Source: Streptococcus sp. Marseille-P6264 (GTDB taxonomy: Bacteria > Bacillota > Bacilli > Lactobacillales > Streptococcaceae). Taken from it: a stretch of DNA of 64,000 bases. The position numbers were made by a program, and so were the translations under genes. Shown piece after piece: positions 1-64,000 of this stretch. Below the pieces are notes generated by a model. The model searched no databases. It saw only the letters and a program-made list of their open reading frames with translations, and was not told the origin of the DNA. Numbering within the stretch: position 1 is the first letter of the stretch; every line of letters starts with the position of its first letter. The DNA is taken from positions 1-64,000 of the forward strand of contig NZ_CABPTO010000007.1 of the NCBI RefSeq assembly GCF_902460355.1. Reading direction: 5' to 3'.

Positions 1-824
1 GAATGTGGACTGTATAAGTAAGAAGTTTGAATATAGCGATCAGATATCTCTCTCGCAACAATTCTAAAAAATATATTATTTTGCTTTTTATTTTTATTGA
101 TAAACAAAAAAATTGAAGCTAATAATTTTATAAAATGCTCATTATTTTTTACTAAGTTGGCAGTATTCATACTTTGTCCAGCTCTACCAATTAAATATTG
201 GTAAATATCTAAATTGTAATAGACGAAATTTTTGGCAAATATAAATGGATATAAGATGTACTCATTGTCCACATAATATATCCCTTCTGTAAGTCGTATA
301 TTATTCTTTCGTAAGAGCTCAAGTTTATAAATAACACTATGCATTGGCATTATAGTTGTTAACTCTAAAAATGATGTTAGCTGATTTGCAGGATATAATT
401 CATTGTATCTATGATTTATAACAGTATTATTATACACATGCTGTTCAGTGAAATTTGTAAATACTACTTCAGCCTCTTCATTAGATAAATTAATAAGCAA
501 TTTTTCAAAATCCTTAGGATTTATCCAATCATCTCCATCAAGACTTAAATAGTACTTCCCTATAGCCTCATCGATACCCCTATTAACCGCTGAACCGTGA
601 CCACCATTTTCTTTAGTAATGATTCTAGCATTCAAATAGCTTTTTGATAAAAATTCTTCAATTACTTGAACTGTATCATCTTTACTACCATCATTCACAA
701 AAATTAATTCAAATTTACAATAAAAATCTTGTGAAACTTCTGAAAAACTTTCTAAACATTTTATCACATAATCCGATATGTTATATGACGGGATGCCAAC
801 CGATAGAATAATTTCCTTATTCAT
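1..824 (-). CDS. Glycosyltransferase family 2, partial (runs off left edge)
   Basis: Translating the minus strand from the ATG at 822-824 gives an open frame of about 274 codons with no stop before base 1, so the C-terminus lies outside the window. The N-terminus begins MNKEIILSVGIPSYN. It continues with a GT-A core: a VNDGSKDDT nucleotide-binding loop near residue 45, ENGGHGSAVNRG, and the metal-binding LDGDDW near residue 100. This is a family 2 transferase acting on the cytoplasmic side of the membrane on lipid-linked repeat-unit sugars. Its start overlaps the end of the preceding GT4 gene by 8 bases, as expected inside the cps operon. The donor and acceptor sugars cannot be read from the sequence. 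Confidence 0.85.
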   Translation of the reverse strand, partial: MNKEIILSVGIPSYNISDYVIKCLESFSEVSQDFYCKFELIFVNDGSKDDTVQVIEEFLSKSYLNARIITKENGGHGSAVNRGIDEAIGKYYLSLDGDDWINPKDFEKLLINLSNEEAEVVFTNFTEQHVYNNTVINHRYNELYPANQLTSFLELTTIMPMHSVIYKLELLRKNNIRLTEGIYYVDNEYILYPFIFAKNFVYYNLDIYQYLIGRAGQSMNTANLVKNNEHFIKLLASIFLFINKNKKQNNIFFRIVAREISDRYIQTSYLYSPH

Positions 825-1896
825 ATTTATCTCCACAACTTCCTAATAATTCATTTTTTAAAATTTCTTCAAGTTTAATGGCATTAGTATGCCACGAATT
901 TCCTCTCATATCCTCACTAGCCTGCTTTGCAATGCGCAACCTTAATTCTTGATCCTCAATTAATCTAATGATATTATTAGTCAATGAATCTATATCATTT
1001 ATGTCTGAAAGCAATGCATTTTCATTATGTCGTGCATATTCAAAGACACCTGCATACGCGGTTGATGCCAATGCGCATCCACAAGCCATGCTCTCCGCCC
1101 CAGTAAGTCCGAATCCTTCATTTATACTTGCACAAACAAATATAGAAGCGGCATTATATATTTTTTTTAGCTGTAGAGGAGTTGCTGCACGTTTATAGGT
1201 AATCCAATCTTCTAAAAATTTTGGTTCTGCAGGAACTCCAAACAAAGCTAATTGCAATTCAGGGAACTGCGACTTCACTCTTTTTATAGCTTCGAAAGCT
1301 ATAGGAAAACCTTTATGCTCATCTACATGGTATAAAGCAGCTAACTGATATGGGTTACGTGAACTAATATCTTTTTCTACATAAAACTTATTTGTATCAA
1401 TAGTATTAGAAATGAGCTTCACATTTTTGTCCGTCTTTACTACAATATCTCTTAGCCATTTAGAAACAACGATATTTAGCATACCATAACTATAAGTATT
1501 TCTTACTTCTTCATCCGACATGGCCCAATTTTCAAATCCCTGTATCAAATAGGCTTTACGGCCTTTTGTATTATCCAATTTCTTAACGAAATCGACTGTA
1601 CTAATTGCAGTAGCAAATACGAAATCTGCTTTTGGAATATCTCTTCCATCAGAATAAGGTGTCACCTTCAAAATAACCTGAGGTAATAAAGTGAACCATT
1701 TAGGTCTCTTAAAAATATTACCAATTATTCTTTTTATAAAATTGGAACTAGTAATTTTTGATAATTGTTTATCTACTAAGAAGAATATATTAACTTCATG
1801 TCCTAGTGCCACTAATTGATTAGCATACTCAAAAACAACTTTATAACCACCGATAGGCTTTCGACTAATTGACGGTAAACAGAACGTTATCTTCAT
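817..1896 (-). CDS. Glycosyltransferase family 4 (GT-B fold)
   Basis: This 359-residue protein has the two-domain GT-B layout. The N-terminus (MKITFCLPSISRKPIGGYK) carries the glycine-rich acceptor-side loop. The C-terminal domain has EGFGLTGAESMACG near residue 260, the E-x7-E donor-phosphate motif of GT4 retaining enzymes. It probably adds a sugar to the undecaprenyl-linked polysaccharide unit at the inner membrane face. It overlaps wzy by about 32 bases upstream and the partial GT2 gene by 8 bases downstream, so translation is probably coupled. Sugar specificity is unknown. Base composition is AT-rich like the rest of the serotype-specific segment. Confidence 0.85.
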   Translation of the reverse strand: MKITFCLPSISRKPIGGYKVVFEYANQLVALGHEVNIFFLVDKQLSKITSSNFIKRIIGNIFKRPKWFTLLPQVILKVTPYSDGRDIPKADFVFATAISTVDFVKKLDNTKGRKAYLIQGFENWAMSDEEVRNTYSYGMLNIVVSKWLRDIVVKTDKNVKLISNTIDTNKFYVEKDISSRNPYQLAALYHVDEHKGFPIAFEAIKRVKSQFPELQLALFGVPAEPKFLEDWITYKRAATPLQLKKIYNAASIFVCASINEGFGLTGAESMACGCALASTAYAGVFEYARHNENALLSDINDIDSLTNNIIRLIEDQELRLRIAKQASEDMRGNSWHTNAIKLEEILKNELLGSCGDKYE

Positions 1897-3046
1897 GTTT
1901 CTTACTCTCTCTATCCATATTTATCTTATCAAGGAGGTTGCTTCCTAGCAAAAGGAAAAGAAATGGATTATGCCATAATAAAAATAGTTGAGGATCTATA
2001 ATTGCCCTCAATGCCCAAAAAATTAGTACAATAACAAGAGATACGAATTCTTTATATTGAACCAACCTCCAAATTAAGTAACTGTAGCTAATTAATATAA
2101 TAGCAAATAACACAACACCGTAACTTATCAGCATATTTATATATGACGAATCAATATAAAAGTATGAAGAGCTTGATGATTCCCATTTTATATTTGTTCC
2201 AAAAAGAGTTACAGGATACGTTTGCAATCCTAATTGCCCAAAACGTAACCTTTGACTTAATATTACATTTAATGAATTCAAAAAGGGATTGTTTGGAGAG
2301 TATTTTATTGTCAATATCAATGCTAATAACGCTGAAAGTATATATATACCTATATATACTCCTCGTAAAATCGTTTTAGAAAAGTCTATACCTTTAATTC
2401 TATCCCATAAAAAAACTAACAAAATTCCCCAAACCAAAATATAACCTGTTCTAGTTTGTGTATATTGATATATAATAAAGTTAAACCCTCCAACGATAAT
2501 TAATTCAGTAATTGTCCATTTCATTCTTTTTTTCAAATACGCATACTCTAATACTATACTTGTGAAAAAATTAGGAAGAAATGTCGAATAAGTAAATCCC
2601 AAAGAATATCTAGTTCTAATAAATGTAGTCGCAACCGATGTTTCTACTAAGTTAGGAAGTATATTAAATATAGCTCCTAATACTGTCATAAAAACTATTA
2701 CAAGTTGGCAAATCATTGTATTCCTTACAAGATTATCAAATTCTATAGTTCTAGAAGACAGTATTAAAAATATGCTGTAAGCAACAAATGAAGCATTGCC
2801 ATTCCCAATAGTTATTATAATTCCGATTATTCCCATTAAAATTGATAATAATAAATAAGATATCTTATTTGACTCTAGTATCAATTTTATAAATAGGAAT
2901 ATCAAACCTACATACTGCCAAATATTAATAAAAGCATATGGAGACAAAAAATCTTTATAAAAAGTTGCAGTCAATATCCAAGCTAATATCCACGGGTAAT
3001 AAGCAAACGCAAACAACAATTCACTTGATTTTACTTTAAACGTCAT
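1865..3046 (-). CDS. wzy: Wzy-type oligosaccharide repeat-unit polymerase
   Basis: A hydrophobic protein of about 393 residues with ten or more predicted membrane spans and a large external loop in the C-terminal half (around FGTNIKWESSSSSYFYIDSSY), the usual Wzy shape. Wzy joins repeat units at the outer face of the membrane. The family has very low sequence identity, so the call rests on topology and on being the only such protein here. I chose the ATG at 3046 because GGAG lies 8 bases upstream; an in-frame ATG at 3079 has no comparable site. It overlaps the licD-family gene by 11 bases. A flippase (Wzx) would also be polytopic, but the length and loop fit Wzy better. Confidence 0.75.
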   Translation of the reverse strand: MTFKVKSSELLFAFAYYPWILAWILTATFYKDFLSPYAFINIWQYVGLIFLFIKLILESNKISYLLLSILMGIIGIIITIGNGNASFVAYSIFLILSSRTIEFDNLVRNTMICQLVIVFMTVLGAIFNILPNLVETSVATTFIRTRYSLGFTYSTFLPNFFTSIVLEYAYLKKRMKWTITELIIVGGFNFIIYQYTQTRTGYILVWGILLVFLWDRIKGIDFSKTILRGVYIGIYILSALLALILTIKYSPNNPFLNSLNVILSQRLRFGQLGLQTYPVTLFGTNIKWESSSSSYFYIDSSYINMLISYGVVLFAIILISYSYLIWRLVQYKEFVSLVIVLIFWALRAIIDPQLFLLWHNPFLFLLLGSNLLDKINMDRESKKHEDNVLFTVN

Positions 3047-3875
3047 TTTTATTTTCTCCATAAATACCAAAATTAACATTTAAGCGTTTGTGATGATTCC
3101 TTGAACTTTCTGGGGGAAGTTGCATATAATCTCCATATAAATGTTTCAAATATATATCTATGTTCTGAAAGCTCGTAAACAATCTATCTTCAAACATATA
3201 AACATCAGATTCTTGGAGCCATTTTTTGGGAAATGTCTCCTTTGTTAAACCGTAGCTACCATCACTTACTACAACATAATCGGCATCTTCATTTTTGGCA
3301 AGAGTAATAAAATAGTTTTTTGCTTTTTTTAAAAAATAAATACTGAAAAAACTTGAAAATATTCTTCCAACTCTGTATCTAACTCCCTGTTTTCTATCGT
3401 CTTCTCCATAGCCACACTTTATCCATAGAAGGTTTCTAAAAAACCAAAAACCTTTTAGCTGAAAAAAACGTTTTATTGGATTAAGTGAGACATTATCAAT
3501 AGGAAAAATATCTATATAGATACCAGTATGAACATCTGCTTTTTGAGAGAATTCTTCCAAAACACTAGTCCCATTTAATCTTATTTTTATAAAATTGAAA
3601 GGATAAAACTTATCATTTTCATCTGACTGTAAAAAAAATCTACTTTTATCAAGTTCAATATTACAAATATTTTTAAATTCTTCAAAATCTGAGCGAAGCA
3701 TACCAAAATCCATATCATCATCCCATGGAATAAATCCTCTATGTCTAATAGCTCCTAGGGCTGTGCCTGCTAACATAAAAATTGGCAAATTGTATTTTTT
3801 ACAAATCCTAACTAACTCATCAGCAAGAAGGAGTTCTAACTGATGTAATTTTTGTAATTCATTATTCATTCTCAT
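3036..3875 (-). CDS. LicD family phosphotransferase
   Basis: A 279-residue protein with the LicD signature: a nucleotidyltransferase-like block near residues 30-60 (MLAGTALGAIRHRGFIPWDD, then MDFGM), followed by VHTGIYIDIFPID near residue 125. LicD proteins move phospho-choline, phospho-glycerol or phospho-ribitol from a CDP carrier onto a sugar. The locus also encodes a glycerol-3-phosphate cytidylyltransferase (6984-7376), so CDP-glycerol is the more likely donor, with this protein placing glycerol phosphate on the polysaccharide. That is inference from neighbourhood. The start overlaps the stop of the upstream GT2 gene by 4 bases. Confidence 0.82.
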   Translation of the reverse strand: MRMNNELQKLHQLELLLADELVRICKKYNLPIFMLAGTALGAIRHRGFIPWDDDMDFGMLRSDFEEFKNICNIELDKSRFFLQSDENDKFYPFNFIKIRLNGTSVLEEFSQKADVHTGIYIDIFPIDNVSLNPIKRFFQLKGFWFFRNLLWIKCGYGEDDRKQGVRYRVGRIFSSFFSIYFLKKAKNYFITLAKNEDADYVVVSDGSYGLTKETFPKKWLQESDVYMFEDRLFTSFQNIDIYLKHLYGDYMQLPPESSRNHHKRLNVNFGIYGENKNDV

Positions 3876-4798
3876 TTCCCTTTTATAAAGATTATCAAAT
3901 CTGCAAAATATGATTTAATAGACCAATATAAGCTTCTATACTTAAACAAATAAAACCAATATATTAATTTTCTATCTGTATATAATCTCTTCCTATACAT
4001 TATCCATTTTTGATATTCCTTGAATATTTTGTACTCATTCTCATTTTTATCCTTGTTATAATTACTATTAAATCTTTCTAGCCTTTGTAACATATTATAA
4101 TAGTAGTCTATCTGTTCTTTACGCTTTAAATATCCTCTTACTTTTTCACCTGTTGCATTATTGCTGTGTCTTCGGAAATCAATTGTCGAATATGCATATA
4201 AACGGAGACCTCCAAGCATAGCTGCTAGTCTCCAAAGTAAAGCATCATGTGGATCTCTATCATCATGAAATTCTTTGAAGTAAGTAATTAAACTTTTATT
4301 AATAGCATAAACACAACCAGGTCTTCGGATATAAAAGAAAAATCTTTTAAAATCTGGTACGTATACTCTACCACTATCATCTAAATCAGTATGATCTAAG
4401 TTAATTGTATTTCCCTTCCCATCATAGAACGGAGAATAATTTGAAGATAGTAATAATATACTTGGATCATTTTGCATGATTTTAGACATTTTTTCAAGTT
4501 TATCTAAGTGCCATATATCATCTTGATCACAAGGGAAAATAATATCTCCTTTTGCTTTTATTAGTAAATCATAAAAATTTTTTTTCCAACCTTTATTTCT
4601 ATTGTTAATAGTCACTGACCAATTACTTAATTTATGATTCTCGATATAATTTTTTATAATCTTGACAGTATCATCCGTAGAACAATCATCACAAATGAGA
4701 ACCTCGTCGGCTGAAATAGTTTGGTCTTTTAAAGAATCTAATTGCTCAACGATATGTTTCTCCCCATTATATGTAGATAACACAATAGATATTGTCAT
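3872..4798 (-). CDS. Glycosyltransferase family 2 (rhamnosyltransferase-like)
   Basis: A 308-residue GT-A enzyme. It starts MTISIVLSTYNGEKHIVEQLDSL, then LICDDCSTDDT near residue 35 and PCDQDDIWH near residue 90, where the DQD replaces the DxD metal site. YNG...QLDSL...DQDDIW is the pattern of cps rhamnosyltransferases and related family 2 enzymes, so rhamnose is a reasonable but unproven donor. The C-terminal 100 residues are basic and aromatic, consistent with membrane association. It lies between a GT4 gene 9 bases upstream and licD, overlapped by 4 bases, in the same transcript. Confidence 0.85.
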   Translation of the reverse strand: MTISIVLSTYNGEKHIVEQLDSLKDQTISADEVLICDDCSTDDTVKIIKNYIENHKLSNWSVTINNRNKGWKKNFYDLLIKAKGDIIFPCDQDDIWHLDKLEKMSKIMQNDPSILLLSSNYSPFYDGKGNTINLDHTDLDDSGRVYVPDFKRFFFYIRRPGCVYAINKSLITYFKEFHDDRDPHDALLWRLAAMLGGLRLYAYSTIDFRRHSNNATGEKVRGYLKRKEQIDYYYNMLQRLERFNSNYNKDKNENEYKIFKEYQKWIMYRKRLYTDRKLIYWFYLFKYRSLYWSIKSYFADLIIFIKGK

Positions 4799-4807
4799 TT
4801 TGTTCTC

Positions 4808-5905
4808 CTATTTAATCCCTTTTAATAATCTATTATAAAGAGTAACCAATTCAACTGATTCCAGTTCAATATCATAACCAGCTTCTCTCGCAAGTCTTTG
4901 ATTCTCAATTGATTGTCTCAATCTATCTTCTGAACAGAAATCTCTTATCGCTTTTTCCCAATAAAGAGGGGTCTCGATTGGTAAAGAAGCCACTTGTTTA
5001 GTGAAGATACACTCCTTTGTTATAGTATCAGATAAGATACATTGTATTCCATTTATTTGCCATTCTACTGATACCAGAGGAAGACCTTCGTACAGACTTG
5101 GGAGAAGCATTATATCCATAGCAGACACAAATGATTTCATATCATTTAGATGACCTAAAAAGAATACCCTATCTTCTAGAGATCTTTCAGAAACCATATT
5201 CTTAATTTTTGATAAAGTTGACCCCTCACCCACTAAAAATAATTTAACATCTAATCCTTGTATTACTAAATTTTCCATTAATAACACCAGAAATTCATGA
5301 TTTTTTTGAACATTAAAGCGACCAACATGACCTAAAGCAAGAGTTGTATCTTTAAGAGATAGTTTTTTTCGAAATTGTTGCCGTTTGGACTCACTAAATT
5401 GATAACGCTTTATATTTCTTGCATTATGAATAATAGTATATTCTCTATTAGTAAAAAGCCATTCCCCAGCTCCTTCCCCACATGCCCATGCCTGCGTATA
5501 TAACTTATGAAATACTGGCCGTAATGCTTTATCTAGTTTTATATGGTCACAAGTAGTATTATGACTATGGGCAATCCTTACTGGGACCCCTACAATTTTT
5601 GCAACAGATAGCTCGATTGACATTAAAGAACTACTACCATGAACGTGAATTATATCATATTTATTAGCTCTTATTAATTTGTATAATTGACGCATATAGT
5701 GAATAATCGCAGTTTTTTTCCGCTCTAGAACTACTACCTGGACACCCAAATTCTCAAATTTTGCTTTATCTTCTAACAGTGGAATATTAGTAGCTAAAAC
5801 TGTCACTTCCCATTTATCTAGATCCATACATTCTAAATAAGAATAAATAAACGTCCCTATTCCATCTGAAAATAAGCCACCCGTTGGAATATGCAAAATT
5901 TTCAT
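4808..5905 (-). CDS. Glycosyltransferase family 4
   Basis: A 365-residue GT-B enzyme. The N-terminal part has MKILHIPTGGLFSDGIGTF and DIIHVHGSSS near residue 85. The C-terminal part has GHVGRFNVQKNHEFL near residue 195 and SLYEGLPLVSVEWQ near residue 290, the GT4 E-x7-E region. It resembles EpsF/CpsF-like exopolysaccharide transferases. The ATG follows GGAG by 7 bases. A 140-base non-coding gap (5906-6045) separates it from the upstream Alg13-like gene, the largest gap inside the cps operon. I see no clear terminator or promoter there. Donor sugar unknown. Confidence 0.87.
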   Translation of the reverse strand: MKILHIPTGGLFSDGIGTFIYSYLECMDLDKWEVTVLATNIPLLEDKAKFENLGVQVVVLERKKTAIIHYMRQLYKLIRANKYDIIHVHGSSSLMSIELSVAKIVGVPVRIAHSHNTTCDHIKLDKALRPVFHKLYTQAWACGEGAGEWLFTNREYTIIHNARNIKRYQFSESKRQQFRKKLSLKDTTLALGHVGRFNVQKNHEFLVLLMENLVIQGLDVKLFLVGEGSTLSKIKNMVSERSLEDRVFFLGHLNDMKSFVSAMDIMLLPSLYEGLPLVSVEWQINGIQCILSDTITKECIFTKQVASLPIETPLYWEKAIRDFCSEDRLRQSIENQRLAREAGYDIELESVELVTLYNRLLKGIK

Positions 5906-6045
5906 TCATCTTCTCCATTATTTCTTATCAAATACGAATAGTAATCATTAGAATATAAAATTCACTATTTAATAACGATATAGTTTAAAAAGCTCTGACT
6001 ATGTGACAATTATTAGTAACACAAAAAACGGCAATCACACATATC

Positions 6046-6525
6046 TTATATAAACATATTTTCAATTATACCTGACAGTTCATTAGTAAACTGACTATTA
6101 TGAGAACTAACTTGCTGGATTTTTGAATATTTAATATTCTCATTAAGTTTATCAATTTCATCGATTACAACTAGATCGTATCCTTCGCCTAGTAACTTTA
6201 AGCAAAATTCCATTTGGTGATCATTTACATGCTCGCCAAATTTTTCTTGTCGAGGTACTACAATCGGTCTCTTCCCCTTGGAAATCACTCCCATAAATGT
6301 TGCAGGTCCGCCATGTGTAATGATAATATTTGCTTCATCCATATGGCGATTCATCTCGTCATAAGAAATCAGATTCTTCCATTGGCAGTACACTGGTTCA
6401 TAATCTGAAAAACCTGTCTGAATAAAAACATCATCCTGAATAAGTCCCTCACCTTTTAATCTATCAACCTCTTTAATAAGTCGATTAAACTGTTGCTCAT
6501 GAGTACCTACTGTCACAAAAATCAT
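6046..6525 (-). CDS. Alg13/PssE/Cps14G-like catalytic glycosyltransferase subunit
   Basis: A 159-residue protein beginning MIFVTVGTHEQQFNRLIKE, with IIITHGGPATFMGVI near residue 70 and PIVVPRQEKFGEHVNDHQ near residue 90. These are the GT28 C-terminal donor-binding motifs shared by Alg13, PssE and pneumococcal Cps14G. Such proteins work as the catalytic half of a two-part transferase with an Alg14-like partner, which is encoded immediately upstream with a one-base TAATG overlap. In pneumococcal type 14 the pair makes a beta-1,4-galactosyl bond to lipid-linked glucose. WchA here would supply lipid-linked glucose, so a lactosyl-lipid second step is plausible. Confidence 0.88.
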   Translation of the reverse strand: MIFVTVGTHEQQFNRLIKEVDRLKGEGLIQDDVFIQTGFSDYEPVYCQWKNLISYDEMNRHMDEANIIITHGGPATFMGVISKGKRPIVVPRQEKFGEHVNDHQMEFCLKLLGEGYDLVVIDEIDKLNENIKYSKIQQVSSHNSQFTNELSGIIENMFI

Positions 6526-6974
6526 TAGAAAATCCCTCCAAGATTAATTGCTTTCGGATATACTTTTTTCATTTCCTCCCACTGAACTATGAACTTATCT
6601 GTTACTGGATATACTAACTTCCCTGTTAAGGTTGGCGCATCAATACGGTCAAAAACTTCAATATAGACTGTCTTAGCACCAAATAGTTTTCCTAAGTAAA
6701 AGAAAGGAACTGCCACAGCAGCCCCTGATGAGATGATAACATCAGGGTGTTCCTTTCTCAAAATATTGAAAGCAAGAATCGTATTTTTAATAAGATTTTT
6801 TAAATTACGATTAGTAGGATAATGGCAAGGATAAAATGTCTCATTTTCCAAGATACTTCTTGCATCTTCTTTATCAAAAGTTACCCAAAATCTTTCTTTC
6901 TTTTCCCAAAACGGCTTCAACAAATATAAATGTGTTAGATGTCCTCCGCTTGAGCCAACTAAACATATTTTCAT
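6525..6974 (-). CDS. Alg14/PssD/Cps14F-like membrane-anchoring glycosyltransferase subunit
   Basis: A 149-residue protein starting MKICLVGSSGGHLTHLYLL, the glycine-rich motif of Alg14-type subunits. It continues with ISSGAAVAVPFFYLGKLFG near residue 80, an amphipathic or membrane-contacting stretch, and TVYIEVFDRIDAPTLTG. It recruits and activates the Alg13-like subunit encoded next, with which it shares one base of coding overlap. Known pairs transfer galactose or glucuronic acid to undecaprenyl-linked glucose. It lies 9 bases downstream of the cytidylyltransferase gene. Confidence 0.88.
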   Translation of the reverse strand: MKICLVGSSGGHLTHLYLLKPFWEKKERFWVTFDKEDARSILENETFYPCHYPTNRNLKNLIKNTILAFNILRKEHPDVIISSGAAVAVPFFYLGKLFGAKTVYIEVFDRIDAPTLTGKLVYPVTDKFIVQWEEMKKVYPKAINLGGIF

Positions 6975-6983
6975 ATTCTCACC

Positions 6984-7376
6984 TTACTTCTTTAATTCTG
7001 ACTTAATTTTAGTTGTACTAATCTCCGGCGTGCGTGGAAGATAGACAACCTCAACACCTTCATTCTCTAAAAAATCAAAGTGCCCTTCCCAATCATCACC
7101 CATTACAAATAAATCTATATCGTACTTATGAACATCCTCTTTTTTTTGATTCCAACTTGATTCTGGTATCACTAAATCAACATAGCGTATTGCTTCTACC
7201 AGAGCTTTTCTCTGTTCATAAGTAAAGTAACAAACTTTATTTTTCTCTTCTAAATTAAATTCATCAGTTGAGATTGCAACAATAAGGTAATCTCCCTTAC
7301 TCTTAGCTCTTTTTAGCAAATTAATATGACCATAATGCAGTAAGTCAAAAGTACCGTAAGTAATCACTCTTTTCAT
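6984..7376 (-). CDS. Glycerol-3-phosphate cytidylyltransferase
   Basis: A 130-residue enzyme of the TagD/Gct family that makes CDP-glycerol from CTP and sn-glycerol-3-phosphate in the cytoplasm. Visible motifs are YGTFDLLHYGHINLL (the HxGH nucleotide-binding motif, residues 14-17) and PRTPEISTTKIKSEL near the C-terminus (the ISTT motif). Length matches the family. It sits 5 bases downstream of wchA in the cps operon, so the CDP-glycerol is probably used for phosphoglycerol decoration of the polysaccharide, with the LicD-family protein at 3036-3875 as candidate transferase. A role in teichoic acid synthesis is possible, but no teichoic polymerase is seen here. Confidence 0.9.
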   Translation of the reverse strand: MKRVITYGTFDLLHYGHINLLKRAKSKGDYLIVAISTDEFNLEEKNKVCYFTYEQRKALVEAIRYVDLVIPESSWNQKKEDVHKYDIDLFVMGDDWEGHFDFLENEGVEVVYLPRTPEISTTKIKSELKK

Positions 7377-7381
7377 AATCC

Positions 7382-8758
7382 CTATTTTGCTCCATCTTTC
7401 ATTAGTACGACTTTAACAGTCTTTAGTAAAATTTTAATATCTGACCAGATGGTCCAATCATCAATATAAGACACATCTAGTTTTACAACATCATCAAAAT
7501 TCGTGATTTCACTACGGCCGCTGACTTGCCAGAGGCCTGTGATACCTGGTTTGAAACTCAAACGTTTTTTCTGTTCAGGCGTGTATTTTTCATACTCATC
7601 CACAGTTGGCGGACGCGTACCGACCAGACTCATATCGCCTTTGAGGACATTCCAAAACTGAGGCAACTCATCGAGACTTGTCTTGCGAATAAAGTGTCCA
7701 ATCGGTGTGATACGAGGGTCATTATCGACCTTAAACATACCGTCTGACATCGTATTTTGCGCCATCAGCTCTTTTTTACGCTCTTCAGCATCCACAGCCA
7801 TGGAGCGGAATTTATAAAATTTAAAGATACGACCATTCTTTCCAACTCGATCTTGAGAGAAAATAGCTGGACCACCGTCTTTTTTGATCTGGGGCACTAG
7901 GAAAATAGCAGCTATCCCACAGAGCAATAAGCCAAATAGGGCACCAACAATGTCTAGAAGTCGTTTCAAAAGAACATGGTAGTAACTATAAAAGCGAGTC
8001 GAAAACGTCACGATATTGAAACCAGCCACATTACGAATGCGCTTCTCGCCATTGGTTGGAAAATCTAGGGCATTGATATTAACATTGACATCGATTCCCA
8101 TATGCTCAAACTGAGAAATCAAATCTTCCAAGCGATAGAGATCGCTAGGTAGATTGATAAACACTTCATCCACTACCGACCGAGTCGCATACTCAATCAT
8201 ATCTTTTTCCGGCACCACATCAAAAGCAGAACTTGTAAAGGAAGGATCATCCACTACTGTAACTGCCACTATCTGACCAGCAAAGTCTTGTGCTTTTTCT
8301 ATTTGAGCAAAAAACTTTTCTATCCTAGAACTTGTAGTAATGACAAAAACTTTCGTACTGTTTTTTGACCGAGCATGAATAGACGAATAGTAGTTTTTAA
8401 ACAAAATATTGGCTGCGTAAACTAGTAGGCCATTTAGTAAGATAAAATAGATGAGCCCCCGGCGCGAGATAGAAAAATGTTCCTCCATGATAAAGGAAGC
8501 AAAAGTGACAAAAAGAGCATAGAAGGCACTGTATTTTAAAGTTTGGATAAACTCTACAAAGTAACCTCTACGGAAAAAGTGATGAAAATAATTACTAATA
8601 TAAAAAGCAAGGATATGAAGCAAAGAGAGGATAAAGACACTTGTCCTTGTCAAGTCAGAATTAGAAATAAGGCTCACTAAAACCGCTGCTAGCATAGACA
8701 CCAGCAGTTCCAATACAGCTACTCCTAACTCTTGGATTTCCCTTTGCTTTCTAAACAT
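7382..8758 (-). CDS. wchA: Undecaprenyl-phosphate glucose-1-phosphate transferase (WchA/CpsE)
   Basis: A 458-residue polyprenyl phosphate hexose-1-phosphate transferase that starts repeat-unit assembly by putting glucose-1-phosphate on undecaprenyl phosphate. The N-terminal half has about four membrane spans and a CoA-binding-like domain (residues ~135-240). The C-terminal bacterial sugar transferase domain has KFYKFRSM, RKTSLDELPQFWNVLKGDMSLVG (split here by motif), RPPTVDEYEKY and GITGLWQVSGRS. This matches the glucose-specific WchA type of streptococcal capsules. It follows cpsD by 20 bases. This gene marks the change from conserved regulatory genes to the AT-richer serotype-specific part. 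Confidence 0.93.
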   Translation of the reverse strand: MFRKQREIQELGVAVLELLVSMLAAVLVSLISNSDLTRTSVFILSLLHILAFYISNYFHHFFRRGYFVEFIQTLKYSAFYALFVTFASFIMEEHFSISRRGLIYFILLNGLLVYAANILFKNYYSSIHARSKNSTKVFVITTSSRIEKFFAQIEKAQDFAGQIVAVTVVDDPSFTSSAFDVVPEKDMIEYATRSVVDEVFINLPSDLYRLEDLISQFEHMGIDVNVNINALDFPTNGEKRIRNVAGFNIVTFSTRFYSYYHVLLKRLLDIVGALFGLLLCGIAAIFLVPQIKKDGGPAIFSQDRVGKNGRIFKFYKFRSMAVDAEERKKELMAQNTMSDGMFKVDNDPRITPIGHFIRKTSLDELPQFWNVLKGDMSLVGTRPPTVDEYEKYTPEQKKRLSFKPGITGLWQVSGRSEITNFDDVVKLDVSYIDDWTIWSDIKILLKTVKVVLMKDGAK

Positions 8759-8778
8759 ATATTTTTCTCGCTTTTCTA

Positions 8779-9477
8779 CTATTCTTTACTCAAATTATCC
8801 CCATAGTGTCCATAGGAACCATAGAAACCGTATGTATCTGCTTGAACATTGTATTTATTCAAGACCACACCAAGAAAAGGTGTAGAGGATTGTTCCAACT
8901 GCATTTTAGATCTTTGAACCATCTTCCGCTTAACTTCCTTTGGTGCCACAACCAAAAGGCTAGCATCACAGACCCTAGAAATAAGAGTCGCGTCTACTAC
9001 CATACCAATCGGTGGTGTATCTACAATAATATAATCATAGTGACGGCGCAAAACGTTCATCATCGTTGCAAATCGATCACTCTGAAGAAGTGCAGTCGGG
9101 TTAGGGGAGATTTGCCCCGAAGAGACAACGAAAAGATTTGGCTCATCCGTTTCGCACAATCCTTGAGATAGATCTGTAGTCCCAGACAGATATTCTGTCA
9201 AACCAGTGACTTTTCCATCACTCTTAAAGACTCCACCTAACATTTTAGAATTCCGAATATCTGCATCAATCAAAAGTGTCTTGTGACCCGCTTTAGCAAA
9301 GGTCAGAGCGAGATTGGTTGAAGTTGTTGTCTTTCCTTCACCCGGGAAAGTGGAACTAATAGCAATTACTCTGATGTTCTCTCCGCTAAGCTGGATGTTG
9401 GTTCGAAGAGCATTATAGTACTCCTCTACCCGTGAAATAGACATTTTCTTCTTTCTTGCTAACTCTAATATTGGCAT
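8779..9477 (-). CDS. cpsD: CpsD/Wze capsular tyrosine kinase
   Basis: A 232-residue BY-kinase. It has Walker A (SSTFPGEGKTTTSTNLAL, residues ~42-58), Walker A' (LLIDADIRNSKMLG) and Walker B (YIIVDTPPIG). A C-terminal tyrosine cluster, YGFYGSYGHYGDN, is the autophosphorylation site. Working with the membrane adaptor CpsC, it controls polymer length and the coupling of capsule synthesis to division; CpsB removes the phosphates. The gene is 8 bases downstream of cpsC. Four tyrosines in the tail are intact, so cycling is probably functional. Confidence 0.95.
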   Translation of the reverse strand: MPILELARKKKMSISRVEEYYNALRTNIQLSGENIRVIAISSTFPGEGKTTTSTNLALTFAKAGHKTLLIDADIRNSKMLGGVFKSDGKVTGLTEYLSGTTDLSQGLCETDEPNLFVVSSGQISPNPTALLQSDRFATMMNVLRRHYDYIIVDTPPIGMVVDATLISRVCDASLLVVAPKEVKRKMVQRSKMQLEQSSTPFLGVVLNKYNVQADTYGFYGSYGHYGDNLSKE

Positions 9478-9485
9478 TGTATCTC

Positions 9486-10181
9486 CTAACCTACCTTATT
9501 CATATCTGGGACGACACCAAGCAAGGTCATTCCTAAGACTTCTTCAATATCTTCTGGCTTCTTGACACGGTCATCAAGGATCTCAACAATCACTACTACA
9601 ATGACCATCAAGACACCACCCGCAAGCACTCCAATGATGGTATTGCGACGGATGTTCGGAGAAGACGGTGTTTTTGGCGTTTCTGCTTCTTCCAGCGTTG
9701 TAACATCAGATACCTTGGTGACAGCAATGATTTTCTCAGCAGCAACTTCGCGCAAAGTATTGGCAATACGGCTTGCTTCTGCCGGATCCGCATGCGTAAC
9801 CGTAATAGACACAATCCGAGTATCTGTCGGTACGGTCACAGTTACCTTAGATGCCAAATCAGATGGCGAACCTGACAGTTTCAATTCTGAAATGACGGAT
9901 GCCAAAACATCCTGAGACAAGATGATTTCCTTGTAGTCCTTTACCAGATAAGAACCCGCCTGCAAGTCTTGGTTGGTCAAGGTAGGATTTTCGCCCTGCT
10001 GACGATTGACAACGTAGATACGCGTCGTGCTCTTATAAGTAGGCTTAGCAATAAAAACGCTGTAACCTAGGGCTAAAATCCCCGTCAATAAGGCAGTTAA
10101 GATGATTAAAAACTTCCGTTTCCAAAGTGTCTTCAACAGAGACAACACATCGATTTCGATCATTTGATTTTCTTGATTCAT
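9486..10181 (-). CDS. cpsC: CpsC/Wzd chain-length determinant, kinase adaptor
   Basis: A 231-residue Wzz-family membrane protein. It has a cytoplasmic N-terminal tail ([20 protein letters not shown]), a first membrane span near residues 28-48, an extracellular domain rich in beta/alpha segments, a proline-rich pre-span segment ([10 protein letters not shown]) and a second span near residues 185-205, then a short tail ending [12 protein letters not shown] that activates CpsD. In Gram-positives this subunit and the kinase are separate proteins, as here. It lies between cpsB and cpsD with small gaps. Confidence 0.94.
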
Positions 10182-10209
10182 GTATTTACTTTCTCCAGAG
10201 TTTGATTGA

Positions 10210-10941
10210 TTAAATAAACTCGTTACTTAATAAGATTTCTTGGTTTGTCTTAAAGAGTTCTTCCGCACGCTCAGCGCCATATTTTTTCGCGACAATCTGA
10301 TAGGCCTTTTGCATATAAGGCGGTCTGTCATCGAGATTGTGCATATCGCTGGCAACGAAATGAACCAAGTCCCGTTCTAGAAAGAACTGAACACGCTTTT
10401 TCATAAATTTGTAACGATCACCAAAGAGCTTGGGTTTCAAAACATTTGAACTGTTGACCTGCATATAGCAACCCATATTGATCAATTCGCTGACCCTATC
10501 TTCATCATTTTCCAGACAGTGATAGCGCTCGATATGGGCCACCACCGGAGTCATGCCGAGGCGGATAACATTGCCCAAGGCTGAGTGAATATCCTTATAG
10601 GGTGTATTCATACTAAACTCGATCAAGACATACTTGGTACTGCCTAGACTGGGAAATGTCCCCTCTTCCAGTTTTTGCAAGATATCACTAGTATAGTAAA
10701 TCTCAGCTCCATATAACACGGTCAAGTCGTCAGCAACTTGCTTGGCTAAGTCCTGCACTTGCTTGAAGTTTGCTGCAATCTTTTCCTCAGGTGTTTCAAA
10801 CATGCCCTTTCGGCGATGAGAAGTAGAAATAATGGTGCGAACGCCCTGACGATAGCTCTCTTCTAGCAGACGTCGGCTATCCTCTAACGTCTTAGGACCG
10901 TCATCCACATCAAAAATGATATGCGAGTGAATATCAATCAT
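10210..10941 (-). CDS. cpsB: CpsB/Wzh manganese-dependent protein tyrosine phosphatase
   Basis: A 243-residue PHP-family phosphatase. The metal-binding signature [16 protein letters not shown] is at the extreme N-terminus, with further metal-ligand histidines in STSHRRKG (residue ~40), [10 protein letters not shown] (~135) and [13 protein letters not shown] (~200). It dephosphorylates the tyrosine tail of CpsD. Length and motif spacing match pneumococcal CpsB. It is 3 bases downstream of the cpsA stop. Confidence 0.95.
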
Positions 10942-10944
10942 GCT

Positions 10945-12402
10945 TTACTTCCCTTCCATCACTTCTTGGATCGCTGCTTTGGCTGCTGCTAAGCTGTTTT
11001 GATCAATTTCCATCATGTAGAGATTGGCTTCTGGCATGGCATAAGAAGGCAGACCTGTATTTCCAGTTCCGGTCAAGGCCTGAGAAGTCACATGATAACT
11101 TCCACCTGACTCCAGCTGAGTATTGATCAGATTCATCATCGTTTCCAAGCTCATATCGGTCTGGACAGAATCCTGTAGTCCTGAAAGAATGGCGTTGTAA
11201 TTCTTCAGTGCATCTGTCGAAGTCAGTTTCTTAATGACTGCTGCAATAACCTTTTCTTGGTTCTTACCACGATCATTATCTCCACCATTTAGAGAATAAC
11301 GCTCACGGACGAAGCCTAGAGCTTGGTCAGAATTCAGATGGATCTTGCCTACAGGGAAATGGTAATTGCCGTGCAGACTAGTGAATTCTTGGTCGTTCTC
11401 AATATCAATTCCGCCCAGCAAGTCAATCAACTTGAGGAAGGATGTGAAATTCAGGCGCACATAATAATTCAAATCAATGCCGTAGAGGTTTTCCAAGGTG
11501 TGAACTGAAGCATCCACGCCGTAAATACCTGCATGGGTCAGCTTATCTGGCTGATTGAGGCCACCGTCCGCAATTGGAACATAGGCATCCCGTGGTGTTG
11601 TTGTCAGCAAGACTTTCTTGGTCTTACGGTTGACTGTCATGATAATGTTGACATCCGAGCGTGACACAGAAGAAATTGGTCCATAAGTGTCAATTCCACT
11701 GACATAGATATTGAAGACCTCTGCATTCGGATCTTGCTTGCCAATAGCTGTATCAATCTTCTTGCTAATCTTGTAAGTATAGATTTTTTTAATTTTTGAA
11801 GCATAGTCAGGATCTTCACCACGAATCGTATCTTCAAAGACGCTATTCAGAACCATAGCCTTGGCTTCACCAGAAGTCAGCGACTTATAGGCAGCGAGAT
11901 AAGAAGATGCTGTATCTACTGTCAGCTCATGCCCTTGTATCTGACTGATATTTTTCATCAGCGCTTGGACATTGTCTTGGTCATTTCCTGATGGGGCTAA
12001 GACATTTGTCAACTGCTTGAGGTCCTTAACATCACTATCTGCCGGCACCACGACACTCATTTCATACTCAGAGTAGTTAGAAGTAGAGTTGACGCCAGCC
12101 GACAAGTCGACTAAACCCTTTACAGCATACATAGACACAGACCCCATAAGCAGGGCTACTATTAGGATAGCACTAGTGGTCTTGCCTGCCTTACCCTTGA
12201 AAATCAGGAATCCTGATAGAACCGCCACTGCTAGGATGAGGGCTGCCACTAAGATATTCACATAGCGAAAAGCTAGAAAATGATAGCGGAAAATTGTGAA
12301 AATCAAGAAGGCTGCTAACAAAGTATAAACACCCAAGAGGGTGCTATTAACTATTTTTAATCGATCGCTTTTCTTTTTAGACTTTTTTGCTCTCTGATAC
12401 AT
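10945..12402 (-). CDS. cpsA: CpsA/Wzg LytR-CpsA-Psr family protein
   Basis: A 485-residue protein with a basic cytoplasmic N-terminus ([17 protein letters not shown]), three membrane spans (residues ~18-38, 46-67, 75-95), an accessory domain and the extracellular LCP domain. The LCP domain shows conserved phosphate- and polyprenyl-binding pieces [25 protein letters not shown] and [22 protein letters not shown] proteins attach lipid-linked glycopolymers to peptidoglycan; CpsA is also reported to affect cps expression. It is the first gene of the operon, about 30 bases from the nearer promoter. Confidence 0.95.
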
Positions 12403-12439
12403 TCACCTTACTACTTTCTGTGCGAAATTACTCTAGTCT

Positions 12440-12468
12440 ATTATAGCATAAAAACATGGCTTTTTTAA
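12440..12468 (-). promoter_or_regulatory. Proximal cps promoter (extended -10)
   Basis: On the minus strand TATAAT lies at 12440-12445, preceded by TGC, giving an extended -10. The -35 region (12463-12468, TTAAAA) is weak. The predicted start is about 30 bases before the cpsA ATG. Confidence 0.65.
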
Positions 12469-12482
12469 GAAATTCTTAAGAA
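12465..12482. promoter_or_regulatory. Overlapping palindromes between the two cps promoters
   Basis: TTAAGAAATTCTTAA (12465-12479) and the perfect 10-mer TTCTTAAGAA (12473-12482) overlap each other. They cover the -35 area of the proximal promoter and the first transcribed bases from the distal one, which is where a repressor would act. Which protein binds, if any, is unknown. Confidence 0.4.
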
Positions 12483-12491
12483 TATTACATA

Positions 12492-12520
12492 ATTGTAAAA
12501 AAATCCTATTCTTTTGTCAA
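12492..12520 (-). promoter_or_regulatory. Distal cps promoter
   Basis: On the minus strand TTGACA (12515-12520), a 17-base spacer and TACAAT (12492-12497) form a near-consensus sigma-A promoter. It would give a leader of about 80 bases before cpsA and read through the palindrome at 12465-12482. Confidence 0.7.
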
Positions 12521-12733
12521 CGACTTCAACTTTGAAATCGAATTCAAGCCAAAACATAGAAAAATAAAGCGATATCAAGGCATTGACACCACCTTATTCT
12601 GGTAGATAAGATAGAACTCTGCTCATAAAATCCAGAGAGCCGCTAGCATATAATAAGGACATTTTAAAAATTGTGGACAAAGTTGGACAAAATGTTCTAT
12701 TTTATACTGAAAGTTTTGCTCCAATCTAGACGA
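12521..12733. other. Non-coding spacer between nrdG and the cps promoters
   Basis: About 210 bases with no open reading frame of note. It contains a direct repeat (GTGGACAAA / TTGGACAAA near 12673-12690) and AT-rich DNA. No convincing terminator hairpin for the nrd operon was found, so read-through into cps is possible. Confidence 0.5.
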
Positions 12734-13333
12734 TTATAACAAGCCATCTCGATCAACTTGCTCATAGGCTTGGAGGCCATCATTGAGCTTGTCCCAGATG
12801 ACTACCTGACCTGATTGAAGGGACTTCTGGACATCAATGATACGCTGATTAGAAGAGCCACGAAACTGCAACATGAGATTCTTCTTCGTGATATCAAAAC
12901 GGCCGTCCACCAAAATATCAATCAGACTCAGCAGCTCCAGCTTGTCCTCCGTTTCTAGCATCATCTCCTCCCAAGTGTAGCCCGTCCAGGACCAGATATC
13001 CTTGTCTGGAAGCTCTCTCCGAATCCGCTTGACCAGAGGCAGGAGAATTCCTGTATTGAGAAAAGGCTCGCCGCCTAGGAGGGTCAGCCCCTGCACATAA
13101 GGCTCCGCCAAGTCTTTCATAATCTGCTCCTCCAGCTCTTGCGTATAAGGAATGCCAGCGTTGAAAGACCAAGTAGCTGCATTATAGCAGCCCTCACAGT
13201 GAAACATACAGCCACTGACATAGAGGGAGTTGCGGACACCTTCGCCATCCACAAAGTTAAAGGCCTTATAGTCAATGATTCGCCCCTTGCTCAGCTCCTC
13301 ACTTTTCCATTCTTGAGGTTTGGGATTGTTCAT
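12734..13333 (-). CDS. nrdG: Anaerobic ribonucleotide reductase activating protein
   Basis: A 199-residue radical-SAM enzyme that uses a 4Fe-4S cluster and S-adenosylmethionine to generate the glycyl radical on NrdD. The cluster motif CMFHCEGC (CxxxCxxC) lies near residue 42, within VSGCMFHCEGCYNAATW. LLGGEPFLN near residue 90 is the GGE SAM-binding motif. It overlaps the preceding acetyltransferase gene by 4 bases and is the last gene of the nrdD operon. Size is typical of the family. Confidence 0.95.
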   Translation of the reverse strand: MNNPKPQEWKSEELSKGRIIDYKAFNFVDGEGVRNSLYVSGCMFHCEGCYNAATWSFNAGIPYTQELEEQIMKDLAEPYVQGLTLLGGEPFLNTGILLPLVKRIRRELPDKDIWSWTGYTWEEMMLETEDKLELLSLIDILVDGRFDITKKNLMLQFRGSSNQRIIDVQKSLQSGQVVIWDKLNDGLQAYEQVDRDGLL

Positions 13334-13848
13334 GACACCTCCCCATCTAGCTCTATCCAGTAACGCTGACTTCTGTCGATTGTATTTTCGTAAACACCGC
13401 CAGCAGAGAGAATGGTACGGCGGCTGGCTTCGTTGTCTTCATCGCAGGTAATCAGCACTCGTTCCAGTCCTTGCTTGCGAGCCTCTGCTAGCCCTAGCTC
13501 TAGCTGCAACTTGGCCAAGCCCTTTCTACGTTTGCTAGGTCGAATAGAATAGCCAATATGACCACCCTCCACAAATAATTTGTCATTTAAGGACAGGCGC
13601 AGAGCTAAAAAGCCCAGAGGCAAGCCGGTCTCATCAAAGGATAAAAATTGGATGGCAGGAACCCAACCTGCTGGCAAGTTTGCCACATCTTCCTTCCATT
13701 CTACAATTTTCAGCCAATCCTCATAATCCTTTGCTCGTTTCCAAGTAGAGCCCATGCCGCCGTGCATATAGGATTTTGCAGCATCAAACTCCGCAATCAT
13801 CTCTAAAATCGCATCTTTATCTTCCAAAGTTGGTCGTCGTAACTTCAT
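13330..13848 (-). CDS. GNAT family N-acetyltransferase (second of a tandem pair)
   Basis: A 172-residue GNAT protein. The acetyl-CoA loop region reads GHIGYSIRPSKRRKGLAKLQLELG near residues 96-119, with R-R-K-G-L-A as the pyrophosphate-binding motif, followed by ITCDEDNEASRRTILSAGG. It is clearly paralogous to the gene just upstream: both begin M-x-LRRP-x-LEDK and share GGHIGYSIRPS and the CD-x-DN-x-AS-R block. The substrate is unknown. It is embedded in the nrd operon, overlapping nrdG by 4 bases and 9 bases after its paralogue. Confidence 0.85.
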   Translation of the reverse strand: MKLRRPTLEDKDAILEMIAEFDAAKSYMHGGMGSTWKRAKDYEDWLKIVEWKEDVANLPAGWVPAIQFLSFDETGLPLGFLALRLSLNDKLFVEGGHIGYSIRPSKRRKGLAKLQLELGLAEARKQGLERVLITCDEDNEASRRTILSAGGVYENTIDRSQRYWIELDGEVS

Positions 13849-13857
13849 AAACTTTCC

Positions 13858-14355
13858 TCAATCTAAATCAATCCAATAGCGCTCTTTACCAGCTCGAATA
13901 TCCTCTAAAGTTCCGCCATTAGCCAGAATCACTGCCCGACTGGCAGCATTGTCACAATCACAAGTCACTAAAGCACGTTTGATATTTTTACCTTTAGCTA
14001 CTTGCAAACCTTGCCGCAACTGCTCTTTGGCCAATCCTTTCCCACGCGCAGACGGACGGATACTATAGCCGATATGCCCGCCTTCTTGGAGCAAATGGTC
14101 ATTGAGCCGCAAACGCAAATTAAGAAAGCCCACTGCCTGACCATCCACAGCAAAAGCGACCAGTTGAATATAAGGCACAAAACCTTGTGGCAAGCCTAGA
14201 CCTGCTTCAGCTAGCTGAATCGTCTCCAGCCAGTCCTCATAAACAAAATCCGCTCCGCCAAAGAAGCCATCCTGTCGGCTACCAGCCGCTTCAAAGTCAG
14301 CCAGCATCTCTAAAATCTTTTCCTTGTCTTCTAGTTTCGGTCGTCTCAGCTCCAT
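13858..14355 (-). CDS. GNAT family N-acetyltransferase (first of a tandem pair)
   Basis: A 165-residue GNAT protein with GHIGYSIRPSARGKGLAKEQ near residues 95-115 (R-G-K-G-L-A acetyl-CoA motif) and LVTCDCDNAASRAVILANGG. It is a tandem paralogue of the gene at 13330-13848. From memory, related streptococci carry a single acetyltransferase at this position between nrdD and nrdG, so this pair may be a local duplication. Substrate unknown. Confidence 0.85.
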   Translation of the reverse strand: MELRRPKLEDKEKILEMLADFEAAGSRQDGFFGGADFVYEDWLETIQLAEAGLGLPQGFVPYIQLVAFAVDGQAVGFLNLRLRLNDHLLQEGGHIGYSIRPSARGKGLAKEQLRQGLQVAKGKNIKRALVTCDCDNAASRAVILANGGTLEDIRAGKERYWIDLD

Positions 14356-14410
14356 AGTTCCTCCTGATACGAAGAGAGTGAGACCGCCTTGCGCCCCACT
14401 CTGACTTCTA

Positions 14411-14548
14411 TTATTTCTTGTTCTTTTCTAAAAATTGCTGACGCAGTTTGGCCAATCGCTCTTTTTTGTCATTGCCTCCCCGCGAATGCTTTTCATGGAA
14501 ACGCTGCACCTGAGCCTTTCCTTTGTCGTCCAATTGATACTTTCCCAT
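14411..14548 (-). CDS. Small conserved protein of the nrd operon (45 residues)
   Basis: A short ORF starting one base after the nrdD stop. The translation begins MGKYQLDDKGKAQVQRFHEK and ends RLAKLRQQFLEKNKK; it is strongly basic, hydrophilic and probably helical. The start follows GGAGAT, which overlaps the nrdD stop, so it is probably translationally coupled to nrdD. From memory, pneumococcus has a similar tiny ORF in the same place (SP_0203 region). Function unknown; conserved position and good ribosome site argue that it is real. Confidence 0.75.
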   Translation of the reverse strand: MGKYQLDDKGKAQVQRFHEKHSRGGNDKKERLAKLRQQFLEKNKK

Positions 14549-14549
14549 C

Positions 14550-16745
14550 TTAATCTCCCTCATACTTAATAGTCGAGCCATTCATGTGCTTGACCCGAGC
14601 TGATATTTCCTTGTGGCGGCCGTTGACCATTGGACGAGCTTGCGGATTTCCTAAGTAACCGCAAGTCCGCTTGACCACATCGACCGTCTTAGGATCGCTG
14701 TTGCCGCAGTTTGGACAGGTGAAGCCCCGCTCAGTTGGCGTGAAGTCGCCCTCAAAGTTACACTTATAACAGCGGTCAATCGGCGTATTGGTTCCCAAAT
14801 AGCCGACTCGGTCATAAGCATAGTCCCAGACAGCCTCCAGCGCCTTAGGATTTTGCTGCAGCACAGGGTACTCACAATAGTGGATAAAGCCGCCTGAGGC
14901 TCCCACTTCAGGATAAATCTTCTCAAAGTCCAGCTTTTCAAAAGGCGTTGGACTCTTGCGCACATCGTAGTGGAAGGAGTTCGTATAGTATTCCTTGTCA
15001 GTAATATCCGGAACGACGCCAAACTTCTCTGTATCCAAACGGCAGAAACGGTCGGTCAGGCTTTCAGATGGTGTCGAGTAAACAGAGAAATGATAGTCAT
15101 ACTGCTCGGACCATTCTTCCACCCGACGCTTCATATCTTTGACAATGGCAACTGTAAAGTCCTTAGCTTCTGGATTGGTCTCCCAATTACCGCCGTAAAA
15201 GACTGCTGCCACTTCATAGAGGCCGATATAGCCCAGGGAAACCGTTGCACGACGGTGGGTAAAGAGCTGGTCTACCTGATCATACTTGCCCAAGCGTTTG
15301 CCAAAAGCCCCATACTGATAAAGAATCGGTGCATTGGCTGGACTAGCTTCCTTGGTCCGCTCCACTCGGTAGACCAAAGCGTCTTCAGCGATATTCATCC
15401 GCTCGTTAAAGATTTCCCAGAATTTATCCAAATCTCCCTCGGACTCAAGCGCAATCCGCGGCAGATTGACAGTAACGACACCAAGATTCATACGGCCGGA
15501 ATTGACTTCCTGACCATTTTCATCCTTCCAACCTTGTAAGAAAGAACGGCACCCCATTGGTACCTTGAAGGATCCAGTTAAGTCGATAATCTTGTCGTAG
15601 GAAAGGACATCTGGATACATACGCTTAGTGGCACACTCCAGAGCCAGTTCTTTGATGTCGTAGTTAGGCGTTCCCGGCTCGAGATTGAGCCCACGCTTAA
15701 GGGTGAAAATCAGCTTAGGGAAAATCGCTGTGCGGTGCTCACTTCCCAGTCCCTTGATACGGATATTGAGAATGGCCTTCTGAATTTCCCGCTCAAAACG
15801 ATTGGTCCCCAGGCCAAAGCCCAGCGAGGTAAAAGGCGTCTGACCATTAGAGGTAAAGAGGGTATTGATCTCATACTCCAGCGACTGCATGGCATCGTAG
15901 ATGTCCTTCTTAGTCTTCGCCCAGGCGTATTCTTCCTGCTTATCTGGCAAAACCCACTGCTCCGCATCCTTGAGGTGCTTTTGATAATTAAGCTCAGCAT
16001 AGGGCGCCAAGACTTCATCAATCCGATCGGCTGAGCAGCCACCGTACTGGCTGGAAGCTACATTGGCAATGATTTGCGAGATTTGCGCTGTCGCAGTCTG
16101 AATAGACTTGGGACTCTCTACTTCTGCATTGCCAATCTTGAAGCCATTTTTCAGCATGCCGTCAAAGTCAATCAGACAGCAGTTCGTCATTGGCGTATAA
16201 GGGCTGTAGTCCAAATCATGGTAGTGGATGTCCCCCTTTTGGTGGGCATTGGCCACATGAGGCGGCAGCATCTTAAGGCCGATGGATTTGCCGACAATCC
16301 CAGCCGTCAAATCCCGTTGGGTATTGAAAACATCGCTGTCCTTATTGGCATTCTCATTAACCACCGTACGATCTTTGTTGAGGAGCTTGTCGATGGTAAA
16401 GTTGATATCAGTCGCTTTTGAGCGCTCAAAATCCCGTTGGGTGCGGTAAGTGATGTAGTTCTCTGCAATGGCATATTCCTTAGCATTCAAAAGCTCATGC
16501 TCAACGATGTTCTGAATCTCATAGATTTTGACGTACTTAGCGAAGCGACTGCTGATTTCTGCCACAATACGGTCTGTGATAGCTTCTAGCTTGGCTTCCA
16601 GCATCGGATTCAGCGGACCGACTTCCTGAGCCGCTCGTACCATAGCCTTATAGATCTTAGTCACATCAAAAGCTACTCTCCGGCCGTCTCGCTTCTCAAC
16701 GTAGATGGTAGGCGCTGTATCAAATTTTGCTTCTCTTAAAATCAT
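14550..16745 (-). CDS. nrdD: Anaerobic ribonucleoside-triphosphate reductase
   Basis: A protein of about 731 residues, the class III reductase that makes dNTPs without oxygen. The N-terminal ATP-cone begins VEKRDGRRVAFDVTKIYKAM. A C-terminal zinc site has C-x2-C (CYKCNF) and C-x2-C (CPNCGN), followed by the glycyl-radical segment RTCGYLGNPQARPM near residue 700. I place the start at the ATG at 16745 (AGGAAG 8 bases upstream) rather than the in-frame GTG 9 bases earlier. It leads an operon with the 45-residue ORF, two acetyltransferases and nrdG. Confidence 0.95.
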   Translation of the reverse strand: MILREAKFDTAPTIYVEKRDGRRVAFDVTKIYKAMVRAAQEVGPLNPMLEAKLEAITDRIVAEISSRFAKYVKIYEIQNIVEHELLNAKEYAIAENYITYRTQRDFERSKATDINFTIDKLLNKDRTVVNENANKDSDVFNTQRDLTAGIVGKSIGLKMLPPHVANAHQKGDIHYHDLDYSPYTPMTNCCLIDFDGMLKNGFKIGNAEVESPKSIQTATAQISQIIANVASSQYGGCSADRIDEVLAPYAELNYQKHLKDAEQWVLPDKQEEYAWAKTKKDIYDAMQSLEYEINTLFTSNGQTPFTSLGFGLGTNRFEREIQKAILNIRIKGLGSEHRTAIFPKLIFTLKRGLNLEPGTPNYDIKELALECATKRMYPDVLSYDKIIDLTGSFKVPMGCRSFLQGWKDENGQEVNSGRMNLGVVTVNLPRIALESEGDLDKFWEIFNERMNIAEDALVYRVERTKEASPANAPILYQYGAFGKRLGKYDQVDQLFTHRRATVSLGYIGLYEVAAVFYGGNWETNPEAKDFTVAIVKDMKRRVEEWSEQYDYHFSVYSTPSESLTDRFCRLDTEKFGVVPDITDKEYYTNSFHYDVRKSPTPFEKLDFEKIYPEVGASGGFIHYCEYPVLQQNPKALEAVWDYAYDRVGYLGTNTPIDRCYKCNFEGDFTPTERGFTCPNCGNSDPKTVDVVKRTCGYLGNPQARPMVNGRHKEISARVKHMNGSTIKYEGD

Positions 16746-16784
16746 CACAAACACTTCCTCTTCTCAATTAATCATCTACCAAAC

Positions 16785-16863
16785 ATTATATCACTCCAAA
16801 ATAAAAAATCAATATGTTGTGGTAAAATTGTTATTTTTTTATTTTACACACAACATATTGATT
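16785..16863 (-). promoter_or_regulatory. nrdD promoter with two NrdR boxes
   Basis: TATAAT at 16785-16790 is preceded by TGA (extended -10). Two near-identical 16-bp sites containing CAACATATTG, or its complement, lie at 16807-16822 and 16848-16863 in opposite orientation. Their centres are about 41 bases apart, or four helical turns. They match the NrdR-box pattern (acaCwAtATaTwGtgt). The proximal box overlaps the -35 region, so binding would block polymerase. NrdR itself is not in the window. Confidence 0.8.
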
Positions 16864-16866
16864 TAA

Positions 16867-18423
16867 TTATTTGATTTGATAAAGCTTGAAGTGATTGAGT
16901 TTTAGGTTCACTTCTTCATAATCTTGAGAAATTTTCTTTTTCACATCCGAAAAGAGTTTCACATCTTTATTGACTAAAATAAACTTTGGACTTGCTTCGT
17001 TTAAAGCATTACGCAAGAAAATGCGATTTTCCTCCGTTCCTGTATAAAGCGACGGACTCAGTAGAGAAACAGCGGATAAACGCTGCGCTTTTTTATAGAG
17101 GCTAGCTGTATTGTCCCAAGCATAAATGCTATCCTTGCTAGTGCTGTTTTCACGAATATGTTGGGCAGCCAGATTTCTCTCTGCTGAAACTCTGTTGGAT
17201 AGAATATACTCATTTACAAACGGATAAGCTACGAGATAAAGCATCGCAAGCAAAGGCAAAAAGAGTTGCTTGCCCAAGTAACGATTCCAGCCAGAAGTCT
17301 GGGTAGGCTTACGGTGGCGTCTTTCATGTCCATCCCTGTCTCCACCTGTATCCAGCCACAAGGCCAGTAACAGCAAGGCAAAAGGCAGAGTTGTCAACAA
17401 TTGATAAGCGCCCTTCTCTGGCAAGCCTAGAACTCCAATAAAGCTGATAGGAAGACCTAGCAAACCAATGAAGCGCATACCACGCGCAGCAGTTGGTTCT
17501 TCTTTGAAAGCAAAAGCCGTCATCAGCGCTGTCGCAAAACCTAATCCTAGGAAAAGCAAACCATAATAGAGCAAATGATCTAATATATAGCTGCCATTAA
17601 GACGAAAAGCCTCTAGAACATAAGTAGCTTGGCTAATCGCTACACCAAAAGAACCATTCAAAACTGTATAGTAGCCCAGTGGATAAAAGACTAAAGAAAA
17701 ACCTAATAGACCTGCTAACAATTGATAAAAACCACGCGCTTTTCGCTTGTCAGCGATATTGTACAGAAGCAAAAACAGCGTCGTCAATGAGTAAAAGAGC
17801 AGACTAAAAGCTGGCTCGATTAGAAAAGCCAAGGCTCCAACCATTCCAAAACGAATAAAAGACTCATCGCGGACACGCCCTTGTAAGTATTTCACAAGAT
17901 GGTACAAACTCCGAAAGATAAATGGAAAAGCAAAAATAATAGAATAAGTTCCACCAAATCCCAGTGTCAGCACAAACAAATAGAACAGGACTGTAATCTG
18001 GCGAGCTAGACCACTTCTAACCGTTATTTGTGAAATTGTCTGGAAGAGATATATTCCTGCCAAGGTCAAAGCCACTACTTGGAAAAGTAAAAACAATAGC
18101 TGACCAAAAAACAAATTCCCCAACCAGCTTACTAAATAGTAGAGAAGACCGCTAGTTCCATAAATATTTGCATAGGCAACTTCTCCCTGAGTCAAGGCCC
18201 AGCCAGCATATAGATTTTGCGATTGCAAATTGGTGGCCAAGCTGGTTAGTAGAGGATTGATGACACTGGTCAAACTGATCAAGATACTCCAAAAAAATAG
18301 TTTTAAAGAAGGAACTGGCTCGATTATTTTCTCTAGCCGCCGTCTCTCACTCGTATTTTGCCAGGTTTCTGCGGACATAGATACTAAAATTTCCACGTTT
18401 TCCTGTTGGTTTCTATCATTCAT
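16867..18423 (-). CDS. Ccs4-like polytopic membrane protein, competence-controlled
   Basis: A protein of about 518 residues: a hydrophilic N-terminal 45 residues, then ten or more membrane spans, and a soluble C-terminal 100 residues (AERNLAAQHIRENSTSKDS onward). The region GWALTQGEVAYANIYGTSG after the first span resembles the acceptor-facing loop of GT-C-type glycosyltransferases, but I see no decisive catalytic motif. Its place between cls and nrdD matches, from memory, the pneumococcal competence-induced gene ccs4 (SP_0200). The start at 18423 has AAGGAG 7 bases upstream. It is 35 bases after a small ORF that follows a competence box. Function unknown. Confidence 0.75.
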   Translation of the reverse strand: MNDRNQQENVEILVSMSAETWQNTSERRRLEKIIEPVPSLKLFFWSILISLTSVINPLLTSLATNLQSQNLYAGWALTQGEVAYANIYGTSGLLYYLVSWLGNLFFGQLLFLLFQVVALTLAGIYLFQTISQITVRSGLARQITVLFYLFVLTLGFGGTYSIIFAFPFIFRSLYHLVKYLQGRVRDESFIRFGMVGALAFLIEPAFSLLFYSLTTLFLLLYNIADKRKARGFYQLLAGLLGFSLVFYPLGYYTVLNGSFGVAISQATYVLEAFRLNGSYILDHLLYYGLLFLGLGFATALMTAFAFKEEPTAARGMRFIGLLGLPISFIGVLGLPEKGAYQLLTTLPFALLLLALWLDTGGDRDGHERRHRKPTQTSGWNRYLGKQLFLPLLAMLYLVAYPFVNEYILSNRVSAERNLAAQHIRENSTSKDSIYAWDNTASLYKKAQRLSAVSLLSPSLYTGTEENRIFLRNALNEASPKFILVNKDVKLFSDVKKKISQDYEEVNLKLNHFKLYQIK

Positions 18424-18458
18424 AAAAGTTCTCCTTGATTTCCATACTCTATAGTATA

Positions 18459-18605
18459 TCAAAAAGCACTCTTTCTGTCAGCCTTATCTTGGCTCCCTTT
18501 CTTTTCCTGTCTCTTCTTTGCCAAGCGCTCCAAATCGCGAAATTTCAAGTAAACTAGCCGCTCTTCTGGACAAGGAAGTCGATAAATTATTTTTGCTATT
18601 TCCAT
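18459..18605 (-). CDS. Small basic protein behind a competence box (48 residues)
   Basis: A short ORF beginning MEIAKIIYRLPCPEERLVYL and ending KKGSQDKADRKSAF. The first half is amphipathic; the second half is lysine/arginine-rich. GAGGAG lies 8 bases before the ATG. It is the first coding sequence after the TACGAATA box at 18642-18649 and precedes the Ccs4-like gene by 35 bases, so both are probably made only during competence. Function unknown; it could be a DNA- or RNA-binding accessory or merely a leader peptide. Confidence 0.7.
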   Translation of the reverse strand: MEIAKIIYRLPCPEERLVYLKFRDLERLAKKRQEKKGSQDKADRKSAF

Positions 18606-18641
18606 CTATAATTCTCCTCTGATTCTCTGTCCCCTACTTAC

Positions 18642-18649
18642 TATTCGTA
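18642..18649 (-). promoter_or_regulatory. Competence (CIN) box, ComX/SigX promoter
   Basis: The minus strand reads TACGAATA exactly, the -10-like element recognised by the alternative sigma factor ComX in streptococci. It lies 37 bases before the small ORF start. The same octamer in variant form (TCCGAATA) precedes cinA at 28145-28152, and both are followed by GTAAG. Confidence 0.85.
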
Positions 18650-18711
18650 AAATAAAGGTACTAATCACAAGAATGCATGATGCGTAGCTAATATCTCAGC
18701 AAGAGACAGAA

Positions 18712-18892
18712 AAAAGAGAGTGGGACAGAAATCGGTAATTCATTAGAATTCGATTTCGTCGTCCCACCTCTGCACAGTTGAGTAGGGCTGTAAAAGCTGA
18801 TGAAATCAGCCTAGTAGAGCCCACTCAACCACTGCGTCTTGCTCGACAATCCAAAGACAATTGAGAGGCTAGGACTTTTGTCCTAGCCTCTT
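18712..18892. repeat. 181-bp three-hairpin intergenic repeat, copy 1
   Basis: It differs from the copy at 34936-35116 at only 4 positions by eye and has no indels. Three stem-loops can be drawn. The first has GTGGGAC/GTCCCAC outer arms with GAAATCG/CGATTTC inside. The second has GTTGAGT-x-GGGCT/AGCCC-ACTCAAC with an inner GCTGAT/ATCAGC. The third is GAGGCTAGGAC/GTCCTAGCCTC. The last abuts the cls stop codon and can serve as a terminator for it. No ORF of note is present. The left flank (18650-18711) shows nothing recognisable. Confidence 0.85.
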
Positions 18893-20427
18893 TAAAGTAG
18901 CGGAGCAAATAATTGCATGATTTCCTTCAGTAAACGCTGGTACCAGCTATTCTGAAGGGTTTCAAGGGAGATTTCTTTGGAAACATCAAACAAGTCTTCA
19001 AAATCCTGCTTAATATCCGCAATCGATTCTGTTTGATACATAAGGACGGCATTTTCATAATGATGCACCAGACTACGGTAGTCAAAATTAATAGTTCCGA
19101 CCACGGCTAACTCATCATCCGAAATAACGTTCTTACTGTGGATAAAACCAGGAGTGTACTCATAAATCTTAACACCAGCCTCCAGCAAGTCTGGATAAGC
19201 ACCACGAGTGACTATCTGAATCAGCTTCTTATCAGGAATAAATGGCGTCACAATGCGAATATCCACCCCTCTCATGGCTGCATTTTTGATATCCTCTGTC
19301 AAATCATAGTCAATAATCAAATAAGGGGTCGTAATATAGACATAATCGATGGCTTGATTGATAATATTCTGGTAGACAGCCTTGCCCACCTGTTCCTTAT
19401 AAATCGGCTTAGGGCCACTACCATACGGAATATAAAGCCCTTTGCCTTCCACTCGCTGGCTATCAAAGTGATAACGGTCAAAGTCTGTAATTTCCCCGCG
19501 ATTGATGTACCAATTCATCAAGAAAAGACGTGTCAAGGCCTTTACTGCTCGCCCTTCCAGACGGACACCGCCATCTTTCCAATGTCCGAAACGCACGATA
19601 TGATTAATGTACTCGTCTGCCAGATTGATACCACCTGTATAGCCGACTTGCCCATCGACCACCAAAATCTTGCGGTGATCACGATTATTATAGGCCACCG
19701 TCATCCGTGGAATCACCTTATTAAACTTATGGGCATCAATTCCCATCTTGCGCAACCTTTTCGTGTAATCTCCTGGGAGAGTCGCCATACAGCCAATATC
19801 ATCGTAAAGCAGCTTGACTTCAACTCCCTGCTGGACTTTATCTACTAAAATCTGAAGGATACGATTCCACATCAAACCTGGATCAATGATATAAAATTCA
19901 AGAAAAATGAATTTCTTGGCTGAGCGCAAATCATCTAGCATGGCCTCAAACATCTCTTCGCCAAGGGGGAAATACTGAGAAGTCGTGCCATCGTAGACAT
20001 CAGCATTGTGATCCATACTCAGCAAAGACTTGACAATGCCAAAGGCTGATTTATTTTCCTGCTTGAGTTCGACTCGCAGGTCATAGCTGTTGTCCTCTCG
20101 AAACTTCATTGAGTCCATTTTTTCCAGCTGCTGGATTTCTTTTTTGGAAAGGCGTCGCTCCCCAAACATCAGATAAAGCAGAAAACCAAAGACAGGTACA
20201 ACTGCGAACAAGAGCCAGGTCACCTTGCTTTCAGGAGGCATATTCCGATTGACAATCGTCAAAATAGTCCCGATGTATAAAGAAACAATGACAAGGGCTG
20301 ACAACCAATTAGGAACCAACTGACTAAAATAGAAAAAGGCCGCAAAAACAAGAAATAATTCCAGCAACATGATAATGATGCTAAAACCATACTTGGACAT
20401 CAGCAAACGAAACTTGCCTAGATTCAT
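18892..20427 (-). CDS. cls: Cardiolipin synthase
   Basis: A 511-residue phospholipase-D-superfamily enzyme that condenses phosphatidylglycerol to cardiolipin at the membrane. Two N-terminal spans (residues ~13-33 and 40-60) and the PLDc_N motif around PPESKVTWLLFAVVPVFGF precede two HKD catalytic motifs: HRKILVVDGQVGYTGG (~240) and HSKNVISDDELAVVGTINFD (~425). Length is typical for Gram-positive Cls. It has its own promoter at 20458-20486 and ends in the third hairpin of the 181-bp repeat. Confidence 0.94.
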   Translation of the reverse strand: MNLGKFRLLMSKYGFSIIIMLLELFLVFAAFFYFSQLVPNWLSALVIVSLYIGTILTIVNRNMPPESKVTWLLFAVVPVFGFLLYLMFGERRLSKKEIQQLEKMDSMKFREDNSYDLRVELKQENKSAFGIVKSLLSMDHNADVYDGTTSQYFPLGEEMFEAMLDDLRSAKKFIFLEFYIIDPGLMWNRILQILVDKVQQGVEVKLLYDDIGCMATLPGDYTKRLRKMGIDAHKFNKVIPRMTVAYNNRDHRKILVVDGQVGYTGGINLADEYINHIVRFGHWKDGGVRLEGRAVKALTRLFLMNWYINRGEITDFDRYHFDSQRVEGKGLYIPYGSGPKPIYKEQVGKAVYQNIINQAIDYVYITTPYLIIDYDLTEDIKNAAMRGVDIRIVTPFIPDKKLIQIVTRGAYPDLLEAGVKIYEYTPGFIHSKNVISDDELAVVGTINFDYRSLVHHYENAVLMYQTESIADIKQDFEDLFDVSKEISLETLQNSWYQRLLKEIMQLFAPLL

Positions 20428-20457
20428 CCTAATCCTCCCTCATCTCACATTTTATCT

Positions 20458-20486
20458 AGTATAACAATAATTAGCAACAATTTCAA
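20458..20486 (-). promoter_or_regulatory. cls promoter
   Basis: The minus strand carries TTGAAA (20481-20486), a 17-base spacer and TATACT (20458-20463), ending 30 bases before the cls ATG, which has a GGGAGGA ribosome site. Confidence 0.65.
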
Positions 20487-20560
20487 AACTTTTTAAAAGA
20501 AAACAGTCTCTAGTCCAAGATTAAAGAAAGCCATAGCACTCCATTATCCAAACACACAAA

Positions 20561-20590
20561 AAGCTGGAGCATCTGTCCAGCCTTTTTAGG
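20561..20590 (-). terminator. Terminator after the lipoprotein gene
   Basis: On the minus strand the hairpin GGCTGG...CCAGC is flanked by A and T runs (AAAAAGGCTGG / CCAGCTTTTTG), a good intrinsic terminator 18 bases after the lipoprotein stop. It would work in both directions. Confidence 0.8.
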
Positions 20591-20607
20591 ATATTCTTTT
20601 TTGAAAA

Positions 20608-21105
20608 TTATTGCTTGGTGAAGACAATTGTGTCGTCATCATCGTTTTCCTGCGATAAATCTTCCAGAGTCAGTTGTTTTCCCTCTACACGATAACGCTT
20701 AACGTCATCTCCAACGATCATGGTTTGATTGGTTGGATCAACCTGCACCTGTTCAATTTCCTGCTCACCGTCGCGTTCGACCTTGGTCAGGGTTCCTTTA
20801 TTTCCAGAAACTTCTAGGGTTAAGGCATCGCCTTCATGAGTGGCCTTATAGGTCCCATCCAAGTCACTAGCTGCCGTTTGACTGGAAGCAGAAGCCTCTG
20901 AACTACTAGTATTTTCGCTACTATTTGTATTGCTACCTGCCTTGCTAGTTGATGACACTGTCTCAGATGACTGAGAAACAGAGGAACTCGCTTGAGATTG
21001 AGCAGCCTGATTGGATGGATTTTGACCAGAATTGCCACAAGCTACCAATACAAAAGCGGTCATAGCCGTGAGGGCTGAAAGAACTAATTTTTTTGAAACC
21101 TTCAT
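20608..21105 (-). CDS. Serine-rich lipoprotein of unknown function
   Basis: A 165-residue exported lipoprotein. It has a signal peptide with lipobox LVAC-G (cleavage before Cys23) and a low-complexity linker of Ser, Gln and Asn (residues ~25-80). A small C-terminal domain (DLDGTYKATHEGDALTLEVSG...) resembles short beta-barrel domains. It is anchored to the outer face of the membrane. From memory, a similar lipoprotein gene neighbours cls and folC in pneumococcus. It lies 60 bases after folC in the same direction and ends in a strong terminator. Confidence 0.8.
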   Translation of the reverse strand: MKVSKKLVLSALTAMTAFVLVACGNSGQNPSNQAAQSQASSSVSQSSETVSSTSKAGSNTNSSENTSSSEASASSQTAASDLDGTYKATHEGDALTLEVSGNKGTLTKVERDGEQEIEQVQVDPTNQTMIVGDDVKRYRVEGKQLTLEDLSQENDDDDTIVFTKQ

Positions 21106-21165
21106 TTTGTTTCTCCTTTCTTTGTTCCACTTCTATTTTACCAAACAGGGCTTTCTATGGTCAAC

Positions 21166-22398
21166 TTATACACTCTGGAGGTAGGCTCGAACCTCTGCAA
21201 TAAAATAGAGTGAGCCCGTTACAAAAAGAATTTGATCAGCCGTCTGCTTTTGTTTGAAATTCTTAATAAAGGCTCTATAATCCGCCACATAATCAAAGTC
21301 CGCAGCTTCTGCCTGCCCCACAGATTCCCCATAGTCAAAGCTGGTCACCGTCACCTGAACCTCCGGCAGAGCCTCCTGCAAATAGGCCAGCATACCGCTA
21401 TAATCCTTGCGCTTCAAAGCTCCAAACAACAGGCTGCATGTCTTGCCCTTCTGTCCCTTAATAAACTCGACCAGACGCGCCAAAGCTGGTAAATTATGGG
21501 CACCGTCCAGATAGATATTCGGGCTAATTTCCTCTAGCCGCCCCGCCCAATGGGTCTTCTGCAAAGAAGAAGGAAGCATAGAAAAATCAATTTCCCAGCT
21601 CATTTGTTTCATAAAAAGCAGAAAAACCTGCAAAGCCAGCGCTGCATTTTCTTCTTGATAAACACCCTGGAGTCCCAAGATTAAATGCGATAAAAGAAGA
21701 TCTTGATTCTTAAAAGAACCATCAGAAAACGAAAAATCTCGCCCGTATTCATACAAATCCAAGTCCAAACTTGCTGCTCGCTGTTCACAAACCTGACGAG
21801 CCTCCTCCGGCAAGGGACCAATGACTGCAGAGCGACCGCTCTTGAAAATGCCAGCCTTTTGCTCCGCAATTGCTGTAAGCGTCTGCCCCAGCGTTTCCTG
21901 ATGATCCAAGCCCACCGATGTCACCACTGCAACTTGCCCATCCAAGACATTGGTCGTGTCCAAGAGTCCGCCAATTCCCACTTCGATGAGAGCCAGATCA
22001 ACCTGCTCCTCTCTGAAATAAAGAAAGGCTAGCAAGGTCAAAATTTCAAAATAGGATAGCTGGTCGTGCGTCTTGACCAATTCTCTCTCCATCTCCTGAA
22101 TCTGCCGCCCCAAGCGAACAAAATCAGCATCCGAAATTGGAAATCCATTGATACAAATACGATCATGAATGCTGACCATATGCGGAGATGTAAAGCTGGC
22201 TACCTTTTTCCCTTGATCGGCAAATAGATTCCGCATAAAAGCAATGGTAGAGCCCTTGCCATTCGTTCCCGTCACATGAATGACTGGATAAGCCCGTTCA
22301 GGATTCCCCAGCAAATCTACCGCTCTCTGCATCCGTTCCAGACCTGAACGAAAGTTTAAGCCAATACGACCGTTCAACCATTTTTCAATTTCATTCAT
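21166..22398 (-). CDS. folC: Folylpolyglutamate synthase / dihydrofolate synthase
   Basis: A 410-residue Mur-ligase-fold enzyme that adds glutamate to folates (and possibly to dihydropteroate). It shows HVTGTNGKGSTIAFM (P-loop, residues ~41-55), SPHMVSIHDRICING, EVGIGGLLDTTN and LDGAHNLPAL. I place the start at the ATG at 22398 (AGGA 6 bases upstream), one codon inside an in-frame GTG. It is preceded by a hairpin plus T-run only about 20 bases before the start and, further upstream, by a four-unit terminator array, so its transcript must start within or read through these. Confidence 0.92.
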   Translation of the reverse strand: MNEIEKWLNGRIGLNFRSGLERMQRAVDLLGNPERAYPVIHVTGTNGKGSTIAFMRNLFADQGKKVASFTSPHMVSIHDRICINGFPISDADFVRLGRQIQEMERELVKTHDQLSYFEILTLLAFLYFREEQVDLALIEVGIGGLLDTTNVLDGQVAVVTSVGLDHQETLGQTLTAIAEQKAGIFKSGRSAVIGPLPEEARQVCEQRAASLDLDLYEYGRDFSFSDGSFKNQDLLLSHLILGLQGVYQEENAALALQVFLLFMKQMSWEIDFSMLPSSLQKTHWAGRLEEISPNIYLDGAHNLPALARLVEFIKGQKGKTCSLLFGALKRKDYSGMLAYLQEALPEVQVTVTSFDYGESVGQAEAADFDYVADYRAFIKNFKQKQTADQILFVTGSLYFIAEVRAYLQSV

Positions 22399-22418
22399 CA
22401 CTTTTCCTACATAAAAAG

Positions 22419-22460
22419 AGAAGCGAAGCGGACTTCAAATGTGAATCACCACTCGCTTCT
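22419..22460 (-). terminator. Terminator-like hairpin in the folC leader
   Basis: On the minus strand AGAAGCGA and TCGCTTCT form an 8-bp stem followed by CTTTTTATG just before the folC ribosome site. It is an intrinsic terminator by shape, placed upstream of the gene. It may end transcripts from the DUF1292 side or attenuate folC. Confidence 0.5.
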
Positions 22461-22529
22461 CGCTTTTCTATTCTTCGTAAAGGAACTAGCTGTGGCCAAG
22501 CTAAGATAAGTTCTCAAGCTGGCTGATTT

Positions 22530-22720
22530 TCTAGTTTCTAGGTTCAGGCTAAAAAGGTCCCCCGGACCTTCCTCGCTTTCTAGTTTTCAGGCTCGGGCTA
22601 AAAAGGTCCCCCGGACCTTCCTCGCTTTCTAGTTTTCAGGCTCGGGCTAAAAAGGTCCCCCGGACCTTCCTCGCTTTCTAGTTTTTAAGCTCGGGCTAAA
22701 AAGGTCTCCCAGACCTTTTT
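22530..22720 (-). repeat. 49-bp tandem repeat of terminator hairpins (four copies)
   Basis: Four units with an exact 49-base period (AGGT begins at 22555, 22604, 22653, 22702). Each carries, on the minus strand, AAGGTCC-x3-GGACCTT followed by TTTT, an intrinsic terminator. The unit nearest the DUF1292 gene has two changes that keep the stem paired (AAGGTCT-x3-AGACCTT). The two middle units are identical. The array fills most of the folC-DUF1292 gap. There are no spacers, so it is not a CRISPR array. Confidence 0.9.
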
Positions 22721-23030
22721 ACTCCTCCATAAAGCTGTTGAAGACTTCTTCAATCATATCCCATTCTGCATCAGAGTCTTCTGGGATTGGCTCCAATTCG
22801 CCTTCTGTTCCGTCTTCATTTTCTGTAAATGAGTAAGCTTGGATTTCAACTTCGCCGTTCTCATCTTCTTCAGCATTGACCGGTACCAAGAGTACGTAAT
22901 TTTTCCCAAACTCTTCTTTGCCATCAATCGTCAAAAGAATTTCAAATAAATTCTCGTTACCTTGCTCATCTACCAAGGTAATCAATTCAGGCTGTGCCTG
23001 TTCGTGGTCATGATTATGATCGTGTGCCAT
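22719..23030 (-). CDS. DUF1292 family acidic protein
   Basis: A 103-residue, very acidic cytosolic protein. It starts with a histidine/aspartate-rich head ([11 protein letters not shown]) and contains the DUF1292 core [20 protein letters not shown]...[19 protein letters not shown]...YSFTEN. The family (YrzB-like) is conserved in Firmicutes next to ruvX and ireB, as here; its function is unknown. The His-rich start suggests metal binding, but that is speculation. The stop codon runs directly into the first terminator hairpin of the 49-bp array. Confidence 0.88.
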
Positions 23031-23050
23031 AATTGTTTCCTCAATTCTTT

Positions 23051-23470
23051 CTAAAAGTTTCTATCTAAATAATTTTGTAAAATTAGCTGAGCCGCCAATT
23101 TATCAATCACTTTTTTGCGCTTGCTGCGGCTGACATCTGCCTGTTCAATCAGCATGCGCTCAGCAGCCACCGTCGTCAGACGCTCATCCTGATACTCGAC
23201 CGGGATTTGGAAAAGCTGGGCAATTTTTTCGCCATAGGCCTTACTCGCTTCCACTCGTGGACCGCTGGTATTGTTCATATTTTTAGGGAGGCCAAGCACA
23301 AACTTGTCCACCTTATATTGCTCGACAAGCTCCGTCAAACGCTCAAAACCGAACTGCTCTTTCTCTTCATCAATCTGAATGATTTCAAGTCCCTGAGCGG
23401 TGAAGCCAAGCGGATCGCTAATTGCAACACCTACTGTTTTCGAGCCGACATCTAGTCCCATAATTCTCAT
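23051..23470 (-). CDS. ruvX: RuvX/YqgF family putative pre-16S rRNA nuclease
   Basis: A 139-residue RNase H-fold protein. [20 protein letters not shown] carries the first catalytic aspartate, then [14 protein letters not shown] and [14 protein letters not shown] (the second acidic site) follow, with a late Asp in [14 protein letters not shown]. YqgF enzymes have been assigned to 16S rRNA 5'-end maturation and, earlier, to Holliday junction resolution. The start codon overlaps the ireB stop (TGATG). The ireB-ruvX-DUF1292 order is conserved in Firmicutes. Confidence 0.93.
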
Positions 23471-23736
23471 CAGAGGTCAATGCCTTGCCCTTTCAGATAA
23501 TAACGCACCAGTTCTTCTACGATTTCATCGCGTTCGTATTTACGAATCTGATTTCGAGCATTATTATAACGAGGCACATAAGCAGGATCTCCACTCAGCA
23601 CGTAACCTACGATTTGATTGATTGGATTATAGCCCTTATCATTGAGTGACTTGTAGACATCGGTCAAAGTCTCGCTAATTTCTTTTTTGTTTGAATCATC
23701 AAGATTAAAACGTACAGTTTCGTCTGTAAATCCCAC
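23470..23736 (-). CDS. ireB: IreB family regulatory phosphoprotein
   Basis: An 88-residue DUF965 protein beginning [19 protein letters not shown] after its start. In enterococci IreB is phosphorylated on N-terminal threonines by the Ser/Thr kinase IreK and affects cell-wall stress tolerance; the TDET threonines are present here. I place the start at a GTG (23736) with GAGGG 7 bases upstream, which gives the conserved family N-terminus. An upstream in-frame ATG would add 11 residues that do not belong to the family. It is the first gene of ireB-ruvX-DUF1292. Confidence 0.9.
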
Positions 23737-23861
23737 AATTACACCCTCTTTCTTTAAGAATACCATCATTATAGCATAATTACAGCAGTTTCACAAACTT
23801 AATCCATGTAAATTTTCTACTTTTTCGACATTTTTTCAACCATTTACCGCTCCTTCCCATC

Positions 23862-23893
23862 AAAAAACTAGCCCTTTTTCAAAGACTGGTTTT
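23862..23893 (-). terminator. Terminator after the first DUF1307 lipoprotein
   Basis: On the minus strand AAAACCAG and CTAGTTTT form an imperfect stem, with a T-run continuing to TTTTTTGATG, about 13 bases after the stop at 23905. Confidence 0.55.
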
Positions 23894-23904
23894 CATCAGA
23901 AATA

Positions 23905-24462
23905 TTAAGACGGATTGCTAATTTCCTTGCCCCCTTCATCTTGGAAGGACTTGATAAATTCTTCTGGAGTCTGAGACTTCATTTGGCTAAAGATTGGCCC
24001 ATAGGTCGGTACTTTAGAAGCCGCATCATAATCAAGATTTGTCGGATCGATAATAAAATCAATATCAACAGTGCCTTTTTCGGTCACTTTAACATTCACT
24101 TGAATACCTTTTACTTGTTCAAGTTTATCCACTCCTGAACTTTGCTTGAAGCTCTTGCTCACCTCTTCTTGCAGAGAGGACAAGTCTTGACCAGCTAAGG
24201 CAGACTTAGCTTCTTCTGGCAAATTTTGTGAAATAGCAATATTCACTTTTTCATACTTCTTGCCCGCGTAGGTAACTGTCAAGGTCATCGTTTGATCAAG
24301 GCCTTGTACCTTTTGATTTAACTGATAAGACTTGGTAACCGATTTATCTTTTGTCTTGCTTTGAACAGACTGATTGCTACCAGCTTTTCCACTATGTGAT
24401 TGTTGTCCACAAGCTGTCAACACTGCCAAGCTAGCCATTAAAAGTACTACTGATTTTTTCAT
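23905..24462 (-). CDS. DUF1307 (YehR-like) lipoprotein
   Basis: A 185-residue lipoprotein with lipobox LTAC-G at residue ~18 and a Ser/Lys-rich linker, then the DUF1307 domain. YQLNQKVQGLDQTMTLTVTY begins the domain and YGPIFSQMKSQTPEEFIKSFQ is near its end. The family is widespread in Gram-positives and has no established function. It lies 43 bases downstream of a second, diverged DUF1307 lipoprotein in the same direction, so the two are likely co-transcribed. Confidence 0.82.
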   Translation of the reverse strand: MKKSVVLLMASLAVLTACGQQSHSGKAGSNQSVQSKTKDKSVTKSYQLNQKVQGLDQTMTLTVTYAGKKYEKVNIAISQNLPEEAKSALAGQDLSSLQEEVSKSFKQSSGVDKLEQVKGIQVNVKVTEKGTVDIDFIIDPTNLDYDAASKVPTYGPIFSQMKSQTPEEFIKSFQDEGGKEISNPS

Positions 24463-24505
24463 TTCTTTCTCCTTTTTGGTTTTCTATAATTGACAAGAAG
24501 CTTCC

Positions 24506-25072
24506 TTACCGTTGCTCCTCAGCCCCGTTTATCAATAAATTATTGATATATTCTTCAGGTGGCATCTTTGTCATTTCTTTTAGATTGCTATTTTTAAAAT
24601 AATTTAAAGTGAGTGCCTTTTCAATATCCAAATTGTCAAAATCGTAAGTTGACGTGATTTTCAGTTCATTTTCATTAAGAATCTGAACGGTTCCAGTGAA
24701 ACCAGCAACAGTTTTTGCTTGAGTATAGTCCGTATCCTTTTGCATTGATTCATCCAAAAGTCGCTGAGTCTCCTCCAGCCCCACTTCTTTAATAGCATTT
24801 TTGATACTATCATCCGTTGGAGTAATTCTCTCCATCATCACCTTGATAAAACGTTTCCCTTGATAAGTGATAATTTGACTAGATTGAATTCCTTGCTCAT
24901 CTTTTGGAAAAACTAGTTTTTTGGTGATGACTTCCTGCTTTTCAGCCTGACTGATAATGGGAAGATTAGTTGTAATTTCCTCTTTTTTCCCCTTTGGCTT
25001 GTCCGCTTTCTTATGAGCGCAGCCAGTCAATATCACAGCTGCTAAGCCAAAAATTAGTAAAAATTTCTTCAC
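24506..25072 (-). CDS. DUF1307 (YehR-like) lipoprotein, diverged paralogue
   Basis: A 188-residue lipoprotein with lipobox LTGC-A at residue ~18 followed by a Lys-rich segment. The domain parallels its neighbour: a thin alignment over IITYQGKRFIKVMMERI and, near the end, MTKMPPEEYINNLL compared with SQTPEEFIKSF. Sequence identity between the two is low, so the duplication is old. Membrane-anchored, outside the cell; function unknown. Confidence 0.78.
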   Translation of the reverse strand: MKKFLLIFGLAAVILTGCAHKKADKPKGKKEEITTNLPIISQAEKQEVITKKLVFPKDEQGIQSSQIITYQGKRFIKVMMERITPTDDSIKNAIKEVGLEETQRLLDESMQKDTDYTQAKTVAGFTGTVQILNENELKITSTYDFDNLDIEKALTLNYFKNSNLKEMTKMPPEEYINNLLINGAEEQR

Positions 25073-25140
25073 GTTCCGTCCTCCTCAGAGATATTGTATC
25101 ATAGTTTAACCGCTTGTCAATCATTTTTAGGTACTGAGAC

Positions 25141-25168
25141 AGAAAAAAGGCAGCCTAAAAGGCGCCTT
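25141..25168 (-). terminator. spx terminator
   Basis: On the minus strand AAGGCGCC-TTTTA-GGCTGCCTTTTTT forms a GC-rich stem with a bulge and T-run, 12 bases after the spx stop. Confidence 0.75.
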
Positions 25169-25179
25169 TCCTTATCTAA

Positions 25180-25578
25180 TTATAGAGCTGCTCGTAAGCG
25201 AGCTTCTGTATTCTCAACATTGCGCACTGCACGAGGTAAGAAGGCACGGATATCATCTTCCTTGTAACCAACTTGGAGACGCTTGTCATCCACCAAAATC
25301 GGACTTTTCAGAATCCGCGGTGTTTCCATGATAATGTCAATAACTTCGTTTACACTCAAATCTTCAATATCAACACCGAGTCCCTTTGCATAACGGTTTT
25401 TTGAAGATACAATGCTGGCAATGCCATTTTCAGTTTTTGCTAAAATATCAAGAATTTCTTCTTTGGTAATTCCTTCCTTACCAAGGTTTTGCTCCTTGTA
25501 AGTCAATTGATGGGCGTTTAGCCAGGTCTTTGCTTTTTTGCAGCTAGTACAACTTGAAACCGTATAAATTGTGATCAT
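25180..25578 (-). CDS. spxA2: Spx family transcriptional regulator (SpxA2 type by context)
   Basis: A 132-residue ArsC/Spx-fold protein. The redox-switch CxxC is in SSCTSCKKAKTWL (Cys10-Cys13). The conserved RPI-like region reads RILKSPILVDDKRLQVGYKEDDIRAFLPR, with the Arg needed for RNA polymerase alpha-subunit contact. Spx reprograms transcription under thiol and envelope stress. Streptococci have two Spx paralogues; the one next to recA is usually called SpxA2, so I use that name on position only. A promoter and an 18-base inverted repeat lie immediately upstream. Confidence 0.88.
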   Translation of the reverse strand: MITIYTVSSCTSCKKAKTWLNAHQLTYKEQNLGKEGITKEEILDILAKTENGIASIVSSKNRYAKGLGVDIEDLSVNEVIDIIMETPRILKSPILVDDKRLQVGYKEDDIRAFLPRAVRNVENTEARLRAAL

Positions 25579-25601
25579 GCAAGTACTCCTTTCGCTACAC
25601 G

Positions 25602-25625
25602 ATACTACTATCGTAGTATATTATA
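25602..25625 (-). promoter_or_regulatory. spx promoter with inverted repeat at the start site
   Basis: TATAAT at 25620-25625 is preceded by TG-G (extended -10). Directly downstream, ATACTAC-TATC-GTAGTAT (25602-25619) is a perfect 7-bp inverted repeat covering the predicted transcription start. It is a candidate operator or 5' mRNA hairpin. Confidence 0.6.
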
Positions 25626-25663
25626 CCACAAAAACCATCGGTCTTGCGACCTATTTTGAAAAA

Positions 25664-26812
25664 TTATTCCTCAATGTCAAAAGCATCATCTAAGTCAAGA
25701 GTGACTTCTTCCAACTTTTCAATAGGAGCCTCAGCCTTACCCTTCGCAGTTTCTGCTGGCTCATCATCTTCAATCAAACCGTATCGTACACGAACTTGAC
25801 GGTCGATTTCGTCAAAGACTTCTGGATGATCAGCCAAGTATTTCTTGGCATTTTCAGAACCTTGGCCGATTTTTTCATCGTTGTAGGAGTACCAAGCACC
25901 CGCTTTTTTAATGATATCCCAATCAGTTGCAATCTTAATCAGCTCGCCTGTCTTAGAAATACCTTCTCCGTACATGATTTCCACAAAGGCTTCCTTGAAT
26001 GGTGGAGCCACCTTGTTTTTAACGACCTTGATTTTGGTTTCCTTACCGACATTGGTATCCTTCGCATCACCCGTACCTTTGATTTGGGTATTGCCACGGA
26101 CATCCAGACGCACTGAAGCGTAGAACTTGAGGGCACGTCCACCTGGTGTTGTTTCAGGATTTCCAAACATAACACCAACTTTTTCACGTAGCTGGTTGAT
26201 AAAGATGGCAATCGTCTTGGTTTTATTGATAGAAGCAGACAGTTTGCGCATGGCTTGGCTCATCATCCGAGCCTGCAAGCCAACATGGCTGTCACCGATA
26301 TCCCCATCGATTTCCGCACGAGGTACTAGGGCTGCAACCGAGTCGATAACGACTAAATCAACTGCACCAGAGTCAATCAACTTACCAGCAATTTCAAGAC
26401 CTTGCTCCCCAGAGTCAGGTTGAGACAGCAGCAATTCATCAATGTTTACACCCAGAGCTGCAGCGTAGGACGGATCCAAAGCGTGCTCTGCATCGATAAA
26501 GGCTGCAATCCCACCTTCTTTTTGAGCTTGAGCCACTGCGTGAAGGGCAACGGTTGTCTTACCAGAAGACTCTGGGCCGTAAATCTCAATAATCCGTCCC
26601 TTAGGATAGCCACCCGCACCGAGGGCGATGTCCAAAGCCAGAGAGCCTGAACTCATGACTTGAACCTTTTGCTCAGCTCGCTCGCCCAGACGCATAATGG
26701 CTCCCTTACCAAAGTCTTTTTCAATGTTTTTTAGGGCATTGTCCAAAGCTTTTTGGCGTTCATCTCCAAATTTCTTTGTAATTTCATCCAAATTTTTCTG
26801 TTTTTTTGCCAT
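25664..26812 (-). CDS. recA: RecA recombinase
   Basis: A 382-residue recombinase that forms filaments on single-stranded DNA for homologous recombination and transformation. Walker [10 protein letters not shown] is at residues 79-87, Walker B is [10 protein letters not shown], and the DNA-binding loop region includes [18 protein letters not shown]. The acidic C-terminal tail ends [10 protein letters not shown]. It lies 58 bases downstream of cinA and shares its competence-box promoter. A short GGTC-GCAA-GACC hairpin plus T-run follows the gene. Confidence 0.98.
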
Positions 26813-26870
26813 TTATTTCTCCTGTTTTTTTCTAAAATGTCTTTTGGCCATCTGTTTATTATACCAAAAA

Positions 26871-28127
26871 TCAGTCTTTTAATAAAGTTTTTCGTACGAG
26901 GTTGAAGGCGTGCATGACGGCAATCTTCCGCACATCCCGTCGGCTGCGACCAGCAATATTGACCTCAATCATTTCCGTTCCTGATTCACTCGCTAAGCCG
27001 ATAAAAACAGTTCCAGCTGGATGGCCTTCCAGCGAATCTGGGCCAGCCACACCTGTCAGACTGACAGCTAAGTCGCTTTCGGTTAGCTTTCTAACCTGCT
27101 CTGCCATTTTCCCTGCCGTAAAAGCTGAAACAACTCCATGCTTCTCCAAGTCTACCAACGGAATATCCAGCATCCGGCTCTTTTCCTCCATGCTATAGGT
27201 GACAAAGCCACCTGAAAAAACGGAAGAGGCACCAGCAAAATCTGCCAACGTCGCTTGAAAGAGGCCTGCTGTCAGACTCTCCGCCGCCGAAATCGTCTTG
27301 GCTTGACTCTTGAGCAGATCAAAGGCAACTTGAGCAAGCGAATTGTCATCCCCATAACTGTAGAAAATCTCAGACAAAGGCTGCCCCTCAAAAGTCTTAT
27401 GAGACAAAATTGACTTTTCCACAGCCTCAAACTTGGCATCTGCTTCAGCCTGACTCAGAGCCTTGGTAGACAAGCGCAGAGTCACCTCCCCTGTCTTTGC
27501 ATAAGGTGCAATAGTCGGATCACTCTGTTGATCAATCATCTCAGCCAGAATAGTCACCAACTGACTCTCGCCGATACCGAAGAAGCGCAGCACCCGTGAA
27601 TACAATTTCTGGCCTGTGGATAAGAGGGGAACCAGCTCGTTATTAACCATGGGCTTGAGCTCACTAGGCGGTCCTGGCAGGACCACATAGGTCGCTCCAT
27701 CAACCTCTAGTAAACCACCAACGGCCAGACCTGTTGCATTTGGTAACGGAGTTGAGCCTTCGACCATCTGGGCTTGACGCTCATTGTTGGGCGTTCGGGC
27801 ATAATCTGGTCGGCTGGCAAAAAAACGATCCAACTTTTCCACAGCCGCTGGGTCGAAGCTCAAATCTCGACCGATAAACTTAGCCAAGGTCTGCTTAGTC
27901 AAATCATCCTCCGTTGGCCCCAAGCCTCCTGTCAGGACAATTAAATCACTGCGCTCTTTGGCAATTTCTAAGACGGAGAGAAGACGATTTTCATTGTCCC
28001 CCACTGCTGTCTGAAAATAGACATCAATTCCTAGACTAGCTAGCTTTTCAGATAAAAATTGGGCATTGGTATTGACAATCTGACCTGTCAGAATCTCGGT
28101 GCCCACAGCAATAATCTCTGCTTTCAT
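26871..28127 (-). CDS. cinA: Competence-induced protein CinA
   Basis: A 418-residue protein. The N-terminal MoaB/COG1058 domain (residues ~1-170) begins [21 protein letters not shown] with [14 protein letters not shown] and [12 protein letters not shown]. The C-terminal domain (from ~255) has [17 protein letters not shown] and [19 protein letters not shown], typical of NMN amidohydrolase-like CinA-C. In streptococci it is co-transcribed with recA as a late competence gene. The start is 17 bases after the CIN box region. Confidence 0.95.
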
Positions 28128-28144
28128 AGAACCTCCTACCTTAC

Positions 28145-28167
28145 TATTCGGAATTGGCTTTATTTTA
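28145..28167 (-). promoter_or_regulatory. cinA-recA promoter region: CIN box plus vegetative -10
   Basis: The minus strand has TCCGAATA (28145-28152), one base off the ComX consensus TACGAATA and followed by GTAAGG like the box at 18642. Just upstream, TGA-TAAAAT (28162-28167) is an extended -10 that could give basal recA expression outside competence. Confidence 0.75.
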
Positions 28168-28217
28168 TCACAAAAAATCTTAAAAAAGGTGATTTTCTTT
28201 TCAGGAAATAAAAAGAG

Positions 28218-28246
28218 TTGTCAATTTGATTGACAAAGTTGTCAAC
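28218..28246. promoter_or_regulatory. Cluster of TTGTCAA/TTGACAA motifs
   Basis: TTGTCAAT-TTG-ATTGACAA (28218-28236) is an inverted repeat, followed by GTTGTCAAC (28238-28246). The motifs lie between the divergent cinA and XRE genes and include a consensus -35 hexamer on each strand. Possible operator; no binding protein can be named. Confidence 0.35.
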
Positions 28247-28312
28247 ATCCTGTGGATAACTTTTGAAAATCTGTTTGTTATGGAGAATAACTGGATTGTT
28301 AGGCAGATGCTA

Positions 28313-28340
28313 TTGGCAAAGGAGACTTTTCTTTTTATAA
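28313..28340 (+). promoter_or_regulatory. Promoter of the XRE regulator gene
   Basis: TTGGCA (28313-28318), a 16-base spacer and TATAAT (28335-28340), about 50 bases before a GAAAGG-preceded ATG. Confidence 0.6.
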
Positions 28341-28397
28341 TAAAAATGAAAAGGGCGTAAAAAGTAATTTATTCATTTCGTTAGAAAGGGAAACATC

Positions 28398-28808
28398 ATG
28401 GAAATCTCTCAAGTTCTCAAAGATATTCGTCAACAACATCAACTCACTCAGGAAGCCTTAGCAGAAAGACTCAAGGTTTCCCGCTCCGCCATTGCCCGCT
28501 GGGAAAGCGAAAAAGGTATCCCTGATATTGGAAATCTCATCGCTATCAGTCGGGAGTTTGATATCAGTCTGGACACACTCATCAAGGAGGATGGGCGCTT
28601 GGAGAAAAAGGTTATCGAAGACAGCAAGGCCAAGAAATGGCACTATCTGGTCATTCTCTACCTCTTCTCCGTTTTGGTTGAGATTGCTATTTTTGCCTAT
28701 TTGCATCATATCTTTATGGCTGGCTTCCTCATCTCCACTCTCTTTTTGCTTTTCTACGAACTGCGCATCTTTATCAAGGAAAAGATTTGGATGCAGAAAG
28801 AGGAGTAA
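28398..28808 (+). CDS. XRE-family regulator fused to membrane segments
   Basis: A 136-residue protein. Residues 1-65 are a helix-turn-helix of the Cro/CI type (LTQEALAERLKVSRSAIARWESEKGIPDIGNL, read in two parts). Two membrane spans then follow (about 78-97 and 99-118) with a short basic tail. Membrane-tethered XRE proteins of this kind are common in Firmicutes and usually act on their own promoter and neighbouring genes. It lies alone on the plus strand inside a minus-strand repair block and ends in a bidirectional terminator. Target and signal unknown. Confidence 0.85.
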   Translation: MEISQVLKDIRQQHQLTQEALAERLKVSRSAIARWESEKGIPDIGNLIAISREFDISLDTLIKEDGRLEKKVIEDSKAKKWHYLVILYLFSVLVEIAIFAYLHHIFMAGFLISTLFLLFYELRIFIKEKIWMQKEE

Positions 28809-28828
28809 GAGAGTAGAGATTATAAAAG

Positions 28829-28856
28829 CCTAGAAGTTTTGAACTTCTAGGTTTTT
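28829..28856. terminator. Bidirectional terminator
   Basis: CCTAGAAGTT-TTGA-ACTTCTAGG forms a strong stem followed by TTTTT on the plus strand. It lies between the convergent XRE and CPBP genes. Confidence 0.85.
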
Positions 28857-28857
28857 A

Positions 28858-29514
28858 TTAATTTATAGTCAATAAGGTAATAATGAAAGCAATGATATTG
28901 TTGCAACAATGGAGGACAATTGGATACCAGATATTTTTGTCCTTTCTCAGATATAGGATCGAGAGAAGAAGACCCCCAGCAATGTAGGAAATAGCTGTCA
29001 CCCACTCTGATAAGTCCCAGCTGTGCATATGAAGGGTGGCAAATAGAAAGGTGGTTAACACAATACCTAGCCAGTTAGAGAATTTTGCCAAGAAAGTGCC
29101 TAGGAAAAAGCGACGGAAGAAAAACTCTTCAACGATTGGCCCGATAAAGCAACCGATCACCAAGATTAGAAATGGATTTTTCAACAAGGCACCTTGAATA
29201 TTGGCTTCATTCTGTCCCTGCAGCGGCAAGCCCAGACTGTACTTGATGAAGGCTGAAAGCAGGTTGCAGGCAATAGACAAGAGGAAAACAAAGACCATAT
29301 ACAAGGAAATCGTTTTCAGAAATTCCTTCTTTTTAGTCAGAATCAAGGCTAGCTGCTCCTTTAATTCTTCCTGATAAGCTAAGATTCCCAAGATAAATAA
29401 AAGGAAATAAACTGGGTAAATCAACCAATTTATCCCAAGCAGTTGCAAGCCTCTACCTAAAAAGAAGATTGTATAGAGGCTTATAAAAATAAGGAGAAAT
29501 TTTCTTGTTTTCAT
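28858..29514 (-). CDS. CPBP family intramembrane metalloprotease
   Basis: A protein of about 218 residues with six or more spans and the CPBP/Abi motifs: EEFFFRR (glutamate pair plus Arg, residue ~130), followed by FATLHMHSWD (histidine of the second motif). The family includes CAAX-prenyl-protease relatives and bacteriocin self-immunity proteins; streptococcal members are often near bacteriocin loci, but none is seen here. I place the start at 29514 (GGAAG 7 bases upstream), 4 bases after the tag stop; an earlier ATG at 29550 lies inside tag. Confidence 0.85.
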   Translation of the reverse strand: MKTRKFLLIFISLYTIFFLGRGLQLLGINWLIYPVYFLLFILGILAYQEELKEQLALILTKKKEFLKTISLYMVFVFLLSIACNLLSAFIKYSLGLPLQGQNEANIQGALLKNPFLILVIGCFIGPIVEEFFFRRFFLGTFLAKFSNWLGIVLTTFLFATLHMHSWDLSEWVTAISYIAGGLLLSILYLRKDKNIWYPIVLHCCNNIIAFIITLLTIN

Positions 29515-29518
29515 TGTT

Positions 29519-30073
29519 CTACTTCCAATCACAATTATTTTCATGGTCATTGATAAGGCCAGCTGCTTCTAGGAATGAATAGACACAAACTGGACCAACA
29601 AATTTGAAGCCCTGCTTTTTCAGCGCCTTGGACATGGTTTCTGATAGCTCTGTCTTAGTTGGGGCTTCCTTGTAGTTCGTAATTTGATTGTCAATCGTTT
29701 TGAAATCGACAAAGGACCAGATATAGTCATTAAAAGAGCCAAACTGCTTTTGAACAGCCAAAAAAGCTTGGGCATTAGCCCTAGTCGCATAGATTTTCAT
29801 CTTATTGCGGACGATATTAGGATTATCCAAAAGAGCAGCCAGGTCTGCATCCGTCATCTGGGCAATTTTCTGGGCGTCATAGAAATGAAAAGCTTCCCGA
29901 AAAGCCTGGCGTTTATTCAGAATGGTCTCCCAAGAAAGTCCGGCCTGATAGGTCTCCATGCAGAGCAATTCAAATAATTTCTGATCATCATGGAGAGGCT
30001 TGCCCCACTCCTCATCATGATAGGCCACATACAAGGGGTTATTCATTTTTACCCAGCCGCAACGTTTGGTCAT
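29519..30073 (-). CDS. tag: DNA-3-methyladenine glycosylase I
   Basis: A 184-residue Tag enzyme that removes 3-methyladenine from alkylated DNA. It begins MTKRCGWVKMNNPLYVAYHD, with the zinc-binding Cys near the N-terminus and EEWGKPLHDDQKLFELL. It continues with the AGLSWETILNKRQAFREAF helix-hairpin-helix region and the C-terminal GPVCVYSFLEAAGLINDHENNC, with zinc ligands His and Cys. It lies 9 bases downstream of ruvA within the conserved ruvA-tag order. Confidence 0.95.
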   Translation of the reverse strand: MTKRCGWVKMNNPLYVAYHDEEWGKPLHDDQKLFELLCMETYQAGLSWETILNKRQAFREAFHFYDAQKIAQMTDADLAALLDNPNIVRNKMKIYATRANAQAFLAVQKQFGSFNDYIWSFVDFKTIDNQITNYKEAPTKTELSETMSKALKKQGFKFVGPVCVYSFLEAAGLINDHENNCDWK

Positions 30074-30082
30074 ATCTTCCTC

Positions 30083-30676
30083 CTATTTCACTAACATCTT
30101 GAGAGCAGACTTGATATAGTTTTCTGCTGTATCCGTCGTTCCTTCAAAGAATTTCTTGATTTTCTTAAGTTCCGCAGCTTTGTAGCCTAAAGCCAGCATA
30201 GCTTCCATAGCTTCTTCCAGCTCTTGGTTTTCATTACTAGCTTGCACTGCAGCCTTGGCAGGAAGTTCGTCACCAGCTACTGCCACTTTCCCTTCCAAAT
30301 CCAGCACCATCTGCTGGGCTGTTTTCTTACCAATCTTAGGAAACTTGGTCAGGTAGGTGATGTTTTTCTGCTCAATGGCTTGTACCAAGCCAGCATTATC
30401 ATCAGCCGCAATGATAGCTAAGGCAGACACTGGGCCAATACCTGAGACTGAAATCAAGTTGAGAAAAAGTTGCTTCTCCTCCTCGGTTGCAAAACCATAT
30501 AAGAGTTCCGCATCTTCTCTTACCACTTGGTGAACATAGACCTTGGCTTCCTGATGAAGATGACCTGAGTAAGCATAAGGATTGGCCACATGAAGAATAT
30601 AGCCGATAGAGTTGACTTCCAATACGATGTACTTGGCTGTAATTTTGCTGATGATTCCTTTAAAATATTCGTACAT
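30083..30676 (-). CDS. ruvA: Holliday junction DNA helicase subunit RuvA
   Basis: A 197-residue protein that binds four-way junctions and loads the RuvB motor. It starts [20 protein letters not shown] (OB-fold domain), with [12 protein letters not shown] and [16 protein letters not shown] helix-hairpin-helix motifs near residues 75-120 and a C-terminal RuvB-binding domain. I place the start at 30676 (GGAAG just upstream); a longer in-frame extension does not belong to the family. ruvB is not adjacent, as is usual in streptococci. Confidence 0.95.
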
Positions 30677-30751
30677 AATCTTCCTTCTTTTTGTATCATT
30701 TTGCCTATCTAGTATATCATATTTTCTGCCTGGAAACTGCAAACAGAAGTG

Positions 30752-30790
30752 CAACCGGTGGTTGACAAAATGTACAGGAAGCTGTATTCT
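30752..30790 (+). promoter_or_regulatory. Promoter and palindrome of the second XRE cassette
   Basis: TTGACA (30762-30767), a 17-base spacer and TATTCT (30785-30790). CAACC-GGT-GGTTG (30752-30764) is a palindrome overlapping the -35, a likely autoregulatory operator for the XRE protein encoded next. Confidence 0.6.
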
Positions 30791-30845
30791 CAAGATAAAT
30801 AAAACCTGTTAGGATAGAGTTAGCAAAGAAAAGGAGGCTACAATC

Positions 30846-31352
30846 ATGAAACTCGCTGATAAATTATTTGAACTAAGAAAAGAAAAAGGCTGGTCACAAG
30901 AAAAACTGGCTGAACAAATCAATGTCTCTCGCCAGAGCATTTCCAAGTGGGAATCTGGCCAAGCACTGCCCGAGCTGGAAAAAATTGTAGAACTGAGCAA
31001 GATTTTCCAGGTTACGACAGACTATCTGCTTTTAGAAGACAGTGACAAGTCGGAAATAAAACCCGTCCTCTCAGAAGACGAAAAAGACCGCTACTATAAG
31101 CAAGTAAAATCTTATGGCTTCTGGCATATTTTGTATATTCTTGTATCAGCCTTGGCTATTTATCTCTTTTCCGCAGGTTCTATCTTTCCAGCAAAATTCA
31201 CTGCCCTAGTCTGGCTAACTTTTTTCCTCCTAGTCGCATCAGCAATGGCTATTAACAAGGCGCTAAAGATTAAGGAAAAGTATCTGGACAAGGTTATCGG
31301 CTTTGATGAGGATTCTAAGAAAGAAGGTGCTCAAGATGAAGCTAAAAACTGA
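30846..31352 (+). CDS. XRE-family regulator with C-terminal membrane segments
   Basis: A 168-residue protein. Residues 1-62 are a Cro/CI helix-turn-helix ([39 protein letters not shown]). A short linker, two membrane spans (about 92-110 and 116-134) and a charged tail follow. AAAGGAGG lies ahead of the ATG. It is likely co-transcribed with the RDD-like ORF whose ATG overlaps its end. It sits on the plus strand between ruvA and mutL, splitting genes that are neighbours in related streptococci. Confidence 0.85.
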
Positions 31353-31856
31353 CAATCCCATACCTGTCAAAACTCGTCTGAAAGAACTGATTGGAGACTG
31401 ACTCTTCATCTCATTCTATCTAATTTCTCTTTTTTACTAGCTATGGGCTTTTATAATCTGGTTCTAGGGGACATTCCTGTATTCACTGAAGCCCAGAGCC
31501 AGCTTCTGGCTTTTTCTACCTCAGTCCTGCCTCTAACTATTATCTTTGCTTGGCTAGACTATAGAAAAGGAAGTTTTGGCAAGCGTTTGGCAGGTTTACA
31601 GTTGGTTTACAAACATAGGAGCCTTGCCCACAGTCTTTTGCGGTCTGCTATCAAGTTTCTCCCTTGGCAGCTGGGACATATGGGAGCTATTCGTAGTGCT
31701 TATCAAGCAGATGCTTTGTCAATTTTCTTGTCAACTTCAGCAGGTATTCTCTTCTTGATTTTTCTGCTGATGGGACTTCTTTGCAAGGACAAACGCCATC
31801 TAGCCGATTTTCTTGCTGGAACGCAAGTTCAGCTCAAAAATTCAAAACAGCTCTAG
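31336..31856 (+). pseudogene. RDD-family membrane protein, frameshifted
   Basis: An ATG at 31336 overlaps the XRE gene and opens [21 protein letters not shown] before a TGA. The N-terminus fits RDD proteins (P-I-P-x3-RLKEL). The rest of the protein continues in another frame from about 31388: DWRLTLHLILSNFSFLLAMG, then GDIPVFTEAQSQLLAF, a span, DYRKGSFGKRLAGLQLV and CKDKRHLADFLAGTQVQL. A one-base loss near 31387-31392 would join the two frames. The second half could be made from the ATG at 31443, but that start has no ribosome site. Either a recent inactivation or a sequencing error. Confidence 0.7.
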
Positions 31857-31891
31857 TTCTATGACTAGGGCTGTTTGATCTTCTATAAAGT

Positions 31892-33838
31892 TTAGTATTT
31901 CCCTAACTCCCGCAGGCTAGTATGATTTTCCTGAATGCGGCGGAACATTTTTTCCATATCCGACTTGGTAAAGTTGACCAAGACCGGCCGGCCGTGTGGA
32001 CAGTTATAAGGATTATCACACTGGGACAGCTGAAAGAGCAAGTCACGCGCAGAATAGTCATCCAGATTGTGGTTAGCCTTGATGGAGCGTTTGCAGCTCA
32101 TCATAATGGCCAGCTCTGCTCGATATTTCTTGATGGAAACTTCCTTGGTCAGGAGAAGCATATCACACATTTCATAGATGCCGGCTTCAATCTCCTCTTC
32201 CTTGAACCAAATGGGATGCTCGCGGAGGATAAATTGATTGGCTCCGTACTCTTCTAAAAAGATGCCAGCATCTTCTAATAGCTCCATCCGCTGCTTGATT
32301 CGCAGCATATCGTCTGCTGGAAATTCAAAGATATAGGGCACCAAGAGCTGCTGCTGACTATTGTCCACATCCCCAATCTTCTCCCGATAATACTCATACT
32401 TGACCCGCTCTTGAGCAGCATGCTGGTCAATAATGTAAAGACCGCCCTTGCCCTGAGCAAAGAGATAGGTACCATGCATCTGGCCGAAATATTCTAACTC
32501 TGGGAAGCTTGATTTCTCTTCCTGTTCCAACTTATCCACAGCCCGCTCCAGACTGGCCTGGTCTAGCTCTGGATGGTCTAGTTGGTCATAGCTGACTGGC
32601 TTTCTCTCTGCGAATTTGACCGAAGTTGATTGTGGCGGTTCTGCTTTTTCATCTGTCGCTTCATGAACAGGCTCCGCTGATTCTTCAAAGAATAGCTGCT
32701 GCTCAGCCACCTGCGGCTTGAGGAAGAAATCATTCTGCTCCCTATCGTAGTAGAGGCGATTTTCTTTAAGGGGAAGGCTGGTCTGTTCAGGCTTATTGGC
32801 ACGCTTAACAGTTGATTTGGCTAGATTTTCCAAAGCATCTGGGATAAGGTCCTGCTCCTTGAGACTAGTCGCAATGGCTTGTGAAATCAAGGCCATGAGT
32901 TCGCGCTCTTTAGAAATGCGCACCTCCTGCTTGGTCGGATGAACATTGACATCAGCTAGATAGGGATCAATCTGAATATTGATGACCGCGAGTGGAAAGC
33001 GACCTACCATAAGCTTGCTGCCGTAGCCGTCCAAAATAGCACGATTGAGCAGGAAATTCTTAATATAGCGGCCGTTGATGAGGATGGTAATATAGTTACG
33101 ATTCGCACGAGTCAGCTCAGGTAGACTAACATAGCCACTCACCTCAAAATCCAAATCCGAAGCAGAGATTCCCACCATTTTCTTAGCTGTTGCCAGACCA
33201 TAGATGCCCGCAATAGCCTGACGCAGATTGCCACTGCCGGCAGTCCGTGTCATTTCGCGGCCGTCACTGATAAGGGTGAAAGCCACTTCCGGATGGGCCA
33301 GACTAAGCCGATTAATCACATCAACGATATGGGACAGCTCAGCCTGCTGGCTCTTCATATACTTGAGCCGGGCTGGGGTGTTAAAGAAAAGATCTTCTAT
33401 CTTGATTTTCGTTCCTATCGGACTGCTGGTCGGCTCGTGCTCTTCTATCTCACCGCCTTGGGCAACTAGCAGAGTCCCGTGCTGGCCAGATTCAGTCGCT
33501 GTTTCAATGGTAAAACGTGAGACAGAAGCAATGGAAGGAATAGCTTCACCTCGGAAACCCAGCGTCCGAATCCGAAAGAGATCCGCTTGCTTCTTGATTT
33601 TACTGGTCGCATGGCGTCGAAGGGCCAGAGGGACATCTTGGTGGTCAATGCCCTCGCCATTATCCGTCACCTGAATGCTCTTGAGTCCGGCCTCTTCGAT
33701 TTCGATGGTAATCTGGCTTGCACCCGCATCAATTGAATTTTCCACTAGCTCCTTGACCACGCTGCTAGGCCGCTCAATGACTTCACCGGCCGCAATCTGA
33801 TTGGCCAGAATTTCTGGAAGTTCGATAATTTTTGACAT
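31892..33838 (-). CDS. mutL: DNA mismatch repair protein MutL
   Basis: A 648-residue GHKL ATPase that links MutS recognition to downstream repair. It starts [20 protein letters not shown], followed by [14 protein letters not shown] (ATP-binding Glu/Asn), DNGEGI and [13 protein letters not shown]. The acidic linker spans about residues 370-440. The C-terminal dimerisation domain has [14 protein letters not shown] and [12 protein letters not shown]-like and CPHGRP motifs. I take 33838 as the start (GGAGAACAAG upstream); an in-frame extension upstream is not part of the family. Confidence 0.96.
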
Positions 33839-33973
33839 CTTGTTCTCCGTATTTGTTCTGCTATCTATTATAACACATTGGACTCTTTCTAGCAGAGGGC
33901 AGCCTTGTCTTGACCATTCTGCTCGCCAGCCCAACCAGATAGACACAAATAGCTGCCACATAGACAAAAGGGC

Positions 33974-34002
33974 TTGTTTTCGCTGCTAAGTTGCGGTTTA
34001 AT
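33974..34002 (+). promoter_or_regulatory. Candidate promoter of the LytTR/DUF3021 pair
   Basis: TTGTTT (33974-33979), a 17-base spacer and TTTAAT (33997-34002), close to an AAAGGAGG ribosome site. Both hexamers are sub-consensus, which would suit an activator-dependent promoter. Confidence 0.4.
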
Positions 34003-34022
34003 AAAGGGGAAAGGAGGAAGTT

Positions 34023-34463
34023 ATGAAAGTTAAGCTAAGAATCGATTCTCAAGTCACCGAGGACTCCGTCAGCATTGAGGCTCGCATCATGACAGAAAGT
34101 ATTCAGGAATTGGTCCACTTTGCTCAACATCTAGGCAAAGAGGACAAGATTCATGTCAAGAAAGAGGACGAAATCTATTTGCTGGATGCTAAGGAAATCC
34201 ACCGAATCTATACAGAAAATCGTCAGGTCCGAGTCCGAACAGCAAAAGACGGCTACCGAGCTCAACAAGCTCTTTATCAGTTGCTGCAGGTCCTGCCGGA
34301 CTATTTTCTGCAGATTTCTCAATCGGAGATTATCAACAGTCGACAAATCAGCCATCTCAAGCTGACTCCAAATGGCCTGATCCAAATATTTCTGAAAAAC
34401 GGCGACCAGACATACTCGTCTCGCCGTTATCTCAAATCTATCAAAGAAAGGTTGCAATTATGA
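34023..34463 (+). CDS. LytTR-domain DNA-binding regulator
   Basis: A 146-residue protein lacking a receiver domain. Residues ~45-146 form a LytTR DNA-binding domain: IYLLDAKEIHRIYTENRQVR, then LPDYFLQISQSEIINSRQIS and LKNGDQTYSSRRYLKSIKERL. It overlaps by 4 bases with a DUF3021 membrane protein. This pair has the layout of streptococcal LytTR regulatory systems (BrsRM/HdrRM type), in which the membrane partner holds the regulator inactive. Those systems control bacteriocin and competence genes. The targets of this one are unknown. Confidence 0.85.
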   Translation: MKVKLRIDSQVTEDSVSIEARIMTESIQELVHFAQHLGKEDKIHVKKEDEIYLLDAKEIHRIYTENRQVRVRTAKDGYRAQQALYQLLQVLPDYFLQISQSEIINSRQISHLKLTPNGLIQIFLKNGDQTYSSRRYLKSIKERLQL

Positions 34464-34930
34464 AAACTCGTCTTAAAAAACTCTTTTTCGGAGGGATTGG
34501 AGGGATTTTCATCGGTCTCTTCTTCTCCATGATTGTTTCTTATTTTTACAATCCAGCTTATCTACCGCTGCACCCTCGCTCTCCTATCGGCCACTTCTTT
34601 TTGAGCCAGCATGTCCATGTTTCCCTCATCATGCTCTACTGTCTGCTTATCTGGTTTATCATGGGAGCTATTTTTAGGTGGAGCGGAAGTTTCTTCCAAA
34701 AAGACTGGAGCATCCTGCGCTCCATCGTCAGCCACTATGGTGTGATGATTCTGAGCTTTGCACTTTTGGCTAATCTAGCTGGATTTTTCCCAAGAGAAAA
34801 AATACTCAGCCTAACACTGACTGCCGTCGGGGAATTCACCCTCATTTATCTAATTATTTCAGGAATCATCTACTACCACACCTACCGCAAAATTCAAAAG
34901 ATCAATAGCAATTTGTCTAGCAAATCGTGA
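34460..34930 (+). CDS. DUF3021 family membrane protein, likely LytTR regulator antagonist
   Basis: A 156-residue protein with four predicted spans (about 10-30, 52-73, 88-108, 118-140) and a basic C-terminal tail. DUF3021 proteins are encoded with LytTR regulators, here with a 4-base ATGA overlap, and act in characterised S. mutans systems as membrane inhibitors of the partner. The gene ends 5 bases before a 181-bp three-hairpin repeat that can terminate its transcript. Confidence 0.82.
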   Translation: MKTRLKKLFFGGIGGIFIGLFFSMIVSYFYNPAYLPLHPRSPIGHFFLSQHVHVSLIMLYCLLIWFIMGAIFRWSGSFFQKDWSILRSIVSHYGVMILSFALLANLAGFFPREKILSLTLTAVGEFTLIYLIISGIIYYHTYRKIQKINSNLSSKS

Positions 34931-34935
34931 GAAAT

Positions 34936-35116
34936 AAAAGAGAGTGGGACAGAAATCGATAATTCGTTAGAATTCGATTTCGTCGTCCCACCTCCGCACA
35001 GTTGAGTAGGGCTGTAAAAGCTGATGAAATCAGCCTAGTAGAGCCCACTCAACCACTGCGTCTTGCTCGACAATCCAAAGACAATTGAGAGGCTAGGACT
35101 TTTGTCCCAGCCTCTT
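34936..35116. repeat. 181-bp three-hairpin intergenic repeat, copy 2
   Basis: About 98% identical by eye to 18712-18892, in the same orientation and the same length. It fills the gap between the convergent DUF3021 and mutS genes. The third hairpin (GAGGCTAGGAC/GTCCCAGCCTC) lies 4 bases from the mutS stop, as the equivalent hairpin abuts cls in copy 1. Confidence 0.85.
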
Positions 35117-35120
35117 GTTT

Positions 35121-37670
35121 TTACAGCTTTTTCTTGAGCTCGGCTACCGCTGCCATGACTTCCAGGGGAGTCATATTATAGATGTCCAAGTCTCGTAGTT
35201 CATTCAGGACTGGATTTTCCGGTCCTTCTGCGAAAAGAGACATCTGCTCAGCCACTTGTGACTGCTTCGGTCTGGATGCAGCAGGAAGCTCTGAGCCTAG
35301 TCCAGTGTCCTGACTCTCCAAATGACTCAAAATGTTATCCGCCCGCTCTAGTAATTTCTCAGGAAGTCCGGCAATCTTCGCCACATGAATTCCGTAGGAC
35401 TTGTCAGCCGGACCCGGCTCAATCTTATGCAGGAAAGTCACCTGTCCGTCCTTTTCCAAGGTTGCCACATGGACATTTTCCAAATGCTCCAGACTATCCT
35501 CTAAGGCTGTCAGCTCATGATAGTGGGTGGCGAAGAGGGTTTTGGCCCCAGTATAGTGATGAATGTGCTCGATAATAGCCTGAGCCAGCGCCATCCCATC
35601 GTAAGTCGCCGTCCCACGGCCCAGCTCATCAAAGAGAATGAGCGAACGCTTGCTGGCCTGCCGAATGGCCCGATTGGCCTCCATCATCTCCACCATAAAA
35701 GTGGACTGGCCAGACACCAAATCATCCGCTGCACCGATGCGCGTGAAAATCGCGTCGAATAGTGGCAGACTGGCAGACTGAGCGGGCACATAAGAGCCCA
35801 TCTGAGCCATAATGACGATGATCGCCAGCTGGCGCATATAGGTCGATTTCCCACTCATATTAGGCCCAGTAATCAGCTGGATGTCTGTTTCCTGATCCAG
35901 CAGAATACTATTTGGAATGTAGCTTTGGGCACCCATGACCTTTTCCACAACAGGATGACGACCTTTTTCAATCTGCAGACGGCGCTCCGCAGTAAAGACG
36001 GGACGCACCAAATGCTGCTGTTCTGCCACCGCAGCAAAGCTCTGCAGGACATCCACAGCTGCCAGCGTTTGTGCCAAGGCCTGCAAGCGCTGGATATATT
36101 TGCCAACTTCCTCGCGAATCCGCATGAAAATCTCGTATTCCAAGTTGGCAGATTTTTCACGCGCCTCCAACATCTCACCTTCAATTCGTGCCAGCTCCTC
36201 CGTTCCGAAACGCTCAGAATTTTTCAGGGTCGCCTTGCGGAAGAAATGACTAGGCACATGAGCCAGCTGGGAATTGGTTACGTGGAAATAGTAACCATCT
36301 TTTTTGTTGTAATCAATCTTCAGATTGCTGATGCCACTGTTGGCACGTTCTTTAACTTCCAGCTCTGCAATCCATCCGGTCCCCTCCCTCAGCACAAGCC
36401 GATACTGATCCAAGGTCTCATCAAAACCAGTCCGAATAATATTGCCCTCAGTGATGATATGAGGTGCATCCGGCGAAATGGCCGAGCTAATCAAGACTGC
36501 CAACTCTGGAATAGGATCCAAGCCCTCAATCAAACGAGCTAGATGCGGACTGCCAATCCCTTGCAAGATAGCCTTAATCTGAGGCACATTGCTCAATGTT
36601 GCTGCCAGCTGCAGCAGATCCTTGGGATTGGTCTTACCAAAGGAAACTCGACTGGCCAACCGCTCAATATCATAGACTCCCTTGAGGCTTTCTGTCAAAT
36701 CACTTCGCTCAAAGAAATGATCTAGAAAAACCTCGACGACATTCTGCCGCTGGCTAATTCGCGCTTCATCAATCAGCGGACGCTGAATCCAAGAGCGCAG
36801 CATGCGACCGCCCATGGCCGTCTTAGTCTCGTCCATCAGCCAATAAAGACTGCCGTGCTTCTTGCCTGAGCGAGCATTTTCTGTCAAATCCAGACTCGCC
36901 TTGGTGGCATAATCCATTTGCAGAAAGTCCTTGATTTCATAATGCTGGGCCTTCTTCAAATGGCTGAGCTCCCTCATCTGGGTCCGGTGCACATACTCCA
37001 GCAATTTCCCCGCTGCCTGACGCTCCATAGGAGACAGTTCCTCGCCCAGCAGCTGGACATCGTCCAAGGCCGCCTGTACATAGGACAGCAAAAGGTTCAT
37101 CTGTCCAGCCAAAACCTGCTCCTCAGCTTCCGGCAAGGCATAGCCCAGCACCACTTCCCTAGCTTTCAAATTGCGGATTTCCCCGCAGACCAAGGCAAAA
37201 TCCTCTAGACTGGTCACCTGAAACTCACCGGTCACCAAGTCCATATAAGCCAGACCATAGAGGCCGCCTGAGTAATCCAGAGCCACCAGAAAGTTATTCG
37301 CAGAATCCGGCTTAGTGGAGTCCACCACCGTCCCCGGCGTGATAACCTGAACGACCTCCCGCTTAACAACTCCCTTGGCTTCCTTGGGATCTTCCATCTG
37401 CTCCGCAATCGCTACCTTATAGCCTGATTCGACCAAAACATCAATATACTGCTGAGCCGAATGATAGGGAACTCCAGCCATGGGAATGGGATTTTCAGCA
37501 TTTTTATTGCGGCTGGTGAGAGAAATCTCTAAAATCTGGGCGGCATTGACCGCATCATCATAAAACAACTCATAGAAATCCCCCATCCGAAAGAGCAAGA
37601 AAGCATCTGGATAGTCCTTTTTGATATCCAAATACTGCTGCATGCCTGGCGATAACTTTTCTACTGCCAT
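35121..37670 (-). CDS. mutS: DNA mismatch recognition protein MutS
   Basis: An 849-residue ATPase that binds mismatches. The N-terminal mismatch-reading motif [17 protein letters not shown] (Phe-x-Glu) is at residues ~24-40, then the connector and lever/clamp domains follow. The C-terminal ATPase has [14 protein letters not shown] (Walker A, ~600), [15 protein letters not shown] (Walker B) and [13 protein letters not shown]. The start ATG has GGATAG-type spacing upstream. Its gene follows argR by 71 bases, the argR-mutS order being common in streptococci. Confidence 0.97.
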
Positions 37671-37741
37671 CTCTATCCTTTCTAAAAATAAACGAGGTCA
37701 GGACTTCCGTCTCAAACCTCTCCGTCAATCTAAGCTTTTGG

Positions 37742-38182
37742 CTATTCCATACTTTCTTTGACACTCATCTCGATTTCTCTAGCCGCTTCCTGATCCCGGC
37801 AAATCACAAGCAAGGTATTGGCCCCTGCAACGGTTCCTAAAATCCGACTATCCAGCGAACCATCTACCACATTTGCCAAGACCGTCGCTTCGCCCAGTCC
37901 TGTACGGAAAACCAGCGTAAACTCCGCTCTAGAAACAGCCTGAACATGACTGGCCAAAAATCCAGCTAAGTCCAACTCCTCTGCTTCATGAGCCAGCACA
38001 TAGTAGACTTGCCCGTCTTTCTTCAGCTTGGTCAGGCCAATCTCTCTTAGGTCCCGCGAGAGGGTTGTTTGGGTTACAAATATCCCCTCGTCTTCCAGTC
38101 TTTTTTGAATATCCTTTTGTGTTCCTAACTTTTCTTCCTTGATCATCCATTTAATAAGCTGATGACGCTCGCTTTTTCTCAT
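37742..38182 (-). CDS. argR: ArgR/AhrC family arginine repressor
   Basis: A 146-residue regulator. The N-terminal winged helix (MRKSERHQLIKWMIKEEKLG, then TQTTLSRDLREIGLTKL) binds ARG boxes. The C-terminal oligomerisation and arginine-binding domain has VLANVVDGSLDSRILGTVAG and NTLLVICRD. I start at 38182, where GAGG lies 6 bases upstream, rather than the ATG 12 bases earlier. It is divergent from argS. A candidate ARG box covers its own transcription start, so autoregulation is likely. Confidence 0.9.
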   Translation of the reverse strand: MRKSERHQLIKWMIKEEKLGTQKDIQKRLEDEGIFVTQTTLSRDLREIGLTKLKKDGQVYYVLAHEAEELDLAGFLASHVQAVSRAEFTLVFRTGLGEATVLANVVDGSLDSRILGTVAGANTLLVICRDQEAAREIEMSVKESME

Positions 38183-38198
38183 ACTCGACCTCATTGAC

Positions 38199-38245
38199 TG
38201 AATATTTATACTCTCAATTATATCAAAAAATCTATCTTATACCAA
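38199..38245 (-). promoter_or_regulatory. argR promoter with candidate ARG box
   Basis: The minus strand has TTGGTA (38240-38245), a 17-base spacer and TATAAT (38217-38222). TGAATATTTATACT (38199-38212, read on the plus strand) matches the ARG-box pattern TGAATAATTATTCA at 11 of 14 positions and covers the predicted start. Confidence 0.65.
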
Positions 38246-38250
38246 AAAAA

Positions 38251-38280
38251 TTGAAGATTCCTCATAAAATATGATAGAAT
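38251..38280 (+). promoter_or_regulatory. argS promoter
   Basis: TTGAAG (38251-38256), an 18-base spacer and TAGAAT (38275-38280), 27 bases before the argS ATG with AAAGGAG upstream. No T-box leader fits in this short gap. Confidence 0.6.
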
Positions 38281-38307
38281 AGTAACAAAAGACCCAAAGG
38301 AGCAAAT

Positions 38308-39996
38308 ATGGATAATAAACAATTAATCGCTAGCGAGTTGGCTAAAGTTATTGACAGCTTGGACCAAACCGCTATCTCTAACCTACTAGAGCAACCGAAA
38401 AGTTCCGATCTTGGAGATATTGCCTTCCCAGCTTTCTCACTTGCAAAAGTAGAACGCAAGGCTCCTCAAGCTATCGCTGCGTATATTGCTGAAAAGATCG
38501 ACCCAAGTCATTTTGAAAAAGTTGTCGCAACTGGACCTTATGTCAACTTCTTCCTCAACAAAGCTAAAATCTCTGATCAAGTTATCAAAGAAGTCATCAA
38601 GGAAGGCGCTGACTATGGTCAACAGAACGAAGGTCAGGGCGGAAATATCACAATTGACCTTTCCAGCCCTAACATTGCAAAACCTTTCTCTGTCGGTCAC
38701 TTGCGTTCAACCGTTATCGGTGATGCCTTGTCTAATATCTTCCGCAAGATGGGCTACAATACCATCAAGATCAACCACTTAGGTGACTGGGGCAAGCAAT
38801 TCGGTCTTCTCATGGTTGCCTACAAGAAGTGGGGCAACAAGGAAGCCGTTGAAGCCAACCCAATCGATGAACTCTTGCAACTTTACGTCCGCATCAATGC
38901 TGAAATCGAAAACGATCCAGCCTTGGACGACGAAGGCCGCCTCTGGTTCAAGAAACTGGAAGATGGCGATCCAGAAGCAACAGAACTCTGGCAATGGTTC
39001 CGTGACGAAAGTCTCGTTGAATTTAACCGCATCTATGAATTGCTCAGCGTTGAATTCGATAGCTTAAACGGAGAAGCCTTCTACAATGACAAGATGGACG
39101 AGGCCGTGAAAATTCTGGAAGACAAGGGTCTCCTGAAAGAATCAAAAGGCGCTAGCATTGTAGACTTGGATGATGTCAATCTCCCACCAGCTATGATTAA
39201 AAAATCAGACGGTGCTACACTTTACATCACCCGTGATATTGCCACTGCTATGTACCGTGCACGCACTTACAACTTCGTCAAGAACGTTTATGTCGTTGGT
39301 CAAGAACAATCAAACCACTTCCGTCAACTCAAGGCCGTCCTTAAGAAGATGGGATTTGACTGGAGCGATGACATGATCCACGTGGACTTTGGTCTGGTTA
39401 CGAAGAACCGCCAAAAACTTTCAACACGTAAAGGAAACATCATCCTTCTGGAACCAACTCTGCAAGAAGCGATCAGCCGTGCAAAAGCTCAAATCGAAGA
39501 GAAAAATCCAAATCTGGAAAACAAAGAAGCTGTCGCCCATGCAGTTGGTGTCGGTGCCGTTAAATTCTACGACCTTAAGACTGACCGCCGCAATGGTTAT
39601 GACTTTGATTTGGAAGCCATGGTTTCCTTTGAAGGTGAAACTGGACCGTATGTGCAATATGCCTACGCGCGTATCCAGTCTATCCTGCGCAAAGCAGACT
39701 TCAAGCCAAGTCTTGATGCTAACTACAATCTCAACGATGCTGAAAGTTGGGAAATTATCAAACTTCTCCAAGACTTCGCTCGCGTAGTCAAACGTGCATC
39801 CGATAACTTTGAACCTTCTCTGATTGCCAAATACGCGATCAGCCTAGCTCAAGCTTTCAATAAATACTATGCTCACACTCGCATCTTGGATGAAAATCCT
39901 GAACGCGACAGCCGTCTAGCTCTCAGCTATACTACTGCTGTTGTACTGAAGGAAGCTCTCCGCATGCTTGGTGTAGAAGCACCAGAAAAAATGTAA
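38308..39996 (+). CDS. argS: Arginyl-tRNA synthetase
   Basis: A 562-residue class I synthetase charging tRNA-Arg. The HIGH-type motif SVGHLRST lies at about 128-135, preceded by SSPNIAKPF. The KMSKS-equivalent is in [10 protein letters not shown] near residue 375. The C-terminal DALR anticodon-binding domain ends [20 protein letters not shown]. The N-terminal Add-1 tRNA-binding domain is complete. Codon choice is that of a highly expressed gene compared with the flanking regulators. Confidence 0.97.
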
Positions 39997-40004
39997 CCCT
40001 ACAC

Positions 40005-40029
40005 AAACCTTCCAGTTTTGGGAGGTTTT
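40005..40029 (+). terminator. argS terminator
   Basis: AAACCTTCC-AGTTT-TGGGAGGTTTT forms a stem with one mismatch followed by T residues, just after the argS stop. The downstream small gene starts 19 bases later, so some read-through may feed it. Confidence 0.65.
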
Positions 40030-40047
40030 CTTAGGAAGAGATATTTT

Positions 40048-40314
40048 ATGAATGAAACTGCTTATATTTTAGTTGCCCTTAGCTTGGTCATTCTCTTTTT
40101 GTACAACAAAAGAGAAAAGGTAAAGTTGCAGATTTTGCTGCAGCAGGAACTCCTAAAAAGTGATCATTTTCGACAAGAACTCCAAGAAAAAATGGCTACT
40201 AGTGAAAACCAAAATGACCTTATAGCTTACGTTAACAAAAACTACCGTTTAGGAATTTTATATTCAAAAGAGCTGGTCGAAACTATCGCCGGCAAGCAAA
40301 CAAGTCAAGAATAG
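40048..40314 (+). CDS. Small membrane-anchored protein (88 residues), unknown
   Basis: Begins MNETAYILVALSLVILFLYN, a single N-terminal span, then a charged coiled-coil-prone stretch rich in Leu, Gln and Lys (REKVKLQILLQQELLKSDHF) and a soluble C-terminus. AGGAAG lies upstream of the ATG at 40048; an earlier in-frame ATG lacks a good site. It lies between argS and a bidirectional terminator. I do not recognise the family. Confidence 0.6.
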   Translation: MNETAYILVALSLVILFLYNKREKVKLQILLQQELLKSDHFRQELQEKMATSENQNDLIAYVNKNYRLGILYSKELVETIAGKQTSQE

Positions 40315-40318
40315 AAAC

Positions 40319-40358
40319 AAAAGCCGCTTGGTCAAAAATATTGATCGAACGGCTTTTT
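40319..40358. terminator. Bidirectional terminator
   Basis: AAAAGCCG and CGGCTTTTT arms around an inner TTGGTC/GATCGAA-like pairing. It lies between the convergent small membrane protein and nrdI genes. Confidence 0.8.
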
Positions 40359-40360
40359 AC

Positions 40361-40822
40361 TTATGCTTTTATTCCGTACAATTCCTCGATAATGCCAGCT
40401 ACTTTTTTAATATCGCCTAGCATACCACGCATTTCAAAATCAGCTAAAATCGGGAAACCGAAACGTTGGCTATACTGCTTAGCGGTCAGACAGTATTGAT
40501 TGTTAAAATTACGGTTGCCACTTCCAACAACTCCAAAACACTTGCTAGCATTTTGCCCATAGGCAATAAAATCGGCTACATCCGTCGTGAGAATTTCGAC
40601 ATCGCCATTATCCACACCATTACCACCTTCCAGATAGGTCGGTAGAAAAGTGATGAAGGGATTGGCCATTTCAAAGAACGGATGCCCCTCTTTCACTAAG
40701 TCTTTGATGTGAATTTTCTCAATTTCTAAACTCGGATGCTGCTCTAATAAATAGTCGCTCAAACGACGGACAAAACTCTCTGTATTGCCACTCAAGCTGA
40801 TATAAACTAAGGAAACTTTCAT
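40361..40822 (-). CDS. nrdI: NrdI-like flavodoxin
   Basis: A 153-residue flavodoxin-fold protein. It begins MKVSLVYISLSGNTESFVRR (FMN phosphate loop SLSGNTES), with LPTYLEGGNGVDNG and VVGSGNRNFNNQYCLTAKQY. NrdI helps assemble the manganese-tyrosyl radical cofactor of class Ib ribonucleotide reductase. I start at 40822 (GGAG 9 bases upstream). nrdE/nrdF are not adjacent; streptococci can carry a stand-alone nrdI, so this is not unusual. Confidence 0.88.
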   Translation of the reverse strand: MKVSLVYISLSGNTESFVRRLSDYLLEQHPSLEIEKIHIKDLVKEGHPFFEMANPFITFLPTYLEGGNGVDNGDVEILTTDVADFIAYGQNASKCFGVVGSGNRNFNNQYCLTAKQYSQRFGFPILADFEMRGMLGDIKKVAGIIEELYGIKA

Positions 40823-40899
40823 GTTTATTTGCTCCATTCCAAAAAATAACATTTATCCGCTTATCTAGCTTATCAGCAGTAAATGTTATTTGCTAAATC

Positions 40900-41418
40900 T
40901 TAATCTTCTTCAGCCACTTCTACACTCTCAGCTTCCTTTTGCTGCTTGATCAACTTAAAGATAACGATGGAAAGGAAGATAAGACTAATCACAACAGAGA
41001 AGCCAATAGTGAAGTTCAGTCCCAGCAGCTGAGATGAGAGTAAGGATGGATCTGAAAAAGAAGACGTTGCAATCCCTTTTGCTACCACATAACCATACGC
41101 TGTTCCAATCAGGCCAATAAGAACGTTCGCGATGTAAATAAGATTTGCTTTGAAAATATCTTTCTTAAAAACAAAGAACCAAGCTGCAATCAAAAGAAGC
41201 AAGCCAACATAAAAGAAAATATTATTTATTAGCGAACCTGACAGTTCAGCGCTCTTACTAAAGTAAGTTGCATACTGAGATTTTGCTGGCTCATTAACCC
41301 CTTTTAGCAAGGTTTCCACGGCATCATTTGAAGAGGAGAACTTCGAAATAAGCCCCCACAAAGTGCCTACTGTTTCTAACCCCAGTAAGACATAGAGATA
41401 AATTGGTTTCTTTTTCAT
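40900..41418 (-). CDS. Four-span membrane protein of unknown function
   Basis: A 172-residue protein. It begins MKKKPIYLYVLLGLETVGTLW (first span), has an outside loop with charged and polar residues (SSSNDAVETLLKGVNEPAKS), three further spans near 55-80, 90-112 and 130-155, and an acidic tail (EAESVEVAEED). CAGGAGG precedes the ATG at 41418. It is monocistronic by appearance, between nrdI and the glycogen phosphorylase terminator. I do not recognise the family. Confidence 0.72.
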   Translation of the reverse strand: MKKKPIYLYVLLGLETVGTLWGLISKFSSSNDAVETLLKGVNEPAKSQYATYFSKSAELSGSLINNIFFYVGLLLLIAAWFFVFKKDIFKANLIYIANVLIGLIGTAYGYVVAKGIATSSFSDPSLLSSQLLGLNFTIGFSVVISLIFLSIVIFKLIKQQKEAESVEVAEED

Positions 41419-41565
41419 AACAACCTCCTGTAAAGAAATACTTTTTCCTATTATACACCCAAAAGAAAAGACTGACAAGAGACAAGGTCTGCTACGATTT
41501 TAAAAGCTCTATCTACCAGAAAAGCTTATCCTCCAAGGCTACTTACTCGAGTCTTCTAACACGAG

Positions 41566-41596
41566 AAAAGCCCAGACAGGACTGTCTAGGCTTTTT
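41566..41596 (-). terminator. Terminator after the maltodextrin phosphorylase gene
   Basis: AAAAGCC-x-AGACA-GGAC-TGTCT-x-GGCTTTTT is a strong, nearly symmetrical hairpin with T/A runs on both sides, 15 bases from the phosphorylase stop. Confidence 0.85.
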
Positions 41597-41611
41597 AAGT
41601 TATTCAATTTA

Positions 41612-43873
41612 TTAGTTATCCAAATGCCATACTTCGTCATTGTATTGTTGGATTGTACGATCTGCTGAGAAGAACCCAGCTTTTGCAACGTTAACGATCA
41701 CTTTATCCAACCATGCATCGCGGTCTTCGTAGTCAGCAAGCATTTGCTCTTTAACTTTGATGTAGTCTTCCAAGTCAAGAAGCGTCATGAACCAGTCTTT
41801 GTTAATCAATTCGTTGTAAAGACGTTCCAAACGTTCTTTCTTACCTACCGCAAGAACCGCATCGCTGATGATAAAGTCAACCAACGGTTTGATAGCTGGA
41901 CGAGCGTAAAATTCACTTGATTTGTAGGCTGCTTTTGCGTAAAGGTCGATAACTGTTTCTGAATCTTCACCAAAGATGTAGATGTTGTCTTTGCCAACCA
42001 ACTCAGCGATTTCCACGTTAGCACCATCCATAGTACCAAGTGTCAAAGCACCGTTGAGCATGAATTTCATGTTACCAGTACCTGAAGCTTCTTTAGAAGC
42101 AAGTGAAATTTGCTCAGAAATATCACCAGCTGCAATCAAGAAGCTTGATGCTGTAACGTTATAGTTCTCAACCATAACCACTTGCAAGTGTGGTGCCACT
42201 GCTGGGTCTTTCGCAATGATTTCTGACAAGCAAAGAATCAAGTGAATGATGTCTTGGGCAATTGTGTAAGCAGGCGCTGCCTTACCACCAAAGAAGACAG
42301 TGATTGGGCGAGCAGGAATGTTACCAGCCTTGATGTCCAAGTACTTGTGGATGACATACAATGCATTCATTTGTTGGCGTTTGTACTCGTGTAGACGCTT
42401 GATTTGGATATCAAAGATAGAATCTGGATTGATTTCTACACCTTGAGCTTCCTTCAAGTGACGAGCCAATTTACGCTTGTTGTGAGACTTGATGCCTTCC
42501 AGCTTTTCTTTCACTTCTTGCTTGCCAGCAAAGTCAAGTAGACCTTCCAACTTAGCAGCATCATGGTGCCAATCGCGACCAAGAAGTTCATCTAAGTAGC
42601 TGGACAAACGTGGGTTAGCGTGCATGAGCCAACGACGGAATGTGATACCATTTGTCTTGTTGTTGAATTTCTCTGGATAAATATCGTAGAAAGCTTTCAA
42701 CTCAGAGTTCTTCAAGATTTCAGTGTGGAGTGCTGCAACCCCGTTGACGCTGTAGCCATAGTGGATATCCATGTGTGCCATGTGAACACGGCCACTCTCG
42801 TCAATGATTTGAACAGCTGGATCTTTGTATTCTGCTTTGACACGACGATCCAATTCTTCGATGATTGGTACCAAGTGAGGAACCACTTCTTGCAAGAATT
42901 CAAGAGGCCATTTTTCAAGGGCTTCAGCAAGGATAGTGTGGTTTGTGTAGGCAGTCATGCTACGCACGATTGAGATTGCTTCATCAAGCTCGATACCACG
43001 TGCAGTCAAAAGACGGATTAACTCAGGAATAACCAGTGATGGGTGAGTATCGTTGATTTGTACAACTGCATAGTCTGCAAGGTCATGCAAGTTGCTTCCT
43101 TTTTCGATTGCTTCGTCGATGATCAATTGTGCACCGTTTGAAACCATGAAGTATTGTTGGAAGATACGGAGCAATTCACCTTGCTTGTCACTATCATCTG
43201 GATAAAGGAAAAGAGTCAAGTTGTGAGCGATATCTGTCTTGTCAAATTCGATTCCCTCTTTGATGATTGAAGAATCAACTGAATCCAAGTCAAACAAGCG
43301 CAAACGGTTTTTAGTAGCTGTCTTGTAACCAGGAACATCAATATCGTAAAGAGTTGATGTCAAGGTAAAGTGTGCAAATGGCACTTGGTAGCTACGACTT
43401 GAGCGAACCAACCAGTTTTGCTCTGTCAACCAGAAGTTTGGAATAGTTGTTTGCTCATTATTTTTAAGAACTTGTTGGAAAAGACCGAAGTGGTAGTTAA
43501 GACCCACACCGTCACCATTGAGACCCAAGGTTGCGATAGAGTCCAAGAAGCAGGCTGCCAAACGGCCCAAACCACCATTACCAAGAGATGGTTCCAATTC
43601 TACTTCTTCAACTTCGATCAAGTCTTTACCAGCAGCGGCAAGTTCTTTTTTCACATCGTCGTAAAGACCAAGGTTAATCAAGTTGTTTGACAAGAGTTTA
43701 CCAATCAGAAACTCAGCAGAGATGTAGTAGAGTTTCTTTTTACCAGTATTGACTGGCTTTTGAGCGCTCGCTAATTTTGTGTAGTTCAAGAGAGCCAGAT
43801 AAAGCTCTTCATTGCTACAATCAGCAATTTGCTTTTGATAAGTTTTTTGGATATATGTTTGTAAGTTTGACAT
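41612..43873 (-). CDS. malP: Glycogen/maltodextrin phosphorylase
   Basis: A 753-residue GT35 enzyme that releases glucose-1-phosphate from maltodextrins. It shows [14 protein letters not shown] near residue 50, [19 protein letters not shown] near 95, and the pyridoxal-phosphate lysine motif in [19 protein letters not shown] near residue 600, then [11 protein letters not shown]. Length is that of the shorter bacterial MalP. It follows malQ by 39 bases, and both are read from the promoter facing malX. glgP is an equally valid name. Confidence 0.95.
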
Positions 43874-43912
43874 GTTTTCTCCTAGTATTAGAAAATATTG
43901 AAATTTATTGTC

Positions 43913-45421
43913 TTATGAAAGTAAGTCCGTATTCAGACGACGATAGACCTTAGTCAAATGATAAAGCTGACCTTCCACAATCGGATTTAGCTCTTCAGCT
44001 GTCATCCGCCATGCCCAGTTACCACCAATTGTAGAAGGCAGGTTCATGCGGGCAGAGCCATCTAGCTCTAACAAATCTTGCATTGTCGCGATAGCCATGT
44101 AGCTAACAGAAGCAAAGATTGTACGAAGCATTGCATGTGGCACCGTTTCGTATTCTTTGCGGTTGGTGTACTGAGCCATGTATTCACGGGTTGGATCATC
44201 TATCTCATCCTTATACCAGCCCAATACAGTATTATTGTCGTGAGTACCAGTGTACATTACAGAATTATGTGGCGCCAAGTGTGGACTATCGATGCTTTCA
44301 TCATCTGGATTGAAAGCGAATTGCAGAATCTTCATACCTGGGAAGCCAGTTCGTTCACGCAATTCAATGACTTCATCCGTCATGAATCCAAGGTCCTCTG
44401 CAATAATGTTCAAATCACCTAAAGCTTCTTTCACTGCGGCAAACAGCTTATAACCTGGACCTTTGACCCAGTGACCAGTAGCCGCTGTGTCAGACTCAGC
44501 TGGCACTTCCCAATAAGACTCAAAGCCACGGAAGTGGTCAATCCGAACAATGTCGTAAATCTTAAAGCTTTCGCGAAGACGCTCAATCCACCAAGCATAA
44601 CCATCTTGATCCATGGCATCCCAATTATAAATTGGGTTACCCCACAATTGGCCAGTCTCTGAAAATTCATCTGGTGGGCAGCCAGCAACCTTGACTGGGC
44701 GACCTTGCTTATCTGTCTTGAAGAAGTGAGGCTGAGCCCAAACATCTGCGCTGTCAGCAGCTACATAGATTGGCATGTCTCCAACGATTTCGATGTGATG
44801 GTCATTGGCATATTTCTTGAGTTCTAGCCATTGTTTAAAGAAGAGATATTGAGTTACACGATGGTACTCCAGCTTGTCTGCCAATTTCTCACGGTAGCTA
44901 GCCAAGCTTTCTGGTTGACGACGACGAATCGCTTCATCTGGCCATTCTGTCCAAGCTTTCAGATCAAAATGCTCTTTAATAGCCATGTATTCCGCAAAAA
45001 GCTCCAACCAAGCTGCATTTTCCGCAACAAAGTGACGGAATTTGTCAAGATCGCCAACTTCAAGGAAACGAGCAACCGCTTTTTCCAAAAGAGGACGACG
45101 TGCTTCAAATACTTTTGCATAATCCACAGCTTTTGGATCATCACCAAAATCAACATCTTTTAGATCTTCTTCTGTCAGCAGGCCTTCATCGATCAAGAAA
45201 TCTAAATCAATAAAGTGAGTATTTCCTGCAAAGGCTGAGAAAGACTGGTAAGGAGAATCACCATAACTGGTAGTTCCCAAAGGCAAGATTTGCCAATAAC
45301 GTTGCTTCGTTCTAACTAAGAAATCCACAAAATCATAGGCAGACTGACCAAAAGAACCAATCCCGTACTTGCCTGGCAAAGAGGAAATGTGCATCAATAC
45401 ACCACTTTGTCTCGCTTTCAT
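43913..45421 (-). CDS. malQ: 4-alpha-glucanotransferase (amylomaltase)
   Basis: A 502-residue GH77 enzyme that disproportionates maltodextrins in the cytoplasm, supplying long chains to MalP. It has GVLMHISSLPGKYGIGSFG near the N-terminus, GDMPIYVAADSADVWAQP near residue 220, the nucleophile region RIDHFRGFESYW near 290 and the acid residue in IIAEDLGF near 340, then GTHDNNTVLGWY. The ATG at 45421 has GAGG 8 bases upstream. It is the first gene of malQ-malP, opposite malX. Confidence 0.96.
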   Translation of the reverse strand: MKARQSGVLMHISSLPGKYGIGSFGQSAYDFVDFLVRTKQRYWQILPLGTTSYGDSPYQSFSAFAGNTHFIDLDFLIDEGLLTEEDLKDVDFGDDPKAVDYAKVFEARRPLLEKAVARFLEVGDLDKFRHFVAENAAWLELFAEYMAIKEHFDLKAWTEWPDEAIRRRQPESLASYREKLADKLEYHRVTQYLFFKQWLELKKYANDHHIEIVGDMPIYVAADSADVWAQPHFFKTDKQGRPVKVAGCPPDEFSETGQLWGNPIYNWDAMDQDGYAWWIERLRESFKIYDIVRIDHFRGFESYWEVPAESDTAATGHWVKGPGYKLFAAVKEALGDLNIIAEDLGFMTDEVIELRERTGFPGMKILQFAFNPDDESIDSPHLAPHNSVMYTGTHDNNTVLGWYKDEIDDPTREYMAQYTNRKEYETVPHAMLRTIFASVSYMAIATMQDLLELDGSARMNLPSTIGGNWAWRMTAEELNPIVEGQLYHLTKVYRRLNTDLLS

Positions 45422-45468
45422 ATGTAACACCTCAAAAATTTTTTCATGCTTGTTTCCTACTTTATTTA

Positions 45469-45520
45469 GCGAAAACGTTTGCGTTGCTTGAATTATAACC
45501 TATTTTTTTTTCAAGTGCAA
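45469..45520 (-). promoter_or_regulatory. malQP promoter and operator
   Basis: The minus strand has TTGCAC (45515-45520), a 17-base spacer and TATAAT (45492-45497). GCGAAAACGTTTGCGT (45469-45484) lies just after the predicted start and matches LacI-family MalR/CcpA sites. Confidence 0.75.
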
Positions 45521-45630
45521 GCTTTTTAAAAAACTTTTTTTATTTATTATACCATAGATTTCCATTTTCTTTCCTTATATATTATCTAAATTAACATTCT
45601 TTCCTTAAAAATTTTTTAAAATTTTCTTAA

Positions 45631-45693
45631 AAACGCTTGCAAGCGTTTACCTTTTGTGCTAAAATTATTTTAAATTCAAGAAAACGTTTGCGC
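45631..45693 (+). promoter_or_regulatory. malX promoter with two operators
   Basis: AAACGCTTGCAAGCGTTT (45631-45648) is a perfect 18-bp palindrome that contains the -35 TTGCAA (45637-45642). A 17-base spacer leads to TAAAAT (45660-45665), preceded by TGC. A second operator-like site, GAAAACGTTTGCGC (45680-45693), lies just downstream of the start. Both fit LacI-family binding by MalR and/or CcpA. The rest of 45422-45748 is AT-rich with no gene. Confidence 0.8.
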
Positions 45694-45748
45694 TATGCAA
45701 GCGTGTTCTTAGATGATATTATATTTTTATTCTTTAGGAGGAATAATC

Positions 45749-47008
45749 ATGAAAAACAAAATGTTGAAGAGCGTTGCTGTTCTCGGTACTGTTGCTTTAG
45801 CAGGTTTTATTTTGACAGCCTGCGGTAGCAAATCTTCTAAAAAAGAAACTGCTGCAAGCAATGAGCTCACTGCATATGTAGACGAAGGCTACAAGAGCTA
45901 CATGGAAGAAGCTGCGAAGGCTTATGAAAAAGAAACCGGAACAAAGGTCACTATCAAAACTGGTGATGCTCTTACAGGTCTTGATAACCTTTCACTTGAC
46001 AACCAATCTGGTAAATCTCCAGATGTTATGATGGCACCATACGACCGCGTAGGAAGCCTAGGTGCTGACGGACAGCTTTCAGAAGTTGAGTTGGGCAAAG
46101 ATGCAAAAGCTGATGACACTACTAAATCTCTTGTAACAATCGATGGAACTACTTACGGTGCTCCTGCTGTTATCGAGACTTTGGTAATGTACTACAACAA
46201 AGACTTGATCCAAAAAGCTCCTACAACATTTGCTGAACTTGAAGAGTTGGCTAAAGATAGCAAGTATGCTTTCGAAGGCGAAGATGGCAAAACATCTGCA
46301 TTCCTCGCTGACTGGACAAACTTCTACTACGCTTACGGTCTTCTTGCTGGAAACGGTGCTTATGTCTTCGGTAAAGACGGTACAGATCCTAAAGATATCG
46401 GTTTGGCTAACGAAGGTTCTATCAAAGGAATTGAATACGCTAAAACTTGGTATGAAAAATGGCCTAAAGGTATGCAAGATACAGAAGGCGCTTCTAACTT
46501 GATCCAAACTCAATTCCAAGGTGGAAAAACTGCTGCAATCATCGACGGACCTTGGAAAGCTGCATCTCTTAAAGAAGCTAAAGTAAACTACGGCGTAGCA
46601 ACTATCCCAACACTTCCAAACGGAAAAGAATACAAAGCCTTTGGTGGTGGTAAAGCTTGGGTCATCCCTGCTGGTTCTAAGAACGTTGACGGCGCACAAA
46701 AATTCGTTAACTTCCTTGCATCAACTGCACAACAAAAAGCTCTTTACGATGCAACAAACGAAGTTCCTGCTAACACAGAAGCACGTGAATACGCTGTAAG
46801 CAAGAAAGATGAATTGACAGACGCGGTTGTTAAACAATTTAAATCTGCAGAACCAATGCCAAACATCTCTGAAATGAGTACTGTTTGGGATCCAGCTAAG
46901 AACATGCTCTTCGATGCTGTAAGCGGCAAGAAAGATGCTAAAACTGCAGCTGAAGATGCTGTTAAATTGATCAAAGAAACTATCGATCAAAAATTCGGCA
47001 ACAAATAA
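45749..47008 (+). CDS. malX: Maltose/maltodextrin ABC transporter substrate-binding lipoprotein
   Basis: A 419-residue family 1 solute-binding lipoprotein. Its signal peptide MKNKMLKSVAVLGTVALAGF ends in lipobox LTAC-G, followed by a short Ser/Lys linker and the binding domain (ELTAYVDEGYKSYMEEAAKA..., PAVIETLVMYYNKDLI, FGGGKAWVIPAGSK). It captures maltodextrins outside the cell for MalC-MalD. AGGAGG precedes the ATG. The ATPase subunit is absent here; streptococci commonly use the shared MsmK. Confidence 0.96.
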   Translation: MKNKMLKSVAVLGTVALAGFILTACGSKSSKKETAASNELTAYVDEGYKSYMEEAAKAYEKETGTKVTIKTGDALTGLDNLSLDNQSGKSPDVMMAPYDRVGSLGADGQLSEVELGKDAKADDTTKSLVTIDGTTYGAPAVIETLVMYYNKDLIQKAPTTFAELEELAKDSKYAFEGEDGKTSAFLADWTNFYYAYGLLAGNGAYVFGKDGTDPKDIGLANEGSIKGIEYAKTWYEKWPKGMQDTEGASNLIQTQFQGGKTAAIIDGPWKAASLKEAKVNYGVATIPTLPNGKEYKAFGGGKAWVIPAGSKNVDGAQKFVNFLASTAQQKALYDATNEVPANTEAREYAVSKKDELTDAVVKQFKSAEPMPNISEMSTVWDPAKNMLFDAVSGKKDAKTAAEDAVKLIKETIDQKFGNK

Positions 47009-47021
47009 GCAGACTAAAATA

Positions 47022-47048
47022 AAGGGGTGGGAATTTTCCCTACCCCTT
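47022..47048 (+). terminator. Hairpin after malX (probable partial terminator)
   Basis: AAGGGGT-x-GGAA-TTTT-CC-x-ACCCCTT is a strong stem ending in TTGTTTG. It probably stops part of the transcripts so that the binding protein is made in excess over the permeases. Confidence 0.75.
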
Positions 47049-47153
47049 GTTTGATAGAATGAGGCTTTATTCTATCTTCTAATAAGAAAAACTCGGATTA
47101 GGACTTGTACTTGCTACACTTCCTCAATCTTTCTCGTATCTAAGGAGACTACA

Positions 47154-48443
47154 ATGACAAAAAAAGATCCCAAACAAGCCATGTTGCGCTCCCTCATTCC
47201 AGGGTTGGGGCAAATCTATAATGATCAAAAGGCCAAAGGATACATCTTTCTTGGGGTTACGGTTGCATTTTTAGCTTATTTCGTAGCTATTGCCCTACCA
47301 GAAATTGAAAATCTCATCACTCTTGGTGAAGTCCGTGGGGACAACTCACTCTTCATGCTGATCCGCGGTGCCTTCCACCTCATCCTTGTGGCATTTTTCC
47401 TGATTTTCTATGGATTTAACTTGAAGGATGCCCGTACAGTTGCCAAGCAGTGGAACAATGATTATCCTGTTCATACTACCTTAAAGGAAATGACGAACGG
47501 AATCTATGAAAATGGCTTCCCTTACTTGCTGATTATTCCTTCTTATTTGGCGATGACCTTTGCCATCATTTTCCCTGTATTGGTAACACTCTTGATCGCC
47601 TTTACAAACTATGATTTCAAACACTTGCCACCAAATAAACTCTTGGATTGGGTTGGCTTTACCAACTTTGCTAACATTTGGCAATTGAGCACCTTCCGTG
47701 CGGCCTTTGGTTCTGTCTTGACTTGGACTATCATCTGGGCACTGGCAGCCTCTACTTTACAAATCGTAATCGGTATTTTCACTGCTATTATTGCCAACCA
47801 ACCATTCATCAAAGGAAAACGCATCTTCGGTGTTATCTTCTTGCTTCCTTGGGCAGTTCCAGCCTTTATCACTATCCTGACTTTCTCAAATATGTTCAAC
47901 GATAGTATCGGGGCCATCAATACTCAGGTTATCCCACTTCTCGGCAAGGTTCTTCCTTTCTTGAATGGACATCTGATTCCGTGGAAGACTGATCCGACTT
48001 GGACTAAGATTGCCCTTATCATGATGCAAGGTTGGCTTGGATTCCCTTATATCTACGTCCTGACCTTGGGTATTTTGCAGTCTATTCCAAATGACCTTTA
48101 CGAAGCAGCCTACATCGACGGAGCCAATGCTTGGCAGAAATTCCGCAACATCACTTTCCCAATGATCTTGGCAGTTGCGGCACCAACTTTGATCAGTCAA
48201 TACACCTTTAACTTTAATAACTTCTCAATCATCTACCTCTTCAATGCAGGTGGTCCTGGTAGTGTCGGTGGAGGAGCCGGTTCAACTGATATCCTGATCT
48301 CTTGGATTTATCGATTGACCACAGGTACAGCACCACAATATTCAATGGCGGCGGCCGTTACCCTCATCATCTCCATCATCGTCATCTCTATCTCTATGAT
48401 TGCCTTCAAGAAACTACACGCATTTGATATGGAGGATGTATAA
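47154..48443 (+). CDS. malC: Maltodextrin ABC transporter permease MalC (MalF-type)
   Basis: A 429-residue inner-membrane permease. A long N-terminal region with extra spans ([20 protein letters not shown]) is followed by the MalF-type core and the EAA loop [20 protein letters not shown] near residue 320, which contacts the ATPase. It forms a heterodimeric channel with the product of the next gene, one base downstream. Confidence 0.95.
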
Positions 48444-48444
48444 G

Positions 48445-49287
48445 ATGAATAGTTCTGTTAAATTTAAACGTTTTATCAACCATAGTTTGACCTATCTCTA
48501 CCTTGTAGTGCTTTCCATTATCATTCTCTACCCGCTCTTGATCACGATCATGTCTGCTTTCAAGACGGGGAATGTCGTAGCCTTCAAGCTAGACACAGAC
48601 ATCAACTTTAGTCTGGAAAACTTCTCTCGTCTCTTCTCAGAGACTCTATATGGTACATGGTACTTTAATACTATCATCATTGCCGTCTTGACAATGATTG
48701 TCCAAACCAGTATAGTGGTACTTGCAGGCTATGCTTATAGCCGTTACAATTTCATCGCTAGAAAGCAAAGTTTGGTCTTCTTCTTGATTATCCAAATGGT
48801 ACCAACCATTGCAGCTCTGACCGCCTTCTTCGTTATGGCGCTGATGCTCAATGCCCTTAACCAAAGCTGGTTCCTCATCTTCCTTTATGTGGGTGGTGGT
48901 ATTCCAATGAATGCTTGGTTGATGAAAGGATACTTCGATACCGTTCCTATGTCTCTGGATGAGTCAGCTAAATTAGACGGTGCTGGTCATTTCAGACGTT
49001 TCTGGCAGATTGTCCTGCCTCTCGTTCGTCCAATGATTGCTGTGCAAGCTCTCTGGGCCTTCATGGGACCTTTCGGAGACTACATCCTCTCTAGCTTCCT
49101 TCTTCGTGAAAAAGAATTTTATACGGTTGCAGTTGGTCTTCGTACCTTCGTCAGCGATGTCAAGAATCAAAAAATTGCCTTCTTTGCTGCCGGTGCAATT
49201 CTCACTGCCCTACCAATCTGTATTCTCTTCTTCTTCCTGCAAAAGAATTTTGTATCTGGTTTAACAAGTGGTGGAGACAAGGGATAA
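48445..49287 (+). CDS. malD: Maltodextrin ABC transporter permease MalD (MalG-type)
   Basis: A 280-residue permease with six spans. The EAA loop appears as [21 protein letters not shown] near residue 185. I start at the ATG at 48445 (GGAGG upstream), one base after the malC stop; a longer frame begins inside malC and lacks the permease N-terminus. It pairs with MalC and is served by MalX. Confidence 0.95.
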
Positions 49288-49336
49288 TCTTGTCCCACCC
49301 TGTTTTTGATTTAAAGACAATTATAGTTATATGGCA

Positions 49337-49357
49337 GCCAATAAGTTCTTTATTGGC
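49337..49357 (+). other. Intercistronic hairpin between malD and malA
   Basis: GCCAATAA-GTTCT-TTATTGGC is an 8-bp stem without a following T-run. It is more likely an RNA-stability or processing element than a terminator. Confidence 0.4.
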
Positions 49358-49391
49358 CACCACCTGATTATAATTTTAGAAAGAGGCAGCT

Positions 49392-50204
49392 ATGTTACCT
49401 TATCCTTTTAATTATTTTTCGAGCTTGATTGGTTTTAGAAAAACCTTCGCCAATCGTCGGATGCTTAGCTGGTTCCAGCTCATCTTTACCAGCATCTTTT
49501 TGATTTCTCTGTCTTTGATTCCTGTGGCTATTCAGACAGCGTCTTTGACGAGCTATGCTCTGGATACCTTTGTTGATAAGGCTTTTGACACTCTAGATGA
49601 AGACGTGATGATTGACTTTGACCATCATGCCCAGATGAAAGACCATGTGCTGACCACTGAAAATCCTGAAGGAATTCATCGCAATGCCGCTGGGACCGTC
49701 ATTATCGGCCATCACGAGGAGCTTAAATTAGGCAAGGAGCTGACGCTTTACTTCGACAAAGAAAATCTTAAAATCACTAAAGAAGGAAAAGAACTGACCA
49801 ATATCCGCTACCAAGCTATTGACCAGAAGGCTCTGAAAAGCAAAGAAGCCCTGACTAAAGCTATTTCTAAAGATTGGTTCCAACAAAACCGCTTGGTGAT
49901 TAGCCTCTTTCTAGTCCTCTCCGCAGGCTTCCTCTTTAGCATCAACTTTGCCTTTCTAGCGATCGGTGCTTCCTTCTTGCTCTATCTGACCAAGAAATCA
50001 CGGTTATTTTCTTTTAAAACCTTTAAAGAATGCTATCATTTTATCCTCAACTGCCTAGGATTACCAACGATTATCGGACTTATCTGCGGCTTATTTGGGC
50101 AAAGCCTGCCTACGATTATCACCGTCCAAAATATCTTGTTTGTTCTTTATTTGGTGATTATTTTCTACAAAACACATTTCCGCGATGAGGATTTCAGAAA
50201 TTAG
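49392..50204 (+). CDS. malA: MalA, DUF1189 membrane protein
   Basis: A 270-residue protein starting [20 protein letters not shown], with a first span near residues 28-50, an extracytoplasmic domain (about 60-165) and three spans in the last 110 residues. This is the DUF1189 shape. It sits between the permease genes and malR as malA does in pneumococcus. Its role in maltodextrin metabolism is not established. The gap to malR is 9 bases. Confidence 0.85.
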
Positions 50205-50213
50205 GAGGTTATT

Positions 50214-51197
50214 ATGCGCGTTACGATTAAAGAAGTAGCGAAACTAGCGGGTGTGTCTCCCTCAACGGTGACACGCGTCGTACAAAACAAGTCAACTATC
50301 AGCGATGAAACTAAAAAACGGGTTCGTGCTGCTATGAAAGAGCTGGACTATCATCCAAATCTCAATGCCAGAAGTCTGGTCAGCCAATCAACCCAAGTCA
50401 TCGGCCTAGTGCTGCCAGATGATTCGGATCTTTTTTACCAAAACCCATTCTTCCCAACTGTCTTGCGGGGGATTTCGCGCATCGCGTCTGAACATGACTA
50501 TGCCATTCAGATTAGCACCGGACAGGACGAAGAGCGTCGTTTAGAAAATATCAAACAAATGATTTTCGGAAAACGCGTCGATGGTTTGATTTTTCTCTAT
50601 TCTAAGCCAAACGATCCGCTGGTTGACTTTGCGATTAAAAACCAGTTTCCTTTCTTGATTTTAGGGAAAGCAGTGTCACCATTTGTTTCTTTGGTCGATA
50701 ATGATAATATCAAGGCTGGCTATGATGCAACCAAATATTTCCTAGATCAAGGTTATAAAAAAATTGCCTTTCTAGCTGGGAATAAAGAGCTTGTCGTATC
50801 CCAAGACCGGTTTGCCGGCTACAAACAAGCCCTAGAAGAAGCAGGTATTCCTCTCGATGAGAACATCGTCAAGTTTTCTTTCGGTTTCCTCTTGGAAGAT
50901 AGCAGTTATAAGATTATGGAAAAGATGCCTATTCAGGAAATCGAAGCCTTTGTGACATCGGATAGTATGGTTGCCGAAGGGGCTCTCCACTATCTCAAAG
51001 ACATTGACTACCGTTTCCCTATTATCACTTTTGACTCTATCAAACCACGCATTGATGTAGATGCCTACATTAATATCAACACCCTCGAGTTGGGGAGGGA
51101 ATCTTTCCGTACCTTGCTCCAAATCATTAAAGATAATAAGGATGACAAGCATACTTGCTATCGCCAAGTCATCTCCCACAGCATTCTTACTCGTTAG
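50214..51197 (+). CDS. malR: LacI-family maltose operon repressor
   Basis: A 327-residue repressor. The N-terminal LacI helix-turn-helix VTIKEVAKLAGVSPSTVTRV (residues 3-22) and hinge (LDYHPNLNARSLVSQST) precede the periplasmic-binding-protein-like effector domain, which would bind maltose. AGGAGG precedes the ATG. The operators it probably binds lie at 45469-45484, 45631-45648 and 45680-45693, so it would repress both malX and malQ directions, including its own transcript. Confidence 0.94.
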   Translation: MRVTIKEVAKLAGVSPSTVTRVVQNKSTISDETKKRVRAAMKELDYHPNLNARSLVSQSTQVIGLVLPDDSDLFYQNPFFPTVLRGISRIASEHDYAIQISTGQDEERRLENIKQMIFGKRVDGLIFLYSKPNDPLVDFAIKNQFPFLILGKAVSPFVSLVDNDNIKAGYDATKYFLDQGYKKIAFLAGNKELVVSQDRFAGYKQALEEAGIPLDENIVKFSFGFLLEDSSYKIMEKMPIQEIEAFVTSDSMVAEGALHYLKDIDYRFPIITFDSIKPRIDVDAYININTLELGRESFRTLLQIIKDNKDDKHTCYRQVISHSILTR

Positions 51198-51212
51198 TTA
51201 AGGAGAAATTTT

Positions 51213-53288
51213 ATGGTTTATCGTATTTTCCAAGCCTACTTAGATGATGAAAATAGCATCACTATCGAATTGGAAAAGTCCTTTGACGCTTATTCTATCC
51301 ACTTCACTCTAGAGGACAAGCATAGCTCCAGTCCTTTGACCATCAAAAAAATTGAGAATCAAGAACACCAGATTATCTACACTCTTTCAACCAATGATCC
51401 GATTGATTTGACTGAATCCTACACAGTCTATGATCAGGATCGCAATCACACCATTCTTCAGTATCGCCACATTGTCCAAAAGCCAATTTTTGATGAATTA
51501 TTTAGCTACCAAGGAAGAGATTTGGGAGCTAGCTATAGTCCTCAGGCAACAGATTTCAAACTTTGGGCTCCTATTTCAGAAAAAGTCTTGCTGCATCTGG
51601 AAGAGCAGATTATTCCTCTCCAAAGGCAAGATAGGGGCGTCTGGCATACGCAGGTCCTTGGGGACTTAGAAGGCAAGGCCTACTATTATATCCACAAGGT
51701 GAATGGAAAATGGGTAGAAGTACATGACCCCTACGCCCTCTCTTCAGATGCCAACTCTGGCCATAGTTATGTCATTGACCGCAAAGAGATTAGCAGACCT
51801 ATTCAGCGGGCTACCAGCCAAGTAAAACCAACAGAAGCCGTTATCTATGAAATGAGCGTGCGAGACTTCTCTATGCAAAAGGAAGCTGGTTTTTCACAGC
51901 CTGGTAAATTTGCTTCTCTGTCCGAATCTCCAACCGTACACGGCCAGACCTTTGGGCTAAAATACTTGCAGAATTTAGGCATTACACACGTCCAACTTAT
52001 GCCTGTATACGATTTTGGTAGCGTTGACGAAAAACACCCCGAACTCGTTTATAATTGGGGCTATGATCCCGTCCAGTATAATGTTCCTGACGGCAGTTTG
52101 TCAAGCGACCCGCACAACCCTTATAGCCGTATCTTTGAACTGCAAGACGCGATTGCGGCTTATCACAAGGCCGATATGAGCGTCATCATGGATGTTGTCT
52201 ATAATCACGTCTATGAAGCAGATAACTATGCTTTTGAAAAGATTGTGCCAGGCTACTTCTATCGTCTAGACGAGCGAGGCATACGGACAAACGGTACCTT
52301 CTGCGGAAATGACGTGGCCAGTGAAAAAGCTATGGTACGGCATTATATCCAACAATCCGTCCAGCAATGGGTTAGCCTCTACGGGTTTGATGGTTTCCGC
52401 TTTGACCTGATGGGCATCCTCGATATAACCACCATGAAGCAAATCGCTCAAGAACTAAAAGCTATCTATCCAAACATCTATCTTTACGGAGAAGGATGGC
52501 AGATGCCGACTGGACTTGATAGCGACCTTCTGGCTCACCAATTCAACGCTGAGCAACTAGCTGAATATGGCTTCTTCAGCGATCATTTCCGTGATACGAT
52601 CAAGCAAACCATCGTCCAAGGTAGCCGACTAGACAAAGAGCACGCGACTAGCTGGCTAGAAAATGTCCTGACAGCCAATGTCGGCCTGACAGGAGAGCCA
52701 CATTTCCTAGCGCCTCATCAGGCGATCAACTATGTAGAATGCCATGACAATGCAACGGTGTTTGATTATTTTGATATTCAAAATCCAAATATCAGCCTCC
52801 GTCAGCGCCTAGCCAACTCTCGTCTAGCACTGCATATCGTTCTCCTAGCACAAGGAGTTCCTTTCCTCCACAGCGGCCAGGAATTTTATCGGACCAAGAA
52901 TCTGATTGACAACACCTACAACCTGCCTGATGAGATCAACAAGCTCGACTGGCTGCGCTCTCTTCACTATACAGAAGACATTGAATTTTTGAAGCAACTC
53001 ATTGCCTTTAGAAAGGCTCACCCACTTCTGACTCTGGCAACTAGCTCTGCTATTCAAAAAGCTTGTCAGGTCAAATGGCTCAGCCCTAGCCTCGTTGAAT
53101 ATAAGATTCAAAAAGATAAGCAAGCGCTGACCATCTTGATTAACTTTGGTACTGAAGCAGCGACTTATGAAAACAAAACCAAGCAAAGCATCCACCTTCA
53201 GTATCCGCATATTAGCGCTAAAAAACCAATCGCCCCGCTAGCAGACTCTTATACAGTTCCTGCTAAGCAAGTCTTGGTTCTGAAATAA
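51213..53288 (+). CDS. pulA: Type I pullulanase, cytoplasmic
   Basis: A 691-residue GH13 enzyme cleaving alpha-1,6 bonds. A CBM48-like N-terminal domain (LGASYSPQATDFKLWAPISE, near 110) precedes the barrel with YNWGYDPVQYNVPDGS (pullulanase signature, ~285), MDVVYNHVYE, the nucleophile in GFRFDLMG (~395), the acid in YGEGWQ (~425) and ECHDNATVFDYF. There is no signal peptide or LPXTG anchor, so unlike the surface pullulanases it works inside the cell on imported branched dextrins. It follows malR by 15 bases and ends at a terminator. Confidence 0.93.
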   Translation: MVYRIFQAYLDDENSITIELEKSFDAYSIHFTLEDKHSSSPLTIKKIENQEHQIIYTLSTNDPIDLTESYTVYDQDRNHTILQYRHIVQKPIFDELFSYQGRDLGASYSPQATDFKLWAPISEKVLLHLEEQIIPLQRQDRGVWHTQVLGDLEGKAYYYIHKVNGKWVEVHDPYALSSDANSGHSYVIDRKEISRPIQRATSQVKPTEAVIYEMSVRDFSMQKEAGFSQPGKFASLSESPTVHGQTFGLKYLQNLGITHVQLMPVYDFGSVDEKHPELVYNWGYDPVQYNVPDGSLSSDPHNPYSRIFELQDAIAAYHKADMSVIMDVVYNHVYEADNYAFEKIVPGYFYRLDERGIRTNGTFCGNDVASEKAMVRHYIQQSVQQWVSLYGFDGFRFDLMGILDITTMKQIAQELKAIYPNIYLYGEGWQMPTGLDSDLLAHQFNAEQLAEYGFFSDHFRDTIKQTIVQGSRLDKEHATSWLENVLTANVGLTGEPHFLAPHQAINYVECHDNATVFDYFDIQNPNISLRQRLANSRLALHIVLLAQGVPFLHSGQEFYRTKNLIDNTYNLPDEINKLDWLRSLHYTEDIEFLKQLIAFRKAHPLLTLATSSAIQKACQVKWLSPSLVEYKIQKDKQALTILINFGTEAATYENKTKQSIHLQYPHISAKKPIAPLADSYTVPAKQVLVLK

Positions 53289-53300
53289 AGTAAAAATATA

Positions 53301-53357
53301 AAAAGGAACAGGTTCTTTTGAGATGGAAAGACATCCAGCTGAACTTGTTCCTTTTTT
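53301..53357 (+). terminator. Terminator of the mal-pulA operon
   Basis: GGAACAGGTTC and GAACTTGTTCC arms (one mismatch) flanked by AAAAA and TTTTTT, with a long loop. It works in both directions between pulA and the convergent yitT-family gene. Confidence 0.75.
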
Positions 53358-53416
53358 ATGTATAAATGGAAGCATTGCGTTTGAGTAAGATCCGCTAACA
53401 ATGTCGATAATCGAGA

Positions 53417-54352
53417 CTACTCTTCTACAAATCTTCCTAAAATATGTACGTTGTCAGATACGGAGACAAAGGCTGTCGGATCCGTCTGCTTCATGATGTA
53501 CTTAAATTCGCTAAATTCAGCACGCGTAATGACTGTAATCAGCACCGCCTTTTGCTCGTGATTGTAAGTTCCCTCCGCCCCGTTGATAATGGTTGCACCA
53601 CGGTGGAGTTTGTTGTGAATCTTGTTAATCACCACTTCAGGATGACTGGTGATAATCATGGCTTGCATCCGCTTTTGCTTGGTAAAGACAGCGTCCGTTA
53701 CACGGCTCGATACAAAGATGGTAATCATTGAGTAGAGAGCGTATTCCCAACCGAAGGTCAGACCAGCAATCAGCATAATAATGCCATTGACAATCAGGGA
53801 GATACTACCTACATTGCGGCCAGTTTTCTTACGGATGGTCAAACTGACAATATCCGTTCCCCCACTCGAAATGCTTGACTTGAGGGCAAAACCAATCCCC
53901 GTTCCCATGACAACTCCTCCAAACAGGGCGTTGATAATGGGATTGGTCGTCAATGTCACCTCTGGAACAAAGTGGATGAAAAATGAACTCATCGATACCG
54001 TGATGAAAGTAAAGACAGTAAACTTATGTCCGATTTGGTACCAAGCCAAAATCATCAGCGGAATATTAATGGCATAAAAAGTGATGGAAACTGGAATAGT
54101 AAAACCGATAAAGCGTCCGCTGAGAGCCGAGACAATCTGCGCCAAACCTGTTGCCCCGCTTGAGTAGACATGCCCCGGTTGAAAGAAGAAATTGACCGCG
54201 ACCGCTGAGAGAAAACCATATATCAGAGAAGCCGAGATTTTCTCATCATATTTTTCACGCGAAATGCTTTTCAGGACTTCTAGCAACTTGACATGGTAGG
54301 CAAAGCGATGAAGATAATAGCGAAAAAGTTTCCGCAAACTAGTCTTTTTCAT
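53417..54352 (-). CDS. YitT family (DUF161/DUF2179) membrane protein
   Basis: A 311-residue protein. A basic N-terminal segment, five to six spans with the family motif [14 protein letters not shown] near residue 65 and [17 protein letters not shown] near 160, and a C-terminal cytosolic DUF2179 domain ([17 protein letters not shown]..., [15 protein letters not shown]). Function is unknown in the family; a transport role is often guessed. It overlaps the aspS stop by 14 bases, so it is translated from the aspS transcript. Confidence 0.88.
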
Positions 54353-56093
54353 GTGATTCTACTTGTAAACTTAATTCCTCTAATTGTGCAGGAGCGACCA
54401 AGCTTGGCGCTTGCGTCATCGGGTCAGAAGCCTTGTTATTCTTAGGGAAAGCAATGACTTCACGGATGTTTTCTTCACCAGCTAAAAGCATGACGAAGCG
54501 ATCCAGACCCAAAGCCAGACCTCCATGCGGTGGGAAACCATAATCCATAGCTTCTAGAAGGAAGCCAAACTGGTCTTGCGCTTCTTGAGCTGAGAAGCCT
54601 AAAGCCTTAAACATACGTTCTTGCAAATCTTTTTGGTTGATCCGTAGGCTACCGCCACCTAGTTCATAGCCATTGAGTACGATATCATAAGCAATCGCAC
54701 GAACCTTGCTCAGGTCTCCTTCCAGCTCCTGCTCAGAATCTTTTTGAGGCAAAGTGAATGGATGGTGGGCACTCATATAGCGGCCTTCTTCTTCCGACCA
54801 CTCAAACATTGGCCAATCTACCACCCACAAGTAGTTAAACTTAGCAGGATCAATCAAACCTAATTCCTTGCCTAGGCGGACACGAAGAGCACCTAGAGCT
54901 GCGTTGGCAACATCCAAGGTATCTGCCACAAAGAGAACCAAGTCGTTTTCTTCAAGATGTAAAGCAGCTGTCAACTCGCTTGACAAGTCTGTCAAGAACT
55001 TAGCAACAGGTCCAGCCAGTTCTCCACTAGTGAATTTGACCCAAGCAAGTCCCTTGGCTCCATGCTGCTTGGCTTGCTCTGTCAGCTTATCAATGTCTTT
55101 ACGCGAGTATTTGTCAGCAGCATTCTTAATCACAATCGCCTTGACAGCTGGTGCCTCAGAAAAGACTTTAAAGTCAACATCCTTGACAAGTTCTGTCAAG
55201 TCCTGCAATAACATGTCAAAGCGGGTATCTGGCTTGTCGCTACCATAGAGAGCTATGGCGTCATCGTATTTCATCCGTGGGAAAGGCAAGGTGACTTCAA
55301 TTCCCTTGGTTTCCTTCATGACACGGGCAATCAAACCTTCTGTGATGTCTTGGATTTCTTGCTCAGATAGGAAAGAAGTTTCCAAGTCCACCTGTGTAAA
55401 CTCTGGTTGACGGTCTCCACGCAAGTCCTCGTCTCGGAAACACTTGACAATCTGGTAATAACGGTCAAAGCCAGCATTCATCAACAGCTGCTTGGTAATC
55501 TGTGGACTTTGAGGCAGTGCGTAGAAATGACCTTGGTTGACCCGGCTCGGCACCAAATAATCACGCGCACCTTCAGGCGTTGACTTGGTCAAAAATGGTG
55601 TCTCCACATCGATAAACTCCAGCTCATCCAAGTAATTGCGGATGGAATGAGTCACTTTAGCACGCAACTTGAGATTTTCCAGCATTTCTGGGCGACGCAG
55701 ATCCAGATAACGGTAGCGCAAGCGCGTATCATCATTGGCTTCAATCCCGTCCTTAATCTCAAAAGGAGTTGTTTTAGCAGTATTCAGTACTGTCAGACTG
55801 TCCACGTGAAGCTCTACACTTCCTGTTGCCAGCTTGTCATTGACCTGTTCACGCGCGGCTACCTTACCAGTCACTTCAATGACAAACTCGCTGCGCAGGC
55901 TCTCAGCTGTCTTCATGACCTCATCTGAAACACTCTCAGGATTAATAACTAGCTGCATAATGCCTTCGCGGTCACGCAGATCAATAAAAATCAAGCCTCC
56001 CAAATCGCGACGGCGGGCAACCCAACCTTTCAAAGTAATTTCCTGACCGACATGCTCACTCCGAACACGTCCCGCATACATTGAACGTTTCAT
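54339..56093 (-). CDS. aspS: Aspartyl-tRNA synthetase
   Basis: A 584-residue class II synthetase. The N-terminal OB-fold ([20 protein letters not shown]) reads the anticodon. The catalytic core has motif 1 near FIDVETPFL, motif 2 [20 protein letters not shown], the bacterial GAD insertion (about 280-415), and motif 3 [20 protein letters not shown] is 5 bases before the ATG. hisS, the frequent neighbour, is not on the right side here. Confidence 0.97.
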
Positions 56094-56212
56094 CTTTACT
56101 CTCCAAAATTTTAATTCTGTTACTATTTTACCACAAAGAGCCTAGGAAAGCCCCTCTACCTGTCCTTTTTCTGAAAAAAATTAAAAGTCTTTATTCTAGT
56201 GACCACTTTTAT

Positions 56213-56243
56213 AAAAAAGGTCTGGAATCAATATTCCCAGACC
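56213..56243 (-). terminator. Terminator of the 70-residue membrane protein gene
   Basis: On the minus strand GGTCTGG-GAATATTGATT-CCAGACC is followed by TTTTTT, 17 bases after the small gene's stop. aspS begins further left and probably has its own promoter in 56094-56212, which I could not place with confidence. Confidence 0.8.
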
Positions 56244-56260
56244 TCCTAATTTTATATAGA

Positions 56261-56470
56261 CTATTCCTTTTTCTTCCCATCCTCATAAAGACTGGGAGCC
56301 AGCGCTTTTGTCACCATGGCTGTCAAGAAGCGAAAGGCTCCAGCTGCCAGACCAAAAATCGGCGCCAAAGCACGGAAGAAAAAATCCCCTCGCATAAAAT
56401 AACAGAGCAGACCCGTTATCACAAACAAGGCCACTCCCTGCGCCACAACCACTAATAATATTTTCTTCAT
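56261..56470 (-). CDS. Small two-span membrane protein (about 69 residues)
   Basis: Begins MKKILLVVVAQGVALFVITG, a first span, then a basic loop, then a second hydrophobic stretch (FFRALAPIFGLAAGAFRFL) and a charged tail ending GKKKE. I prefer the second of two adjacent ATGs for spacing to GAGGG. It is monocistronic with its own terminator. I do not recognise the family. Confidence 0.6.
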   Translation of the reverse strand: MKKILLVVVAQGVALFVITGLLCYFMRGDFFFRALAPIFGLAAGAFRFLTAMVTKALAPSLYEDGKKKE

Positions 56471-56737
56471 CATTCCCTCGACTTTCTATAAACTATTATA
56501 GCATAAGGGGGGGAATGAGTGGAGAAAATTTTATCTTTTTAGAATATAGAAATATAATAAGATTTCTACAAAATAAACAGTGTTCTTATTATCATCTAAT
56601 TGACAGATTGACGAGCAAAAAAATCTGAATAATGGAGATAAAAGAGAAGGCAACTGTCTCCTCTATAATTGCTCTACTCTTGTACTAAACAAAGAGCCCC
56701 AAAAGTTAGATTTTGTGTCTAACTTTTGGAATGCCTC
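56471..56737. other. Non-coding spacer with two hairpins at the edge of the accessory island
   Basis: Contains CCAAAAGTTAGA/TCTAACTTTTGG (56699-56729), a 12-bp perfect stem just after the stop of the next gene, and AGAGAAGG/CTCCTCT (56643-56664). The second is followed by AATTGCTC and resembles the sequence at 59570-59604. No gene is seen. Confidence 0.55.
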
Positions 56738-57535
56738 TCACTCTGTCATACTATTTTGGCTTTTTTTATATTCTTTCGACTTTTCACCATACCAATCTTT
56801 AACTGAGTAGCCGAATTGTTTCCGATATTGTTCAGAATATTTAAAAAGATAATAGCCTCTCAGAAGGTCAATAGAAAAGACATATACAGCAAATAAAAGA
56901 ATCGCAGGCACAAAAGGTGTGACAATAGTATTGATTGCCCCCCTAGTATCACTTCCTGTCGAACGATCAAATAGTGCTAAAAAAGCAGTAATTCCCGTTC
57001 CCCCTATAAAAATGAGGCCATCAGAGACTTTCTCTGTAAACAAAGCTGATAAAGGAACAAATGGTTCTCTTTTTTCTACCGATTCTCTTATTTTTCTAGG
57101 AACGGTTCTCATGAGATAATAGCAGACAATTACAAACAGAAATCCCGATAGAATTCCTAGAAGATTTCTTCGTGAAGCTATTGATAAAGTTAAACAAACT
57201 TCCATTATGAATATTAACAAAAGCATATAACAAAAAGTTATATATTTTAAAATCATTGGATTGTTTCTATATTTTATAGAAGAAATAATATAAACGATAT
57301 AAAACATAAGAAACATAATAATTAAAGGTAAATTGAACCAACTAAAATTTTGTGTAGAATATATAGTATCACCGCTTAATAGTACAGGAACTACTAAAGA
57401 TAAAACATATAGCAAGATTGAAAACAATGCAAATCCTATAAATCTTTTATAACTCCCTTTAGTCTTTACCTTATTTATAATATCTTCATTAACAAAAGAT
57501 TGACTTTCTTCAAATGTATAATTAAATAATCTCAT
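56738..57535 (-). CDS. Membrane protein of unknown function (265 residues)
   Basis: A hydrophilic N-terminal 32 residues (MRLFNYTFEESQSFVNEDII), then six or so spans at about 33-55, 66-90, 98-117, 122-142, 175-195 and 205-230. The cytosolic C-terminus is rich in Tyr, Lys and Glu (YGEKSKEYKKSQNSM). AT-rich codon use, unlike aspS and the mal genes. It is transcribed after the two genes to its right, with 39 bases between. I do not recognise a family or motif. Context is an accessory island with toxin and immunity remnants. Confidence 0.7.
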   Translation of the reverse strand: MRLFNYTFEESQSFVNEDIINKVKTKGSYKRFIGFALFSILLYVLSLVVPVLLSGDTIYSTQNFSWFNLPLIIMFLMFYIVYIISSIKYRNNPMILKYITFCYMLLLIFIMEVCLTLSIASRRNLLGILSGFLFVIVCYYLMRTVPRKIRESVEKREPFVPLSALFTEKVSDGLIFIGGTGITAFLALFDRSTGSDTRGAINTIVTPFVPAILLFAVYVFSIDLLRGYYLFKYSEQYRKQFGYSVKDWYGEKSKEYKKSQNSMTE

Positions 57536-57574
57536 TTATATCCTCCATTATCCAAACCATCCTAGGGATTGTTT

Positions 57575-58297
57575 TTAATCTAATTCATCACTATCAGGGT
57601 GCTTTTTCACATAAATAGCTGCATAAATCGCATCTACCATGACAGCTGGCAAAGTCAAGGTCAACAAAATTCCCAATAAAATACCGAAAGCAATCTGAAT
57701 ATAACCTGTTAGGAGGGCGGGAATGATTGTTGCCCCAGCAAAAGCTACAGCAAAATTATTCCACCATGTTTTCTTTCTACTTCCCCTTTTTACTTGATTA
57801 AAGGCCCAGACTTTCCCCTGATTCTTTGGCAGATAATACCAAGCATAAAGACCACATGCAAAGATAAAAAGAAGTAATATAAAGATAACATAAAATGGAG
57901 TGAGAGGGGATTGATATATCTCCTTGGCTCCTATAGGACTGCCGTCTGAAATAACCATTAATAAACCAATAAAATCTAAACCTATCACTAAGCTTAAAAC
58001 TGTGAGGGCTATTAGATAATATATTAAAGCCTTCCATGCGTTTACCAAATAGGGAATAAAAGAAATGATAATACCTAATATATTCACAACACCGCAAAAC
58101 AAAGAAAGTCCTGTAAAGATGCCTAGATTGTCTTCATAAGTTCCAACCAAATACATAAAACCGCTTAATGCCAAACCAATCCATGGATATAACTTAATAT
58201 AAACTAAACTAACACCATCTGTAATCAAAGGACCATGGTATCTTTCTCTTTCTGTATCAATAATCTTCGCTTTATTTTTTCTATTTCTCTTTGCCAT
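57575..58297 (-). CDS. Membrane protein of unknown function (240 residues)
   Basis: Starts MAKRNRKNKAKIIDTERERY, a very basic head, followed by seven or so spans between residues ~30 and 225 and a short tail (KKHPDSDELD). A Trp/Tyr-rich segment (GLYAWYYLPKNQGKVWAF) precedes a basic cytosolic loop (KRGSRKKTWWN). AGGGAGG precedes the ATG. It is likely co-transcribed with the 265-residue membrane protein. Function unknown; the basic N-terminus and many spans could suit an export accessory role, but nothing proves it. Confidence 0.7.
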   Translation of the reverse strand: MAKRNRKNKAKIIDTERERYHGPLITDGVSLVYIKLYPWIGLALSGFMYLVGTYEDNLGIFTGLSLFCGVVNILGIIISFIPYLVNAWKALIYYLIALTVLSLVIGLDFIGLLMVISDGSPIGAKEIYQSPLTPFYVIFILLLFIFACGLYAWYYLPKNQGKVWAFNQVKRGSRKKTWWNNFAVAFAGATIIPALLTGYIQIAFGILLGILLTLTLPAVMVDAIYAAIYVKKHPDSDELD

Positions 58298-58444
58298 TAA
58301 CTAAACCTCCCTCCTATTGTTTTTATTAAGGCATCCTTAGCTACGACTCTATCAGACTAGAGCTCTTCTATTTTGCCACTCATGCCTCAAAATTATGCTT
58401 CACACTTTTTATATGTTCTGCTAATATTCGTTTTTGTCCCATTG

Positions 58445-59467
58445 TCACTCCGCATTGGATTTATAGTATTGTAAAAACTCCTCTTCGCTTTGAACCAGAT
58501 GCGCCTGTCCATCTTTCGAACTAGCCGCTGGAATGGTGATATCTTTAAAGATATTCGTACCTTCTGGAAACACGAGTTTTATCATATCTATGGACGTTTG
58601 CAAATCATCATCAGATGCAAGTTTATAGATATAACTTGTTTCGGGATTTTTAGAAATTATTTCCATAGATTTCGGGTATTTTCTATTTAAGAGCCAGTGT
58701 TTTGTATTATCTCCAAGTTTCCAAAAATGAATATCATCATCGCTAACATAAAAATCATGATCTTCAAATAACTGTGAAAAGGCATCTATCGAACTAAGTC
58801 CAATTTTAGGCGAACTCTTTTTTTGATTGTTCGGGTCAATATCTACAATCTTTCCTGTCTCTAAGTCTATCAATCTCTTAAGTAATTTGGATTCGTCTCT
58901 GACATCAGTGATGGTATCTTCTTTTTTCCGTAAAGAAATAGTCAGATATTCCTTACCATCTATACTGTCTATCGAATACTTATTTAATATAAAAGCAGGA
59001 TAATAGTTCTCATTATAATTTCTAGTGATCTCAAATACATCCAGCACTTTCTTGTTTAACTTTTCACCCTTAGTGTCATAGACATTTATTTTCCAATATT
59101 CCCCCTTATCTGGATAATTTTGTTCTAGGATAGGAAAATCATCTCGCACTTCATTCCGGGCGGATTTTGCTTTGAATCGCGCCGCATAGGAAACAAGGAA
59201 ACGTCTGCCAGCTATTCGCCCTGGAGATCCAAATTTAGGTTTTTTATCAAGAACTCTCACTTGTTGATTGACTTCCTTTTTACTGTGCCAATCAACTGTG
59301 ATCATTCTCCCATTTTCAATAAATTCATAATCCGTAATTTCTGTATCTATAATCCAATATTCATATTTAGATAAGTCTTGTTTTTCAAACTCTCGAATAC
59401 CAAATATAAAAAGGCTACATACACTAATAAAAATTAGAAAGATTGCACCGATTTTTTTAGCTTTCAA
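58445..59467 (-). CDS. Membrane-anchored extracytoplasmic protein of unknown function (340 residues)
   Basis: Begins MKAKKIGAIFLIFISVCSLF, an N-terminal span without a proper lipobox (Val rather than Gly/Ala/Ser precedes Cys), so a signal anchor is likely. The remaining ~315 residues are hydrophilic, with many aromatic and charged residues and beta-type alternation (YEYWIIDTEITDYEFIENG, YLTISLRKKEDTITD). It is separated by 147 bases from the next membrane gene. No catalytic motif was recognised. It may be an exported partner of the two membrane proteins. Confidence 0.7.
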   Translation of the reverse strand: MKAKKIGAIFLIFISVCSLFIFGIREFEKQDLSKYEYWIIDTEITDYEFIENGRMITVDWHSKKEVNQQVRVLDKKPKFGSPGRIAGRRFLVSYAARFKAKSARNEVRDDFPILEQNYPDKGEYWKINVYDTKGEKLNKKVLDVFEITRNYNENYYPAFILNKYSIDSIDGKEYLTISLRKKEDTITDVRDESKLLKRLIDLETGKIVDIDPNNQKKSSPKIGLSSIDAFSQLFEDHDFYVSDDDIHFWKLGDNTKHWLLNRKYPKSMEIISKNPETSYIYKLASDDDLQTSIDMIKLVFPEGTNIFKDITIPAASSKDGQAHLVQSEEEFLQYYKSNAE

Positions 59468-59611
59468 TTACCCGTTCTCCTATCATCAGACTAGCCGTCT
59501 ATCTACCTTGTCCCATTATACCATATTGAATATTGAGCGCCGATAGGAGGATAAGGTCTGTCGCAAACAAAAAAGAGAAGATGGTCGTCTCCTCTAAATT
59601 CGCTCATTTTA

Positions 59612-59983
59612 TCACTCTGGCAATTCTATCTTCAAACCCATATCCGTATTCTGCAATGTCTTCTGAGCAGCTGCTAGAAAGGCCAAGCCTTTATCAGATG
59701 GAGAATATTGGAAAGTGATATTGATGACTTTTTTATTAAAGCTATCGCCGTATCGTACCACATACTGCTTGCTTTCGAGGAAGTAGATGTAGTTGTTGAG
59801 TTTTTCTTGAAGTTTCAACAAGTGTTCTTCTTCCAGAGACTCTATCCATTTGTTTTCATCAATCAACAACAACTCCAGATGGTCATCAGAGACACCCATC
59901 GCATCGAGAAGGGCATCCTTCACTTCTTTAGGTACATTTGCAAATTCTTTAAGAATATTTTCCTCAGTTAAATCTACCAGCAC
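59612..59983 (-). CDS. DUF6572-like protein with a foreign N-terminus
   Basis: A 123-residue ORF with a GTG start and no clear ribosome site. The C-terminal ~88 residues (LELLLIDENKWIESLEEEHL, LNNYIYFLESKQY, ITFQYSPSDKGLAFLAAAQK) are about 80% identical to the end of the fusion protein at 61593-62168 and look like DUF6572. The first ~35 residues (LVDLTEENILKEFANVPKEV) have no counterpart there. In the same frame upstream of a TAG at 59990-59992 lies a further coding-like stretch (see 59990-60052), so this is probably a chimaeric remnant. An immunity-type role is inferred from neighbours only. Confidence 0.6.
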   Translation of the reverse strand: MLVDLTEENILKEFANVPKEVKDALLDAMGVSDDHLELLLIDENKWIESLEEEHLLKLQEKLNNYIYFLESKQYVVRYGDSFNKKVINITFQYSPSDKGLAFLAAAQKTLQNTDMGLKIELPE

Positions 59984-59989
59984 TTCATA

Positions 59990-60052
59990 CTAACGGTATG
60001 CTTGAAATCCCTCAGGATATGGCAAATCTCTAGTATTAAAATATTGTAAATT
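59990..60052 (-). pseudogene. In-frame upstream remnant of the DUF6572 ORF
   Basis: Reading the same frame upstream of the TAG gives NLQYFNTRDLPYPEGFQAYR, then stop, then YEVLVDLTEEN. The sequence looks like genuine protein on both sides of the stop, suggesting a longer gene cut by a nonsense mutation and truncated further upstream by a TAA at 60053-60055. Confidence 0.45.
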
Positions 60053-60087
60053 TTACAAAGCTGAACTCGATAGCCCTAGTTTAGATT

Positions 60088-60642
60088 TTAGTATGCTAAA
60101 TCAAATTTTGTCCATTTTCTTGTATCTAGATCTAATAGAAAATTAAAACAATCACGACCGTAGGAATCTCGATTCTCCTCAATAACTGCATCGCAAACAA
60201 CTTTTATTTGGTTACTAAGAACATCTGTGACATAGACCATAGTATAACCCTCAGGAGATTTAGCTTGATAAATGAGATTACCATATAAATCCAATATTTT
60301 CATTTCAGTAACCGAAGTCTGTTCAGACGAGATTCTATAAATAACTAAAATCAGTTTTTGATTGGGGTAGAAAGAGACTGATTCTTTATTAGGAATCTCT
60401 ATTTCATGTTTTTTATTATAGCCCCAGGAAATAATGTCAGTCGACTCATGATATTGGAGTATTAACACCCCATCTATAGAGTAATAATAAAAATCTGATG
60501 CAATAAAATTTTTTCCAACTCCAATAAAAATAACATTTTTATCTTTATCAAAGTCTACAAATATTATATTTTCTATGTGAATTTCTATAGTTTCTCCATT
60601 ATTCTCCCACTTAACACTTTGGTCAGTATATTTAACCCTCAT
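60088..60642 (-). CDS. Probable immunity-type protein (184 residues), unknown family
   Basis: A soluble protein beginning MRVKYTDQSVKWENNGETIE, with repeated short beta-strand segments of the form I/V-hydrophobic-D-x-D/N-G (FVDFDKDKNVIFIGVG, YYSIDGVLILQY, ILDLYGNLIYQ). This suggests a beta-propeller-like or all-beta fold. GAGGG lies 8 bases before the ATG. It starts 13 bases after the end of a broken toxin-like fragment (60656-60970), the usual place for a cognate immunity gene. No signal peptide. Function inferred from position. Confidence 0.55.
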   Translation of the reverse strand: MRVKYTDQSVKWENNGETIEIHIENIIFVDFDKDKNVIFIGVGKNFIASDFYYYSIDGVLILQYHESTDIISWGYNKKHEIEIPNKESVSFYPNQKLILVIYRISSEQTSVTEMKILDLYGNLIYQAKSPEGYTMVYVTDVLSNQIKVVCDAVIEENRDSYGRDCFNFLLDLDTRKWTKFDLAY

Positions 60643-60655
60643 ATAGACTACCCTC

Positions 60656-60970
60656 TCAATATTCTATATTACGAATTCCAATTATCTCTAAATGTTTCAT
60701 TTTTTCTCTCCCCATCAACATTTCAATCTGATTGGGACCACCTGGCAAATACATGTTGATTTCCAAATCTATTTGAGGTCCGATAGATCCTACATTTGCA
60801 GGGATTTCACTCTCTTCTTTGACTCTATATTGAACAACTCTATCAATATCTTGAAAACCTCCTGTCATCTAGGACATTGTATAATTGCCATTTTCTCCAG
60901 TTATAATAAACCCATTTCCTTTTATTTGATTCATTTGGTAATACACCCTTTCCCCTTCATATAAGTATGC
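60656..60970 (-). pseudogene. Polymorphic-toxin C-terminal remnant with in-frame TAG
   Basis: An open stretch from 60970 reads AYLYEGERVYYQMNQIKGNG and ends ENGNYTMS. It is then broken by TAG (60869-60871) and continues in the same frame as MTGGFQDIDRVVQYRVKEES, GSIGPQIDLEINMYLPGGPN, QIEMLMGREKMKHLEIIGIR to a stop at 60656. The two halves read as one domain of the sort found at the C-terminus of secreted polymorphic toxins. A TGA lies directly upstream at 60971-60973, so the N-terminal delivery part is gone. The second half could start from the ATG right after the TAG. Confidence 0.6.
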
Positions 60971-60998
60971 TCAATGAAAAATATATGACTGTTTCTAA

Positions 60999-61286
60999 TC
61001 AATCGATTTCTGAATCATCTAACTGAATTGGAGTTTCTTTTATCCAAAATTTTGTTTTTATCAAACGATAAAGTCGATTTATTGCATCACTTTCATTTTT
61101 AAATTCGTCTCTTATCCAGATATCTTGGCGCTCATTAACCTCATATACTTTATATTGACTAGATTTCTCATCGTAATAGTATCCTAAGGTAAATTGACCT
61201 TCAAATCGTTCATCAAGTGCAATATGAAATATCCCTATCTTATCTCTATGTTTATTAATGAAATTTACTAGTTCTTGTTTCGTCAT
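60999..61286 (-). CDS. Imm59-like immunity protein
   Basis: A 95-residue protein starting MTKQELVNFINKHRDKIGIF, with YYDEKSSQYKVYEVNERQD and a C-terminal end TPIQLDDSEID. It aligns along its whole length with residues 1-95 of the fusion protein at 61593-62168 (TKQEL/RKQEL; YKVYEVNERQ/FIVYEVTERQ; PIQLDDSEID/PIQLDVSEID). From memory this fits Imm59-family immunity proteins. It follows a toxin-like fragment by 22 bases. Cytosolic, no signal peptide. Confidence 0.65.
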   Translation of the reverse strand: MTKQELVNFINKHRDKIGIFHIALDERFEGQFTLGYYYDEKSSQYKVYEVNERQDIWIRDEFKNESDAINRLYRLIKTKFWIKETPIQLDDSEID

Positions 61287-61308
61287 TTTAAATTTTCCAT
61301 GGTGTTTC

Positions 61309-61503
61309 CTATAGTTTCACTACCTTAAGTGGATTGTAGTATTTTTCCTTGAATTCCTTAAGGAGCTTCTCTACCTTTTCTTCATCAGTTTCATTAGTGC
61401 CAGGCTTATATACACGTGGATTTTTTATTTCATAATAGCCTTGACGTTCAATCGCAGATAGAAAATCATCGTAAGAATACCCTTTTGTACCAATCGTTGG
61501 CAT
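61309..61503 (-). pseudogene. Short toxin-tail fragment (64 residues or slightly more)
   Basis: Reads MPTIGTKGYSYDDFLSAIER, QGYYEIKNPRVYKPG and ends EFKEKYYNPLKVVKL. The same frame is open for 12 codons upstream (KDYLTVLNSELL) to a TAA, and no ribosome site precedes the ATG. This suggests a C-terminal piece of a larger toxin placed before the Imm59-like gene. It may still be translated as a leader, because a promoter-like sequence lies at 61556-61561. Confidence 0.45.
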
Positions 61504-61555
61504 AAGTAGTTCGCTGTTTAGAACTGTTAAATAATCTTTTTATAAATATAGTCTC

Positions 61556-61561
61556 ATTATA
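61556..61561 (-). promoter_or_regulatory. Extended -10 upstream of the Imm59-like gene
   Basis: The minus strand reads TG-G-TATAAT. It sits between the terminator of the fusion gene and the toxin-tail fragment and could drive the downstream immunity genes. The -35 is unclear because the region is a hairpin. Confidence 0.4.
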
Positions 61562-61567
61562 CCACAA

Positions 61568-61591
61568 AAAGAGAGCGTTTCCGCTCTCTTT
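61568..61591 (-). terminator. Terminator of the Imm59-DUF6572 fusion gene
   Basis: AAAGAGAGCG-TTTC-CGCTCTCTTT is a perfect 10-bp stem with A/T runs. On the minus strand it directly follows the stop codon and ends in TTTTTGTGG. Confidence 0.88.
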
Positions 61592-61592
61592 A

Positions 61593-62168
61593 TCACTCTG
61601 GTAATTCTACCTTCAAGCTCATATCTGTAGGTTGTAAGACTTTCTGAGCAGCTGCTAAAAAGGCTAGACCGTTGTCAGATGGAGAATATTGGAAAGTGAT
61701 ATGGATGACTTTTTTAACAAAGTTATCGCCATACCGCTTCACATACTGCTTGCTTTCGAGGAAGTAGATATAGTTGTTGAGTTTTTCCTGAAGCTTCAAC
61801 AAATGTTCTTCTTCGGTATCTGGAAGCCAAAGATTGCCATCTATTAATAAAAGTTCCAAGTCTGTATCACTCGTTCCGATTGCATCAATTTCTGAAACAT
61901 CTAACTGAATAGGAACGCTTTTAATCCTACATCTAAATTTCACAACCTCATATAATTCTTTAATAGCATCCTCCTCTCTTTCAAAACTAGCTTTTTCATG
62001 TAACTGTTGACGTTCAGTCACCTCATACACTATAAATCTATTTGCACTTAAATCCTGATAATAGCCTATCGCAAACTGATCTAAAACTTTTTTATTTAAG
62101 TATACAGTATAATATCTAAGCTTGTTGCTATTAAATTTTAAAAAATCTAATAATTCCTGTTTTCTCAT
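61593..62168 (-). CDS. Imm59-like/DUF6572 fusion protein
   Basis: A 191-residue two-module protein. Residues 1-95 (MRKQELLDFLKFNSNKLRYY ... VPIQLDVSEID) correspond to the stand-alone Imm59-like protein at 60999-61286. Residues ~96-191 (AIGTSDTDLELLLID ... TDMSLKVELPE) correspond to the DUF6572-like ORF at 59612-59983. The stand-alone Imm59-like protein stops exactly where the fusion continues, after the shared SEID. GGAGGAG precedes the ATG, and a strong terminator follows. Probably a functional immunity protein; its toxin is not visible here. Confidence 0.7.
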   Translation of the reverse strand: MRKQELLDFLKFNSNKLRYYTVYLNKKVLDQFAIGYYQDLSANRFIVYEVTERQQLHEKASFEREEDAIKELYEVVKFRCRIKSVPIQLDVSEIDAIGTSDTDLELLLIDGNLWLPDTEEEHLLKLQEKLNNYIYFLESKQYVKRYGDNFVKKVIHITFQYSPSDNGLAFLAAAQKVLQPTDMSLKVELPE

Positions 62169-62193
62169 TAGTTCTCCTCCATCATTTCTATAT

Positions 62194-62535
62194 TCAGCTA
62201 ATGATTTCCTCGATAGTAGTTTCTCTATCTCTCACCAAATCATAAAATCCTACATGAACGCCTTCCTCATATAGCCAGCACAAGTCGGTGCCGTATGGGG
62301 CTTCAAAAATTTTCAGTATAACAGGAGCAATTTTTACAATGCTATTTGCTCCTAAAATTGTGAAATTTTTTGAATTAGCTAGGTAAGCTTCATCATCTTC
62401 GATTGATAACAGTGTCCAGCCATTTAATTGTGGAATAGCAGATTTCTCGCGATAGGAATAGCGAATAGCTTTTCCATCAAGAATATTGTTTGAAACAACA
62501 AAACCACCAAAATCATTGTTATTAATTTCTACCAT
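62194..62535 (-). CDS. DUF2185 (Imm33-like) immunity protein
   Basis: A protein of about 113 residues with the DUF2185 pattern: GGFVVSNNILDGKAIRYSYR near the start, then AIPQLNGWTLLSIEDDEAYL and ILKIFEAPYGTDLCWLYEEG. The family is listed among bacterial immunity proteins in polymorphic toxin systems. I prefer the ATG at 62535 (AGGAG 7 bases upstream) to the one 6 bases earlier. It overlaps the end of an ankyrin-like stub by 14 bases. Confidence 0.7.
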   Translation of the reverse strand: MVEINNNDFGGFVVSNNILDGKAIRYSYREKSAIPQLNGWTLLSIEDDEAYLANSKNFTILGANSIVKIAPVILKIFEAPYGTDLCWLYEEGVHVGFYDLVRDRETTIEEIIS

Positions 62536-62674
62536 TTTCATACTCCTTTATTATATCAAGCAGACCACTTCTCCAAACATATTCTTCCGCATAGTCTAGA
62601 CACGATTTTCCAGATTTATTTTTTAACTTATAATCCGAACCAGCCTCTAGTAAAAGATTTCGGGATAAAATATT
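62522..62674 (-). pseudogene. Ankyrin-repeat-like C-terminal stub
   Basis: The open frame after a TAA (62675-62677) reads LLLEAGSDYKLKNKSGKSCL, DYAEEYVWRSGLLDIIKEYE and ends NGRN. This is the L-L-L-x-A-G-x-D ... N-x-S-G-x-S-x-L-D-Y-A pattern of a terminal ankyrin repeat. The front of the protein is missing, so it is a truncated remnant, overlapping the DUF2185 start. Ankyrin proteins occur as immunity proteins in toxin loci. Confidence 0.55.
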
Positions 62675-62697
62675 TTACAATCTTTTCTCCAACACTT

Positions 62698-63495
62698 CTA
62701 GTTTTCAACAGGATGACCATAAAAATACTTCATGCCTTCTACCCAAAGTTTTTTGATTAGACGATCAATATAACTAATCATTAAATCAATTTCATCTCTT
62801 GAAATTACAACATTAGTATCAACTGGAACTTTTTCGCCCGAATAGATAGACAAAAGTGACGATTGAAGATATAAATGATATTTTTCTTTCTTTTGAGCAG
62901 CGATGTGTAGAGCAGTCATAATTTCTTGTGTAAACAAACCAGGAAAAGCAAGAGAAGTATTATAATAATAACAATCTAAGTTTTTAGTTTTTACTACATC
63001 TATATATAGATTTCCTACTTCCTCTAACGTTGCGTTCTCTGATAAAACCGAGCGATATTCGAGAAAAGAATCCAACGCATCCTGTATAGCAATTTCTAAA
63101 TCATTATCAGAATCTTCCCATTCTTGCCACAGCGTCAAAAGATATGGAATAACTTGATATGACATTGTTTCAACTGCACCAGTAACGAATGTAAAAGCTC
63201 CAAATTCCGATACAGAATCTAAAAAACGAAAATTATTAACATCTTTTAAATCATCATTTGTACACACTGAGCAAAATAATCTGATACATAAATTTAACAC
63301 AGCTTCATCTTCTGTTTGATTCATTAAATCAATTAAAAGATTTTTAACGGAAAAATCTCCCTTTTTCATTATTTCAACAATTAACAGTATGCACTCACGC
63401 TCGTCTTGTACCGAAAGCAAGCTATTCTTTAATTCATCCAAACTTAATTGGCTTACCTCGCCATACCAAATTCCAGGCAGTAATACTTCACTCAT
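62698..63495 (-). CDS. Imm47-like immunity protein
   Basis: A 265-residue, mainly helical, acidic cytosolic protein. It begins MSEVLLPGIWYGEVSQLSLD, with LNLCIRLFCSVCTNDDLKDV near residue 88, SYQVIPYLLTLWQEWEDSDN near 125 and a C-terminal WVEGMKYFYGHPVEN. From memory the G-I-W-x-G-E start, CIRLFCSVCTN block and KYFYGH end fit the Imm47 family. AGGAGC lies 7 bases before the ATG and inside the tail of the broken toxin gene, so it is coupled to that gene. It is intact although its toxin is not. Confidence 0.75.
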   Translation of the reverse strand: MSEVLLPGIWYGEVSQLSLDELKNSLLSVQDERECILLIVEIMKKGDFSVKNLLIDLMNQTEDEAVLNLCIRLFCSVCTNDDLKDVNNFRFLDSVSEFGAFTFVTGAVETMSYQVIPYLLTLWQEWEDSDNDLEIAIQDALDSFLEYRSVLSENATLEEVGNLYIDVVKTKNLDCYYYNTSLAFPGLFTQEIMTALHIAAQKKEKYHLYLQSSLLSIYSGEKVPVDTNVVISRDEIDLMISYIDRLIKKLWVEGMKYFYGHPVEN

Positions 63496-63506
63496 CTATC
63501 AAGCTC

Positions 63507-63984
63507 CTATCTTAAACCTTGCTGTCTTTGCCATCTCAATACTTCATTTTGGAAATTAGTGACTTCAGTATGATTTGGATTATTTCCAAATACATATAGT
63601 CCACTTCTCTTTGATGTATTTTCAAAACCTTTGGATCCTTTTTACCATAATCATTTTCATGATAAAAACTAGTATCTAATCCTTCTAATTCTGAATGTCT
63701 AATCGTTGTTTCTCCAGTAAATTGAATATTTTCCGGAACATTCTCACCACCAAACGCCAACCCTTGTCTATTGTATCCTTTTGGCAGTTCACCTTTTCTA
63801 AGCATCTGTTGATAATGTGAGCGCGCTTTCTTCAACTCTTCTCCAGCGACAATCCTAGATGCATCAGGATCAGCCTACCATTTCGGATTATCTACATGAC
63901 CTTTAACCGCTTCTTTGTAATACGGAACATAGACTTGTTGGCTTTATCACTGTCAATTTGTGCTTTTAAACTAGCATCACTCAT
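63507..63984 (-). pseudogene. Polymorphic-toxin module inactivated by two frameshifts and a stop
   Basis: An ATG at 63984 (GGGGAG upstream) starts MSDASLKAQIDSDKANK. The frame then shifts to QVYVPYYKEAVKGHVDNPKW, hits TAG, and continues ADPDASRIVAGEELKKARSH ... GYNRQGLAFGGENVPENIQF ... SFYHENDYGKKDPKVLKIHQ. It shifts again to GLYVFGNNPNHTEVTNFQNE, VLRWQRQQGLR and a stop at 63507-63509. Joining the frames gives one coherent ~155-residue protein. The GLAFGG...TTIRHSEL...HTEVTNFQNEVLRWQ layout looks like a secreted toxin tail. An intact Imm47-like gene follows 11 bases later. Confidence 0.7.
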
Positions 63985-64000
63985 TTTCTCCCCTTCTATT

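Follow-up and report, generated by a model that had tools for sequence, protein, structure and literature searches.

A tandem array behind yrzB in a Streptococcus genome as the probable local expansion of a dispersed, mobile stop-codon repeat

Background

How four copies of a 49-nucleotide unit came to lie directly behind a conserved gene, and what they might do there, is the question raised by the stretch of Streptococcus DNA analysed here (64,000 nucleotides of one contig, hereafter the window). On its minus strand the genes run, according to Pfam matches, in the order ireB, ruvX, yrzB, array, folC. The yrzB gene (DUF1292; 22719-23030, minus strand; PF06949, E = 3.6e-14) is followed directly on its 3' side by the four units (22523-22717, minus strand), beyond which lies folC, a member of the Mur ligase family and the next co-directional gene (21166-22401, minus strand; PF08245 and PF02875). 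As the window's DUF1292 protein is 100% identical to YrzB of three S. cristatus strains, the organism is very near that species. A sequence-only reading had taken the units for tandem transcription terminators of the upstream operon, with a copy number that could vary between strains and tune read-through into folC. We consider it probable, instead, that the array is the local tandem expansion of one member of a repeat that is dispersed throughout Streptococcus, is mobile and is associated with stop codons.

Results and discussion

Architecture of the array

Tandem Repeats Finder placed the array at 22528-22717 with a period of 49, 3.9 copies, 94% matches and a score of 324, the window's three further rows scoring only 40-46. 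A covariance model (R1), built from 15 sequences with window unit 1 among them, placed four units on the minus strand at 54-73 bits. The unit next to the gene is unit 1 (22669-22717, 70.4 bits; 22669-22721 with the stop codon); units 2 (22620-22668) and 3 (22571-22619) carry both hairpins described below, are identical in sequence and score 73 bits each; unit 4 (22523-22570, 54.2 bits), at which the array ends, retains an intact first hairpin and a diverged second one. The array is thus real, but the description of a 49-base unit repeated exactly four times does not hold, for the copies amount to 3.9, the second half of unit 4 has diverged and the units are unequal. The recent local expansion postulated by the same reading is borne out by the identical middle units.

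The general unit is of about 50 nucleotides and consists of a near-perfect palindrome with a triloop (hairpin A, 11-12 bp when complete), with a core of the GGTCC-GGG-GGACC type, followed about 6 nucleotides downstream by hairpin B. In the latter, an outer stem of 6-7 bp, in which a tandem G.A mismatch is frequent, is combined with an inner stem; an AAA loop and a 3-nucleotide bulge are common. In window unit 1, hairpin A (TAAAAAGGTCT-GGG-AGACCTTTTTA) begins with the TAA stop codon of yrzB (22719-22721, minus strand), which forms the outer end of this first hairpin; its stem is hence 11 bp and includes the stop codon, rather than the 7 bp initially proposed. Read on the minus strand, unit 1 has GGTCT-GGG-AGACC where the other units have GGTCC-GGG-GGACC, a paired change from C-G to T-A in the A stem accompanied by a few other base differences. 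The paired change noticed from the sequence therefore stands, as one of many in the family.

Covariation in both hairpins

Both hairpins of the unit covary. For hairpin A, 81 yrzB alleles (80 named loci and the window) were anchored by the position of the stop codon alone, with L061, L108 and L109 given anchors of their own in the yrzB analyses. An 11-bp palindrome that includes the stop codon (at least 9 positions paired, 3-nucleotide loop) is present in 78 of the 81, and all 11 positions are paired, G-U counted, in 77; the alleles lacking it are L035, L049 and L109, the last failing the test with its own anchor. Ten different 5' arms occur at this stop codon, each with its own partner (the TGATACAGTCT arm is found in 19 alleles), and of 858 pairs 855 are Watson-Crick; shuffles, in which relatedness is disregarded, gave 626 on average and 685 at most. 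This evidence is robust as regards the matched arm types; related strains inflate the pair counts.

A count of 261 A cores gave TCC/GGA in 129 cases, TCT/AGA in 59 and TTC/GAA in 29, with about 28 mixed. This count required at least three of four pairs, so that pairing was built into the selection, and includes about 15 likely false cores (TAG/TTA and similar), the first-hairpin counts being cleaner. At 52 array starts the base before the TRA stop also goes with the one after the palindrome: the two were T-A in 7, A-T in 11, C-G in 1, G-G in 29 and G-C in 4, with no other combination; the base before TRA matches its counterpart for T, A and C only, G with G being unpaired. L124, L129, L134 and the second L123 cluster were excluded from this count, and some places enter it twice.

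For hairpin B, units were gathered by core-to-core spacing without reference to that hairpin. The unit alignment was restricted to 49-nucleotide units, a joint alignment of 49- and 51-nucleotide units misaligning B. In register, 74% of the cells in the B columns of 43 distinct 49-nucleotide units are paired, a share that falls to 22-34% on sliding by 1-3 positions; for 43 distinct 51-nucleotide units the corresponding values are 95% and 30-51%. Two adjacent B positions of the 49-nucleotide class are G.A in 28 of the 43 units and A.G in 23 of the 43, that is, a tandem G.A mismatch, and in the 51-nucleotide class the outer stem is paired in nearly all sequences. The outer arms form many matched pairs, such as CCAACTC/GAGTTGG, CCAGTTC/GAACTGG and CTTACG/CGTAAG. 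AAA is the commonest loop (218 of 429 parsed, stray matches included), and on the 3' side bulges are most often of three bases. We do not argue for a kink-turn in hairpin B, because the G.A pairs lie two base pairs away from the bulge.

The paired change in the window need not mean selection on that copy, since the TCT/AGA core is a common unit type. Pairing could even be kept altogether without selection, if template switching within a hairpin (quasipalindrome correction) or the swap of a whole unit type altered both arms at once. The ten arm types at a single orthologous stop codon, with an almost always matching partner, and the predominance of matched cores among the 261 point in this direction, whereas the roughly 28 mixed cores and the decayed arms at nadE, described below, indicate that stepwise change occurs too. 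We give such one-step change a substantial chance, if somewhat less than an even one; it concerns how pairing persists and is compatible with the mobile-repeat explanation.

Dispersal in the genus and the order

In the window's own genome, a search with the 193-nucleotide array DNA returned no match besides the array itself, and the covariance model found one further full unit and several weak ones. Weak model matches also lie inside an array of palindromes (L116, G000:C1:619127-619335), which we take to be BOX-like. Across the genus the array DNA was matched in 156 of 197 genomes and the covariance model in 51 of 58; one genome had as many as 64 scored units, a lower bound given that scoring covered a fraction of the candidates. 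Across the order Lactobacillales, 17 of 118 genomes gave a match, 16 of them of the same genus, so that 2 of 42 genera were represented; the sole match outside Streptococcus among these 118 genomes was a single weak one in one genome (2.9e-5). Phage and plasmid collections yielded no blastn match of the 193-nucleotide array at E 0.001.

The units stand 3' of many unrelated conserved genes, among them rpoD, recA, gatB, era, gpmA, rplT, atpC, ilvC and nadE, as named by eye from the C-termini. At the sufB stop codon (likewise named by eye) of the window's own genome there is a single A-like palindrome (L118, G000:C6:123401-123446).

Register with stop codons

Many of these units are sense-oriented, with a TRA stop inside the left arm of hairpin A, exactly at the end of the gene. 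Among 47 array starts drawn from the best matches, a sense ORF of at least 60 codons has its stop exactly 4 nucleotides before the A arm (position -4) in 37; this set leaves out L118 as weak, and L124, L126, L128, L129, L148, L150, L151 and the second L123 cluster as repeat places or later units. When the sample was widened to 40 starts in five genomes, the stop lay at -4 in 18, a lower share that counts against such seating, and at -6 or -7 in 4 more; random positions on the same 40 loci have a sense stop at -4 in 48 of 20,000. Thirteen of the remaining 18 starts are of one unit type (TGAGAGTAAAACA or TGGGAGTAAAACAGTTTGGG units), mostly within a composite repeat: when 12 loci were aligned (11 of those 13, and L196), ten shared a longer composite repeat on both sides of the unit, with ends that resemble inverted repeats, L207 sharing the right side only and L196 neither side. 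This MITE-like composite has AACTTTCC...GGAAAGTT ends, an optional internal module and one unit inside, at about 1380-1720 of the ten loci (L203, L210, L212-L214, L216, L221, L223, L225 and L229).

The nadE stop codon could be compared in 29 of 30 genomes, L261 being unreadable. At least 9 of 11 positions are paired in 13 of them (L260 being borderline), another palindromic element stands in the same register in 4, neither type is present in 2, and 10 have decayed-looking units by eye, the window's own genome being among these less clearly. The other element (TGAGACAGAAATCGG...GTCTCACCC.CGC) occurs in L234, L235, L244 and L245, and a related form of it follows yrzB in L035; mosaics of this element with the units were seen by eye, for example in L237 and L241. 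In L022 and L027 the position expected for the ribosome-binding site of the gene downstream of nadE, past the final unit, is taken by the 3' arm of hairpin B (GCGAGG).

Insertions into transposase genes

The unit is, or was, mobile. This follows from three sites, distributed over two transposase genes, at which a single unit is present as an insertion of 50-51 bp and for which empty, intact alleles exist elsewhere. An ISL3 transposase gene (PF01610, 5.5e-47) is found in copies with a unit at a first site, at a second site, at both and, in many cases, at neither. Over site 1 the reading frame is 314-432 amino acids long in six copies in which both sites are empty (L166-L170, L174) and 29-121 amino acids long in six with the site-1 unit (L115, L156-L159, L164). 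The net gain between fixed anchors is 51 nucleotides at site 1 (59 vs 8 bases; 6 filled, 7 empty) and 50 at site 2 (74 vs 24 bases; 5 filled, 8 empty). The third site lies in an IS200-like tnpA gene with a Y1 match, which is uninterrupted in L175 and L178 and which in L179 and L181 ends ...KYIQD* at a unit that supplies the TAA, again with a net gain of 51 nucleotides. The gains at site 1 and site 2 were taken without L174 and L156, respectively, as the anchor pattern did not fit these copies. Because the intact transposase gene must be ancestral, the units are insertions and the empty copies are not losses. The events number at least three, and not thirteen, as filled copies at one site may share descent. 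No target duplication was seen at the three sites by eye, in the alignment and the sequences, and by the same inspection 0-7 target bases were replaced. The insertions lie in other mobile elements; at gene ends the comparison yielded no clean same-species pair of empty and filled alleles.

A Y1 transposase is present in 32 of 58 genomes, and unit number does not follow it: G020, G024, G028, G029, G030 and G037 are rich in units and have none. Co-occurrence across the 58 genomes does not support this enzyme as the mobiliser, and the analysis yielded no mobilising enzyme. The idea that the unit is the native end of an IS200 element was likewise rejected, the 30-bit matches beside tnpA being insertions inside tnpA.

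Alternatively, selection could be maintaining the unit as a functional, structured RNA, such as a 3'-UTR element that binds a protein, and recombination rather than transposition could have spread it. The strong covariation in both hairpins, the common AAA loop, the bulge and the tandem G.A pairs would suit such a role; yet units interrupt transposase genes and sit antisense in an IS, those at nadE look decayed by eye in several genomes, and the 18-28 kb part of the window has no Rfam match at gathering scores. We regard this reading as unlikely, if deserving of some weight.

Terminators and the yrzB-folC interval

That the units are intrinsic terminators, evolved locally and tuning read-through into folC, is less probable still. 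The idea has its attractions: each window unit has a GC-rich stem and then five T, though the T-run is partly paired; the array lies directly 3' of the operon and upstream of the co-directional folC; of the 78 first hairpins at the yrzB stop codon, 58 show a run of four or more T; and promoter-like sites are absent from the minus strand between yrzB and folC (22402-22718), so that folC may depend on read-through. As stated, however, the reading as tandem terminators is not supported. The same units follow many unrelated genes across the genus; the other 20 of those 78 have no such run; and 71 of 81 loci possess a separate hairpin with a T-run in the interval from array to folC, as against 49 of 405 versions of these regions after dinucleotide shuffling (the interval was given a fixed end in L059, L062 and L066, where the first 1200 bases contain no folC motif). 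A terminator scan of 20-26 kb returned 8 sites, against a shuffle mean of 5.1, and placed none within the array.

In the window this separate hairpin lies at 22413-22467 (minus strand; -23.9 kcal/mol, z -3.52), is strong, is followed by UUUUU and abuts the folC ribosome-binding site; being bulged, this S. cristatus hairpin is missed by the scan. From its predicted fold it is likely the real terminator or attenuator, and possibly an attenuator of folC. It also appears in the whole-region centroid, which retains the hairpin of unit 1 together with two located at the folC end of the array or past it; the first of these two begins near 22535, inside unit 4. In the whole-region minimum-energy fold the units pair with each other. 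Unit 1 folds at -16.1 kcal/mol. The middle units supply counter-evidence to hairpin A, in that units 2 and 3, folded in isolation, are predicted to prefer another structure, and 136 of 200 shuffles fold at least as well. On account of the T-run, separate-hairpin and folding results, we interpret the units of the array as hairpins of the 3' UTR, located downstream of the stop codon and ahead of the real terminator, where they might still confer a putative weak termination or protection of the 3' end.

Copy number among strains

The expectation that copy number differs between strains was confirmed by genome comparison, since S. cristatus has 1 to 4 copies at yrzB: four in the window, three in L031, two in L032 and L034, one in L033 and L036, and in L035 an array interrupted by another element. 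The S. pneumoniae alleles L105 and L106 have 2-3 and 8-10 units, the ranges depending on the counting, and L049, from S. intermedius, has none, the sole such case among the 80 named loci; these are the best 80 of 264 and hence lean towards relatives of S. cristatus. An assembly artefact, arising from short reads over a tandem repeat, might be suspected from the identical middle units and the draft state of the genome (13 contigs), but is highly improbable given that independent assemblies show arrays of 1 to about 10 non-identical units and that arrays also occur in one-contig genomes such as G191.

Comparison with known repeats

The closest analogy is with REP/BIME sequences (GTAG- and CGTC-tagged, RAYT-associated), which are likewise short, extragenic, dispersed palindromes found in mosaics and tandem arrays; the units, too, are dispersed short palindromes that form mosaic arrays at gene ends. 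For GTAG REPs it is reported that the ends often supply the adjoining ORF with its stop codon (PMC3733652), and REP copy number is usually over 100 per genome (PMC2817692), as against up to 64 scored units, a lower bound, in Streptococcus. Unlike REP/BIME, the Streptococcus unit comprises two unlike hairpins in one fixed orientation over about 50 nucleotides; it lacks a GTAG or CGTC tag, the arrays starting by eye with ..GGAGTRAAA, ..GATTAAA or ..AAATAAA; and its number does not track the presence of Y1 transposase in the 58 genomes.

Among streptococcal repeats, SPRITE resembles the units as a terminator-like hairpin near gene 3' ends, but is described as an 18-bp duplex with a mean GC of 28.1% and AAAA/TTTT ends, found almost only in S. 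pneumoniae and S. mitis (PMC3049150). The units have stems of 11-12 bp and a GC mostly of 0.3-0.63, and are genus-wide and tandem; size, composition and host range thus exclude SPRITE as their identity. Stre-1 is listed as a 45-bp family marked G and is therefore unlikely to be this repeat (PMC2267715). The D39V annotation lists BOX, RUP and SPRITE as pneumococcus-specific repeats (PMC6212727). BOX, like the units, is modular, variable in tandem number, folded and streptococcal; the boxA-boxB(n)-boxC architecture is its own, the two having been compared by description only.

The EFAR elements of Enterococcus faecalis (Venditti et al. 2007) are reported to be palindromic mosaics with two stem-loops, which use stem-loops as insertion sites and delete bases of the target. 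The unit model gave one weak match outside Streptococcus in the 118 genomes of the order. EFAR has been named among MITEs (PMC3733652). Classical MITEs have terminal inverted repeats and target-site duplications, and by eye no duplication was seen at the three insertion sites. The literature that we searched contains no description of the present family; most subscription papers lay outside its scope, so an earlier description may exist.

Conclusions

The comparisons establish dispersal, covariation, register with stop codons, insertion and variation in copy number. Under the explanation that we favour, of a dispersed and mobile stop-codon repeat expanded locally, the unit would spread in two ways, through infrequent insertions that depend on its hairpins and as a passenger of IS and MITE-like elements, and an insertion would persist where the TRA within the unit provides a gene with a stop codon or takes the place of the existing one. 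Once seated, a unit could duplicate in place by slippage or unequal recombination, a process that may have given rise to the identical units 2 and 3 of the window. In the transcript the units would fold into hairpins of the 3' UTR, with a possible role in stabilising the 3' end or in weak termination, and the main barrier before folC would be the separate hairpin at 22413-22467.

More tentatively, and with rather less confidence than we attach to the origin of the array, we suggest that these genus-wide mobile units of about 50 bp, with an in-frame stop in their palindrome, may be a previously undescribed kind of portable gene 3' end. Amplifying in place into arrays of shuffled units, they might act as a fast-changing 3'-UTR dial on housekeeping genes (rpoD, recA, gatB, era, nadE, yrzB and others, for the most part named by eye) in both commensal and pathogenic streptococci. 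If so, streptococci including the pneumococcus (L105 and L106) would carry a repeat class that the D39V annotation does not name, one located at housekeeping-gene stop codons and variable from strain to strain. Such a class would offer a natural test of how a 50-bp hairpin moves and how pairing is kept during sequence change, as well as of whether the number of 3'-UTR hairpins alters the expression of folC and other genes; the units may also serve as a marker for strain typing.
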